Of a DNA stretch of 35,293 bases, positions 1 through 35,293 are shown one piece after another. Positions within the stretch are counted from its first letter, which is position 1, and each line of letters begins with the position of its first letter. The notes beneath the pieces are model-generated. The model did not search any database, was not told where the DNA came from, and saw only the letters and a list, made by a program, of their open reading frames with translations. A program made the translations under genes and the position numbers. The DNA is from a virus, in the IMG/VR virus record IMGVR_UViG_3300031974_004173, positions 1-35,293 of that record; one strand, 5' to 3'.

Positions 1-2174
1 AGGTCATCTACAGTCATTGTAGTAGAATTAATTGTGGTAGTTGTACCATCGACTTGTAGATTTCCTGCGATGACAACTGTTCCTGTATTATCTCCTACTG
101 CAGCAGGATCTATTGTGAATGTAGCGGGACCTGCTAAATAGCCACCAAGTGTTAGGTTTCCACTAATATCTCCGTTTCCATTAATGTCTAGAGCAGTGGC
201 TTCTACTTCGCCTGTACTTGTTATTGCACCACTATTAATAGTTCCTGAAAGGTAGAGGTTTTTAAATTTTTTGCTTGATAATCCTAAGTCTATTGATGCA
301 TCTGTTTGTGGATAAAAACCGTTATTACTGCCACTAAAAGTTAGTTCTTTTAGAGTTGTTCCATGATAAGAGCCAAAATATAAATGTTGATTTGATGCAT
401 CATTTGTACCTGCTACAAAATAACCCCTATCTGATGAAGTATATATATTGGCAACAGCACCACTAAAGATAGTTCCTGCAAAAGTGGCGTTCCCATCTGT
501 TCCTATACTAAATCTTTCAGTATAAGAACCGCCACCCATGATTTTAACTTTCCCATTTCCTGACCAACCATACTCTAATTCATTTGAACCATTTACTCGC
601 ATGATTGTTCTTACACTTCCATTTGTGTCTTTGCTTCTTATTTCATAACCGTTGTTTTGTTGTATATGACCTGTAGTTGTTATAGCCCCACTTGAGATAG
701 TGCCTGCTGTCATGTTGCCAAAGCTATTGGAATTGCCTGAAGCTGTAATGCTCGCTGACAGACTTAATGAGGTTCCAGAAACAGCAGAAGTGAAAGTTGT
801 GCCACCAAAACTGTTGGAATTACTTGTGCTGGTAATCGCTGCTGAAGAAGTTAACCCATCAACAACTGCTACACCAGTAACATCTATTCCTGATGAGGTG
901 GTAGCTAATCTTAAAGCACCACCTGTATAATAAAGTTCCGCAGCACCACTATTCCCAAAAAATATTTTATTACCTGAAGCTGTAGCAATATTTGGATTAT
1001 CTGCCCAAATTCTTAAATCGCCAGTACCCCCATCTTTTATATAACTATTACTACCATCATGGTAGATTTCTAAATCAGCACTATCGCCAAACGTTGCTTT
1101 GACACTATCTAGGTGTTTGGTATTAACATTAAACTTAGTTAAGGAAGCACCACCGTCTATAGTTATATATGGAGTTACACCACCTGACCCATCATCGCTT
1201 CTTAAAATAATGTCTGTGTCATCGCCTGTGGTTTGTATTAGTAAATTACCTGTGCTGTTGTTTAAAACAGAGCTACTGCCATCGTGATATATTTGAAAAT
1301 CATCACCTGTACCAAACTTAGCCTTGATGTTGTCTGGGAAAGTTGTGCCATTCGCATCTAGGTAGTCTTCTATCTTAGTATTTAAAGATGCTGTTGTTGC
1401 CTGGTTAGATGCATTACCTATGAAGATGTTGCCGTCATTAAGGTTTGGGGTGTCGTTTGATCTTCCCGCACCACCAACCTTGATAGAACCTGCACTTGCG
1501 TGTGATCTTTGAACTTTACCTATGTTTTGTATTAAAGAAGATTCACCTGTAGGTTTAGAATTGGTTAATGCACCTGCGGTTGTAGAAACATATAAAGTAT
1601 CACCAAGGCTGAATGCAGAAGTATCAACGCTTGAAATGGTGCCAAAGGTTACAACCTCTGTGGATCCATTAAGAGATGCTGTTGTTAATACCAAGCCGAA
1701 TGCTGGCATTTTGCTTGCAAAGTCTGCGTCTGCTAAAGCGACTATTGGTGTGGTCCCAGAGATACCTGATACATAAACAGCATCGCCTTTGGAAACAGCT
1801 TCGCCCGCCTGGGCTTTAAATATGACTGCACCACGAAGATCTCCGATAAATTCATCGGCAGTAACTTCGCCTGCATCTAATTGTGAGAAAGTGTCTAAGA
1901 CTGCGGCAACTAATCTAAGCTCTATCAAGTCTCCTGTTACGAATGCATTAGCTGTTGTATTGTCTTGAGCACGAACAACTGTAAGCGTATTGCTGCTAAT
2001 AGCAGTTACCTTAACTATTTCATTATTTGTTCCATCATCTATTGTGCAATAGAAAATATCATTGCCAGTTAGTGATGGAAATACTGAACCATCTGTAACA
2101 GTTATGCTTGTAGCACTACTGCTTATACCACTGGCAAGTGTTGTCCTTGCATTATTACTAAAGACAATTGCCAT
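1..2174 (-). CDS. Tail fibre / structural protein, 3' end beyond window
   Basis: The reading frame is open from the ATG at 2174 to the left edge (about 724 codons), so the C-terminus is missing. The protein is rich in Gly, Ser, Thr and Asn. It carries the repeated marine-phage fibre signature IYHDGS(S/N) followed by TGDLRI or TGNLLI, near residues 295 and 370, and a TTINSTTMTVDD element at the truncated end. These are typical of trimeric beta-structured fibre or appendage proteins in marine podoviruses and myoviruses. It lies last in the visible late block, 15 nt downstream of the 143-aa gene, where host-recognition proteins are usual. The receptor-binding role is inferred. Confidence 0.75.
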   Translation of the reverse strand, partial: MAIVFSNNARTTLASGISSSATSITVTDGSVFPSLTGNDIFYCTIDDGTNNEIVKVTAISSNTLTVVRAQDNTTANAFVTGDLIELRLVAAVLDTFSQLDAGEVTADEFIGDLRGAVIFKAQAGEAVSKGDAVYVSGISGTTPIVALADADFASKMPAFGLVLTTASLNGSTEVVTFGTISSVDTSAFSLGDTLYVSTTAGALTNSKPTGESSLIQNIGKVQRSHASAGSIKVGGAGRSNDTPNLNDGNIFIGNASNQATTASLNTKIEDYLDANGTTFPDNIKAKFGTGDDFQIYHDGSSSVLNNSTGNLLIQTTGDDTDIILRSDDGSGGVTPYITIDGGASLTKFNVNTKHLDSVKATFGDSADLEIYHDGSNSYIKDGGTGDLRIWADNPNIATASGNKIFFGNSGAAELYYTGGALRLATTSSGIDVTGVAVVDGLTSSAAITSTSNSNSFGGTTFTSAVSGTSLSLSASITASGNSNSFGNMTAGTISSGAITTTGHIQQNNGYEIRSKDTNGSVRTIMRVNGSNELEYGWSGNGKVKIMGGGSYTERFSIGTDGNATFAGTIFSGAVANIYTSSDRGYFVAGTNDASNQHLYFGSYHGTTLKELTFSGSNNGFYPQTDASIDLGLSSKKFKNLYLSGTINSGAITSTGEVEATALDINGNGDISGNLTLGGYLAGPATFTIDPAAVGDNTGTVVIAGNLQVDGTTTTINSTTMTVDD

Positions 2175-2189
2175 TAATTACCTCTTATT

Positions 2190-2621
2190 TTAGCTAACTG
2201 TAACTGTCCAGGTGATTGTCATTGAGTCAGCAGATCCTTTGTTTACAACTGAGAAAACCGTTCTACATAACATTGTGCCACTTGATGATGCATTAAATAT
2301 GCCTGCTTCTGTAACCGCACCTGTTCCTGTTCCTGCTCCGAAAGTCGCAACATAAACAATGTCATTGTTAGTAACTGTAGTTGAAGTTAATGCTGTTCTA
2401 CTACCAGCTAACTCAGAACCTAGTGCGGAGTCTGAAGCTGCGGCTGCTGTAGATCCTGTACCAATTGCCATGTGTGACATTGCAGCATCTGTTGCATTTT
2501 TCATTCTTGATGCAACAAAATCCTTACCGTCATTAACAACTATATTTGGAACCTCAGCAACGACCTCATCGTTAAGCTCAATTTTTAACTTACCTGTTAG
2601 TTTAAAATTATCAACTATCAT
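2190..2621 (-). CDS. Small structural protein, probably tail-associated
   Basis: This 143-aa protein starts at an ATG 8 nt after the repeat-protein gene and precedes the fibre gene. The N-terminal 30 residues form hydrophobic/polar beta-strand patterns (DNFKLTGKLKIELND). A Gly/Ala/Ser/Thr-rich middle and a C-terminal strand series (MTITWTVTVS) follow. The composition matches phage virion accessory proteins carried beside fibres. I do not recognise a named family with certainty. Its role in the tail is inferred only from position and composition. Confidence 0.6.
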   Translation of the reverse strand: MIVDNFKLTGKLKIELNDEVVAEVPNIVVNDGKDFVASRMKNATDAAMSHMAIGTGSTAAAASDSALGSELAGSRTALTSTTVTNNDIVYVATFGAGTGTGAVTEAGIFNASSSGTMLCRTVFSVVNKGSADSMTITWTVTVS

Positions 2622-2629
2622 TTTTACTC

Positions 2630-3856
2630 CTAATTAAGAGCACTTGTATTAAGTGCAGCTGTATTTAAAACACTCTTAGAACTGACAATAACCTTGAAGC
2701 TTATGCTCTCAGACATTGTTAGAGTATCATCAATACTTTTGTCAAAAGATATCACATCTTGATCAGATATGGAAAGGCTATCTGCCTTGCCAAGGCTGTT
2801 AGATCGGGATAAAACCTCAGCTATAGAAATGCTATCGCTAAAAGGTTTGGCTAATAAGTGAGCTAATTGTTCTGTAACATTTGCTGTATCTGTTAAGGGT
2901 TTTGTAAAATTAAATACACTATCCTCTGATAAGAATGCAATGTTAGTTTTTTCTGAACTTACGTCTGTTTGTAATGGGTCATCTACACTAGCAACATCGT
3001 CCAGGCTAAATGTATCAGAGAAAGATCGCACAAAGGCAACAGTTCTACTAAATGACTCACTCATAGAGACAGAGTCAGAGTGCGGTGCTTCAAATAGAAA
3101 AACTGGTGCCTCACTCATGCTTAACGTATCTGATTTAGGTAAGCTTAAATCTTTAGCGTCTGCCTCACCCATAGACACGGCATCTGATTTACCAAGACCT
3201 AGGTTAAATATAGAATCTTCTGTTAATCCAAAACTATCGCTTACATTTTTTTCAAAAGCAAAATCTGCATCTTCAAATATTAAAACAGAGTGTTGTATGT
3301 TTTTATTTACATTAAATGTTTGATTATCACTAAAGCTAAAGTTGTTATCTGTTAAAGATTTACTTAATAAAAGAGCAGGTTGGTCTGTTAAAGAAACAGC
3401 ATCAGTAAATTCTCTTAATACCTCTAACAAGATAGCAATTGATTCTGTCATGGTGGCTGTATCTGATAAGGCTTTGCCAAGATCTACAGCATGCTCTTCT
3501 ATCATAGAGACAGAATCTGTAAAAGGTTTATTAACAGAATAAGAAAGTTGTTCTAATAAACTTAAAACAACTACGTTTGGATTGTTTCCTGTAAAGTAAA
3601 GATTCTTAGTGTCTGGATCTATCAGTATATCTGCGAACAGATTAAGACTGGTTACTGTAAGATTTGGTTGTACAAAATCTAATAAGACTCCCGATATAGG
3701 AGCTATGATAGATGCACCTACATTTAGGCTTGGGTTAACAACAGATGTTTGTAAAGAGGGTGCGTTAGATTGTGCTGTTTCTACTGTAAGAGAAACCTCT
3801 TGGGTTTTTACACTTACTTGTAGGTTCGGATACTCTACAACTAATCGTATAGCCAT
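2630..3856 (-). CDS. Repeat-rich virion protein with about 14 SD-x-(V/I)-S-(M/I)-(S/T)-E units
   Basis: This 408-aa protein has a beta-rich N-terminal 90 residues. From about residue 90 it consists of a degenerate repeat of about 18-20 residues: a K/P start, then (S/T)D(S/T)(V/A/I)S(M/L/I)(S/T)(E/D), then a hydrophobic spacer. Copies include FTDSVSMIEE, LSDTATMTES, SDTLSMSEA, SDSVSMSES, FSDSISIAE and DDTLTMSES. The regular alternating pattern suggests a beta-solenoid or other elongated appendage. It overlaps the stop of the upstream baseplate-like gene by 1 nt, and the fibre module follows. Function is not known; an adhesin or spacer role is inference. Confidence 0.65.
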   Translation of the reverse strand: MAIRLVVEYPNLQVSVKTQEVSLTVETAQSNAPSLQTSVVNPSLNVGASIIAPISGVLLDFVQPNLTVTSLNLFADILIDPDTKNLYFTGNNPNVVVLSLLEQLSYSVNKPFTDSVSMIEEHAVDLGKALSDTATMTESIAILLEVLREFTDAVSLTDQPALLLSKSLTDNNFSFSDNQTFNVNKNIQHSVLIFEDADFAFEKNVSDSFGLTEDSIFNLGLGKSDAVSMGEADAKDLSLPKSDTLSMSEAPVFLFEAPHSDSVSMSESFSRTVAFVRSFSDTFSLDDVASVDDPLQTDVSSEKTNIAFLSEDSVFNFTKPLTDTANVTEQLAHLLAKPFSDSISIAEVLSRSNSLGKADSLSISDQDVISFDKSIDDTLTMSESISFKVIVSSKSVLNTAALNTSALN

Positions 3857-4230
3857 TAGTCAAAGTCATCTCTCACATTAAACTTAATAAGATCTCCAAC
3901 TGTTTGAATGTTGCCATCTGATTTGGTTATTTCTATTTCTCCCTCGTAAAAACCTGCCTCGGTAAATGTTGAATTGGTAAATACCATTGCACACTTACCT
4001 GCTGTTGCGTTTGTTATAGAACAAACAATAGTATCAACGATAGTTGTTGTTCCTATCTTTCTTATTCTTACTCTTGTGGTAGATCCTGTTAGATCTATAG
4101 GAGCAAAAGTTGTTGCGTCTTCTGGGTCTAATATTTTTCCCGCAGCAGCAGTATTTGAATCTGTTAAAGTAAAGTTTAGTTCAGGATGTGTATCCCCAAC
4201 CACTACCTTAATTGTTGTTGAATATGCCAT
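3856..4230 (-). CDS. BppU-like N-terminal baseplate/tail protein
   Basis: This 124-aa protein has a layout similar to the N-terminal domain of phage upper baseplate proteins (BppU_N-type). It opens with a strand (STTIKVVVGDTHPELNFTL), continues with DLTGSTTRVRIRK and ends with a C-terminal GFYEGEIEITKSDGNIQTVGD stretch like the family's G-x-Y-x-G-E-F pattern. Such domains adopt an Ig-like beta-sandwich that anchors receptor-binding proteins to the tail. It shares 1-nt overlaps with both neighbours, so it is translationally coupled within the adaptor-to-fibre block. The family assignment is by pattern only. Confidence 0.55.
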   Translation of the reverse strand: MAYSTTIKVVVGDTHPELNFTLTDSNTAAAGKILDPEDATTFAPIDLTGSTTRVRIRKIGTTTIVDTIVCSITNATAGKCAMVFTNSTFTEAGFYEGEIEITKSDGNIQTVGDLIKFNVRDDFD

Positions 4231-4907
4231 TACATAAACTCCTGATATTTAATTGTAAGGGGTGCACCAACTAATCCATATTTAGATTTTCTAACTGCCT
4301 GTGCTTCTCCCTTATCGTACATTCTTTTATTAAGATCAGCAGCCTGCACATCATTCCATGGACTGTCTTTCATCATTTGCAACCTATATAGAGCTCCATG
4401 AATTATGGTTTCCTGGTACTCATTAACAATTATATTAGGTATTGTTGTTGCTGTCGCTGTTGGTTTTAAACTATATAAAGCATACAACGAATAATTTTTA
4501 TCGGGTGTGGGTGCGAGTAAAATAGTTTCTTGATTTCTTTGTGCATAATACTTTGGTCTTCCCTTGCCATATGCATCAATTAAGGACGGTGTGCCAATCA
4601 ATGATTTAGGTTCTAATCTGCCTAAGTTTTTTTCTGAAACCTGGTTGTTAGATTCACCAAACTCATAATAAAAATCAATAATATGATTTAATTCAGTACC
4701 TGTAGGGATATCTAAATCAGCAGCCTCGTACTCATTAATGCCTGTAACTGTTTGAAATAATGTAAGCTCAGATAGATATATGTCTGTGTTTACACAAAAA
4801 TCTGTTATTGTATTTCTTAATTCTTCAACAGCAATAAATGATGGACAACTTGGTGCTTCTCTTTTTACTTTAGGTACTAATGATTCTATCTTTTTTGCTA
4901 CTGCCAT
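4230..4907 (-). CDS. Second neck/head-tail adaptor-like protein
   Basis: This 225-aa protein is of about the same size as the DUF6682-like protein encoded directly upstream (221 aa). Both share a layout of an N-terminal helical part, a central beta-rich segment with proline-turn elements and a C-terminal long helix ending near a Lys/Arg/Tyr-rich tail (GALYRLQMMKDSPWNDVQAADLNKRM). Tail-tubular gp11-type gatekeeper/adaptor proteins of short-tailed phages look like this and usually occur between capsid and fibre genes. It is 6 nt from the upstream gene and overlaps the downstream one by 1 nt. Neck function is inferred from context. Confidence 0.5.
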   Translation of the reverse strand: MAVAKKIESLVPKVKREAPSCPSFIAVEELRNTITDFCVNTDIYLSELTLFQTVTGINEYEAADLDIPTGTELNHIIDFYYEFGESNNQVSEKNLGRLEPKSLIGTPSLIDAYGKGRPKYYAQRNQETILLAPTPDKNYSLYALYSLKPTATATTIPNIIVNEYQETIIHGALYRLQMMKDSPWNDVQAADLNKRMYDKGEAQAVRKSKYGLVGAPLTIKYQEFM

Positions 4908-4913
4908 TATTCA

Positions 4914-5579
4914 TTATTGTGCTGGTGTTGATGGTCGTGGAGTAGATCCAGCATCAACTTGGTTTTTAATTCCTAGTGAATTTTGAAAAGACTGAAGATA
5001 AACTCCAGACCTTTGTAGGTCTCCAGCATATTCAGTATCTTTTTGATATGCCCTATACAGCATAAAGTCTAATATTCCATTAGCATAAACATCGTCTAGT
5101 GATATCACTGTCGTTGATGTACTAAAATCACTGATAGTTATATCTATAGGTGCTGAACTATAAACTAATTCTATAGTCGCATCTGATGCTGTGGTATGTG
5201 GATATACATAAAAGACTTTTGGATCGAGAGGATCATAAACATAATGCTCAACATTTGTTCCTGTGGTTCCATGCCAATCTTCTATCTGATCATCTAATAC
5301 TCTTCTCTCAATATTTGTTATTGGTTTAGAAGTTGGATTAGAGTTTCTATAAATAGATAACAGTCTTAAGCCTGCACTGGGTAATGTTTGTTTAGCACTG
5401 TTGGCTGTCAAAGTAAAAGCTGCGTTGACTGGATTTGCGTCTGGTCTAAATAAAACAATCTCTCTCTGAGCATCGTTTAAATAATTTAACAAAGTTTGTT
5501 GAGACCATCTTACATTAGTCGTATCTTGCAGAATTTCTTCTGCTCTATTTATAAGATCAATTACTTTAACGGTTGCCAT
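4914..5579 (-). CDS. Phage head-tail adaptor, DUF6682-like
   Basis: This 221-aa protein opens with LINRAEEILQDTTNVRW, then LLNYLNDAQREIVLFRPDAN. The latter closely fits the DUF6682 phage-adaptor signature (L-x-x-YLNDGQREIVLLRPDA). A middle beta region has D-P-x-V-F-Y-V-Y-P, typical for adaptor/connector proteins that dock under the portal. A C-terminal helix has YRAYQKDTEYAGD and ends in a Pro/Ser/Thr-rich tail. In short-tailed phages such proteins form the ring between portal and tail. It starts 1 nt after the 94-aa gene, with which it forms one transcription unit. Confidence 0.72.
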   Translation of the reverse strand: MATVKVIDLINRAEEILQDTTNVRWSQQTLLNYLNDAQREIVLFRPDANPVNAAFTLTANSAKQTLPSAGLRLLSIYRNSNPTSKPITNIERRVLDDQIEDWHGTTGTNVEHYVYDPLDPKVFYVYPHTTASDATIELVYSSAPIDITISDFSTSTTVISLDDVYANGILDFMLYRAYQKDTEYAGDLQRSGVYLQSFQNSLGIKNQVDAGSTPRPSTPAQ

Positions 5580-5580
5580 T

Positions 5581-5865
5581 TTATAGTCCTAGTTTTTCCT
5601 TCTCTTCTTTTGTTAAAGATCCTTTATCATAAATAAAAGTCCAGAAGTCTGACCTATGCAGTGGGCTCCATGGAAGAATTTTTCCGTGTTCGCCCCTTGA
5701 AGCTATTGGATCTTTTGAATTAGATTCGACTACTACTTCTTCTTCAACACCTACCGTGCTTTCAATAGATGCATATTGCAGTTCTAAATCTTTTAGTTTG
5801 TCTTTAGGGTTAAGAGAAACATTAAAGTTCTCTTTTGCTGATTTAATCAGTTCGTCTTTTGTCAT
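5581..5865 (-). CDS. Small unknown protein between capsid and adaptor genes
   Basis: This 94-aa protein has a charged N-terminal half (DELIKSAKENF...NPKDKLKDLE), an acidic middle (VGVEEEVVVES) and a C-terminal Trp/His-containing segment (ILPWSPLHRSDFWTFIYDKG) followed by LTKEEKEKLGL. The start is supported by GAGG 6 nt upstream of the ATG. It is the first gene after the capsid terminator and abuts the adaptor gene (1 nt gap). A head-completion or capsid-decorating role is possible from position, but no family was recognised. Confidence 0.55.
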   Translation of the reverse strand: MTKDELIKSAKENFNVSLNPKDKLKDLELQYASIESTVGVEEEVVVESNSKDPIASRGEHGKILPWSPLHRSDFWTFIYDKGSLTKEEKEKLGL

Positions 5866-5929
5866 AGTAACCTCGTTTAATTATAACTATGCTTAAGTTA
5901 TCACAAAAACATGGATACAAGCTAGTGGG

Positions 5930-5964
5930 AAAAAAACAAAAAAAAGGGGAGCCGAAACTCCCCA
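5930..5964 (-). terminator. Rho-independent terminator after the capsid gene
   Basis: On the minus strand a perfect 6-bp GC-rich stem (GGGGAG / CTCCCC, 5946-5951 and 5958-5963) with a 6-nt loop is followed by a run of eight T, a G and six more T. It lies 9 nt past the capsid stop codon. The position suggests that capsid transcripts are ended here, or partly read through to the adaptor genes. Confidence 0.85.
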
Positions 5965-5972
5965 AAGTTAAA

Positions 5973-6839
5973 TTAAGCTACTTGTAACTTAAATTCACCA
6001 ATCGCTGTTGGTAGGATAACTTTGTATCCGTAAACAGCTAGACCTCTAACGCCATCACCGAATGAAGACTCAAGTCTTACAGTTTCAGTGTTAGTCATTT
6101 GAGAAGCATAAGCAATCGCTTTTGGATGCCCATACAGACCAGATGTTACTCCAGCTGCTGTGCTTAAGTTGTTAGATACATACATATTGAATCTATCAAC
6201 TGTTCCAATAAAGCCATTTCTTAATGGTGAAACATTGTCACCAGTTAAGTATGCTTGTCTAAGTTCTGACTGCTTTAACAATGTAGCAACAGCTGGGTTG
6301 ATGATCATGAATCTTCCTTCTTCAGGAATATTGTTTTCATCAAGTTGCTGTCCTGCATCGAGAATGTGCCCTAAAACAGTAGAAGATGTGATGTTTGCTG
6401 GTGTTGCGTTGATGTCTGTTAAAGACGAACCTGCGGCTACGTTAGCGAACACATCTTGCTCAATAGCGATTTTCATGTTTTGAGCTGCATCAGATGCTGC
6501 TTCATTTAGAAAGTCGATATCGGCTTGCTCTTTTAGGATGTCATCAACTTTAAAAGCATAGCTTTTAGCTTTGTCGATGTTTAACTCAATGGTAGATGAA
6601 GTGACATCTGAATAGGAAATAGATCCTGTGTAATCAGCAACTGAGACTGCTGGTACTGTTCTGATGTTTACTTTGTTACCTAACCCTGAAATTTCTCCTT
6701 CGTACTCGTTAGTTGTAACTTCAGACAACATGGTCTGAGCATAAAACTTAGCTTGTAACTTTCTAGAGAATACTTCAGGTATAAAATGATTTTCACCAGC
6801 TGCGAAGCTAAAGCTCCCGCCTGAAGATGAATATGCCAT
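5973..6839 (-). CDS. Major capsid protein
   Basis: This 288-aa protein follows the scaffold gene and is followed at once by a strong terminator, the usual setting of an abundant coat protein. The N-terminal SFAAGENHFIPEVFSRKL segment resembles the N-arm and spine helix of HK97-fold coats. The central part carries NIPEEGRFMIINPAVATLL, LRNGFIGTVDRFNMYVSNN and a C-terminal GYKVILPTAIGEFKLQVA, which are typical of HK97-fold podoviral coats. AGAGG upstream of the ATG serves as the ribosome site. It would build the procapsid shell around the acidic scaffold. Confidence 0.85.
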   Translation of the reverse strand: MAYSSSGGSFSFAAGENHFIPEVFSRKLQAKFYAQTMLSEVTTNEYEGEISGLGNKVNIRTVPAVSVADYTGSISYSDVTSSTIELNIDKAKSYAFKVDDILKEQADIDFLNEAASDAAQNMKIAIEQDVFANVAAGSSLTDINATPANITSSTVLGHILDAGQQLDENNIPEEGRFMIINPAVATLLKQSELRQAYLTGDNVSPLRNGFIGTVDRFNMYVSNNLSTAAGVTSGLYGHPKAIAYASQMTNTETVRLESSFGDGVRGLAVYGYKVILPTAIGEFKLQVA

Positions 6840-6890
6840 ATTAATTACCTCTTAATATAAAAGTTTATTTAAAAAGTAGTAAATATTTAT

Positions 6891-7859
6891 TTATCTTACC
6901 CTTCCATCAGCATAAGCTTGATCAATGTCTTTCTCAAACTTTATAAATTCTTTATCAGAAAGTTTACCAATCTCTTGGGCAGTCCATATTTTTTTACTAC
7001 TACCTACGTTTTGCTTCCTGGCTTTAGAGAGTGAAGGTTCAACATTTTGTTTTGCCTTTTCCACTAATTCCTTTTTGGAAACTTTGTTGGAAACTAAACC
7101 TAAATCTTGTTTATACTTTGATAAGAGTGCTACAACATCTTGGGCATCACCATCGGATGCGGCATTACGCCACATTCTAGATTGTCTTTCTAACCATATA
7201 GTGAAATCATCACTAGCTGATATAGACTTCCAATCGGGATGCACGTCTGCAATAGCTGCATAATGCTTCCTGTCTGCTTCTTCTTGTTGAGATTTTAAGA
7301 CCTCTTCTGTAGCCTGTTGCATTTTTCGATCCACAGTCGCGATGCGAGCATCGACATAACTTTGAAGTGGTTTAACAATTTCTGGGTAATCTTTCATAAT
7401 CTCACCTAGATCTACATTAACCTCTTCCTTCTGTTTCTCAATACGAGCTTCAGACTTCATGCTTTCAATCGCTGTTATCTTATTAGACATTTCAGTAATC
7501 TTAGCTTCAAGTTCTTTTTCTCTCTGGGTAGCCTTGGTCATTCGTGCCTGAGCATTTTTGTACCTTTCTTCCCACTGTTCGGCAGACAACAAACCCTTAT
7601 CGGATTTAGTTAGTTCTTCCTGAATCTCTTCTTCTTGCTGATCAGACGCTTCTTCAGTTTCCTGAGATTCATCGGGTAAAGCTTCCACATCTTCGACAAC
7701 TTCTTCAGGGGTGTCTTCAACTTCTGCCTCTTCGGTAGCTAACCCTTTGGCTTCTGGTTCAGATTCCTGTTGAGAGTTTTGAATTTGTTTCAACATCTCA
7801 TCAGCTTCTTTTTCAAGCTTTTCGGCGATTAACTCGCCTTTAGTTTTTTCTCTTTCCAT
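6891..7859 (-). CDS. Scaffolding protein
   Basis: This 322-aa protein has the composition of phage scaffolds. A very acidic, Glu-rich N-terminal region (about residues 30-95) is followed by a predicted coiled coil (about 95-150) and a Lys/Ser-rich C-terminus (SLSKARKQNVGSSKKI) of the type that contacts coat protein. It sits between portal and capsid genes, the classical scaffold position. AAGGA lies 9 nt before the ATG. It should act in procapsid assembly and then be lost. No protease domain is visible, so self-cleavage is not suggested by the sequence. Confidence 0.78.
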   Translation of the reverse strand: MEREKTKGELIAEKLEKEADEMLKQIQNSQQESEPEAKGLATEEAEVEDTPEEVVEDVEALPDESQETEEASDQQEEEIQEELTKSDKGLLSAEQWEERYKNAQARMTKATQREKELEAKITEMSNKITAIESMKSEARIEKQKEEVNVDLGEIMKDYPEIVKPLQSYVDARIATVDRKMQQATEEVLKSQQEEADRKHYAAIADVHPDWKSISASDDFTIWLERQSRMWRNAASDGDAQDVVALLSKYKQDLGLVSNKVSKKELVEKAKQNVEPSLSKARKQNVGSSKKIWTAQEIGKLSDKEFIKFEKDIDQAYADGRVR

Positions 7860-7894
7860 TTTAACGGTCCTTTTGTTGGGGGTGTCGATTAAAA

Positions 7895-8164
7895 TTACTT
7901 ATATATGTTAGGTGTATCCCTTTTGGAGCCTAACGAATTAATTACTTTATCAGCAATTGTATCTAAAGATACTATAAACTTAAGAATGTCGCAACGTCCT
8001 TGACTAAAGCGGTAGTTGTCCGTTATTTCCAACTGGTCCCGCTCCATTTGGCGAAGGGACTCCATTTCGTCCATCAGGACCGACCATTCCGTCCCCATTT
8101 GGGACTTGATCAACTTGACCGCCTTGCTGGCTGGCAAGGATAGCTTGTTGTAATGCTTGCTCAT
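7895..8164 (-). CDS. 89-aa protein overprinted on the portal 3' end
   Basis: This 89-aa unknown protein overlaps the last 161 nt of the portal gene in another frame. The start at 8164 is supported by a consensus AAGGAG (8172-8177) with 7-nt spacing inside the portal coding region. The sequence reads like a genuine helical protein (SLPASKAVKLIKSQMGTEW, then NYRFSQGRCDILKFIVSLDT). The portal frame over the same bases is low-complexity Gly/Pro/Asn. A small gene between portal and scaffold is common in short-tailed phages. Its function is unknown. Confidence 0.65.
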   Translation of the reverse strand: MSKHYNKLSLPASKAVKLIKSQMGTEWSVLMDEMESLRQMERDQLEITDNYRFSQGRCDILKFIVSLDTIADKVINSLGSKRDTPNIYK

Positions 8165-10007
8165 CCATTAACTCCTTTTGTGATTTAATTACTTCTTCTG
8201 GATCAATATCCAAGGACTTGGCAATATCAGTTAATAGTTTTTCTCTATTAACCATTTGTGCATCCATTGGATTATTGATTAAAGAAAGGAACTGTAACAA
8301 TCTTTGTGATTGTACTTCTTTCTGTATAAGGGCTGTGGATCCTTTAGCAACAATACGCATATCTGATTTAACATTTTCATTTTCATTCCATGTCATGTTC
8401 CAATCATATAAAGAACGTATCATTGGTTTGGTAAGGTAGTCATCAATGTTTTTAATAACTGATTTTAAGACTATGTTTGCGTTACTCATTAATATAGAAA
8501 TACCTGTGGCAGTTCTGTTGAGTGAGCTTTGTGTCTGTCCGTGAGTATAGGACGGAAGTGCCGTAGTCTCATCGGCAAATCTTCTAAATAATTCTATAAC
8601 TGATACAAGTGCTGGTGAGTTTGACTGCGGTTGATAAAATCTAACCATAGGTTGATTTCCGTCACCACCCTCTCTCAAGAATACACGCCAAGGATATAAT
8701 TCTGTTGGATCTTCTCCTGAAGCCATGATGTCAGTATTCACTTCAACCATAGGACCAGAAGATAAAGCTACGTTGTCTAAATAAATTCTTGTAGCTGCAT
8801 TCATAGTGGCTTGTGAGTCTCTCATCATTCTAGGTACGCCAGTACCCCAAAATGCGTGAGGGTTCTTTTCATAGGGGAATATAAAGTAAGGTATTATGCC
8901 ACCTGGTAATGGATTAAGTTGAGCCTTAATAACTTTACCATCTACTATCCATACATTAGCGTGATACTCTTGTGCAAGATCGTCTTCATCGCCAAATTCT
9001 GCACCAGCGTCTTGTAAGTCGTAACCATTAATTGAACCCCAATATTCTAAGAGTTCAAACTTATGTGTTTCAGAAGATCTATCATTTACATTTGCAATTT
9101 GTCTTCTGTCTTTTTCATGTTGTGCTTCGTCATGATTTCCCTCGGGATTCATTTCGATACACTCATTAATTAAATCTTCATTAAAACCTGGGAAATCTTT
9201 TAGGTCTCTAAACTCCTGTCTAGATATAATATGTCTTCTAAAGATATCTCTTAGGTCATCCATGCTGGTGGCATGTGGATCGGGATATAAATCAAATACT
9301 GAGACAGCTTCCATTTCGGGGAATGCACTTTCTTCATATATTAAATTAAATCCTTCTTCGCCTTTAATCCATCTATGGTCTTTATCTATTCTTAGAGTTC
9401 CCGCCTTCATAGCACCAGTGCCAAAAATAACTTGCTCCATAATAGCGTCTTTCATTTTGCCTTCTAGATTACTTTCAACAGCTTGGTCAAGAATAGCTTC
9501 TTCCATATTCTCTACTCTGCGTTCTGTCTCTAACGCTATCTCTTCTTGTAGCTCTGCTAATCTTGCCTGTATTAAGTCATCCACTAATCCAGGGTCTACC
9601 ACTTCAGCAGCTTGCATAATTTCTAGTGCGGCTTGTTCGGTAAGTTCTTGTTCAACAAGTGGTTGTTTGGAAACTGGGGTTGCTTCAATTGAAAAGAATT
9701 TTTGTCCAGGTTGGAATAATAAATCTGTGATTCTTGAAAAGGCTGCGAGCACTTTGGTTCGGGTAAGACCAACATAGACTTGCGATCTTTCTCCTTTAGA
9801 TTGTATCTTGGCTAGAACCTCTGGATCATACTGACCCATAAACGCTCTTAGGTCTTCAATCCAATTGTCTTCGATATCATCACGAGCATCTTTATACTCG
9901 GTGTACTTAGACTCAAGTATAACTCCTAATGAATTTAGTTCGTATTGCTCTTCTTCAGTAGCGTCAACGGCTGCTGAGATTCCTTCGGGTCCTAACTCTT
10001 TGCTCAT
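8004..10007 (-). CDS. Portal protein
   Basis: This 667-aa protein has the size and position of large podoviral portals and directly follows terL (6-nt gap). The N-terminus has the typical YKDARDDIEDNWIEDLRAFMGQYDPE region. A long helical section with QEEIALETERRVENMEEAI lies at about 150-185. The wing/stem part includes IPYFIFPYEKNPHAFWGTGVPRMM and the GISILMSNANIVLKSVIKNIDD stretch (about residues 500-525). The last 45 residues are Gly/Pro/Asn-rich and overlap the 89-aa gene. No good Shine-Dalgarno is seen upstream of the ATG, so translation may be coupled to terL. The protein forms the dodecameric DNA channel. Confidence 0.85.
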   Translation of the reverse strand: MSKELGPEGISAAVDATEEEQYELNSLGVILESKYTEYKDARDDIEDNWIEDLRAFMGQYDPEVLAKIQSKGERSQVYVGLTRTKVLAAFSRITDLLFQPGQKFFSIEATPVSKQPLVEQELTEQAALEIMQAAEVVDPGLVDDLIQARLAELQEEIALETERRVENMEEAILDQAVESNLEGKMKDAIMEQVIFGTGAMKAGTLRIDKDHRWIKGEEGFNLIYEESAFPEMEAVSVFDLYPDPHATSMDDLRDIFRRHIISRQEFRDLKDFPGFNEDLINECIEMNPEGNHDEAQHEKDRRQIANVNDRSSETHKFELLEYWGSINGYDLQDAGAEFGDEDDLAQEYHANVWIVDGKVIKAQLNPLPGGIIPYFIFPYEKNPHAFWGTGVPRMMRDSQATMNAATRIYLDNVALSSGPMVEVNTDIMASGEDPTELYPWRVFLREGGDGNQPMVRFYQPQSNSPALVSVIELFRRFADETTALPSYTHGQTQSSLNRTATGISILMSNANIVLKSVIKNIDDYLTKPMIRSLYDWNMTWNENENVKSDMRIVAKGSTALIQKEVQSQRLLQFLSLINNPMDAQMVNREKLLTDIAKSLDIDPEEVIKSQKELMDEQALQQAILASQQGGQVDQVPNGDGMVGPDGRNGVPSPNGAGPVGNNGQLPL

Positions 10008-10013
10008 ATATTT

Positions 10014-11588
10014 TTAAAAAAATTGTTTCTTTACTCTTTTAAAGTTCTGCCTATGTTTTCTTGGCATACTGTTTAATCCAAATAAAGCAATAGCATATGC
10101 CATTATTCTATCATCAAAACACCCTTGTTGGGCATTTGTTATTCCACGGGCATCAACGAGATAAGTTCTTAGTTCGTCAATGAGCTCTATATCTACTATA
10201 CCACTTTCTCCCTGTCGGAGTAAGTGTACTAAGTTATCAATAATTAAGGGTTTTGTCTTGCTTGTGGTTAAAAAACCTGCACGTCTGGTCAAGCGGTCTA
10301 CATATGCATCATCTACACTTTGCTCTACATAAAGATTGGGATAGTTTAATTCTTGTATTTTTCTGATGGTGGTAAGACCGTGATTGTTTCTTTCAATGAG
10401 TGTCCAGGCTTTATTGTAGAAGTGTCCAATCTTTGCAACTATGTGTGCTAAGTCAAACGGGTCAACGTGCCCAGTCCATGTGGCAACCTGGCAGCCCATA
10501 TGATCTAACACCTGGATGCAGGAATAGTCTCCGTGCTCCAAGCCTTCTGCAACATCTACACCAATACAATATCTAAGAGAATCCTTTGGATTCTCGAAAA
10601 TTTTTAGTAGCCCTTTTTCGTGTGGCATGAAATCATTCTCTCGCACATCGTATCGGGAAATCGGGGTAAAGCATTCAACTGCTGCTTGATCTATAAACTT
10701 CGGCTCAACAAATAATCTACCTGTTGTTAAAAACGCTTCCTGCGGGGTAGACGGGTACTCTTGTCTAAACAGGTCTTCTCCACCTAGCTCTTGTATCTTT
10801 AAACGTCTGAACATTACCTGCTCATCGTCCAATCCATACATAGTCTTTGCGTCCTGTTCTTCACGCTCTAGCTCAAAGTATGGATCTACCTTCCTGCGAT
10901 ATTCAGTCATCATATACCATGGAATGAAACATAGTTCCCACTCACCCTCTCCACGCAACGCTCTCATGCATGCATCGTAAAACCAACCGCCTGCTCCATT
11001 CGCGGTGGACTCTAATAATATTTCTGAGTCTGCTTCGGGGACTGTCTGTAAAAGACCAGGGATAATATCGGCATTGGGATAAAAGGCTACCTCTGAACCA
11101 TGTAGATAATTAGTTGTCCAACCCCTTCCAACTTCCCCGGTTCTCGCTGTAGCGATTCTCCATCTTGATCCATGGGTAAATGCCATAGAGTTGCTGGTAG
11201 ATTCTTTTAGTTCTGGCGTTACTATTGGATGTGGTAAATTATCATAGAAGTTTCTTACCATACTAAAGATAGCTTTGGTGGATTCATTAAGGTGAGATAC
11301 CACTACCGCATTTTGATTTTGCTTGGTAACAGTTTTCCAAAATCCCCTTGCTTGGCAATAGGTCGAAATACCTGTTTGACGACTCTTTAAGATGAGCATT
11401 CTCACCCTACCATGATGAGAATATTGCTTGTCTATCATATTGTTCAATAAAACCTGTGCTTCGTTAAACTCAAAGTTCATTAAAGTACCTTGTTTATTGA
11501 TGATCTTCAGACAATGTTTAGCGTATTGAGGGAGATTCGTTTTAAAGGTTTTTATAATTTTTTGAATTTGATTTTTTTCGATTTCCAT
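10014..11588 (-). CDS. terL: Terminase large subunit (TerL)
   Basis: This 524-aa packaging motor has its ATPase signatures in order. A Walker A-like KSRQTGIST (68-76) is followed by a Walker B-like segment ending in the acidic LHGSEVAFY (E166) and the coupling motif ESTANG (193-198). The C-terminal RNase H-like nuclease shows GVDVAEG (D345), IERNNHG (E399) and FDDRIMAYA (D492/D493). All expected catalytic acids are present. The start gives the normal N-terminal lead-in before the FNEAQ adenine-binding region. A G9 tract lies just upstream instead of a standard ribosome site. It works with TerS and the portal downstream. Confidence 0.93.
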   Translation of the reverse strand: MEIEKNQIQKIIKTFKTNLPQYAKHCLKIINKQGTLMNFEFNEAQVLLNNMIDKQYSHHGRVRMLILKSRQTGISTYCQARGFWKTVTKQNQNAVVVSHLNESTKAIFSMVRNFYDNLPHPIVTPELKESTSNSMAFTHGSRWRIATARTGEVGRGWTTNYLHGSEVAFYPNADIIPGLLQTVPEADSEILLESTANGAGGWFYDACMRALRGEGEWELCFIPWYMMTEYRRKVDPYFELEREEQDAKTMYGLDDEQVMFRRLKIQELGGEDLFRQEYPSTPQEAFLTTGRLFVEPKFIDQAAVECFTPISRYDVRENDFMPHEKGLLKIFENPKDSLRYCIGVDVAEGLEHGDYSCIQVLDHMGCQVATWTGHVDPFDLAHIVAKIGHFYNKAWTLIERNNHGLTTIRKIQELNYPNLYVEQSVDDAYVDRLTRRAGFLTTSKTKPLIIDNLVHLLRQGESGIVDIELIDELRTYLVDARGITNAQQGCFDDRIMAYAIALFGLNSMPRKHRQNFKRVKKQFF

Positions 11589-11737
11589 TTGTCAGATTTC
11601 ACCCCCCCCCTAAAGGTCATAGGGGTACATGGGTATGTATATATATGAGGTACCGTGTCCAGCACTCCCCTCCTGGTGTACGCTAGCCGTTATATATTGG
11701 GCATCTGTTGGCATATGTGCTTTTTGAGAGAGTCGCC
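11589..11737. other. GC-rich terS-terL intergenic region, candidate packaging site
   Basis: These 149 nt lack a supported gene. They contain a run of nine C (11602-11610), an A/T stretch, and a section of about 62% G+C at 11651-11690 in an otherwise AT-rich genome. An imperfect dyad GTAC-N5-CCAG ... CTGG-N1-GTAC spans 11650-11681. Phage pac or cos sites often lie in or near terminase genes, so this is a reasonable candidate. Nothing here proves cleavage. Confidence 0.4.
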
Positions 11738-12148
11738 TTAGTTAAGTGATTCTTTCTCTACAAAATCCAAGCTTTCAAACCATCCGCTTTCTTTCATATT
11801 TACTTCAAGCTTCTGTTTTTCGTCTATCATTCCGTAGTATTTCATGAGCAACTCTAAGGCTTTTAGACGGCTTCCGCCTGTATGACCTGCTACATCACCC
11901 AAAGCTTCTTCTTTTAGCCTGTCTATGATGTCGTCATGCTCTTTTAAGTGCCTTTCTTTGTTGCTTTCTTGCTCAATTGCAAGCATTTTCTGGACATCAT
12001 CATCATTCATCAAGCGATACCCTTGATTATATGCACTCTTTTCTGAATATCCGCAACGTCTTGCCGATTCTGTAGCGTTCTTAGTTATCATATAATGTTG
12101 TACGAATTCCGCCTTTCTTTGCATCATTGTTTTATCTTTAATTGCCAT
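11738..12148 (-). CDS. terS: Terminase small subunit (TerS)
   Basis: This 136-aa protein has an N-terminal helix-turn-helix (NATESARRCGYSEKSAYNQGYRLM) as in Terminase_2-type small subunits. It continues with a long charged helical oligomerisation region and the family-like SRLKALELLMKYYGMIDEK segment, and ends with a tail that may contact TerL. It is the first gene of the late minus-strand block, with a possible promoter just upstream, and lies 149 nt before terL. It recognises the packaging site in phage DNA. Confidence 0.85.
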   Translation of the reverse strand: MAIKDKTMMQRKAEFVQHYMITKNATESARRCGYSEKSAYNQGYRLMNDDDVQKMLAIEQESNKERHLKEHDDIIDRLKEEALGDVAGHTGGSRLKALELLMKYYGMIDEKQKLEVNMKESGWFESLDFVEKESLN

Positions 12149-12190
12149 TTTATTTCTTGCTTTCCTCTATATGGTTTATTACTTCTATTT

Positions 12191-12219
12191 ATTATATATC
12201 TATATGTGCTTTATGTGTA
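12191..12219 (-). promoter_or_regulatory. Possible late-operon promoter
   Basis: On the minus strand TACACA (4/6 to TTGACA, 12214-12219) lies 17 nt before a perfect TATAAT (12191-12196), about 43 nt upstream of the terS start. It could drive the packaging and structural genes. In AT-rich DNA such matches occur by chance. Confidence 0.35.
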
Positions 12220-12364
12220 TCTGTGTCTTTTGCCTCTCTTTTTTCTTCCCCCAAAAAACGCCCTCCGAAAGCCCGGATAGATTCCAGATCAAGAAATAAT
12301 TAGACTTTTTATGAGCTTCAATCCCTTGCAAATACAGGCTTTTTAAAATTAATTAAAAAAAGTG

Positions 12365-12394
12365 TTGACAAGTAATAATAAAAAAGAGTTTAAT
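12365..12394 (+). promoter_or_regulatory. Promoter of the acidic accessory operon
   Basis: A perfect TTGACA (12365-12370) is followed after 18 nt by TTTAAT (12389-12394, 5/6 to TATAAT). It lies 42 nt upstream of the first accessory ATG at 12436, in the correct orientation. The -10 box borders the operator-like dyad. Confidence 0.6.
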
Positions 12395-12395
12395 T

Positions 12396-12415
12396 GTATA
12401 CATTGATTACATACA
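12396..12415 (+). promoter_or_regulatory. Operator-like dyad, copy 1
   Basis: A hyphenated dyad GTAT...ATAC lies directly downstream of the -10 box and upstream of the ribosome site. The core GTATACATT-N4-A-CAT also occurs, inverted, at the integrase-side promoter (26404-26423), where 14 of 20 positions match. A shared repressor or activator site is inferred. Confidence 0.4.
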
Positions 12416-12435
12416 CAAAAGGAGGGAATGCAATC

Positions 12436-12849
12436 ATGAATATAAAACAAACTAAAAAACTAATTAATGAAGGTTATAACAATCTTTATATATTAACTAA
12501 TCTTAGTTGGAAAGATTACAGAGATGTAATGCTTAAATCAGAAAAAAAGAAAGCTAAGAAATGGAGAGAAGACACCCAATACATTTGGGGAATAAATAGA
12601 AGGTATCTTTTAACAATAACAGAAGAGGCAAAATATTTTGTTGTTCGTCATGTTGTTGAAGCTATGCTTTCAACAAGAAGCCTAGAGTTAAAAGAAACCC
12701 TACACGTTAAAGAATCTTATGCTATGGCTCATGCCTTGATGGATGCTTACCCTGAAAAAATACAAGAAGCCTTTAAGGATTTTGATACATGTACATTTTT
12801 AGAACTAAATCACACTAGCTTCAGCGTTGATGCAAAAGAGGTGGCGTAA
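12436..12849 (+). CDS. Unknown 137-aa protein, first gene of accessory operon
   Basis: The start at 12436 is preferred because AAAGGAGGG (12418-12426) sits 9 nt upstream. An in-frame ATG at 12394 would put the promoter -10 and operator inside the gene. The protein begins with a basic helical part (KKLINEGYNNLYILTNLSW, then SEKKKAKKWRED) and has a helical middle and a C-terminal NHTSFSVDAKEVA. No family was recognised. It overlaps the next gene by 1 nt (TAATG). It carries one of three copies of the ACATA...AAAGGAGGG leader used in this operon. Confidence 0.65.
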   Translation: MNIKQTKKLINEGYNNLYILTNLSWKDYRDVMLKSEKKKAKKWREDTQYIWGINRRYLLTITEEAKYFVVRHVVEAMLSTRSLELKETLHVKESYAMAHALMDAYPEKIQEAFKDFDTCTFLELNHTSFSVDAKEVA

Positions 12850-13208
12850 TGTCTTATAGTACAAAAGCTATTAATGATGCATATTATGATTGCCTCGAAA
12901 GTGTGAAGCATTCAGAAGAGGGCAAACATTATGAGATTGATTTAGTTATCAAATCTCCAAGAGTTCCATATTTAGAAAAGTATGAAGGCGAAGTTGTAAA
13001 GCTTGAAGTTCTTATGTGGGAAAGCTACGCAGACGAGGATTATAACTATCCTTTAATTTGTTATACCTACTTTATTAATAAAGAAGAAATAGACGGAGGC
13101 TTAGTAAGACCAACGGATATTTTTAAAGATGAGATAGGAGACTTTGAATATGACCTTATGTTTCATGAGTGCATCAAAGAAGTTTATAAATGGAGTAATA
13201 AGGGGTAA
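12849..13208 (+). CDS. Unknown acidic 119-aa protein
   Basis: The start ATG overlaps the previous stop (TAATG). I count 26 Asp/Glu against 13 Lys/Arg, so the protein is clearly acidic, and it is rich in Tyr and Trp. Predicted strands around HYEIDLVIKSPRVPYLE and VVKLEVLMWESYADEDY suggest a small beta domain. A C-terminal helix ends in HECIKEVYKWSNKG. The strongly acidic, aromatic composition would fit a DNA-mimic or inhibitor protein, but that is only a guess from composition. Confidence 0.6.
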   Translation: MSYSTKAINDAYYDCLESVKHSEEGKHYEIDLVIKSPRVPYLEKYEGEVVKLEVLMWESYADEDYNYPLICYTYFINKEEIDGGLVRPTDIFKDEIGDFEYDLMFHECIKEVYKWSNKG

Positions 13209-13210
13209 TT

Positions 13211-13369
13211 ATGGATTTTAATATAAGCATCAAAAAGCAAGGCGGTTTTTATGAACTGTCTTGCGTTCACTTAGGGCTAAGAGTTAGTAAGGTATATCAT
13301 GGGTATTCACTTGCTGATTCTATCAAAGCATTTCAAGAATATTTAGATTATGGATTTAGGGGGAACTGA
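13211..13369 (+). CDS. Unknown 52-aa protein
   Basis: The ATG at 13211 lies 2 nt after the previous stop, with AAGGGG 5 nt upstream. The 52 residues have a strand-turn-strand look (NISIKKQGGFYELSC, LRVSKVYHGYS) followed by a helix (ADSIKAFQEYLDYG). It is tightly packed in the operon; the next ATG lies 5 nt after its stop. I recognise no family. Spacing and ribosome site are the support. Confidence 0.55.
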   Translation: MDFNISIKKQGGFYELSCVHLGLRVSKVYHGYSLADSIKAFQEYLDYGFRGN

Positions 13370-13374
13370 TTGAA

Positions 13375-13617
13375 ATGAAACATTTTAAAGATAGAGAGTT
13401 TAGCTTATTCAACTATATGTGTGACATCCTTTATGACTTCTATGAGAAGAACGGTTTAGAGCATATGTGTGCTTTAGATTCTCTTGCAGTAGGTAATTAT
13501 AAAGGTACTAAGCATTATCTATTCTTACAGAGATTTTGTAATGTTTGGGATAGGGTTGCAGATAGAGATACTATAAGAAGTATTAAAGATAGTAAAAGTG
13601 CTACTGATGAGGAATGA
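13375..13617 (+). CDS. Unknown 80-aa helical protein
   Basis: The ATG at 13375 is preceded by AGGGGGAA. The protein begins with a charged segment, continues with an aromatic, Cys-containing helix (SLFNYMCDILYDFYEK) and a second helix (YLFLQRFCNVWDRVADRD), and ends in a polar tail. No family was recognised. It is followed by a 76-nt gap that carries a hairpin and the second copy of the operon leader. Confidence 0.55.
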   Translation: MKHFKDREFSLFNYMCDILYDFYEKNGLEHMCALDSLAVGNYKGTKHYLFLQRFCNVWDRVADRDTIRSIKDSKSATDEE

Positions 13618-13667
13618 TTTTCCGAAACCTTTTTTTTCCCTCGATTGAGGGGCGGAAGAGGTCTAGT

Positions 13668-13693
13668 ACATATACAAACAAAGGAGGGAATAT
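13668..13693 (+). promoter_or_regulatory. Repeated leader with strong ribosome site, copy 2
   Basis: ACATATAC, then AAAGGAGGG (ending at 13688), leads into the ATG at 13694 with 5-nt spacing. Closely related leaders stand at 12409-12426 and 14771-14787. The shared part is ACATA(Y)(A/C) plus A-rich sequence plus AAGGAGGG. It is a reused translation-initiation leader, possibly also bound by a regulator. Confidence 0.5.
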
Positions 13694-14230
13694 ATGCACA
13701 CATTCGAAGTTGATACATGGATATTCTTTGACAGAGATTCTTTTAATCTTAAAGGATATAAATATAAATTTTGTAAGGGCAAGAATAACTTATTAGAACT
13801 ATGTAAGTCTGAACTGCCAAAGCTTAAAGAAGAGTTAGACGATTACCATTATGAATGGGCAACAGATGGAAGCGATACAGTAATATTTTCGGAAGATGAT
13901 TTTGAGGATACTTATAATCCTTTCAGAGGTTTAACTTGGAAAGACTATTACAAAGACCTAGACATTCCTAAAGATTGGGAAAACATATCTTATGGCAACG
14001 ATGAACTGCCTAGCTTTTTATATAAGAGCTATCAGATATGGATTAACTCACCTTTACTTAGTGAAAGGCAGGAGGGTTATCTTGGGATAGGTTTTGATAA
14101 CTTAGACCATTACAAGGATTGGAGGTTTGCAGTTTGCAACTACAATACTAATGATTGTGAAACGCAAGACGAAATATTTACAAGCTTAGAACTAAGCGAG
14201 GTAATTAACTTCTTGAAGGAGCAAGACTAA
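13694..14230 (+). CDS. Unknown strongly acidic 178-aa protein
   Basis: This protein has about 38 Asp/Glu against about 18 Lys/Arg, a net charge near -20, and many Tyr and Trp. Examples are ELDDYHYEWATDGSDTV, SEDDFEDTYNPF and the aromatic LTWKDYYKDLDIPKDWE. The end NFLKEQD carries the ribosome site of the next gene in its last codons (GGAGCAAGAC). No catalytic motif was seen. The charge and lack of a known fold make a DNA-mimic or anti-defence role worth testing, but there is no direct evidence. Confidence 0.6.
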   Translation: MHTFEVDTWIFFDRDSFNLKGYKYKFCKGKNNLLELCKSELPKLKEELDDYHYEWATDGSDTVIFSEDDFEDTYNPFRGLTWKDYYKDLDIPKDWENISYGNDELPSFLYKSYQIWINSPLLSERQEGYLGIGFDNLDHYKDWRFAVCNYNTNDCETQDEIFTSLELSEVINFLKEQD

Positions 14231-14232
14231 TG
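14218..14232 (+). promoter_or_regulatory. Coupled stop/ribosome site/start cassette, copy 1
   Basis: GGAGCAAGACTAATG encodes the last residues EQD, the stop TAA and the next ATG (TAATG), with GGAG placed 8 nt before the ATG. The same 15-nt cassette recurs at two following junctions. Confidence 0.6.
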
Positions 14233-14469
14233 ACTAAATTTAACAAACAAAAAGCAATAGATAAAATTCTTGATGATTTTACTGAATCTAGAATCGATAG
14301 CTATTGGTTTCCACATAGCGAGACTCAAATAGAATGGTCGACACATCAAGAGGTGTATTTAATCTTACATCAAGATGAAACTTGGGATTATGCCGAACCA
14401 AAACATTTAGATATGCATGTTGAGGATTTAAAAGAAGAAGATTTAAAACTATATTGGGAGCAAGACTAA
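14230..14469 (+). CDS. Unknown acidic 79-aa protein
   Basis: This small protein has about 20 Asp/Glu against 8 Lys/Arg. After a basic N-terminal helix (NKQKAIDKILDDF) come aromatic strand-like parts (SYWFPHSETQIEW, QEVYLILHQDETWDY) and an acidic C-terminal helix ending LYWEQD. It begins at a TAATG overlap with the preceding gene. No family was recognised. It may belong to one set with the neighbouring acidic proteins. Confidence 0.58.
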   Translation: MTKFNKQKAIDKILDDFTESRIDSYWFPHSETQIEWSTHQEVYLILHQDETWDYAEPKHLDMHVEDLKEEDLKLYWEQD

Positions 14470-14471
14470 TG
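14457..14471 (+). promoter_or_regulatory. Coupled stop/ribosome site/start cassette, copy 2
   Basis: The sequence is identical to copy 1 over 15 nt (GGAGCAAGACTAATG). It joins the 79-aa and 53-aa genes. Confidence 0.6.
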
Positions 14472-14630
14472 AAGATTTATAACGCAAAAATAACTTTTAC
14501 AACACACGATATAGGCAGAGAAGCAAACTCTAAAAAAGAATATATTGAAAGTGTAAAAATGCAATTTTTAGAAGAAAACAATATTGAACTTAGAGATGAT
14601 GAAATAACTATATTAGAGGAGCAAGATTAA
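14469..14630 (+). CDS. Unknown 53-aa protein
   Basis: The ATG overlaps the preceding stop (TAATG) with GGAG 8 nt upstream. The sequence suggests a beta strand (IYNAKITFTTHD), a helix (SKKEYIESVKMQFLEE) and a second strand (IELRDDEITILE). This small alpha/beta pattern looks like a real folded protein. It ends in EQD because of the shared cassette. No family assignment can be given. Confidence 0.55.
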   Translation: MKIYNAKITFTTHDIGREANSKKEYIESVKMQFLEENNIELRDDEITILEEQD

Positions 14631-14632
14631 TG
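14618..14632 (+). promoter_or_regulatory. Coupled stop/ribosome site/start cassette, copy 3
   Basis: GGAGCAAGATTAATG differs from copies 1 and 2 at one synonymous base. It joins the 53-aa and 59-aa genes. Confidence 0.6.
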
Positions 14633-14809
14633 AGGGTGCAAATTAAAGGAACAACGATATTTGGTTATATCAGAGCAGACTTGAAGAAGTCCAGATCATC
14701 AGAAAAAATTAGTTTTTTAGATGAAGAGACTAATCAGGTTATTAAAGTGAAAGCCAGTCAACTTAAAGAAACATATCAAAAGGAGGGTATATATGGCTAC
14801 AGTAGATAA
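14630..14809 (+). CDS. Unknown 59-aa protein
   Basis: This protein starts in the TAATG overlap and overlaps the next gene by 17 nt. The first 45 residues look like a small beta barrel (RVQIKGTTIFGYIRADL, KISFLDEETNQVIKVKASQL), a pattern seen in SH3-like or KOW-like domains. The C-terminal 12 residues overlap the ribosome site of the next gene and may be unstructured. It is more basic than its neighbours. Function is unknown. Confidence 0.5.
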   Translation: MRVQIKGTTIFGYIRADLKKSRSSEKISFLDEETNQVIKVKASQLKETYQKEGIYGYSR

Positions 14810-15080
14810 ATGGGATATAGATAATTGGACAGATTATTTTAATTTTAATACATCAGAAGAATTTATAGCAGAAATCTTGAACGGAGAGATTGCTATTGAA
14901 AAGATGCTTGATTCTGTTATGGAGTTAGCTAATGGTAATTTGGAAAATGCACAAGAGTTAGCACAAGAAATGTATTATAAAAAAGAAGAGCCGAAAGATC
15001 TGAACAATGAAAGCGGTTGGGATAGACATATAAGGCATATGGAATCTATTAAGAAAGCAAGGAATGGAGCAATAAAATGA
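14793..15080 (+). CDS. Unknown acidic 95-aa protein upstream of the methyltransferase
   Basis: The third copy of the operon leader (AAAGGAGGG, ending at 14787) stands 5 nt before the ATG. The 95 residues are helical and acidic: SEEFIAEILNGEIAIEKMLDSVMELANGN, then QELAQEMYYKKEE. The gene overlaps the methyltransferase by 4 nt (ATGA), so the two are translationally coupled. A regulatory or partner role for the enzyme is possible. No family was recognised. Confidence 0.6.
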   Translation: MATVDKWDIDNWTDYFNFNTSEEFIAEILNGEIAIEKMLDSVMELANGNLENAQELAQEMYYKKEEPKDLNNESGWDRHIRHMESIKKARNGAIK

Positions 15081-16585
15081 ACGTGCTTAGCCTATTTGAC
15101 GGAATGAGTTGCGGACAGATTGCACTTGATAGGCTTGGAATCAAGGTAGATAACTACTTTGCTTGTGAAATTGACAAGTATGCAATGCAAGTGACTCAAA
15201 CAAACTTTCCCAATACTGTTCAGTTGGGAGATGTGACTAAGGTGGACTTATCAAAATTACCAAAGATAGATTTGGTATTGGCAGGTTCACCTTGTCAAGG
15301 TTTTTCTTTTGCAGGAAAGCAGTTAGCTTTTGATGACCCAAGATCCGCATTGTTCTTTGAGTTCATTAAAATACTTAAAGAAATAAAGCCAAAGTATTTC
15401 TTACTTGAAAATGTAAGAATGAAAAAGGAGTTCTTGAATATCATTACAGAACAGGTTTCTTCTTGCTACCCAGAAATACCTTTTGGAATAGAACCAATAC
15501 TGATTAATAGTTCTTTAGTATCAGCTCAATCAAGGCAGAGATATTATTGGACTAACATTCCAGGAATTGAACAACCCAAAGAAAGAGGAATTGTTTTAAG
15601 AGATATCTTAGAAGAAAATCCAAATGAAGCTCCAACAAAAGATACAGCTAGAAACAGAAGACATTATAAAGAGTTGGATGATAAGTCTTTATGTATGACT
15701 GCAACAATGTATAAAGGGGCAGGAAATAATGGTATGACTTTAGTTCCACAAAAGCCTATTAAAGTAGGAATGAATGTTGAGCAAGTTAAAGTAAGAAAGC
15801 ACGAGGTTGATATTGCAAGTCTTCAATATTTATTGAGAGAAATGAAATCTAATAGCGGTAAAACAAACAAACAAATTGCTGAAGAAACTAATATGCCATT
15901 AACCAAAGTAGAGCATTGGTTTAGAACAGATGGCAGTTTTGCGATACCAAGTGATGATATTTGGTTTAAATTAAAAGAAGTTCTTGGTATTAAAACAGAT
16001 GTTTTTGATGCCCAGATCATGGAGTTTGAATATAGGGACGGAGTTTATGAAACCAAACAAAGGGTTTATAGTGAAGAGGGTAAGTCACCAACCCTTACCG
16101 CTTCTAACAAAGAGCAATACATAGAAACTTATGACGCACCGCAACAAGTAGGAACTGCTGTAGATATAAACGGACATGATATTTTGAAAAGAGTTTATAG
16201 CCCAGATGGTAAGTCGCCTACGGTAAATACTTGTCAAGGCGGAAACAGAGAGCCTAAAGTTGTCTGTGGTAGATATGTTGGCAGATATAAGATAGATGGA
16301 GTAAGGCAAGACCATAAGGGTTCTATTGCAGGAAAGTCTAAACAAATGCTAGAACTTAGAAAAGATCAGAAGACAAACAACCTATCTACAGTCCAGAAGG
16401 ATAATGTTTTGACTAAAGATGAGGTTTATTGGAGAAAGCTAACACCTTTAGAAGCAGAAAGACTGCAAACCGTTCCTGACAACTACACCAATCATGTATC
16501 AAATACCCAAAGATACAAGATGTTAGGTAATGGATGGACGGTTGAAGTTATATGTCACATCTTTAAAAATATGGAGATTAATTAA
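15077..16585 (+). CDS. dcm: DNA cytosine-5 methyltransferase with HTH insert and repeated TRD-like units
   Basis: This 502-aa enzyme has all C5-methyltransferase core motifs: LSLFDGMSCGQIAL (motif I), GSPCQGFSFAG with catalytic C73 (IV), LLENV (VI, E111), SAQSRQRYYW (VIII), LTPLEAERLQTVPDNY (IX) and MLGNGWTVEVI (X). Between VIII and IX about 290 residues are inserted. They include a helix-turn-helix-like part (TNKQIAEETNMPLTKVEHWF, about 263-282) and several similar target-recognition-like units with (G)KSPT(L/V). It probably modifies phage DNA against host restriction. Its recognition site cannot be read from sequence. The 3' end overlaps the convergent HNH gene by 8 nt. Confidence 0.9.
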   Translation: MNVLSLFDGMSCGQIALDRLGIKVDNYFACEIDKYAMQVTQTNFPNTVQLGDVTKVDLSKLPKIDLVLAGSPCQGFSFAGKQLAFDDPRSALFFEFIKILKEIKPKYFLLENVRMKKEFLNIITEQVSSCYPEIPFGIEPILINSSLVSAQSRQRYYWTNIPGIEQPKERGIVLRDILEENPNEAPTKDTARNRRHYKELDDKSLCMTATMYKGAGNNGMTLVPQKPIKVGMNVEQVKVRKHEVDIASLQYLLREMKSNSGKTNKQIAEETNMPLTKVEHWFRTDGSFAIPSDDIWFKLKEVLGIKTDVFDAQIMEFEYRDGVYETKQRVYSEEGKSPTLTASNKEQYIETYDAPQQVGTAVDINGHDILKRVYSPDGKSPTVNTCQGGNREPKVVCGRYVGRYKIDGVRQDHKGSIAGKSKQMLELRKDQKTNNLSTVQKDNVLTKDEVYWRKLTPLEAERLQTVPDNYTNHVSNTQRYKMLGNGWTVEVICHIFKNMEIN

Positions 16586-17084
16586 ACTTAGATATCTTTT
16601 TACACCAATCAATGAGTTGTTCTAATTCTAAGGTGTACTTCATCATGTTTACTGCAAGACACACTAGAGCTATGTTTCCCTTCACATAGCCTTTAGTGTT
16701 GTCTATGCGGTCTATTGAAATGTTAGATAAATGGTATCCTGTTCCATCCTTTATGTAAGTCATTTTTACTCCAGAATACTGACAAATTCCTTTTTGTTTA
16801 TCATATATATCATGGAGATCTTTTCTTACTATATCAAAATCATGAGTCTTCTTCCTTCTATGTGCTAGTTGACCGTATAGGTGAGATAGATATGTGTGTG
16901 GGGTTTTGCTGATATTTTTTCTTTTCCCGATTTGACGGCAGGAACGACATTGTCTAGTTCTATAGCCTTTGCTTATTTCAAAGCGAGAGATATCTAATTC
17001 TGTATTACAGATTGTGCATACTCTAGTCTTATGACCAGTCGTATGGTGTTGAGTCTTTGACTTTAAGTTCAAAGGCTTCAACAT
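16578..17084 (-). CDS. Zinc-ribbon HNH endonuclease-like protein
   Basis: This 168-aa protein has an N-terminal CxxC...CxxC zinc ribbon (C23, C26, C46, C49) followed by a basic linker. A divergent HNH core follows: CQYSGVKM (about 101-108), NISIDRIDNTKGYVKGNIALVC (121-142) and VNMMK. The D-R-I-D, G-N-I and N-x-x-K positions match phage HNH proteins. It could be a free-standing homing nuclease, a packaging-linked HNH protein or a restriction enzyme partner of the convergent methyltransferase. It overlaps the DUF5675 gene by 56 nt; GAGAGG about 10 nt upstream supports this start. Confidence 0.7.
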   Translation of the reverse strand: MLKPLNLKSKTQHHTTGHKTRVCTICNTELDISRFEISKGYRTRQCRSCRQIGKRKNISKTPHTYLSHLYGQLAHRRKKTHDFDIVRKDLHDIYDKQKGICQYSGVKMTYIKDGTGYHLSNISIDRIDNTKGYVKGNIALVCLAVNMMKYTLELEQLIDWCKKISKFN

Positions 17085-17457
17085 CTTTTAAGACCTCTCT
17101 GAACTTAGTCATTGCTACTTTGCTTGAAGATACCGCAGGTTTTCCTGGCATTAAACTACTGCCAACTAATAAACAACCATGACTATCTTTTTCTGGAAAG
17201 TTTCCTACATGAAATAGGATATAAGTTCTATTGGGAACATCACAGACTTCAAAAGTTTCTCCAAATCTTTGTGATGTATATTGTTTACAGGTATATGTGC
17301 CTGTGGGAATGCAACTGATCTCTTTTTTATTTCCCCTCCAGGGACGTTCAGCTATCCAAAAAACATTATCTTTAACAGTTAGCTTACCAAGTGTTGCTTC
17401 GGGCAAATAGGCAAATCTTTCTAAAACTGCCTCTGATTCTTTGTCTTTAAAAAACAT
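17029..17457 (-). CDS. DUF5675-like protein with SHGC motif, candidate endolysin
   Basis: This 142-aa protein has the DUF5675 layout: a front part LTVKDNVFWIAERPWRGNKKE, then SCIPTGTY, then HVGNFPEKDSHGCLLVG. H83 and S92-H93-G94-C95 match the SHGC catalytic motif known from YkuD-type L,D-transpeptidases, though the overall family differs. It directly follows an XhlA-like membrane protein gene (1-nt gap), which suggests a lysis pair. A cell-wall acting enzyme is inferred. No signal peptide is visible, so export would need the partner. Confidence 0.68.
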   Translation of the reverse strand: MFFKDKESEAVLERFAYLPEATLGKLTVKDNVFWIAERPWRGNKKEISCIPTGTYTCKQYTSQRFGETFEVCDVPNRTYILFHVGNFPEKDSHGCLLVGSSLMPGKPAVSSSKVAMTKFREVLKDVEAFELKVKDSTPYDWS

Positions 17458-17458
17458 A

Positions 17459-17710
17459 TTAAAAAATTAATGAGCTGCCAGCCAATGCAACAACAATAGC
17501 CCATGCGAATCTTTCAATCCAACCGATATAAACATTGCCTTTTGATTGAGACTGTTCAAGACTTCTTAATCTAAACTCATGATCCTGTAGATCATCTTTC
17601 TGAGCGATCATTCTCTCTTCTAATCTAGGAAGAATAGATGTGAGCTTATGAACCTCTTCCATTTTTTTTTCGAGGTTGTCGAGTCGCATTTCTAACGCTT
17701 TTAGCTCCAT
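17459..17710 (-). CDS. XhlA-like coiled-coil protein with C-terminal membrane segment
   Basis: The ATG at 17710 is preferred because AGGAA lies 8 nt upstream; an upstream TTG at 17752 lacks a ribosome site. The 83 residues form a long heptad-like helix (LEMRLDNLEKKMEEVHKL, then LPRLEERMIAQ and FRLRSLEQS). A single hydrophobic segment (WAIVVALAGSSLIF) closes the C-terminus. This is the layout of XhlA-type holin accessory proteins. With the DUF5675 gene downstream it forms a likely lysis cassette. Confidence 0.62.
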   Translation of the reverse strand: MELKALEMRLDNLEKKMEEVHKLTSILPRLEERMIAQKDDLQDHEFRLRSLEQSQSKGNVYIGWIERFAWAIVVALAGSSLIF

Positions 17711-17770
17711 ATAATATATTCCTGTTAAATGTAAAAGATATAATAAAAACAATACAAGAACAAGTTTATA

Positions 17771-17798
17771 AATAAATATAAAAATGGTAATATTTATT
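17771..17798. repeat. Perfect 9-bp inverted repeat upstream of the NrdR-like gene
   Basis: AATAAATAT (17771-17779) and ATATTTATT (17790-17798) are separated by 10 nt, 16 nt upstream of the NrdR-like ATG and downstream of the divergent lysis genes. It could be an operator, but A/T composition makes chance pairing easier. Confidence 0.35.
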
Positions 17799-17814
17799 AA
17801 AAAAGGTAGGGAAT

Positions 17815-17982
17815 ATGTATTGCGAGGATTGTGGAAACAAAACCAAAGTTATTGATTCAAGAAATATTTTAGAAAACGGAACAATTGTTTATAGAAGAAG
17901 AGAGTGCCCGGTTTGTCGGGTAAGATTTAACACTTTTGAAGAACGACAAAAAAAAATTCAAAAGTCAATAAGTAAAGATTAA
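17815..17982 (+). CDS. NrdR-like zinc-ribbon protein lacking the ATP-cone
   Basis: This 55-aa protein matches the N-terminal zinc ribbon of the NrdR repressor, with the two C-x2-C pairs and the diagnostic TKVIDSR, RRREC and FNTFEER elements in register. Bacterial NrdR continues for about 100 residues with an ATP-cone that senses dATP/ATP; here the gene stops right after the ribbon. It might bind NrdR boxes without nucleotide control, repressing or de-repressing host ribonucleotide reductase genes. GGTAGGGAAT precedes the ATG. It sits with one other gene on the plus strand between minus-strand blocks. The family match is strong, the role is inference. Confidence 0.85.
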   Translation: MYCEDCGNKTKVIDSRNILENGTIVYRRRECPVCRVRFNTFEERQKKIQKSISKD

Positions 17983-18051
17983 ATATTCTTTATTTATCTT
18001 TGTTAAAACAATTGAACAGATTTTTAATTTTAGCTAATATGGAAAGTTCCC

Positions 18052-18228
18052 ATGTTAGTTAAAGAAGCAATAATAAAAGTAGCCAGAGAGCTCAAAAACC
18101 AAGAAGAAAAAACCTATCAAGATTCAGACTTGTTAGTAGGGTATCCAGAAGACCTAAACCCTGAAGATATAAAAAAGGCAATGGTTGCAATAGCTTCAGT
18201 TTCTGACGCAATTGTAAATTTATATTAA
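18052..18228 (+). CDS. Unknown 58-aa protein
   Basis: The ATG at 18052 has GGAAAG 7 nt upstream. The protein shows an N-terminal amphipathic helix (EAIIKVARELKNQEEK), a turn with GYPEDLNPED and a C-terminal helix (KKAMVAIASVSDAIVNLY). It follows the NrdR-like gene in the same orientation after 69 nt. Its last 9 nt overlap the convergent gene. Too short to place in a family. Confidence 0.5.
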   Translation: MLVKEAIIKVARELKNQEEKTYQDSDLLVGYPEDLNPEDIKKAMVAIASVSDAIVNLY

Positions 18229-18417
18229 ATCTATTTCCTTGTAGGCATCTTCATAGTTGTTGCCAAGTTTAGACCACTCACTATCACCACTAAGTTTATA
18301 AATCCATCCACTTACTTTATGTTTTTTGCCGTAGGGATTTTTGGGTACCCATCTTAAGATTACTCTATCGTGTCCCTGTTGTTTAAACCTCTGCAGTAAG
18401 TCTTCCTTTTTACTCAT
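18220..18417 (-). CDS. Unknown basic 65-aa protein
   Basis: This small basic protein begins with a helix (KKEDLLQRFKQQGHD). It continues with a beta-like middle (RVILRWVPKN, KVSGWIYKLSGDSEW) and ends in an acidic tail. No family was recognised. It is the last gene of the minus-strand replication/basic block and is 4 nt downstream of the 57-aa gene. Confidence 0.5.
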   Translation of the reverse strand: MSKKEDLLQRFKQQGHDRVILRWVPKNPYGKKHKVSGWIYKLSGDSEWSKLGNNYEDAYKEIDLI

Positions 18418-18421
18418 AAAA

Positions 18422-18595
18422 TCAATGATAAGTTATATCATGATCATCATAAACCAAAACCTCGTTAAGTTCACCTATAAGATCAAGCCCTATATCGTCT
18501 AAGATTCTTTGTGCTTGGTGGTGATCTTCAGCTATTATGAGAAATTGTTGGGGTGTTTGCTCGTCTTGGGTAATAGACCCATAGAATACCTTCAT
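18422..18595 (-). CDS. Unknown acidic 57-aa protein
   Basis: The start at 18595 overlaps the preceding stop (ATGA, 4 nt). The 57 residues look like a small alpha/beta fold: strand (KVFYGSIT), helix (QQFLIIAEDHHQAQRILDDIG) and strand (ELNEVLVYDD). It is acidic, in contrast to the basic genes upstream. The ATGA junction and the coding-like sequence are the evidence. Function is unknown. Confidence 0.5.
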   Translation of the reverse strand: MKVFYGSITQDEQTPQQFLIIAEDHHQAQRILDDIGLDLIGELNEVLVYDDHDITYH

Positions 18596-18936
18596 TTTTT
18601 AGGCGGTGATTTCTTACTCCCCCCCGAACCAGACCAAAGTTTTTTCCTTGCCCAATAGTTCGCAGAGAACTTATCATTCTTTGTAAGCCCGCCTGATTTG
18701 TTTTTGATTCCTGCGGATCGTGCAAGATAAGACTTCCTAGCTTTACTAGAATAATTATGCCCATAATCTTTATGCCCAAATCTGACAACTTTAATTTCAT
18801 TACCTTTTTTTGCTAGCACTTCCATTTTGTGCTTGCTTGATCCTGTGTTTCTTCTTGGCTTATTAAATCCTGGATACTTCTTGCCTCGATAAACAACACC
18901 ACCAGAGACTCTTTTTGTGTCTTTAGTTGTTGCCAT
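18592..18936 (-). CDS. Small lysine-rich phage protein (114 aa)
   Basis: This basic protein is rich in Lys, Arg, Gly and Ser. The region KVVRFGHKDYGHNYSSKARKS, then YLARSAGI and DKFSANYWARKKLW, resembles a family of small phage proteins with a VxFG...KARK...ARSAG...ANYWARK pattern, whose function is not known. It has a TAATG overlap with the upstream gene. Because it lies in a run of similar small basic genes, DNA or nucleoid binding or packaging with DNA is possible. Confidence 0.6.
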   Translation of the reverse strand: MATTKDTKRVSGGVVYRGKKYPGFNKPRRNTGSSKHKMEVLAKKGNEIKVVRFGHKDYGHNYSSKARKSYLARSAGIKNKSGGLTKNDKFSANYWARKKLWSGSGGSKKSPPKK

Positions 18937-19178
18937 TATCTTTTCCTCCCTTTGTGTAATCCGTGTCTAGCGTGTTGCTTACCTTTTGCTGTTGCTTTTC
19001 TTTTTACCCGATTAGCCTGAGCTAACTTTTTTCTGCCCTTTGCTGTAGATTTTAACTTTGCTATTGTCTTTGCTGGAGCATAGACTTCACCAGTCACACT
19101 AGATTTTTTTCCACTAGCAGTTCGCCAATTCTGCTTACTCCACATTTTAAGTGATTTCTGTGATTTTTTTAATGGCAT
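18936..19178 (-). CDS. DUF6321-like small basic protein (80 aa)
   Basis: The sequence SLKMWSKQNWRTASGKKS, followed by GEVYAPAKTIAKL and a Lys/Arg-rich tail ending HGLHKGRKR, follows the DUF6321 pattern (W-x-x-Q-x-W-R-T-S-G-K-x-S ... Y-x-P). Almost a third of residues are Lys or Arg. These proteins are small, basic and of unknown role in many phages. It is followed by a TAATG overlap with the 114-aa gene. Confidence 0.62.
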   Translation of the reverse strand: MPLKKSQKSLKMWSKQNWRTASGKKSSVTGEVYAPAKTIAKLKSTAKGRKKLAQANRVKRKATAKGKQHARHGLHKGRKR

Positions 19179-19196
19179 AATCTTAAATAAGTATAG

Positions 19197-19340
19197 TTAT
19201 TTTTTAGTTGTCCTTCTTCTAGCGTTTGCTTTTCTTCTAACCCTTGAAACTTTTTTCTTTGGGGTGGATTTTTCCATCATTCGTTTTTCTTGTCTGTTGA
19301 GTGTCCACTCTATAAATCTGTCAAATAATTTACCAATCAT
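19197..19340 (-). CDS. 47-aa highly basic protein
   Basis: The ATG at 19340 overlaps the preceding stop (ATGA). The first 22 residues form an aromatic helix (KLFDRFIEWTLNRQEKR); the rest is strongly basic (STPKKKVSRVRRKANARRR). The helix-plus-basic-tail design suggests nucleic-acid binding by the tail. No family is known to me. Confidence 0.5.
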   Translation of the reverse strand: MIGKLFDRFIEWTLNRQEKRMMEKSTPKKKVSRVRRKANARRRTTKK

Positions 19341-19540
19341 TTTTTATAACCTCCGCCTTTTGCTTTATACATTCTAGCTAACATCTGGGCTTTTCTTGCT
19401 GACCATTGACCAGCTCTTCCGCCTTTTGATCCTGCTTTAATTTGATTAAAGAGATTCTTTCGCATTGTTGGTTTAGTATAGTTGCCAGCAGAATTGACTG
19501 TTGATTTTTTTTTAGTAGTTTTGCTACTTTTTCTTAGCAT
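19337..19540 (-). CDS. DUF5872-like small basic protein (67 aa)
   Basis: LFNQIKAGSKGGRAGQWSARKA, followed by QMLARMYKAKGGGY, fits the DUF5872 pattern (W-E-x-V-K-A-x-x-K-G-G-x-x-G-Q-W-S-A-R-K-A-Q-x-A-x-x-Y-K-x-x-G-G-G-Y) found in many phage and bacterial small proteins. The N-terminus is basic and disordered. The function of the family is not established. It overlaps the 39-aa gene by 17 nt and the 47-aa gene by 4 nt. Confidence 0.7.
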   Translation of the reverse strand: MLRKSSKTTKKKSTVNSAGNYTKPTMRKNLFNQIKAGSKGGRAGQWSARKAQMLARMYKAKGGGYKK

Positions 19541-19643
19541 TTGTTTTTCTTAGTTTTTTAAAATCAGCACCAGTAATCTTGTTTCTAGGATTTGCTACCT
19601 TTGCTATTTTTTTTTGTTTTGGTGAATACTTTTTAAAAGGCAT
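19524..19643 (-). CDS. 39-aa basic protein with KITGADFKKLR motif
   Basis: The ATG at 19643 overlaps the stop of the 24-aa gene (TAATG). MPFKKYSPKQKKIA, followed by KITGADFKKLR, matches a recurrent tiny phage-protein pattern (PRxKITGADFKxLR) of unknown role. It is extremely basic. Junction geometry and motif support translation. Confidence 0.55.
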   Translation of the reverse strand: MPFKKYSPKQKKIAKVANPRNKITGADFKKLRKTNAKKK

Positions 19644-19717
19644 TATTTCTTTTTACCTTTTTTAGTTTTCTTTTTTTTAGGCTTTCCATAACCCATACCT
19701 TTTTTACCATAACCCAT
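19643..19717 (-). CDS. 24-aa lysine-rich micro-protein with MGYGK repeat
   Basis: A consensus AGGAGG lies 8 nt upstream of the ATG at 19717, and TAATG overlaps join it to both neighbours. The product repeats MGYGK twice and then is nearly all Lys. More than half of the residues are Lys. At this size only the ribosome site, the two junctions and the reading pattern support it, but all agree. Confidence 0.55.
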   Translation of the reverse strand: MGYGKKGMGYGKPKKKKTKKGKKK

Positions 19718-19902
19718 TATTTTTTCCTCCTAGATTTTTTAGCTTTAGCCTTTGCCTTTTGAGATAGATCGCCATAATGGAATAACTTAAAGCTAGATGC
19801 TGAGTGCTTTACACCAGAGTGCAAAGATCCATCTGGCATTTTGTGGTATCCGCCTTTATGTAAAGTTCCATCCTTTTTGTAATGGTTCACGCCTTTTGCC
19901 AT
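19717..19902 (-). CDS. Small basic phage protein (61 aa) with HYKKDGTLHKGGYHKMPDG
   Basis: The N-terminal HYKKDGTLHKGGYHKMPDG, followed by SLHSGVKHS, is a recurring pattern in small phage proteins of unknown function (HYxxDGTxHKGxxHKMPNGxxM). The tail is Lys/Arg-rich. The gene overlaps the end of the 120-aa gene by 47 nt. It starts the run of basic micro-genes. Confidence 0.6.
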   Translation of the reverse strand: MAKGVNHYKKDGTLHKGGYHKMPDGSLHSGVKHSASSFKLFHYGDLSQKAKAKAKKSRRKK

Positions 19903-20218
19903 TTTTATCCTTAAATATTTTAACTACTCTATGATAAACCATGTCTTTCATGCCCTTCATAGTTTTATTATGTTCTGGCAATTCTTCCCATGCTTTTTTT
20001 CTTTCCTCCCGAGTTGGCAGGTCAGCAATGGTTTTAGGAATAGCCATCTGCATAGCTAAAAGATACACTAAATCATAAAATTTTTCATCTATGTCTGACA
20101 TATAAGCTAAACGCTGTTGATGTGTTTTAAGTAAACTTATTTCGTTAGCGTAGCGTAAGGTGTTTATTTGACCAAATTGATCAGTGTGTTTCACTGGTTC
20201 TACATTTAACTTTTTCAA
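19856..20218 (-). CDS. Unknown 120-aa protein, start uncertain (TTG or GTG)
   Basis: The listed start is a TTG at 20218, 5 nt after a weak AGG; an in-frame GTG 8 codons later is the alternative. The protein is helical (NEISLLKTHQQRLAYMSDI, YDLVYLLAMQMAI) with Arg/Lys-rich ends. It overlaps the DUF3310 gene by 38 nt with the TTG start. No family was recognised. It sits between DUF3310 and the basic micro-gene run. Confidence 0.5.
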   Translation of the reverse strand: MKKLNVEPVKHTDQFGQINTLRYANEISLLKTHQQRLAYMSDIDEKFYDLVYLLAMQMAIPKTIADLPTREERKKAWEELPEHNKTMKGMKDMVYHRVVKIFKDKNGKRREPLQKGWNFT

Positions 20219-20420
20219 TAAGCCTAGATAAATACCACTGTGCCTTATAAAGATCTTCTAAAGGTTTTTCTTTGTTGTTATACCTCCAAAGATATTTCAT
20301 AGCATTTATTTGGCATGGTATTTCTTCTGGGTGTGGGTTTAAAGATGCAACCGTTTCAAGTGCGTCTATACATTCCACCTCCCCTGCCTTATAGTGATCT
20401 GGATTTATATTGTCTTTCAT
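20181..20420 (-). CDS. DUF3310 protein
   Basis: NPDHYKAGEVECIDALET near the start, then INAMKYLWRYNNKEKPLEDLYKAQWYL, is the DUF3310 pattern (NPxHYxxGxxEcIDxi ... NaikYlwRyxxK...DlxKAxxYL). DUF3310 proteins (about 60-80 residues) are common in phages near nucleotide-metabolism or replication genes; their function is not settled. It overlaps the Ref-like gene by 4 nt (ATGA). Confidence 0.82.
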   Translation of the reverse strand: MKDNINPDHYKAGEVECIDALETVASLNPHPEEIPCQINAMKYLWRYNNKEKPLEDLYKAQWYLSRLIEKVKCRTSETH

Positions 20421-20710
20421 AATAGCTCCCTTAACTTTTGTAATAAATCTTTTTGTCTCCCATATCTTTTTTCAAACTCTTTTTTAAATGGGTGCCTGGA
20501 TACATACATTTCATTGTTTGCACCTTCTCTGTGATGTTTATAACACAAAGGCAACGTCATTAAGTGTGCTTGTGGTTTTGTTTTTCCGTCAATATGGTGT
20601 ATTTCTGGTGGGGTATGACAGTCATAAAATAACTTACAAATAATACATCCAAACTCAGAAATTTTATCCATCCATTCTTTTTCTTCTTTAGTTGGACTTC
20701 TACCTTTCAA
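20417..20710 (-). CDS. Ref/RecA-dependent nuclease-like HNH protein
   Basis: This 97-aa protein has FGCIICKLFYDC, then EIHHIDGKTKPQAHLMTLPLC and YKHHREG. This matches Ref-type HNH nucleases of phage P1, which cut DNA in RecA filaments (pattern GCIxC...HHIDG...LPLCxxHH). The start is a TTG at 20710, 2 nt after the preceding stop. The upstream residues TKEEKEW resemble the family's N-terminal helix, so this start is preferred over the ATG at codon 14. It may support recombination-dependent replication together with ERF. Confidence 0.72.
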   Translation of the reverse strand: MKGRSPTKEEKEWMDKISEFGCIICKLFYDCHTPPEIHHIDGKTKPQAHLMTLPLCYKHHREGANNEMYVSRHPFKKEFEKRYGRQKDLLQKLRELL

Positions 20711-20712
20711 TT

Positions 20713-21048
20713 TTAAGCCCCGTATCTAGTTCTTTCCATTCTTAAGTTAGCCATTTTAGTTCTCCACTCTTCAAACTGCATATCAACAGCTTGTTTTTCT
20801 GTTTGCAAAGCATCAAGACTAGCTTTTGCACCTGCAACTTTTAAAGATGCTTCGTAATAATTTTCAGAAGCTTCTGCTCTAGCCTTTTGTGCATTATAGC
20901 TACGCTCTCCTTCTTCTTTTGCTCTGCATAATTCAATCCAAAATACTCTTTTTAGATTTACTTCTGACTTTAATACGCTTACTCTAGCTTCTGATATCTT
21001 GGGTATTATATCTCTAAGTTGTTGATGAAAGTTTTCAGATGATTCCAT
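20713..21048 (-). CDS. Unknown coiled-coil protein (111 aa)
   Basis: The protein is nearly all helix, Ala/Glu/Lys-rich: SEARVSVLKSEVNLKRVFWIE, then AEASENYYEASLKVAGAKASL and TKMANLRMERTRYG. AAGGAAAA upstream of the ATG serves as ribosome site. It overlaps the DnaB gene by 14 nt and precedes the Ref-like gene by 2 nt. A coiled-coil accessory of the replication or recombination genes is likely, function unknown. Confidence 0.55.
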   Translation of the reverse strand: MESSENFHQQLRDIIPKISEARVSVLKSEVNLKRVFWIELCRAKEEGERSYNAQKARAEASENYYEASLKVAGAKASLDALQTEKQAVDMQFEEWRTKMANLRMERTRYGA

Positions 21049-22354
21049 AGTCTTTTTTCCTTGTTTCTTTTTTCCCGAATGCCTCCTCTTCAGGATCTAA
21101 AAATTTTGATGTAGCACCATCGAAGGCTAAGTTAAAGTCGCCTGTTTCACCAAGACGATTTTTTCTGACAATTACTTCTGCTAATCCTGTATTAAGAGAA
21201 TCGTAATACTCTTCCCTGTATAACATTATTACCATATCAGCGTCTTGTTCTATAGAGCCACTATCTCTAAGATCTGAAAGGACTGGGCGTTTGTCCACTC
21301 TCGCCTCCACACCCCGATTTAATTGAGACAACGAGATTACTGGACAGCCAACATCTTTAGCCAGCCCCTTCAGAAGATTTGAGATATAAGTCATTGAGGC
21401 AGCTCGACTATCAGAATTACTTGGTGCCTTGTTTGAGGTCATAAGTAATTGTAAGTAGTCGACCACAATGAGGTCTATATCTTTAATTGATTGAATTGCT
21501 TTTGTTTTATTTACTAAGGTTTCAATGGTTATTGGAGATTTATCATAAACATAAAGACTGGATGCAGACAAAATCTTTTCAATAGAATTAAATTTATTCC
21601 ACTCACTTGGAGTAAGGTCTCCTGTTAATAAAGATTTCATTGATAAACCAGATTCTGAGCTAATTATTTTTTTAATAAGCTGTTCGTTGGTCATCTCTAA
21701 AGAAAAAATTAAAACCGTTTTAGCATTCAGTATATTGTTTGTTGCAATATTTAAAGCCCATGTTGTTTTACCCATACCCGGTCTACCTGCAACAACAATA
21801 AGATCACCGTCTTTAAAACCATTAAGCCTATTATCAATAGTTTTAAAACCTGTCTTAATTAGTTTTTGTGCAATAAGGTTAGAATCTTGCAACTCTTTTT
21901 TAACAATTGTAAGAATATCTTTTACTGATTTTGGTGACTCGGTATTTTTTGTAATTTTATTTTCAATAAGTAATTGGTTAACCTGATCAACCTTTTGCTC
22001 AATGGTTATTTTGTCTTTTACTATTTCAGGTATCTTCAAAGAAAGCTGCATTAATTTGTTGTTAGCTGTTTTATTATGCATTGCCTTTATCCAATGGGTA
22101 TAACCAGCAGTGCTTATACAATAGGCTGATGCTTGCCTTATATCATCAAAAACAAAATCATCGCTTATATTATTTCTTAAGGTCACTATGTCTGATGCTT
22201 GGTTATCTATCATAACCTCGTAAGCTTTTTTATAAGAGTTGTTTTCAAAGTCCTCTGGAAGAAGCCCGTCCTCTTGTGCTTTCATAAATCTTTTATGATC
22301 TAAAACCATAGCACCTAACAAGTTTGCTTCTAGTTCGTATATTTCTTTATCCAT
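21035..22354 (-). CDS. dnaB: DnaB-like replicative helicase
   Basis: This 439-aa protein has a DnaB N-terminal domain (LEANLLGAMVLDHKRF) and a RecA-like motor. Walker A is VVAGRPGMGKTTWA (about 187-200), Walker B is DLIVVDYLQLL (D299) and the sensor region is VISLSQLNRGVEARVDKRP with DLRDSGSIEQDADMV. All ATPase motifs are intact, and the length is near the DnaB norm (about 450). It overlaps the upstream wHTH gene by 8 nt, the usual pairing of phage initiator and helicase. It unwinds phage DNA for host polymerase. Confidence 0.9.
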   Translation of the reverse strand: MDKEIYELEANLLGAMVLDHKRFMKAQEDGLLPEDFENNSYKKAYEVMIDNQASDIVTLRNNISDDFVFDDIRQASAYCISTAGYTHWIKAMHNKTANNKLMQLSLKIPEIVKDKITIEQKVDQVNQLLIENKITKNTESPKSVKDILTIVKKELQDSNLIAQKLIKTGFKTIDNRLNGFKDGDLIVVAGRPGMGKTTWALNIATNNILNAKTVLIFSLEMTNEQLIKKIISSESGLSMKSLLTGDLTPSEWNKFNSIEKILSASSLYVYDKSPITIETLVNKTKAIQSIKDIDLIVVDYLQLLMTSNKAPSNSDSRAASMTYISNLLKGLAKDVGCPVISLSQLNRGVEARVDKRPVLSDLRDSGSIEQDADMVIMLYREEYYDSLNTGLAEVIVRKNRLGETGDFNLAFDGATSKFLDPEEEAFGKKETRKKDYGII

Positions 22355-22985
22355 GTCTTCTCTCTATTATTGCGTCAAATTGATTGATCCCTATCATTGT
22401 TCCAAGTGTAGGCTTTCCATTCCAAAAAGATCTTATCCATTTTTTGTGACCCTCAGAGTTAGCTATTTCAAAATATGCTTCCCAGAAATCATTTGATGTA
22501 AAATCTATTTTTCTCCCCGTTTTGGGTGAGACATATCCCTTTTTTGATTTGGCTATTTCTTTAAGTTTTTTATAGGGCACTACATACTTGTGTGCGTTTT
22601 GTGAATGGACATAAAATGTTTGATCACATTTGCTTTTATAAATTTCATTTATTAAATCAATATCTAATATATATTCATTTTTAGTATAAGCTTTAGTATT
22701 GTAGCCACCTGACGACCCCCCATAGCCGTCTGCCGACCCCCCTAGTATTTTGTAATAATTACTAGTATTTTGTCTTTGGTCCCATTCTATGTGACCCATG
22801 TCTCTAAGTTTTTTTAGATTATCTTTTATAGCTGTGAGGGAAAGCCCAGTAAGTTCAGTCAATTTTTTATGGGAGGGGTAAGAACAACCAAATTCATCTG
22901 AGTAGTTAGCCAAAACAATTAACAATAGCTTCTGTGTTGAATTTACTTCAACCCGTAGAACTTTTGTAATGTATTCAAGCGACAT
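22347..22985 (-). CDS. wHTH replication initiator / helicase-loader-like protein
   Basis: This 212-aa protein has an N-terminal winged helix of HTH_36 type: STQKLLLIVLANYSDEFGCSYPS, then KKLTELTGLSLTAIKDNLKKL. A Gly/Ser/Tyr linker (about 82-100) and a C-terminal region with NEIYKSKC and FWEAYFEIANSEGH follow. Such proteins bind origin DNA or load helicase in phages of this layout. It is the first gene of the minus-strand replication operon, with a promoter in the divergent region. It is coupled to dnaB. The DNA-binding fold is clear, the exact role inferred. Confidence 0.72.
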   Translation of the reverse strand: MSLEYITKVLRVEVNSTQKLLLIVLANYSDEFGCSYPSHKKLTELTGLSLTAIKDNLKKLRDMGHIEWDQRQNTSNYYKILGGSADGYGGSSGGYNTKAYTKNEYILDIDLINEIYKSKCDQTFYVHSQNAHKYVVPYKKLKEIAKSKKGYVSPKTGRKIDFTSNDFWEAYFEIANSEGHKKWIRSFWNGKPTLGTMIGINQFDAIIERRHG

Positions 22986-23026
22986 ATTTTTCCCTCACTT
23001 GCGTATATTAACTTTAATTATTAATC

Positions 23027-23055
23027 ATTGTAAAGTATTGTTTTTAATTTAATAA
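23027..23055 (-). promoter_or_regulatory. Possible promoter of the replication operon
   Basis: On the minus strand TTATTA (23050-23055, 3/6 to TTGACA) is followed after 17 nt by TACAAT (23027-23032, 5/6 to TATAAT). The latter is one arm of the inverted repeat. It lies about 41 nt upstream of the wHTH gene. Confidence 0.4.
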
Positions 23056-23066
23056 AAGTTTACAAT
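23038..23066 (+). promoter_or_regulatory. Promoter of the recombination operon
   Basis: TTGTTT (23038-23043, 3/6) is followed after 17 nt by TACAAT (23061-23066, 5/6 to TATAAT), 17 nt upstream of the ERF ATG at 23084. The -10 lies inside an inverted-repeat arm, as for the opposite promoter. Confidence 0.45.
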
Positions 23067-23083
23067 TTATGCAGGAGGTTTAT

Positions 23084-23707
23084 ATGAGTAATCAAAAAAT
23101 ATACACAGCACTAAATAATGTGCAAAATTATATGTATCAAAACCCAATTGCAAAAGAAGGTGTTAATACATTTCAAAAATATAAATACAGAGGGATTGAT
23201 CAAATCATTCAGTCTTTTTCAAAACCATTGCATGATAATAATATCCTAACCGTAGTTCAACCTGATCTTAAAGTATCAACTAAATTTTTAGAAGATGGTA
23301 AATCTACTTTAACAAGAGTTGTTGGAACCTTAAGATTTATATCTATGGAAGACGGATCTTATGTTGACAGATCTTATGCTGGGCATAGCAAGTCTCAACA
23401 AGGAAAAGACTTAGAGTCTGCAAGATCTTTTGCATACCGTAATGCTTTACTAGAAACATTCTGCGTGCCTTTTGAGGGTGTTGTTGAGCCTGAGTTAGAG
23501 GGTGTTGATCAAGGAGCACCAACTGAAGAGATTGATGAGACCGCAAGCATGGTTGAGGATTTTATAAAAGAAATTAAATCTTGTGCCAACAAAGAAAAAG
23601 CAAAAGAAATTTATAAAAAGTATGAAAAAGTAGCTAACCTTAGTGGTGACGATGAAACCAAGAAGCAACTTATACTAGCTTTTACAAAGGTTTATAAAAA
23701 TGATTAA
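23084..23707 (+). CDS. erf: ERF-family single-strand annealing protein
   Basis: The ATG at 23084 is chosen: AGGAGG lies 5 nt upstream, and an in-frame ATG at 23069 would place that site in the gene. The 207-aa product has the ERF signature: NNVQNYMYQNPIAKEGVN, then KYKYRGIDQIIQSFSKPLHDN, GSYVDRSYAGHSKSQQGKDLES, and ARSFAYRNALLETFCVP. ERF proteins anneal single strands in phage recombination. The C-terminal 60 residues are helical and charged. An exonuclease gene follows with an 8-nt overlap, the common annealing/exonuclease pair. Confidence 0.88.
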   Translation: MSNQKIYTALNNVQNYMYQNPIAKEGVNTFQKYKYRGIDQIIQSFSKPLHDNNILTVVQPDLKVSTKFLEDGKSTLTRVVGTLRFISMEDGSYVDRSYAGHSKSQQGKDLESARSFAYRNALLETFCVPFEGVVEPELEGVDQGAPTEEIDETASMVEDFIKEIKSCANKEKAKEIYKKYEKVANLSGDDETKKQLILAFTKVYKND

Positions 23708-24638
23708 GCAGGGAACACCTGAATGGCATGATCAGAGAAAAAACAGAATCACAGGGACAAGGCTCCCTCGTGCCGTTAAAGAGTGTATGTGGGCAAAGGG
23801 AGATCAGTGGGAGGCTTTAGGTAGAGATATCTACAGAGAGGCTCACAACTTGTCTCAAGACCCTTTTGATCAAAGAGCTATGTTTGCAATAACATATGGC
23901 AGTGATCACGAGCCAATTGCTTTAGAGCAATTAAAAAACATGGGCTACAAAATTACACAACCATCTTTTGTTGTGCACCCAAAACATAATTGGTTGGGAA
24001 TGTCTCCAGATGGAGTAATTGTTTCTGGTAGAAATGGAAAAGTTTCTGCTGTTGAGATCAAATGTCCACAAACAAAACCAGTAAAAGATGTTAAAGAACA
24101 AAAAAGAAACTATTGGCACCAAATGCAAATGGGCATGGAGTGTATGGATATAGATGAAATGTTATTTTTTCAATGGTATGAGCACGAGCACTATCAAGAA
24201 TGGGTTGAAAGAGATCCTAGATGGGCTGAGATATATATACCAAAAGCAAAAGAGTTTATGGACTGGTATGCTGACGCATCTAAAGATCCAAAATATATTG
24301 CTATGTGGTCAGAAACAAAACAAGAACCAGGAGTCAACTACAAACCTGTTGATGATGATGACAATACATCAGAATTGGCAGATGTACTTACCGAACTAAA
24401 TGAGCTTAACGAAAGGAAAAGCTTGCTTGATAAAAGAAAGAAGGAACTTTCAGCCGAGGCTGTTAAAAAGCACGGAGGAGCATTTAGTACCTCAAGAGTG
24501 AAGTGTCATATGACACAAGCTAGAGGTCGAATAAACTACGCCAGACTGGTAAAGGATCAGGATATTCCTTTTGATATTATGGAAGGCTATAGATCAGAAG
24601 GCGATACCAGAATTTATACCAAACTACTGGAGGAATAA
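23700..24638 (+). CDS. YqaJ-type viral recombinase exonuclease
   Basis: This 312-aa protein matches the YqaJ/lambda-exonuclease family. GTPEWHDQRKNRITGTRL is the N-terminal part, E71 lies in GSDHEPIALEQL, D104 in MSPDGVIV, E119 and K121 in AVEIKCP, and Q141 in YWHQMQMGMECM, so the PD-(D/E)XK residues and the Q motif are all present. It digests dsDNA ends to give single strands for the ERF protein. The C-terminal region is helical and Lys/Glu-rich. Translation is coupled to erf through an 8-nt overlap. Confidence 0.9.
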   Translation: MIKQGTPEWHDQRKNRITGTRLPRAVKECMWAKGDQWEALGRDIYREAHNLSQDPFDQRAMFAITYGSDHEPIALEQLKNMGYKITQPSFVVHPKHNWLGMSPDGVIVSGRNGKVSAVEIKCPQTKPVKDVKEQKRNYWHQMQMGMECMDIDEMLFFQWYEHEHYQEWVERDPRWAEIYIPKAKEFMDWYADASKDPKYIAMWSETKQEPGVNYKPVDDDDNTSELADVLTELNELNERKSLLDKRKKELSAEAVKKHGGAFSTSRVKCHMTQARGRINYARLVKDQDIPFDIMEGYRSEGDTRIYTKLLEE

Positions 24639-24800
24639 ATGGAAAAAGTATTAAAAAAATCAATTAGTTCAAGGATTAATAAATCTACTTACGATAAAAT
24701 GGTGGCTGCCAGTAAAAAGGTTGGTCATAGATTTTATGATCGTAAGGTTGCCTATATGGTAAACAAGGTTTTAGATGACTGGGCTGATAAGGAGAAATAA
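24639..24800 (+). CDS. Unknown basic 53-aa protein, possible ribbon-helix-helix
   Basis: The ATG at 24639 follows the exonuclease stop after 0 nt, with GGAGGAAT overlapping that end. The pattern of a short strand (ISSRINKSTYDK), a helix (MVAASKKVG) and a second helix (RKVAYMVNKVLDDWADKEK) is like ribbon-helix-helix DNA-binding proteins, though unproven. It could be a regulator for this operon. The next gene begins 1 nt after its stop. Confidence 0.55.
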   Translation: MEKVLKKSISSRINKSTYDKMVAASKKVGHRFYDRKVAYMVNKVLDDWADKEK

Positions 24801-24801
24801 A

Positions 24802-25158
24802 ATGGCTGAATATGATAATAAAAATCGTGGAGCGATTTGGAAAAACGATAAAAAGGAGACTGAAAAGCATCCTGACTTTACAGGTGAGCAGAATATTACT
24901 ATTACCAATGGAATGACAAATTACAAGGGTGATGTCATTGTTGATGATGTTGATGCTTTTTTAATTAAAGATGCTACAGGTAAGGTTACTGGCTTTACAG
25001 TTAACTTTTTTGTAAATGCTTGGAAAAGAAATGCTGGGGCTGGAGAAAAGTCTCCCGCTCTTACTTTTAATGTTAATCCAAAAGTTGCACAAAGTGCTAA
25101 ACCCTCATCCAATGAAATGTTCCCAAAGGACATTACTGAAGATGATTTACCGTTCTAA
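24802..25158 (+). CDS. Probable ssDNA-binding protein with SSB-like C-terminal tip
   Basis: The ATG at 24802 is chosen: AAGGAG (24789-24794) lies 7 nt upstream, and the in-frame ATG at 24775 lies inside the preceding gene. The 118 residues begin with NRGAIWKND (DUF736-like), have strands (NITITNGMTNYKGDVIV, VTGFTVNFFVNAW) and end in EDDLPF. This acidic Asp-Asp-Leu-Pro-Phe end is like the C-terminal tip by which bacterial SSB binds partner proteins (DDDIPF). Its place beside the recombination genes supports an SSB-like role, but an OB fold was not shown. Confidence 0.62.
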   Translation: MAEYDNKNRGAIWKNDKKETEKHPDFTGEQNITITNGMTNYKGDVIVDDVDAFLIKDATGKVTGFTVNFFVNAWKRNAGAGEKSPALTFNVNPKVAQSAKPSSNEMFPKDITEDDLPF

Positions 25159-25167
25159 GGAGGAACT

Positions 25168-25491
25168 ATGGGTAAAATTGTAACGCCTGGTGGTGAAGAG
25201 GCTGTAAAAAATATCACCTTAAATGTAGATGGGGAAGCTAGAGAGTATGAAGTTGATAGCTTGTCTAAAGAAGCGGTAAACCGTTTAAACGTTCTTAACT
25301 TTCATTCAAACAACATAATGCCTTTGTTGTCTGAAATTGTAAGACTGGTTCAATTAGGAAACCAAGTTGATCAAGGTCAGCTTACAAACCTTTTGCCAGA
25401 GAAGTATACAGTTGTACAACAAGCTGAGGATGTTGTAGAATCAGATACAAAGAACACAAATGGAGCTGGTTCATCTAAAGAAGGCAAATGA
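25168..25491 (+). CDS. DUF6447-like small protein (107 aa)
   Basis: AAGGAGG precedes the ATG. The first 75 residues follow DUF6447 in outline: ITLNVDGEAREYEVDSLSKEA, then VNRLNVLNFHSNNIMPLLSEIVRLVQLGNQ. They are an N-terminal strand pair and a long helix. The C-terminus is polar (DTKNTNGAGSSKEGK). DUF6447 proteins are short and of unknown role in phages and bacteria. It ends 4 nt into the next gene. Confidence 0.58.
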   Translation: MGKIVTPGGEEAVKNITLNVDGEAREYEVDSLSKEAVNRLNVLNFHSNNIMPLLSEIVRLVQLGNQVDQGQLTNLLPEKYTVVQQAEDVVESDTKNTNGAGSSKEGK

Positions 25492-25976
25492 ATGCAAAAT
25501 TAGAAACGAGTCTCTCAGGTTCTGAGAGGCTCTCATCTGTACTTGGGGAGTCTTCCCTGTCAGGTTCACCCTGCAATGGTGGAGTTTGCTCCACAACACT
25601 AGGCGATATTAGATGTAAGACTTGTGGCAGACACGAGGATGAAATACGCCAATGGCATCAACTGCCAGAAATAAAAAGAAAAATCATAAACATAAAAAAT
25701 GCCGCAGAAGGTTATAAAATACGGCAAGTGTCTTCTCAGGAAGATAGATGGAGGGAACTACAAAAATTGAAAACAATAGACAACTTAACTGTTGGTGATG
25801 TGATAAAGAGAATAACTCAGGTCGCTACTCATCAGTCAGAAATGTATCCACAAGATCATAAATGCATAGCGTTATTGAACAAAATAATTAAATCAAAACA
25901 TAAGTTTAATGACATATCAGTTCAGTCAATAATGTCTGAAAATGACTACGCAGAAATTAAAAACAAGTTCGAGTAG
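25488..25976 (+). CDS. DUF1289-like zinc protein of the recombination operon (162 aa)
   Basis: After a Ser-rich N-terminus of about 27 residues comes SPCNGGVCSTTLGDIRCKTC, then GRHEDEIRQWHQLPE, matching the DUF1289 Cys pattern (SPC-x2-x-C...C-x2-C-G-R-x2-x-E-I-x-x-W). The remaining part is helical and basic. Its translated start overlaps the DUF6447-like gene by 4 nt. The coding start region holds an 11-bp hairpin (25508-25532). Function is unknown; the Cys cluster suggests metal binding. Confidence 0.62.
   Translation: MNAKLETSLSGSERLSSVLGESSLSGSPCNGGVCSTTLGDIRCKTCGRHEDEIRQWHQLPEIKRKIINIKNAAEGYKIRQVSSQEDRWRELQKLKTIDNLTVGDVIKRITQVATHQSEMYPQDHKCIALLNKIIKSKHKFNDISVQSIMSENDYAEIKNKFE
25508..25532 (+). 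repeat. Strong 11-bp hairpin inside the start of the DUF1289-like gene
   Basis: GAGTCTCTCAG pairs with CTGAGAGGCTC around a 3-nt GTT loop (one T-G wobble). It starts 20 nt after the ATG. No T tract follows, so it is not a normal terminator. A translational control structure is possible. Confidence 0.5.
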
Positions 25977-26403
25977 AGCTTTCCAAAAAGATCTTCTAAC
26001 TGGGCAAGAGTTAGAAAACAAGATCTTAAAATCAATTCATAAAAAATATCCTAGTGCTGTTTTAATACCAGGAAAATTTAAACCTTACGACATATTCATA
26101 CCAGAAAAAGATCTTAAAGTAGAAGTTAAGGTTGACTACAAGAGCCAAGAGACTGGGAATATTATTATTGAGTTATATATGTTTGGCAAACCATCTGCAT
26201 TGCTCTCTACTAAGGCTGACTATTGGATCATACACACTGGTGTAGAAAATCTGTGGATAAAACCTAAAAAAATATTAGAGTGTATTTTGTTAAACAACAT
26301 AAAGATTCAAGATATTTTAGGTGATGGGGATGATCAAGCTAAAAAAGCTTGCTTGGTACCAATAAAATTATTTAAAAAATATATCATTGACAATAGCATG
26401 TAA
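25942..26403 (+). CDS. Small PD-(D/E)XK nuclease-like protein (153 aa)
   Basis: The sequence KPYDIFIPEKDLKVEVKVDYK contains the D...ExK order of PD-(D/E)XK nucleases (D in KPYDIF, then EVK), followed by a strand (NIIIELYMFG). The N-terminal QKDLLTGQELENKILKSIHKKY helix is typical of Holliday-junction-resolvase-like or restriction-type nucleases of this size. Within the recombination operon, a junction- or end-processing enzyme is likely. It overlaps the DUF1289-like gene by 35 nt. No close relative can be named. Confidence 0.62.
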   Translation: MTTQKLKTSSSRAFQKDLLTGQELENKILKSIHKKYPSAVLIPGKFKPYDIFIPEKDLKVEVKVDYKSQETGNIIIELYMFGKPSALLSTKADYWIIHTGVENLWIKPKKILECILLNNIKIQDILGDGDDQAKKACLVPIKLFKKYIIDNSM

Positions 26404-26417
26404 TACATGTTTATAAT
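26387..26417 (+). promoter_or_regulatory. Promoter before the integrase unit
   Basis: A perfect TTGACA (26387-26392) and a perfect TATAAT (26412-26417) are separated by 19 nt, slightly longer than usual. The -35 box overlaps the end of the upstream nuclease gene. The next ATG is at 26447. The integrase could be made independently of the recombination operon. Confidence 0.6.
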
Positions 26418-26423
26418 GTATAC
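26404..26423 (-). promoter_or_regulatory. Operator-like dyad, copy 2
   Basis: On the minus strand this reads GTATACATT-N4-A-CAT-G-T-A and matches 14 of 20 positions of the element at 12396-12415. It covers the -10 box of the integrase-side promoter, and TACAT-N7-ATGTA gives it internal symmetry. A common regulator is inferred. Confidence 0.4.
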
Positions 26424-26446
26424 AGCAATAATTAAGTGAGGAAATT

Positions 26447-26644
26447 ATGGTAATAGATATAACGGTAGAAGATATAGCAAATTTAAAAACACACTGCGAA
26501 GCAAGAATAAAAGAAGTTTATGCTAGAGAAGATTTAACTTTGCAAGAAAAAGCCGATCAAGCTAGAGCGTTTAATGTAAAGATTGAAAATCTATTGTTGG
26601 TTATAACTGACAGTAAGATTGTAAGAGACTCAGGGGCTTTATAA
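26447..26644 (+). CDS. Unknown 65-aa helical protein preceding integrase
   Basis: GAGG lies 6 nt before the ATG. The protein is acidic and helical (VEDIANLKTHCEARIKEVYARED, LQEKADQARAFNVKIENLLL). It overlaps the integrase start by 1 nt (TAATG), so both are one unit. It could be an excisionase-like or regulatory partner, but its sequence has no recognisable HTH or wing. Translation is well supported, function is not. Confidence 0.55.
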   Translation: MVIDITVEDIANLKTHCEARIKEVYAREDLTLQEKADQARAFNVKIENLLLVITDSKIVRDSGAL

Positions 26645-27444
26645 TGCACACCTTTACTGATGCAATAAAACAATATTACAGATTTAACAATATGGGTAAA
26701 AATGATTTTACCTATAGAAAATACTTTGAGCCATTGTTTAAAAACATGGATATTAAAGACATTACTAAAGAACAAATAGCTATTGCTAGATCGGGCATAA
26801 AAGGATCACCCGGTACTGTTAATAGATATTTAAGCTACTTCCGTGCAATACTTATGTATGCACATGAAGAGTTAGGGTGGTTGGACACTAAACCCGTAAT
26901 TAAAAAGGTAAAGGATTCCCCTAAAAGACTCAAATACTTTACTTTAGAAGATATAAAGAAACTACATGATGCACTCCCCCTGCATCTTAAAAAACCTTTT
27001 ATCTTCTCTCTCCTCACTGGGGTTAGAATGTCCAACTGCTTTAATCTTAAATGGAGTGATATTAAAAAAGATCAAATAGCAATTGATGGAACTGAAACTA
27101 AAAACGGTAGAAGTCTTTGCGTACCCTTAAATGAAAAATGTAGAGAGCTATTAGGATCTATTGAAAAAAACCATAAATATGTTTTTACTTATGCTGGTAA
27201 AAAAATGTCTAGAGCCTCTAACACAGGATGGTATAACGCCCTTAAAAAAACAAACTTAGAGGGTTTTAGATGGCACGACATTAGACATACTTGGGCTACT
27301 CACCATGTACAAAATGGCACTCCTTTACACACATTGCAACATCTTGGTGGTTGGTCTGATTTTAATATCGTTAATAGGTATGCCCATTTATCGAAAGATT
27401 ATTTGAATGATGCTTGTGAGACAAGTAATACTCTGATATCTTAA
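26644..27444 (+). CDS. int: Tyrosine-family site-specific integrase
   Basis: This 266-aa protein has an N-terminal SAM-like DNA-binding domain (about 1-90) and a C-terminal catalytic domain. Catalytic residues are in order: R128 (TGVRMSN), K153 (ETKNG), H211 and R214 (HDIRHTWAT), W237 in LQHLGGWSDFN, and Y246 (VNRYAHLS). All are present. It is short compared with the lambda type (356 aa) and lacks an arm-binding extension. It supports a temperate or integrative option. The 57 nt between it and the convergent 1853-aa gene, or the unit's upstream region, may hold attP, but no core sequence could be identified. Confidence 0.92.
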   Translation: MHTFTDAIKQYYRFNNMGKNDFTYRKYFEPLFKNMDIKDITKEQIAIARSGIKGSPGTVNRYLSYFRAILMYAHEELGWLDTKPVIKKVKDSPKRLKYFTLEDIKKLHDALPLHLKKPFIFSLLTGVRMSNCFNLKWSDIKKDQIAIDGTETKNGRSLCVPLNEKCRELLGSIEKNHKYVFTYAGKKMSRASNTGWYNALKKTNLEGFRWHDIRHTWATHHVQNGTPLHTLQHLGGWSDFNIVNRYAHLSKDYLNDACETSNTLIS

Positions 27445-27501
27445 TTACTTAAACCTTCAGCAGGGCTAGTTTTCATATCTATATTCCCTCGCAGTGGATG
27501 A

Positions 27502-30500
27502 CTACTGGCTCTGCGATTTAAAATCCGCATTCATTGCTTTCTCATATTCTTTTAATAAATCTATGTATAAATCATATTTTTGATCTTTAATTTTATCAAT
27601 CTTTTTATAATATGCGGCTGGATCTTTTTCTCTAAGCTTTAAAGCAACAACAGTTTTTTGTGCTTCCTTAATTGTTTTTTCTTTAGATCTTATTTCTGTA
27701 AGTTTTTTCTTGTTTCTAAATTGTGCAGGAATACCCTTTAAAAGTTCTTTGGTTGCTGGATCTGTGTAATACAAACTAATAACATTTTTATTTTCATTGT
27801 AGTATTTTTCTTTTGCTTCAACGTCTGTTATTTCTTTATATCTATTTACTTTAGTTTCTATGTCTTCCTTAGCATCGTAGTATCTTCTGGCATATATCCC
27901 GTCTTGTTCTTGTATAAGATATGTATTCGCAAATGGTATACTTTTAACATCTTGAATTTCATCGTAAGCATATCTATGTACTGTTTCGTAAAGACCAGAA
28001 GCAAATGACATTGGTCCACCTCCATAATATCTAACTATGTATTCTATTTGTCCAGGCTGTAAATCTACAAATCCAGACTCTAAAGTTTTATTGTCTCCAC
28101 CTGTCATATTATTAACAACCTTTGCCATTTCTATATATAGATCTTTGTCATAGCTTGTTACCACTTGAGAGTTAGGGATTCCTTTTCTTCCCCCGATAAA
28201 CTCTTTTGTTATTGGGATGCCAAGCCAGTTTTCATTAATTGCTATTTCACTTATTGGCTTTGCATAACTTGGTGTAATTGTTCTTACAAAGGTTGATGCA
28301 AACCCCTCTAAACCATCTTTCTTTGAAACGCTTACACCTATTGGCATTACACCCGTGCTAAAGTTATCGAATATCTCTAATGCTGCTTTACTTGGAGATT
28401 TCATTGGTCTGCCATAATCAAATATTTGATGAGCATTTAATTCAACAGCCTGTCTTGCAATATTAAAAGGTATGTTAAATCCTAAAGGTTGTGGATATGC
28501 AAAAGCTACCACTTTACCATTTACCTTTATAGGACCACCAGAACCTTTTAACTCAGGAAGCTCATCTGTACTTTTAAATTTAGCCCCTGGCAACATAGTA
28601 ATTACATATCTATTTCCATATCTTTCTGCTAAATTTTCATAAATAGGTCTGCCTGTTTCATCTTCATCAGAAATCATAAAGTTATATAGAGTTAATAATG
28701 TGCCGTATGTTGCAAGACCTCCGCCAATTTGAGCTGCAACTTTAGGGGACTTAGCTAATGCCCTATACAATGGGATGTTACTTTGCACAGCTGCATTGAA
28801 AAATATAAAGTGAGCATTTATTGCTGCGCCCAAATGCCCTTTCGTTGTGTAGTCAATAGTTAGCTGTTTGGCTAATGAGGCTGCTTGCTCAAGCGTTTCT
28901 TTTTTTGCATTTTTTATTTGTCCGTTATTCTCTGATTTAATAAATTCTACAAATGTAGAAAATCTTATTCCATTTTCAACAGCACTATTTAAATCATACA
29001 TAAATTTTTCTGTTCCCTTTAACGCTTTTCCTGGGGTCTTTAGTAGCAGGCTTGTTCTACTTTCATCGAGAGAAACATTGTTGTGTTTTTTCTGTATATC
29101 TTTATAAAAATCTCCAATTCTGTCCTGCCCAAGTGTTGTTACAAATCCAGAGTTTGCCCCATACTTATTAAACAAATCATATGCTTCTTGGATCCCATCT
29201 TCTTTTATTTCTTTTCCTTTAATTCCTTTATGAAATTGACCAAGCCTAACAGGAACATTTTTAATAGATTTTTTAAGGATGCTTTTACCCTCTGCTCTTC
29301 CACCCGGTAAGTTTTGTTCAGTATGTATAGCTAGTCCACCTGCAACAAAATCTCTTGAGAAGTTATATAAAATAAATGGAGGAGAAAATGCTGTATAAAG
29401 AGCTGATTGTATTCTTGTAAAGACTCTCATTTTCTTAGAAAAAGCATCCATATGCTGTGCGTCATAAGCGTTTAATGCTCTTATTAAAGGTGCATCATAA
29501 ACTTTTAAATATTTTTGTTTACCGTCTTGTTTAAAACCAAAAACTCCATCCATCTCTTTTGGCTTTGTTGTTGTTACTTCTGCAACATCGCTACCAGCAA
29601 ATTCTTCTGTAACAAGTTTTGAAATTCTACTTAAAAAATCATTTTTTACAGACCTTTCGATTGCTCGTTGTCTTTGCAAAATCATTTCAACAAAAGGTGA
29701 ATTAGAAACACTTGTTCTACCCTTTGCCTCCATGTATTCCTGACCTTTTATATTTAGACCTTTTTGTAAATTTGGTTTTCCATCAACCGTGGTATCTGCA
29801 GCCCTACCAGTCAGAGGAACATAATACTTCCAATTGGCGTTAGATTTATAATCTTCTGCTGTAGCATCATCTAAAAGACCACCTTTATTATTTTCTACTA
29901 CAGTTTGTTTAATAAAGTTGTGGTATTCATTAACCAACTCAAGGTATTGACTTCCTTTTTCACTAGTTGCATTTGCATCTATTCCATCAAACTCTATGTC
30001 ATATCTTTTTAATACTCTTATAGCTTCATCTGTTTGCACGCCTGATCCATTATTTTCAAATCTTGCTGCTTCTTGTTTTAATTTTTCTAACTTAGTTGCG
30101 TCTTCTTTTGACGGTGTTTCTCCTATCTTTTGTTGAAACTCATCTATGTCTTTTAATTTTTTTGCATAAATATGTCTGTTTCTTTCTGGGGCGTGTAAGG
30201 CTATTGCAACAATATCAACTTGTTCTCCCTGCAAGTTATATTTTGCCATCTTTTCTATAATGTCTTCTGCTTGTTTTAATGACTCAACTTGTTTGGTGTT
30301 TATAACTCCAGGCATTCTAACGGCTGCTTCTGAGGGTTTTTCAGATATAGTTAATTTTTCTCTGCCAAGTTTTTCAGCTCTTTTGTTATATGCTTTTTCA
30401 AAATCTTTTAATCTGCCAAGAACATTTTGAAAATTAAACTCAAGATCTACTTTTTGTTTCTGTAGTTTGCTTTCAAATCCTATACCCCAACTATCGTCTG

Positions 30501-33063
30501 TGATATTAGATCCGCCATCCAAGTTTTTCTTGCCACCAGCACCATCATCTACTACAACAGGTTGTTTTGGTTTTTTTGCTTTTGGTATTGGATTCTTAGC
30601 TTGATATCTTTGCATCTCAGGATATATTGGCATTTTATCTTGTGGATCAAAGTATGCGTCTGCTGGCAAAGTTGGAATTATATTTTTTAACTCTTCGTTC
30701 ATAGACTCAAAATCTTCTAAGTCTATTGGCTGTGCGTCATCTGGAACTTCTTCTAAAGTCCAATCTATACCAGCTTCTTTTGGTTCTATCATTGGCTCAG
30801 AACTTGCGTAATATTTTTTTTCTCCCGTTCTAGTATCGGAAGAAAATGCATTAGAATCAGTTAATCTATCTAAAGAGTTTTCTATTTCAACAGTATTTCT
30901 TCTACCAGCCGCTTTTGTTATTTCTTCAACAGTTGCTCCAGGATTTTTTTCTACAAAGGCTCCAATTTTTGAATCCATTTCTTCAATATAATTCAAATAT
31001 TTTTTTTGGTCTTTAGGTAATATTGGGTTTGACGCTAATATATCGTATGCTTCCTGCGGACCAAATTGACTAGGCTGCCCTTCTTGGTTTAACTCCCTTC
31101 CAATATCTTCTTCAAATAATTTTTCTGACAAAAGATCGCCAATACTAACATTGGTTTTACCATCTACAAGGCTTACAGGTGCGTTTTTTGCTCTGTAAAT
31201 TAATGGTATATTTTTTTTATCATACCCAAGAGCAGTTGCTGTTTCTTCAATATCAAAAGCATTAAGCGGTATTGATCCATATAATAAAGAATTTGCTCTT
31301 TTAGGAACAAATGTTTTAGGAAGTATTAATTTTTCTTTTGGCTGTTTCTTTACTTTCTTTTTAAATTTATTTTCTGCATTTCTTTCTACAATAAACTCAT
31401 CTATTTTATTTGCAGTAGCCTCTACATTATTAAGATCTATCCCAAAGCCTAAAGAGTTTCTAAATTTAATAAGGTTATCAGGTTCTTGGTTTGTTTCTGC
31501 TGCAAAATCTTTGCCTGTAGTAAGTTGCATTTCATTAGTGTCATACCCTTTTGCTTCTAGAAATATTTTTATATTATCCAAAGCGTCATCTATATTATCA
31601 ACTTGATTTACAGGCTCTCTAGCATCAGCAGGATCTGGGTCTACAGATTTTTCTCTTCTACCCGGTGCTTCAACTTTTAATATTTCTTCAGCGACAAACT
31701 CTAATGGATTAATGTTTTTGTCATCAAGAGCATCTTGATCCATAGCCCTAGCCGCACCTTGATCAAATGCAACCTTATCAAGTTCTTTTTGTAAAATAAG
31801 ATTATCTATAAGTTCTTTTGTTTTTTCTGGTGTGTCACTGTTTTTTATTAAATTTTTTGATGCGTTGTATTTAATAATGCCATTAGTGGTAACAATTCCG
31901 CCGCCCGCTACTAAAGAAGAAATTGATGTAAGTTTAGCCCTGTCGGTTATTATATCAAACCAAGATGGTCCTTCGTATAATGGATTGTCTGCGTTTTTCC
32001 AAGCTATCCCAAGCTCATCTGTATTATCAAAATAAGCATCTGACACAGACTGTAAAAAAGTATTAACCTGTTCCCCTCCTGATTCAGCTGCAAAGATGCC
32101 CGCACCTTCTAATACTATTTTTTTTATATTTTGCTTCTGACCAGCCATAAGCTTTTCTAAACTTCTTACAACAGTAAATCCTGTTAAAAGTTCAGTACCA
32201 ACTTCAATCCCTCCTTGTATATAAGAGTTATATCTAGCATCTTCATCGCTTAAGCCTTTTGCTATGCTGTCTTCGTAGGTTTGTTGCTGTGTTAAAAGAC
32301 CAAAATAAGGCAGGGTTGCGTAAGCTAATTTTGGATTTCTTGTAAATACTGCCGCACCCATAGAAGCTAAAGATGGTATTAAAGAAGAAACACCGCCAAC
32401 CAAAGCTATCTCTTCTTCTGTATAACCTCTGTCTTGATACTGTTTTAATTTTTTCTTGTGGTATTCGTTGTTAATTTTTTTAACATTTTGCTCATGCTCT
32501 TTCGCCATGATTTCTAATTCTTTACGCATGGCAAGGCGTTCTTCTTTTGGTATTTTTTTATATTTAAGCTGCTGTTTAACAGGATCTTCAGAACCCAGTA
32601 CAGCATTCCAAACAATACTTAAATTTCCTCTATCAGCCAGCCCAAGTTCATTTTCTATTTTTTGTTTTTGAAACTCATATCTGATGCCACTACCTCTTAA
32701 AAAAATATTTTCTAAAAGAGATCTATCATCTTGTCCTAAACTTCTATCTAGGTCGTCAATAGTATCCATGATTGCAGCTTTTTCTGCTGATCTTGCCATC
32801 TTTGATGACAATTGCATTCCTTGTTCTGCTGCTCCAACAATCCCATCCAAAGCCTTGCTTCCATACCTAAATTTAAAAGCACTAGCATAACCACCGCTTT
32901 GCGGATCAGTTGATAAAGGAACTTCAAATTTTTGCTTAGGTTTTTCTTCCTCTAATGGCTGTTGTTTTTCTTCTTCAAAAGATAAAGGAACTGAAAAAGG
33001 TTGTTTCTCTTGATCCTCTTCTTCTAGCTCATTTGAAAGTGGAACTTCAAAGACTTGTGACAT
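27502..33063 (-). CDS. Giant internal virion protein with LPD38-like domain (1853 aa)
   Basis: This is the largest protein of the window. The N-terminus has three F(E/S)VPLS motifs (5-10, 23-28, 46-51) separated by acidic linkers. Hydrophobic stretches follow near residues 225-400, which may touch membranes. Long charged helical regions continue to about 1250. From about 1290 to 1500 there is an LPD38-like domain (for example SAVENGIRFSTFVEF, KQLTIDYTTKGHLG, HFIFFNAAVQSNIP). The C-terminal part is helical. Such large proteins are carried in the head and ejected with DNA in podoviruses. It is 1 nt from the upstream internal protein. Confidence 0.75.
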   Translation of the reverse strand: MSQVFEVPLSNELEEEDQEKQPFSVPLSFEEEKQQPLEEEKPKQKFEVPLSTDPQSGGYASAFKFRYGSKALDGIVGAAEQGMQLSSKMARSAEKAAIMDTIDDLDRSLGQDDRSLLENIFLRGSGIRYEFQKQKIENELGLADRGNLSIVWNAVLGSEDPVKQQLKYKKIPKEERLAMRKELEIMAKEHEQNVKKINNEYHKKKLKQYQDRGYTEEEIALVGGVSSLIPSLASMGAAVFTRNPKLAYATLPYFGLLTQQQTYEDSIAKGLSDEDARYNSYIQGGIEVGTELLTGFTVVRSLEKLMAGQKQNIKKIVLEGAGIFAAESGGEQVNTFLQSVSDAYFDNTDELGIAWKNADNPLYEGPSWFDIITDRAKLTSISSLVAGGGIVTTNGIIKYNASKNLIKNSDTPEKTKELIDNLILQKELDKVAFDQGAARAMDQDALDDKNINPLEFVAEEILKVEAPGRREKSVDPDPADAREPVNQVDNIDDALDNIKIFLEAKGYDTNEMQLTTGKDFAAETNQEPDNLIKFRNSLGFGIDLNNVEATANKIDEFIVERNAENKFKKKVKKQPKEKLILPKTFVPKRANSLLYGSIPLNAFDIEETATALGYDKKNIPLIYRAKNAPVSLVDGKTNVSIGDLLSEKLFEEDIGRELNQEGQPSQFGPQEAYDILASNPILPKDQKKYLNYIEEMDSKIGAFVEKNPGATVEEITKAAGRRNTVEIENSLDRLTDSNAFSSDTRTGEKKYYASSEPMIEPKEAGIDWTLEEVPDDAQPIDLEDFESMNEELKNIIPTLPADAYFDPQDKMPIYPEMQRYQAKNPIPKAKKPKQPVVVDDGAGGKKNLDGGSNITDDSWGIGFESKLQKQKVDLEFNFQNVLGRLKDFEKAYNKRAEKLGREKLTISEKPSEAAVRMPGVINTKQVESLKQAEDIIEKMAKYNLQGEQVDIVAIALHAPERNRHIYAKKLKDIDEFQQKIGETPSKEDATKLEKLKQEAARFENNGSGVQTDEAIRVLKRYDIEFDGIDANATSEKGSQYLELVNEYHNFIKQTVVENNKGGLLDDATAEDYKSNANWKYYVPLTGRAADTTVDGKPNLQKGLNIKGQEYMEAKGRTSVSNSPFVEMILQRQRAIERSVKNDFLSRISKLVTEEFAGSDVAEVTTTKPKEMDGVFGFKQDGKQKYLKVYDAPLIRALNAYDAQHMDAFSKKMRVFTRIQSALYTAFSPPFILYNFSRDFVAGGLAIHTEQNLPGGRAEGKSILKKSIKNVPVRLGQFHKGIKGKEIKEDGIQEAYDLFNKYGANSGFVTTLGQDRIGDFYKDIQKKHNNVSLDESRTSLLLKTPGKALKGTEKFMYDLNSAVENGIRFSTFVEFIKSENNGQIKNAKKETLEQAASLAKQLTIDYTTKGHLGAAINAHFIFFNAAVQSNIPLYRALAKSPKVAAQIGGGLATYGTLLTLYNFMISDEDETGRPIYENLAERYGNRYVITMLPGAKFKSTDELPELKGSGGPIKVNGKVVAFAYPQPLGFNIPFNIARQAVELNAHQIFDYGRPMKSPSKAALEIFDNFSTGVMPIGVSVSKKDGLEGFASTFVRTITPSYAKPISEIAINENWLGIPITKEFIGGRKGIPNSQVVTSYDKDLYIEMAKVVNNMTGGDNKTLESGFVDLQPGQIEYIVRYYGGGPMSFASGLYETVHRYAYDEIQDVKSIPFANTYLIQEQDGIYARRYYDAKEDIETKVNRYKEITDVEAKEKYYNENKNVISLYYTDPATKELLKGIPAQFRNKKKLTEIRSKEKTIKEAQKTVVALKLREKDPAAYYKKIDKIKDQKYDLYIDLLKEYEKAMNADFKSQSQ

Positions 33064-33064
33064 A

Positions 33065-34624
33065 TTAGCTTCCTGATGTTAGCGATAATATTGTTTTATT
33101 AATATGTGCTTTTAAGGACATTAGATAATCATCTTCACTAGCGTCACCGCGACTTAAGGCTGACTCAAACGCACTGTTAAAATATTCTATTTCACTAGTA
33201 AGCATAGCATTGCCTTTAAATGCACTTATAAGCGTTTGGTTAATTTCTTCTCTGGATGAGTTAAAAGCAAAGGCATTTCCAAAAATATCAACTACAGGCG
33301 GGGTTCCCGCTCTTGGTGTTTTTTTATAATCTTCATTTGCTGAAGAAAATGTATTACCATTTGCAAGTCCAAAAATTTTATCTGGATTTGGTGCACTGTT
33401 ATATATTGCACCAACAACAGACTGCCCATCTTTAATAGGTCTATATAAATTATCTTCGCCTAATTTTATTCCTGACTTATCGCCATAAATATCATAAAAT
33501 AATTTAAGTGCATTTTGAGCTTCCTCATCTTCAACTTTAGCATTTACCAAATTTGGAATATTAGCTGATTGTTGTAATAGATTAAACTGCATATTGCCCT
33601 GATTAAAAATAGCCCTTAGCGTTGCACCTTCTTCTTTGTCTTTATTTGATTCTATTCCATATAACGGTTGTAAAGCAACTTTGTTGATTGTTTGTAGTCT
33701 TTTCATTACCTGGGGATTAGCATACATTAACTGTGCTAAAGGTAAGTTTGAGCTTGTATAGTCTACAACATCTGCAACAGATACAGCTTTTCCATCATCA
33801 GCCTCTAGTCCTTCTTTAAAAACAACAGATCCGTCAGCCGCAGCATCAGGTAAAAATGTTTGAACAACTCTTTCTTCACCATCAACCATAACAGTAACAT
33901 TGGCACCCATAATCATTTGATCGCCTCTGCCTTTAGCTATATAGTCGCCATTAAGATTTATGTTTTTTACGACCCCCTCTTTACCGTCTCCTGTAAGAAA
34001 CTTTGCTCCAAGATAGCCTGCATTAAGCATTGGCTTTAAAACTTTTGTTAGTCCATCATTAAAACCAGTAGGCAAGTTTTCAAAATCTCCAGATGTTAAT
34101 ACAGGAATAATGCTTTGCTGTGCTTTTAAATATTGTGGATCAAGATTTCTTATAAAAGCTTTTGCTTTTTTTGATTCTAAATTATCTAACAGCATTGCTT
34201 GAGTGTTAATTTCGTATTGTGTTAAATTTGGTTTTTGTAATTCTTCTATTACCCCGGTAATAACAACTGTATCTGGAGTTATATTGTTTCTTTCGTTTTC
34301 AGAAATTAAGCCTTTAGTTTGCTCTCTAACTCTAGCAGTATTTTCTTGAGTGTATTCGTTATAAAGTTTTTTACCTGCAAGTTCTGCACCAAGTATATCT
34401 TCTTTATAAGCTAAGGTTATATTATTAATATCAACTGATTGTTGTTTAGATTCAACATCTAATTCAGCTGCTTCCTTTTTTAAAGGAAATAAGTCTTTTG
34501 ACTGTCGTAAAGATTCTTTTGCCGCATCAATTTGTACTTTATTTTTTTCTTCTTCATCTAATAAAGACGCAAATCTTAAACCTAAATTTAAACCGCTACT
34601 TAATCCTGTTGCAAAATTTTCCAT
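33065..34624 (-). CDS. Internal virion protein, 519 aa
   Basis: The N-terminal part (MENFATGLSSGLNLGLRFASLLDEEEK) and the following helices (AAKESLRQSKDLF, LKKEAAELDVESKQQ) look like podoviral internal virion proteins, which often start with a small hydrophobic helix and continue with long helical segments. The middle has beta elements (MIMGANVTVMVDGEERVVQ), and a helical C-terminus ends LKAHINKTILSLTSGS. It lies between a Gly/Ala-rich protein and the giant protein, the normal order. No catalytic motif was seen. Confidence 0.6.
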   Translation of the reverse strand: MENFATGLSSGLNLGLRFASLLDEEEKNKVQIDAAKESLRQSKDLFPLKKEAAELDVESKQQSVDINNITLAYKEDILGAELAGKKLYNEYTQENTARVREQTKGLISENERNNITPDTVVITGVIEELQKPNLTQYEINTQAMLLDNLESKKAKAFIRNLDPQYLKAQQSIIPVLTSGDFENLPTGFNDGLTKVLKPMLNAGYLGAKFLTGDGKEGVVKNINLNGDYIAKGRGDQMIMGANVTVMVDGEERVVQTFLPDAAADGSVVFKEGLEADDGKAVSVADVVDYTSSNLPLAQLMYANPQVMKRLQTINKVALQPLYGIESNKDKEEGATLRAIFNQGNMQFNLLQQSANIPNLVNAKVEDEEAQNALKLFYDIYGDKSGIKLGEDNLYRPIKDGQSVVGAIYNSAPNPDKIFGLANGNTFSSANEDYKKTPRAGTPPVVDIFGNAFAFNSSREEINQTLISAFKGNAMLTSEIEYFNSAFESALSRGDASEDDYLMSLKAHINKTILSLTSGS

Positions 34625-34626
34625 AA

Positions 34627-34950
34627 TTAATCAAATATTTTTCTAAATAATAAAGCTGCTGCTATAGCCCATCCTACTGGTGTGGCTGCCGCAGTAATTG
34701 CCGCACCTGCATTTGCAGAAAGTGTTGCGCCTTTGGTTATTGCACCTGCTGCTGCTTTTGCGCCTATTGCACCGCCAATACCTACTATAGTTCCTTGAGC
34801 TTGCTGCATGCCTGCTTCTTTTTGCATCTCAAGTTGTTGCTGTGCAATATCTTGTTGTGCCTCTAATCTAGCTGATTCTAATAATCCAGCCGTTGCTTGT
34901 TTTTTTGTTGTTTGACCTGTTGCTAATAAGCCACCTAATCCACTAGCCAT
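34627..34950 (-). CDS. Gly/Ala-rich hydrophobic internal virion protein (107 aa)
   Basis: The first part is a Gln/Glu/Ala helix (SARLEAQQDIAQQQLEMQKEA); the second is hydrophobic and Gly/Ala-rich (GTIVGIGGAIGAKAAAGA, AAITAAATPVGWAIAAALLF). Such proteins may insert into membranes, like ejection proteins of T7 (gp14) or P22 (gp7). GGAGG lies 6 nt before the ATG. It overlaps the upstream gene by 8 nt and precedes the 519-aa gene by 2 nt. Confidence 0.6.
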   Translation of the reverse strand: MASGLGGLLATGQTTKKQATAGLLESARLEAQQDIAQQQLEMQKEAGMQQAQGTIVGIGGAIGAKAAAGAITKGATLSANAGAAITAAATPVGWAIAAALLFRKIFD

Positions 34951-35293
34951 CTAATCCTCCTGTAACTGCTTTTTGGGTCATGCCACTACCTGCACTACCT
35001 GATAAAATTTGCATTCTTCTTTCATTAGCTCTCATTCTGGCAAAATTTCTTGCCGCAACTAATGCTGAAGTTTCCGATCTTTGATAATCTGTCTGTGTGT
35101 CTGGTCTCATTTGTAAGCCATATCCAGCCTGTCTTCTTGTTTCTTGTCCTCTAACATTAGCATATTGTCTTGCTACTGCTTCTTGGGCTCTACCTATTTC
35201 TTCTTGCTTAAGACCTTCAAAACCAGTTGTCATTTGAGCTATAAGATCTTTTTCTACTGGAAAAAATCTATTTAAATAATCTTGAAATTCTGA
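34943..35293 (-). CDS. Internal virion protein, 5' end beyond window
   Basis: An ATG at 35233 gives 96 residues, but the frame stays open to the right edge, with coding-like residues (FQDYLNRFFPVEKDLIAQ) before it and no ribosome site at that ATG. The true N-terminus is therefore probably outside the window. The visible part (117 codons) is helical with ARQYANVRGQETRRQAGYGLQM and RNFARMRANERR, a pattern like known phage proteins of the form F-x-P-L-E...ARxxxxRxxxRxG. It is grouped with the other internal proteins. Confidence 0.62.
   Translation of the reverse strand, partial: SEFQDYLNRFFPVEKDLIAQMTTGFEGLKQEEIGRAQEAVARQYANVRGQETRRQAGYGLQMRPDTQTDYQRSETSALVAARNFARMRANERRMQILSGSAGSGMTQKAVTGGLDG

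Follow-up and report, generated by a model that had tools for sequence, protein, structure and literature searches.

In most bacteria, ribonucleotide reductase is under the control of the dATP sensor NrdR. The viral locus described here encodes a protein of 55 amino acids that resembles the N-terminal part of this regulator, and it raises the question of what a phage does with an NrdR that ends behind its zinc ribbon. The DNA analyzed (the window) is an IMG/VR virus record of 35,293 bases. A previous sequence-only reading had described the gene as a reduced NrdR, a possible constitutive repressor, competitor for NrdR boxes or partner of host NrdR, and had placed its target in the host. The gene and the sequence preceding it are located as follows:

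17805..17812, plus strand: ribosome-binding-site-like sequence GGTAGGGA just 5' of the ATG
17815..17982, plus strand: ribbon-only NrdR-like gene with ATG start, 55 amino acids, product MYCEDCGNKTKVIDSRNILENGTIVYRRRECPVCRVRFNTFEERQKKIQKSISKD; assigned by Pfam PF22811, by PDB and Foldseek matches and by dN/dS

When the product was searched against Pfam, we found a match to the zinc ribbon of NrdR (PF22811, Zn_ribbon_NrdR) of 48.9 bits (E 6e-13) that covered all 42 positions of the domain (1-42) and exceeded the curated cut-off of 27.2 bits by 21 bits. An independent search of the whole record recovered this match (E 5e-14). A PDB sequence search with the protein (E <= 0.1) returned NrdR alone. 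An AlphaFold model (pLDDT 84) predicted three strands (residues 11-17, 24-30, 37-43), and in a Foldseek search of the PDB every match with an E value below 1e-3, 12 in total, was an NrdR chain, so that the predicted model adopts the NrdR ribbon fold. The sequence-only reading had named assignment to another zinc ribbon family as a possible refutation, and here the profile searches decided for NrdR. The model of full-length NrdR (TIGR00244) gave 40 bits over model positions 1-54 of 147, i.e. over its N-terminal part only, which is far below its cut-off of 124.65 bits. The ATP/dATP-sensing ATP-cone (PF03477) was not matched by the 55-residue product in the profile search, and residue 55 is the last of the frame. 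The ribbon of E. coli NrdR comprises residues 1-44 and its cone residues 50-150 (PMC12176259), and thus the window protein, which is 55 residues long versus about 150 for NrdR, has no cone. The lack of a cone had been read correctly from the letters, as had the lack of a ribonucleotide reductase gene, since neither the large- nor the small-subunit models found a match in the window.

In their solved structures, the NrdR proteins of S. coelicolor and E. coli contact the DNA backbone with R12, R26-R29 and R37 and the bases with D15 and R17 (PMC9110341, PMC12176259). Their ribbons pair via strand beta3 with R27, R29 and E42 (PMC9110341, PMC12176259). The corresponding elements of the window protein are:

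17821..17832, plus strand: first zinc-binding CxxC motif (C3, C6), aligned with C3 and C6 of NrdR
17854..17862, plus strand: D14-S15-R16, the aligned equivalents of the base-contacting residues D15 and R17 (contacts according to PMC9110341)
17893..17901, plus strand: R27-R28-R29, the DNA backbone arginines, of which R27 and R29 are also ribbon-ribbon salt bridge residues
17905..17916, plus strand: second zinc-binding CxxC motif (C31, C34)
17923..17940, plus strand: R37 (DNA backbone) to E42 (ribbon-ribbon salt bridge) on strand beta3 (model strand 37-43)
17941..17979, plus strand: short polar and basic tail that replaces the ATP-cone, from the translation; the tail of the nearest homologue (L003) differs

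In an alignment of 53 sequences, 51 of which were ribbon-only, C6, R27, R28, R29, C31, C34 and E42 were invariant. C3 and R16 were each found in 51 of the 53 sequences and R37 in 47, and position 14 was occupied by Asp (35) or Glu (13) in 48. The window protein shares with the NrdR ribbon the zinc cysteines, the RRR motif, the D15 and R17 equivalents and E42, and it keeps the conserved contact residues as well as the pairing residues R27, R29 and E42. It carries Lys at the position of R12, as does E. coli NrdR. It differs from NrdR by one missing residue ahead of TKVIDSR, by one additional residue ahead of RRR and by Tyr at the position of R26, so that three of the four arginines of the RRRR element are kept. 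The near-invariance of the zinc cysteines, of RRR, of the Arg17 equivalent and of Glu42 suggests that DNA binding and ribbon-ribbon pairing were probably retained and that dATP sensing was lost. Judged from these residues, neither the DNA-binding nor the pairing surface would have been lost; the nucleotide switch would be missing, together with the contact between cones by which two boxes are held.

The surroundings of the gene were compared with those of other IMG/VR records. One of them (L002) contains an identical copy of the ribbon gene and another one (L003) an 85% identical homologue, and both share gene neighbors and gene order with the window. Two neighbors are needed in the following:

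17459..17752, minus strand: small gene with a coiled-coil/TM-like product, in divergent orientation to the ribbon gene; L003 and L023 have the same neighbor
18052..18228, plus strand: 58-residue gene without assigned function, syntenic with the ribbon gene in most relatives (comparison of relatives)

Of 13 longer records from related phages, whose TerL is 76-94% identical to that of the window, 11 carry the ribbon gene as open frames of 53-68 residues and two lack it; it is also present in short records of relatives. In most relatives that show both genes, it stays in the slot adjoining the 58-residue gene. For the ribbons of the window and L003, dN was 0.063 and dS 1.10 (45 codons), which gives a dN/dS of about 0.06, and values from 0.0 to about 0.3 were obtained for the ribbons of the sister phages. 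These data confirm that the gene is under purifying selection and is neither a chance reading frame nor a pseudogene. The window type of ribbon (VIDSR) and the sister type (VVDVR) are 42-46% identical in the alignment. Since the TerL proteins are about 90% identical, this strong difference suggests either replacement of the ribbon or its fast divergence.

On the 3' side of the ribbon gene, several sister phages (L172, L174-L178, L180-L182, L186) have a GC-rich hairpin followed by a T-run, which resembles an intrinsic terminator; the 58-residue gene comes next with a conserved upstream block of its own. Positions 18592-19902 of the window (minus strand) hold a run of very small Lys/Arg-rich genes (114, 80, 67, 61 residues and others), which have relatives in matching order in L086, L119 and L023. 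Positions 15077-16585 (plus strand) encode a 502-residue cytosine DNA methylase (PF00145 over residues 1-499), which has a long insert in its middle and matches a helix-turn-helix weakly. In the phage collection it is matched best by two pelagiphages and by an uncultured Mediterranean phage (51-52% identity). The methylase gene lies close to the ribbon gene in L003 and L023 and is absent in L086 and L119.

We scanned 2.9 million viral contigs by alignment and obtained 73 loci; since the scan relied on one motif, they are not an unbiased sample. The product is a ribbon-only protein of about 48-122 residues in 71 of them (one is cut by its contig end) and full NrdR in just two (L035, L043). Among isolated phages, ribbon-only proteins were also found in Halomonas phage YPHTV-1 (gene 18, 51 residues, deposited as NrdR), Geobacillus phage GBSV1 (60 residues), Anaerostipes phage AC844P1 (66 residues), Blautia phage Montmirail (52 residues) and Rhodobacter phage RcZahn (gene 96, 71 residues, deposited as Ogr/Delta-like). 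Gene 28 of Synechococcus phage S-SRP02 (L170, 20018-20617, 199 residues), published as NrdR, has the ribbon and no ATP-cone match. Like the window protein, the products of S-SRP02 gene 28 and YPHTV-1 gene 18 thus combine an NrdR-type ribbon with the lack of a cone, for which the YPHTV-1 product is too short; they differ in that they come from other phages with other neighbors, and they were named NrdR by similarity only. A literature search, which missed most subscription journals, returned no study of ribbon-only NrdR proteins and no functional study of these two genes. Three PHROG families to which no function is assigned (36879, 10675, 21896) also match the ribbon protein, but their profiles are longer (89-119 positions). 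The neighbors of the ribbon genes in other phages are varied with few shared families, and those that can be named are largely replication and nucleotide genes.

Our first search of a phage collection gave six matches (L004-L009; L009 was left out of the reading). One of them, from a Parageobacillus phage (L005), is a true ribbon-only protein. L004 and L006, which are records named as phage, were rejected as phage NrdR since the open reading frame is a full-length NrdR in apparently bacterial DNA; L007 and L008 fall into the full-length set and are probably bacterial DNA in phage records as well. Such bacterial-looking full-length sequences call for caution when phage NrdR proteins are counted.

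In bacteria, PF22811 was matched in 162 of 199 sampled Pseudomonadota genomes, nearly always once per genome, and among the matches listed the scores were about 69-83 bits with frames of 148-259 residues. Ten phage ribbons scored 23-59 bits. In a tree of the 42-residue cores, full-length and ribbon-only sequences intermingled with no branch resolved, so that recent truncation and an old separate family are not distinguishable from the tree. However, since ribbon-only proteins are widespread in phages and the sampled bacteria have the full-length form, we do not regard the window gene as a host nrdR that was truncated recently. Ribbon-only NrdR-like proteins are a broad phage class, to which the window protein belongs with its ribbon and without a cone, and they are a fixed gene in the related phage group. 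What had been called a reduced NrdR is a cone-less NrdR ribbon, but the distribution among viral loci and longer relatives speaks against a one-off truncation.

For all mismatch counts, NrdR-box-like sites were defined by the literature consensus of the NrdR box. This pattern was fixed before the upstream regions were inspected, and 400 palindromes permuted from the same letters served as control. Boxes with at most one mismatch occurred in 2 of 29 upstream regions of ribbon genes (control mean 0.01), and none of the 400 permuted palindromes reached 2. With at most two mismatches 3 of 29 regions were positive (mean 0.22; fraction of permuted palindromes 0.003), two of which come from one phage group, so that there are about two independent cases. 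With at most three mismatches the enrichment was weak (5 regions, mean 2.4, fraction 0.083). When whole records were scanned at up to two mismatches, the box was present in 9 of 37 ribbon-phage records and a reversed control pattern in 4 of 37; raw counts alone therefore say little, and placement matters.

At the early-operon promoter of the sister phages lies RTACKATATRTAGTGT, which differs from the consensus at 2-4 positions and overlaps TTGACA on the operon strand. The coiled-coil gene and the early operon of small genes, the last of which is the ribbon gene, diverge from the gap in which this site is located. The site falls within the most conserved 16-column stretch of this intergenic alignment (0.875 invariant columns versus a mean of 0.35), and this conservation is partly due to the -35 hexamer. 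In the same gap of a more divergent group member (L187), ACACAATATATCGTGT is found between TTGACA and TTGAAT, and L189 has a weaker site with three mismatches in a gap that matches the one of the sister phages. An unrelated phage (L204) carries ACACAATATGTAGTGT at a distance of 1450 bp 5' of its ribbon gene; in L195, a relative of this phage, a site with three mismatches is found at the corresponding place. The L204 box is flanked by two genes whose products, by our own reading, contain ribbon-helix-helix-like sequence and which may be its real readers. A ribbon gene with a box at its operon promoter is thus seen in the sister phages, in a more divergent member and possibly in one unrelated phage. 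Judged from its sequence, the early promoter of the sister phages would be the best candidate site for the ribbon.

This feature of few class members was not found in the window, and the search of the window phage for NrdR boxes that had been proposed from the sequence gave a null result: at up to three mismatches there were 3 sites versus 4.7 expected, none above chance. Neither the ribbon promoter nor the early-operon promoter of the window has a site with fewer than five mismatches. The early promoter is:

12365..12394, plus strand: putative sigma70-like promoter (TTGACA, 18 nt, TTTAAT) of the early run of small genes, identified by eye

Unlike its counterpart in the sister phages, it contained no NrdR-box-like palindrome in the box scan. 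The inverted repeats 5' of the window ribbon gene were AT-rich and included no good palindrome. A palindrome at the start of the 58-residue gene, ATGGAAAGTTCCCAT, was rejected as operator since it is a single good copy and its repeats were not above chance. Eight isolated-phage loci, seven of which were stretches of about 6-8 kb and one (S-SRP02) nearly whole, contained no box at up to three mismatches. Beside the early promoter, several sister phages carry the near-palindrome GTAAACATTGATTAC or a similar sequence (L119 8100-8225 and equivalents), and a related sequence, GTATACATTGATTAC, was seen by eye at positions 12396-12410 of the window. These near-palindromes are a possible second operator.

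How should the protein be understood? A decaying remnant of an acquired nrdR would account for the absence of the cone that defines NrdR, but the dN/dS versus the nearest homologue already contradicts decay, the gene occupies a fixed slot and 71 of its 73 viral relatives are likewise ribbon-only, which makes this reading hardly tenable. We also consider it very unlikely that the protein is an Ogr/Delta-type zinc finger activator of phage late transcription that merely resembles NrdR. The proteins of this family (PF04606) are small single-zinc phage regulators like the window protein, there is weak similarity (15.5 bits), and the homologue of RcZahn carries this name. However, the score misses the family cut-off of 26.3 bits and that of PF22811 is clearly exceeded, the significant fold matches are all NrdR, and the nameable neighbors in other phages point to replication and nucleotide metabolism.

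Two further readings would direct the ribbon to the host, for which a search of TerL against GTDB gave a single distant match (Oceanisphaera, 32% identity); no tRNA was found in the window. As a dominant-negative partner, the phage protein would cap the ribbon contacts of host NrdR, block the tetramer, derepress host ribonucleotide reductase and raise the dNTP supply. In the solved structures NrdR tetramers depend on ribbon-ribbon pairing and the ATP-cone alone forms only dimers (PMC9110341), so that pairing of the phage ribbon with host NrdR is plausible by analogy, and its pairing residues are invariant in phages. Moreover, NrdR is common in the sampled Pseudomonadota, and among the ribbon-phage records searched, only 1 of 33 (a 331-kb record) has a ribonucleotide reductase large subunit. 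The NrdR regulon is raised when a pneumococcal phage infects its host (PMC6755750), which by analogy would fit an interest of phages in the NrdR circuit. Nevertheless, we regard capping as rather unlikely, since DNA-contact residues, which it does not need, are conserved as much as the pairing residues and since it leaves the NrdR-box-like sites in phage promoters unexplained. Binding to the NrdR boxes of host nrd promoters, as competitor or as constitutive repressor, also appears improbable to us. It is in line with the retained base-contacting Asp and Arg and the RRR motif, with the NrdR-like VIDSR of the window ribbon, whose nearest non-sister sequence is E. coli NrdR (in the tree without resolved branches), and with a record of its own that holds no box above chance. 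On the other hand, tight binding of NrdR needs paired boxes at set spacing, so that one pair of ribbons may not bind strongly enough, and shut-off of ribonucleotide reductase would harm phage replication unless the ribbon merely displaces NrdR.

The explanation that we prefer, and to which we give about an even chance, is that the ribbon is a small phage transcription regulator that acts as the DNA-binding half of NrdR. Two ribbons would pair through beta3 and the salt bridges of R27, R29 and E42, and the pair would grip an NrdR-box-like palindrome via the RRR motif, D14 and R16. Without the cone there would be neither ATP/dATP switching nor a two-box tetramer, and its absence would make the protein a nucleotide-blind binder of a single box; such an isolated pair may bind DNA weakly. 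In the sister phages the likely operator would be the palindrome that overlaps the early-operon promoter, with the ribbon gene as last gene of the operon. This position of the palindrome points to autorepression or to an early-gene switch, and it makes a promoter of the phage at least as likely a target as the host. That the target would be in the host, as originally proposed, does not follow. DNA binding, dimerization and repression are what we infer here, and so is the target in the window phage, where the box is missing and the ribbon would most likely act at host NrdR boxes or at a different promoter of the phage. The window sequence would be compatible with either of these targets and also with capping of host NrdR.

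In its broadest form, which we put forward tentatively and consider doubtful, the idea is that nucleotide-blind NrdR ribbon pairs of many phage lineages would read NrdR-box-like operators to time early genes and would also cut the dATP feedback on host ribonucleotide reductase, by occupancy of nrd boxes or by capping of host NrdR. If this were true, one small protein would tie phage gene timing to the host supply of DNA precursors. A widespread phage class that keeps only the DNA-binding and pairing part of NrdR could use it to rewire or escape dATP feedback without a ribonucleotide reductase gene of its own. The ribbon-only class is a natural test of the role of the ribbon without the cone and would give a testable function to phage families that are now listed without one.
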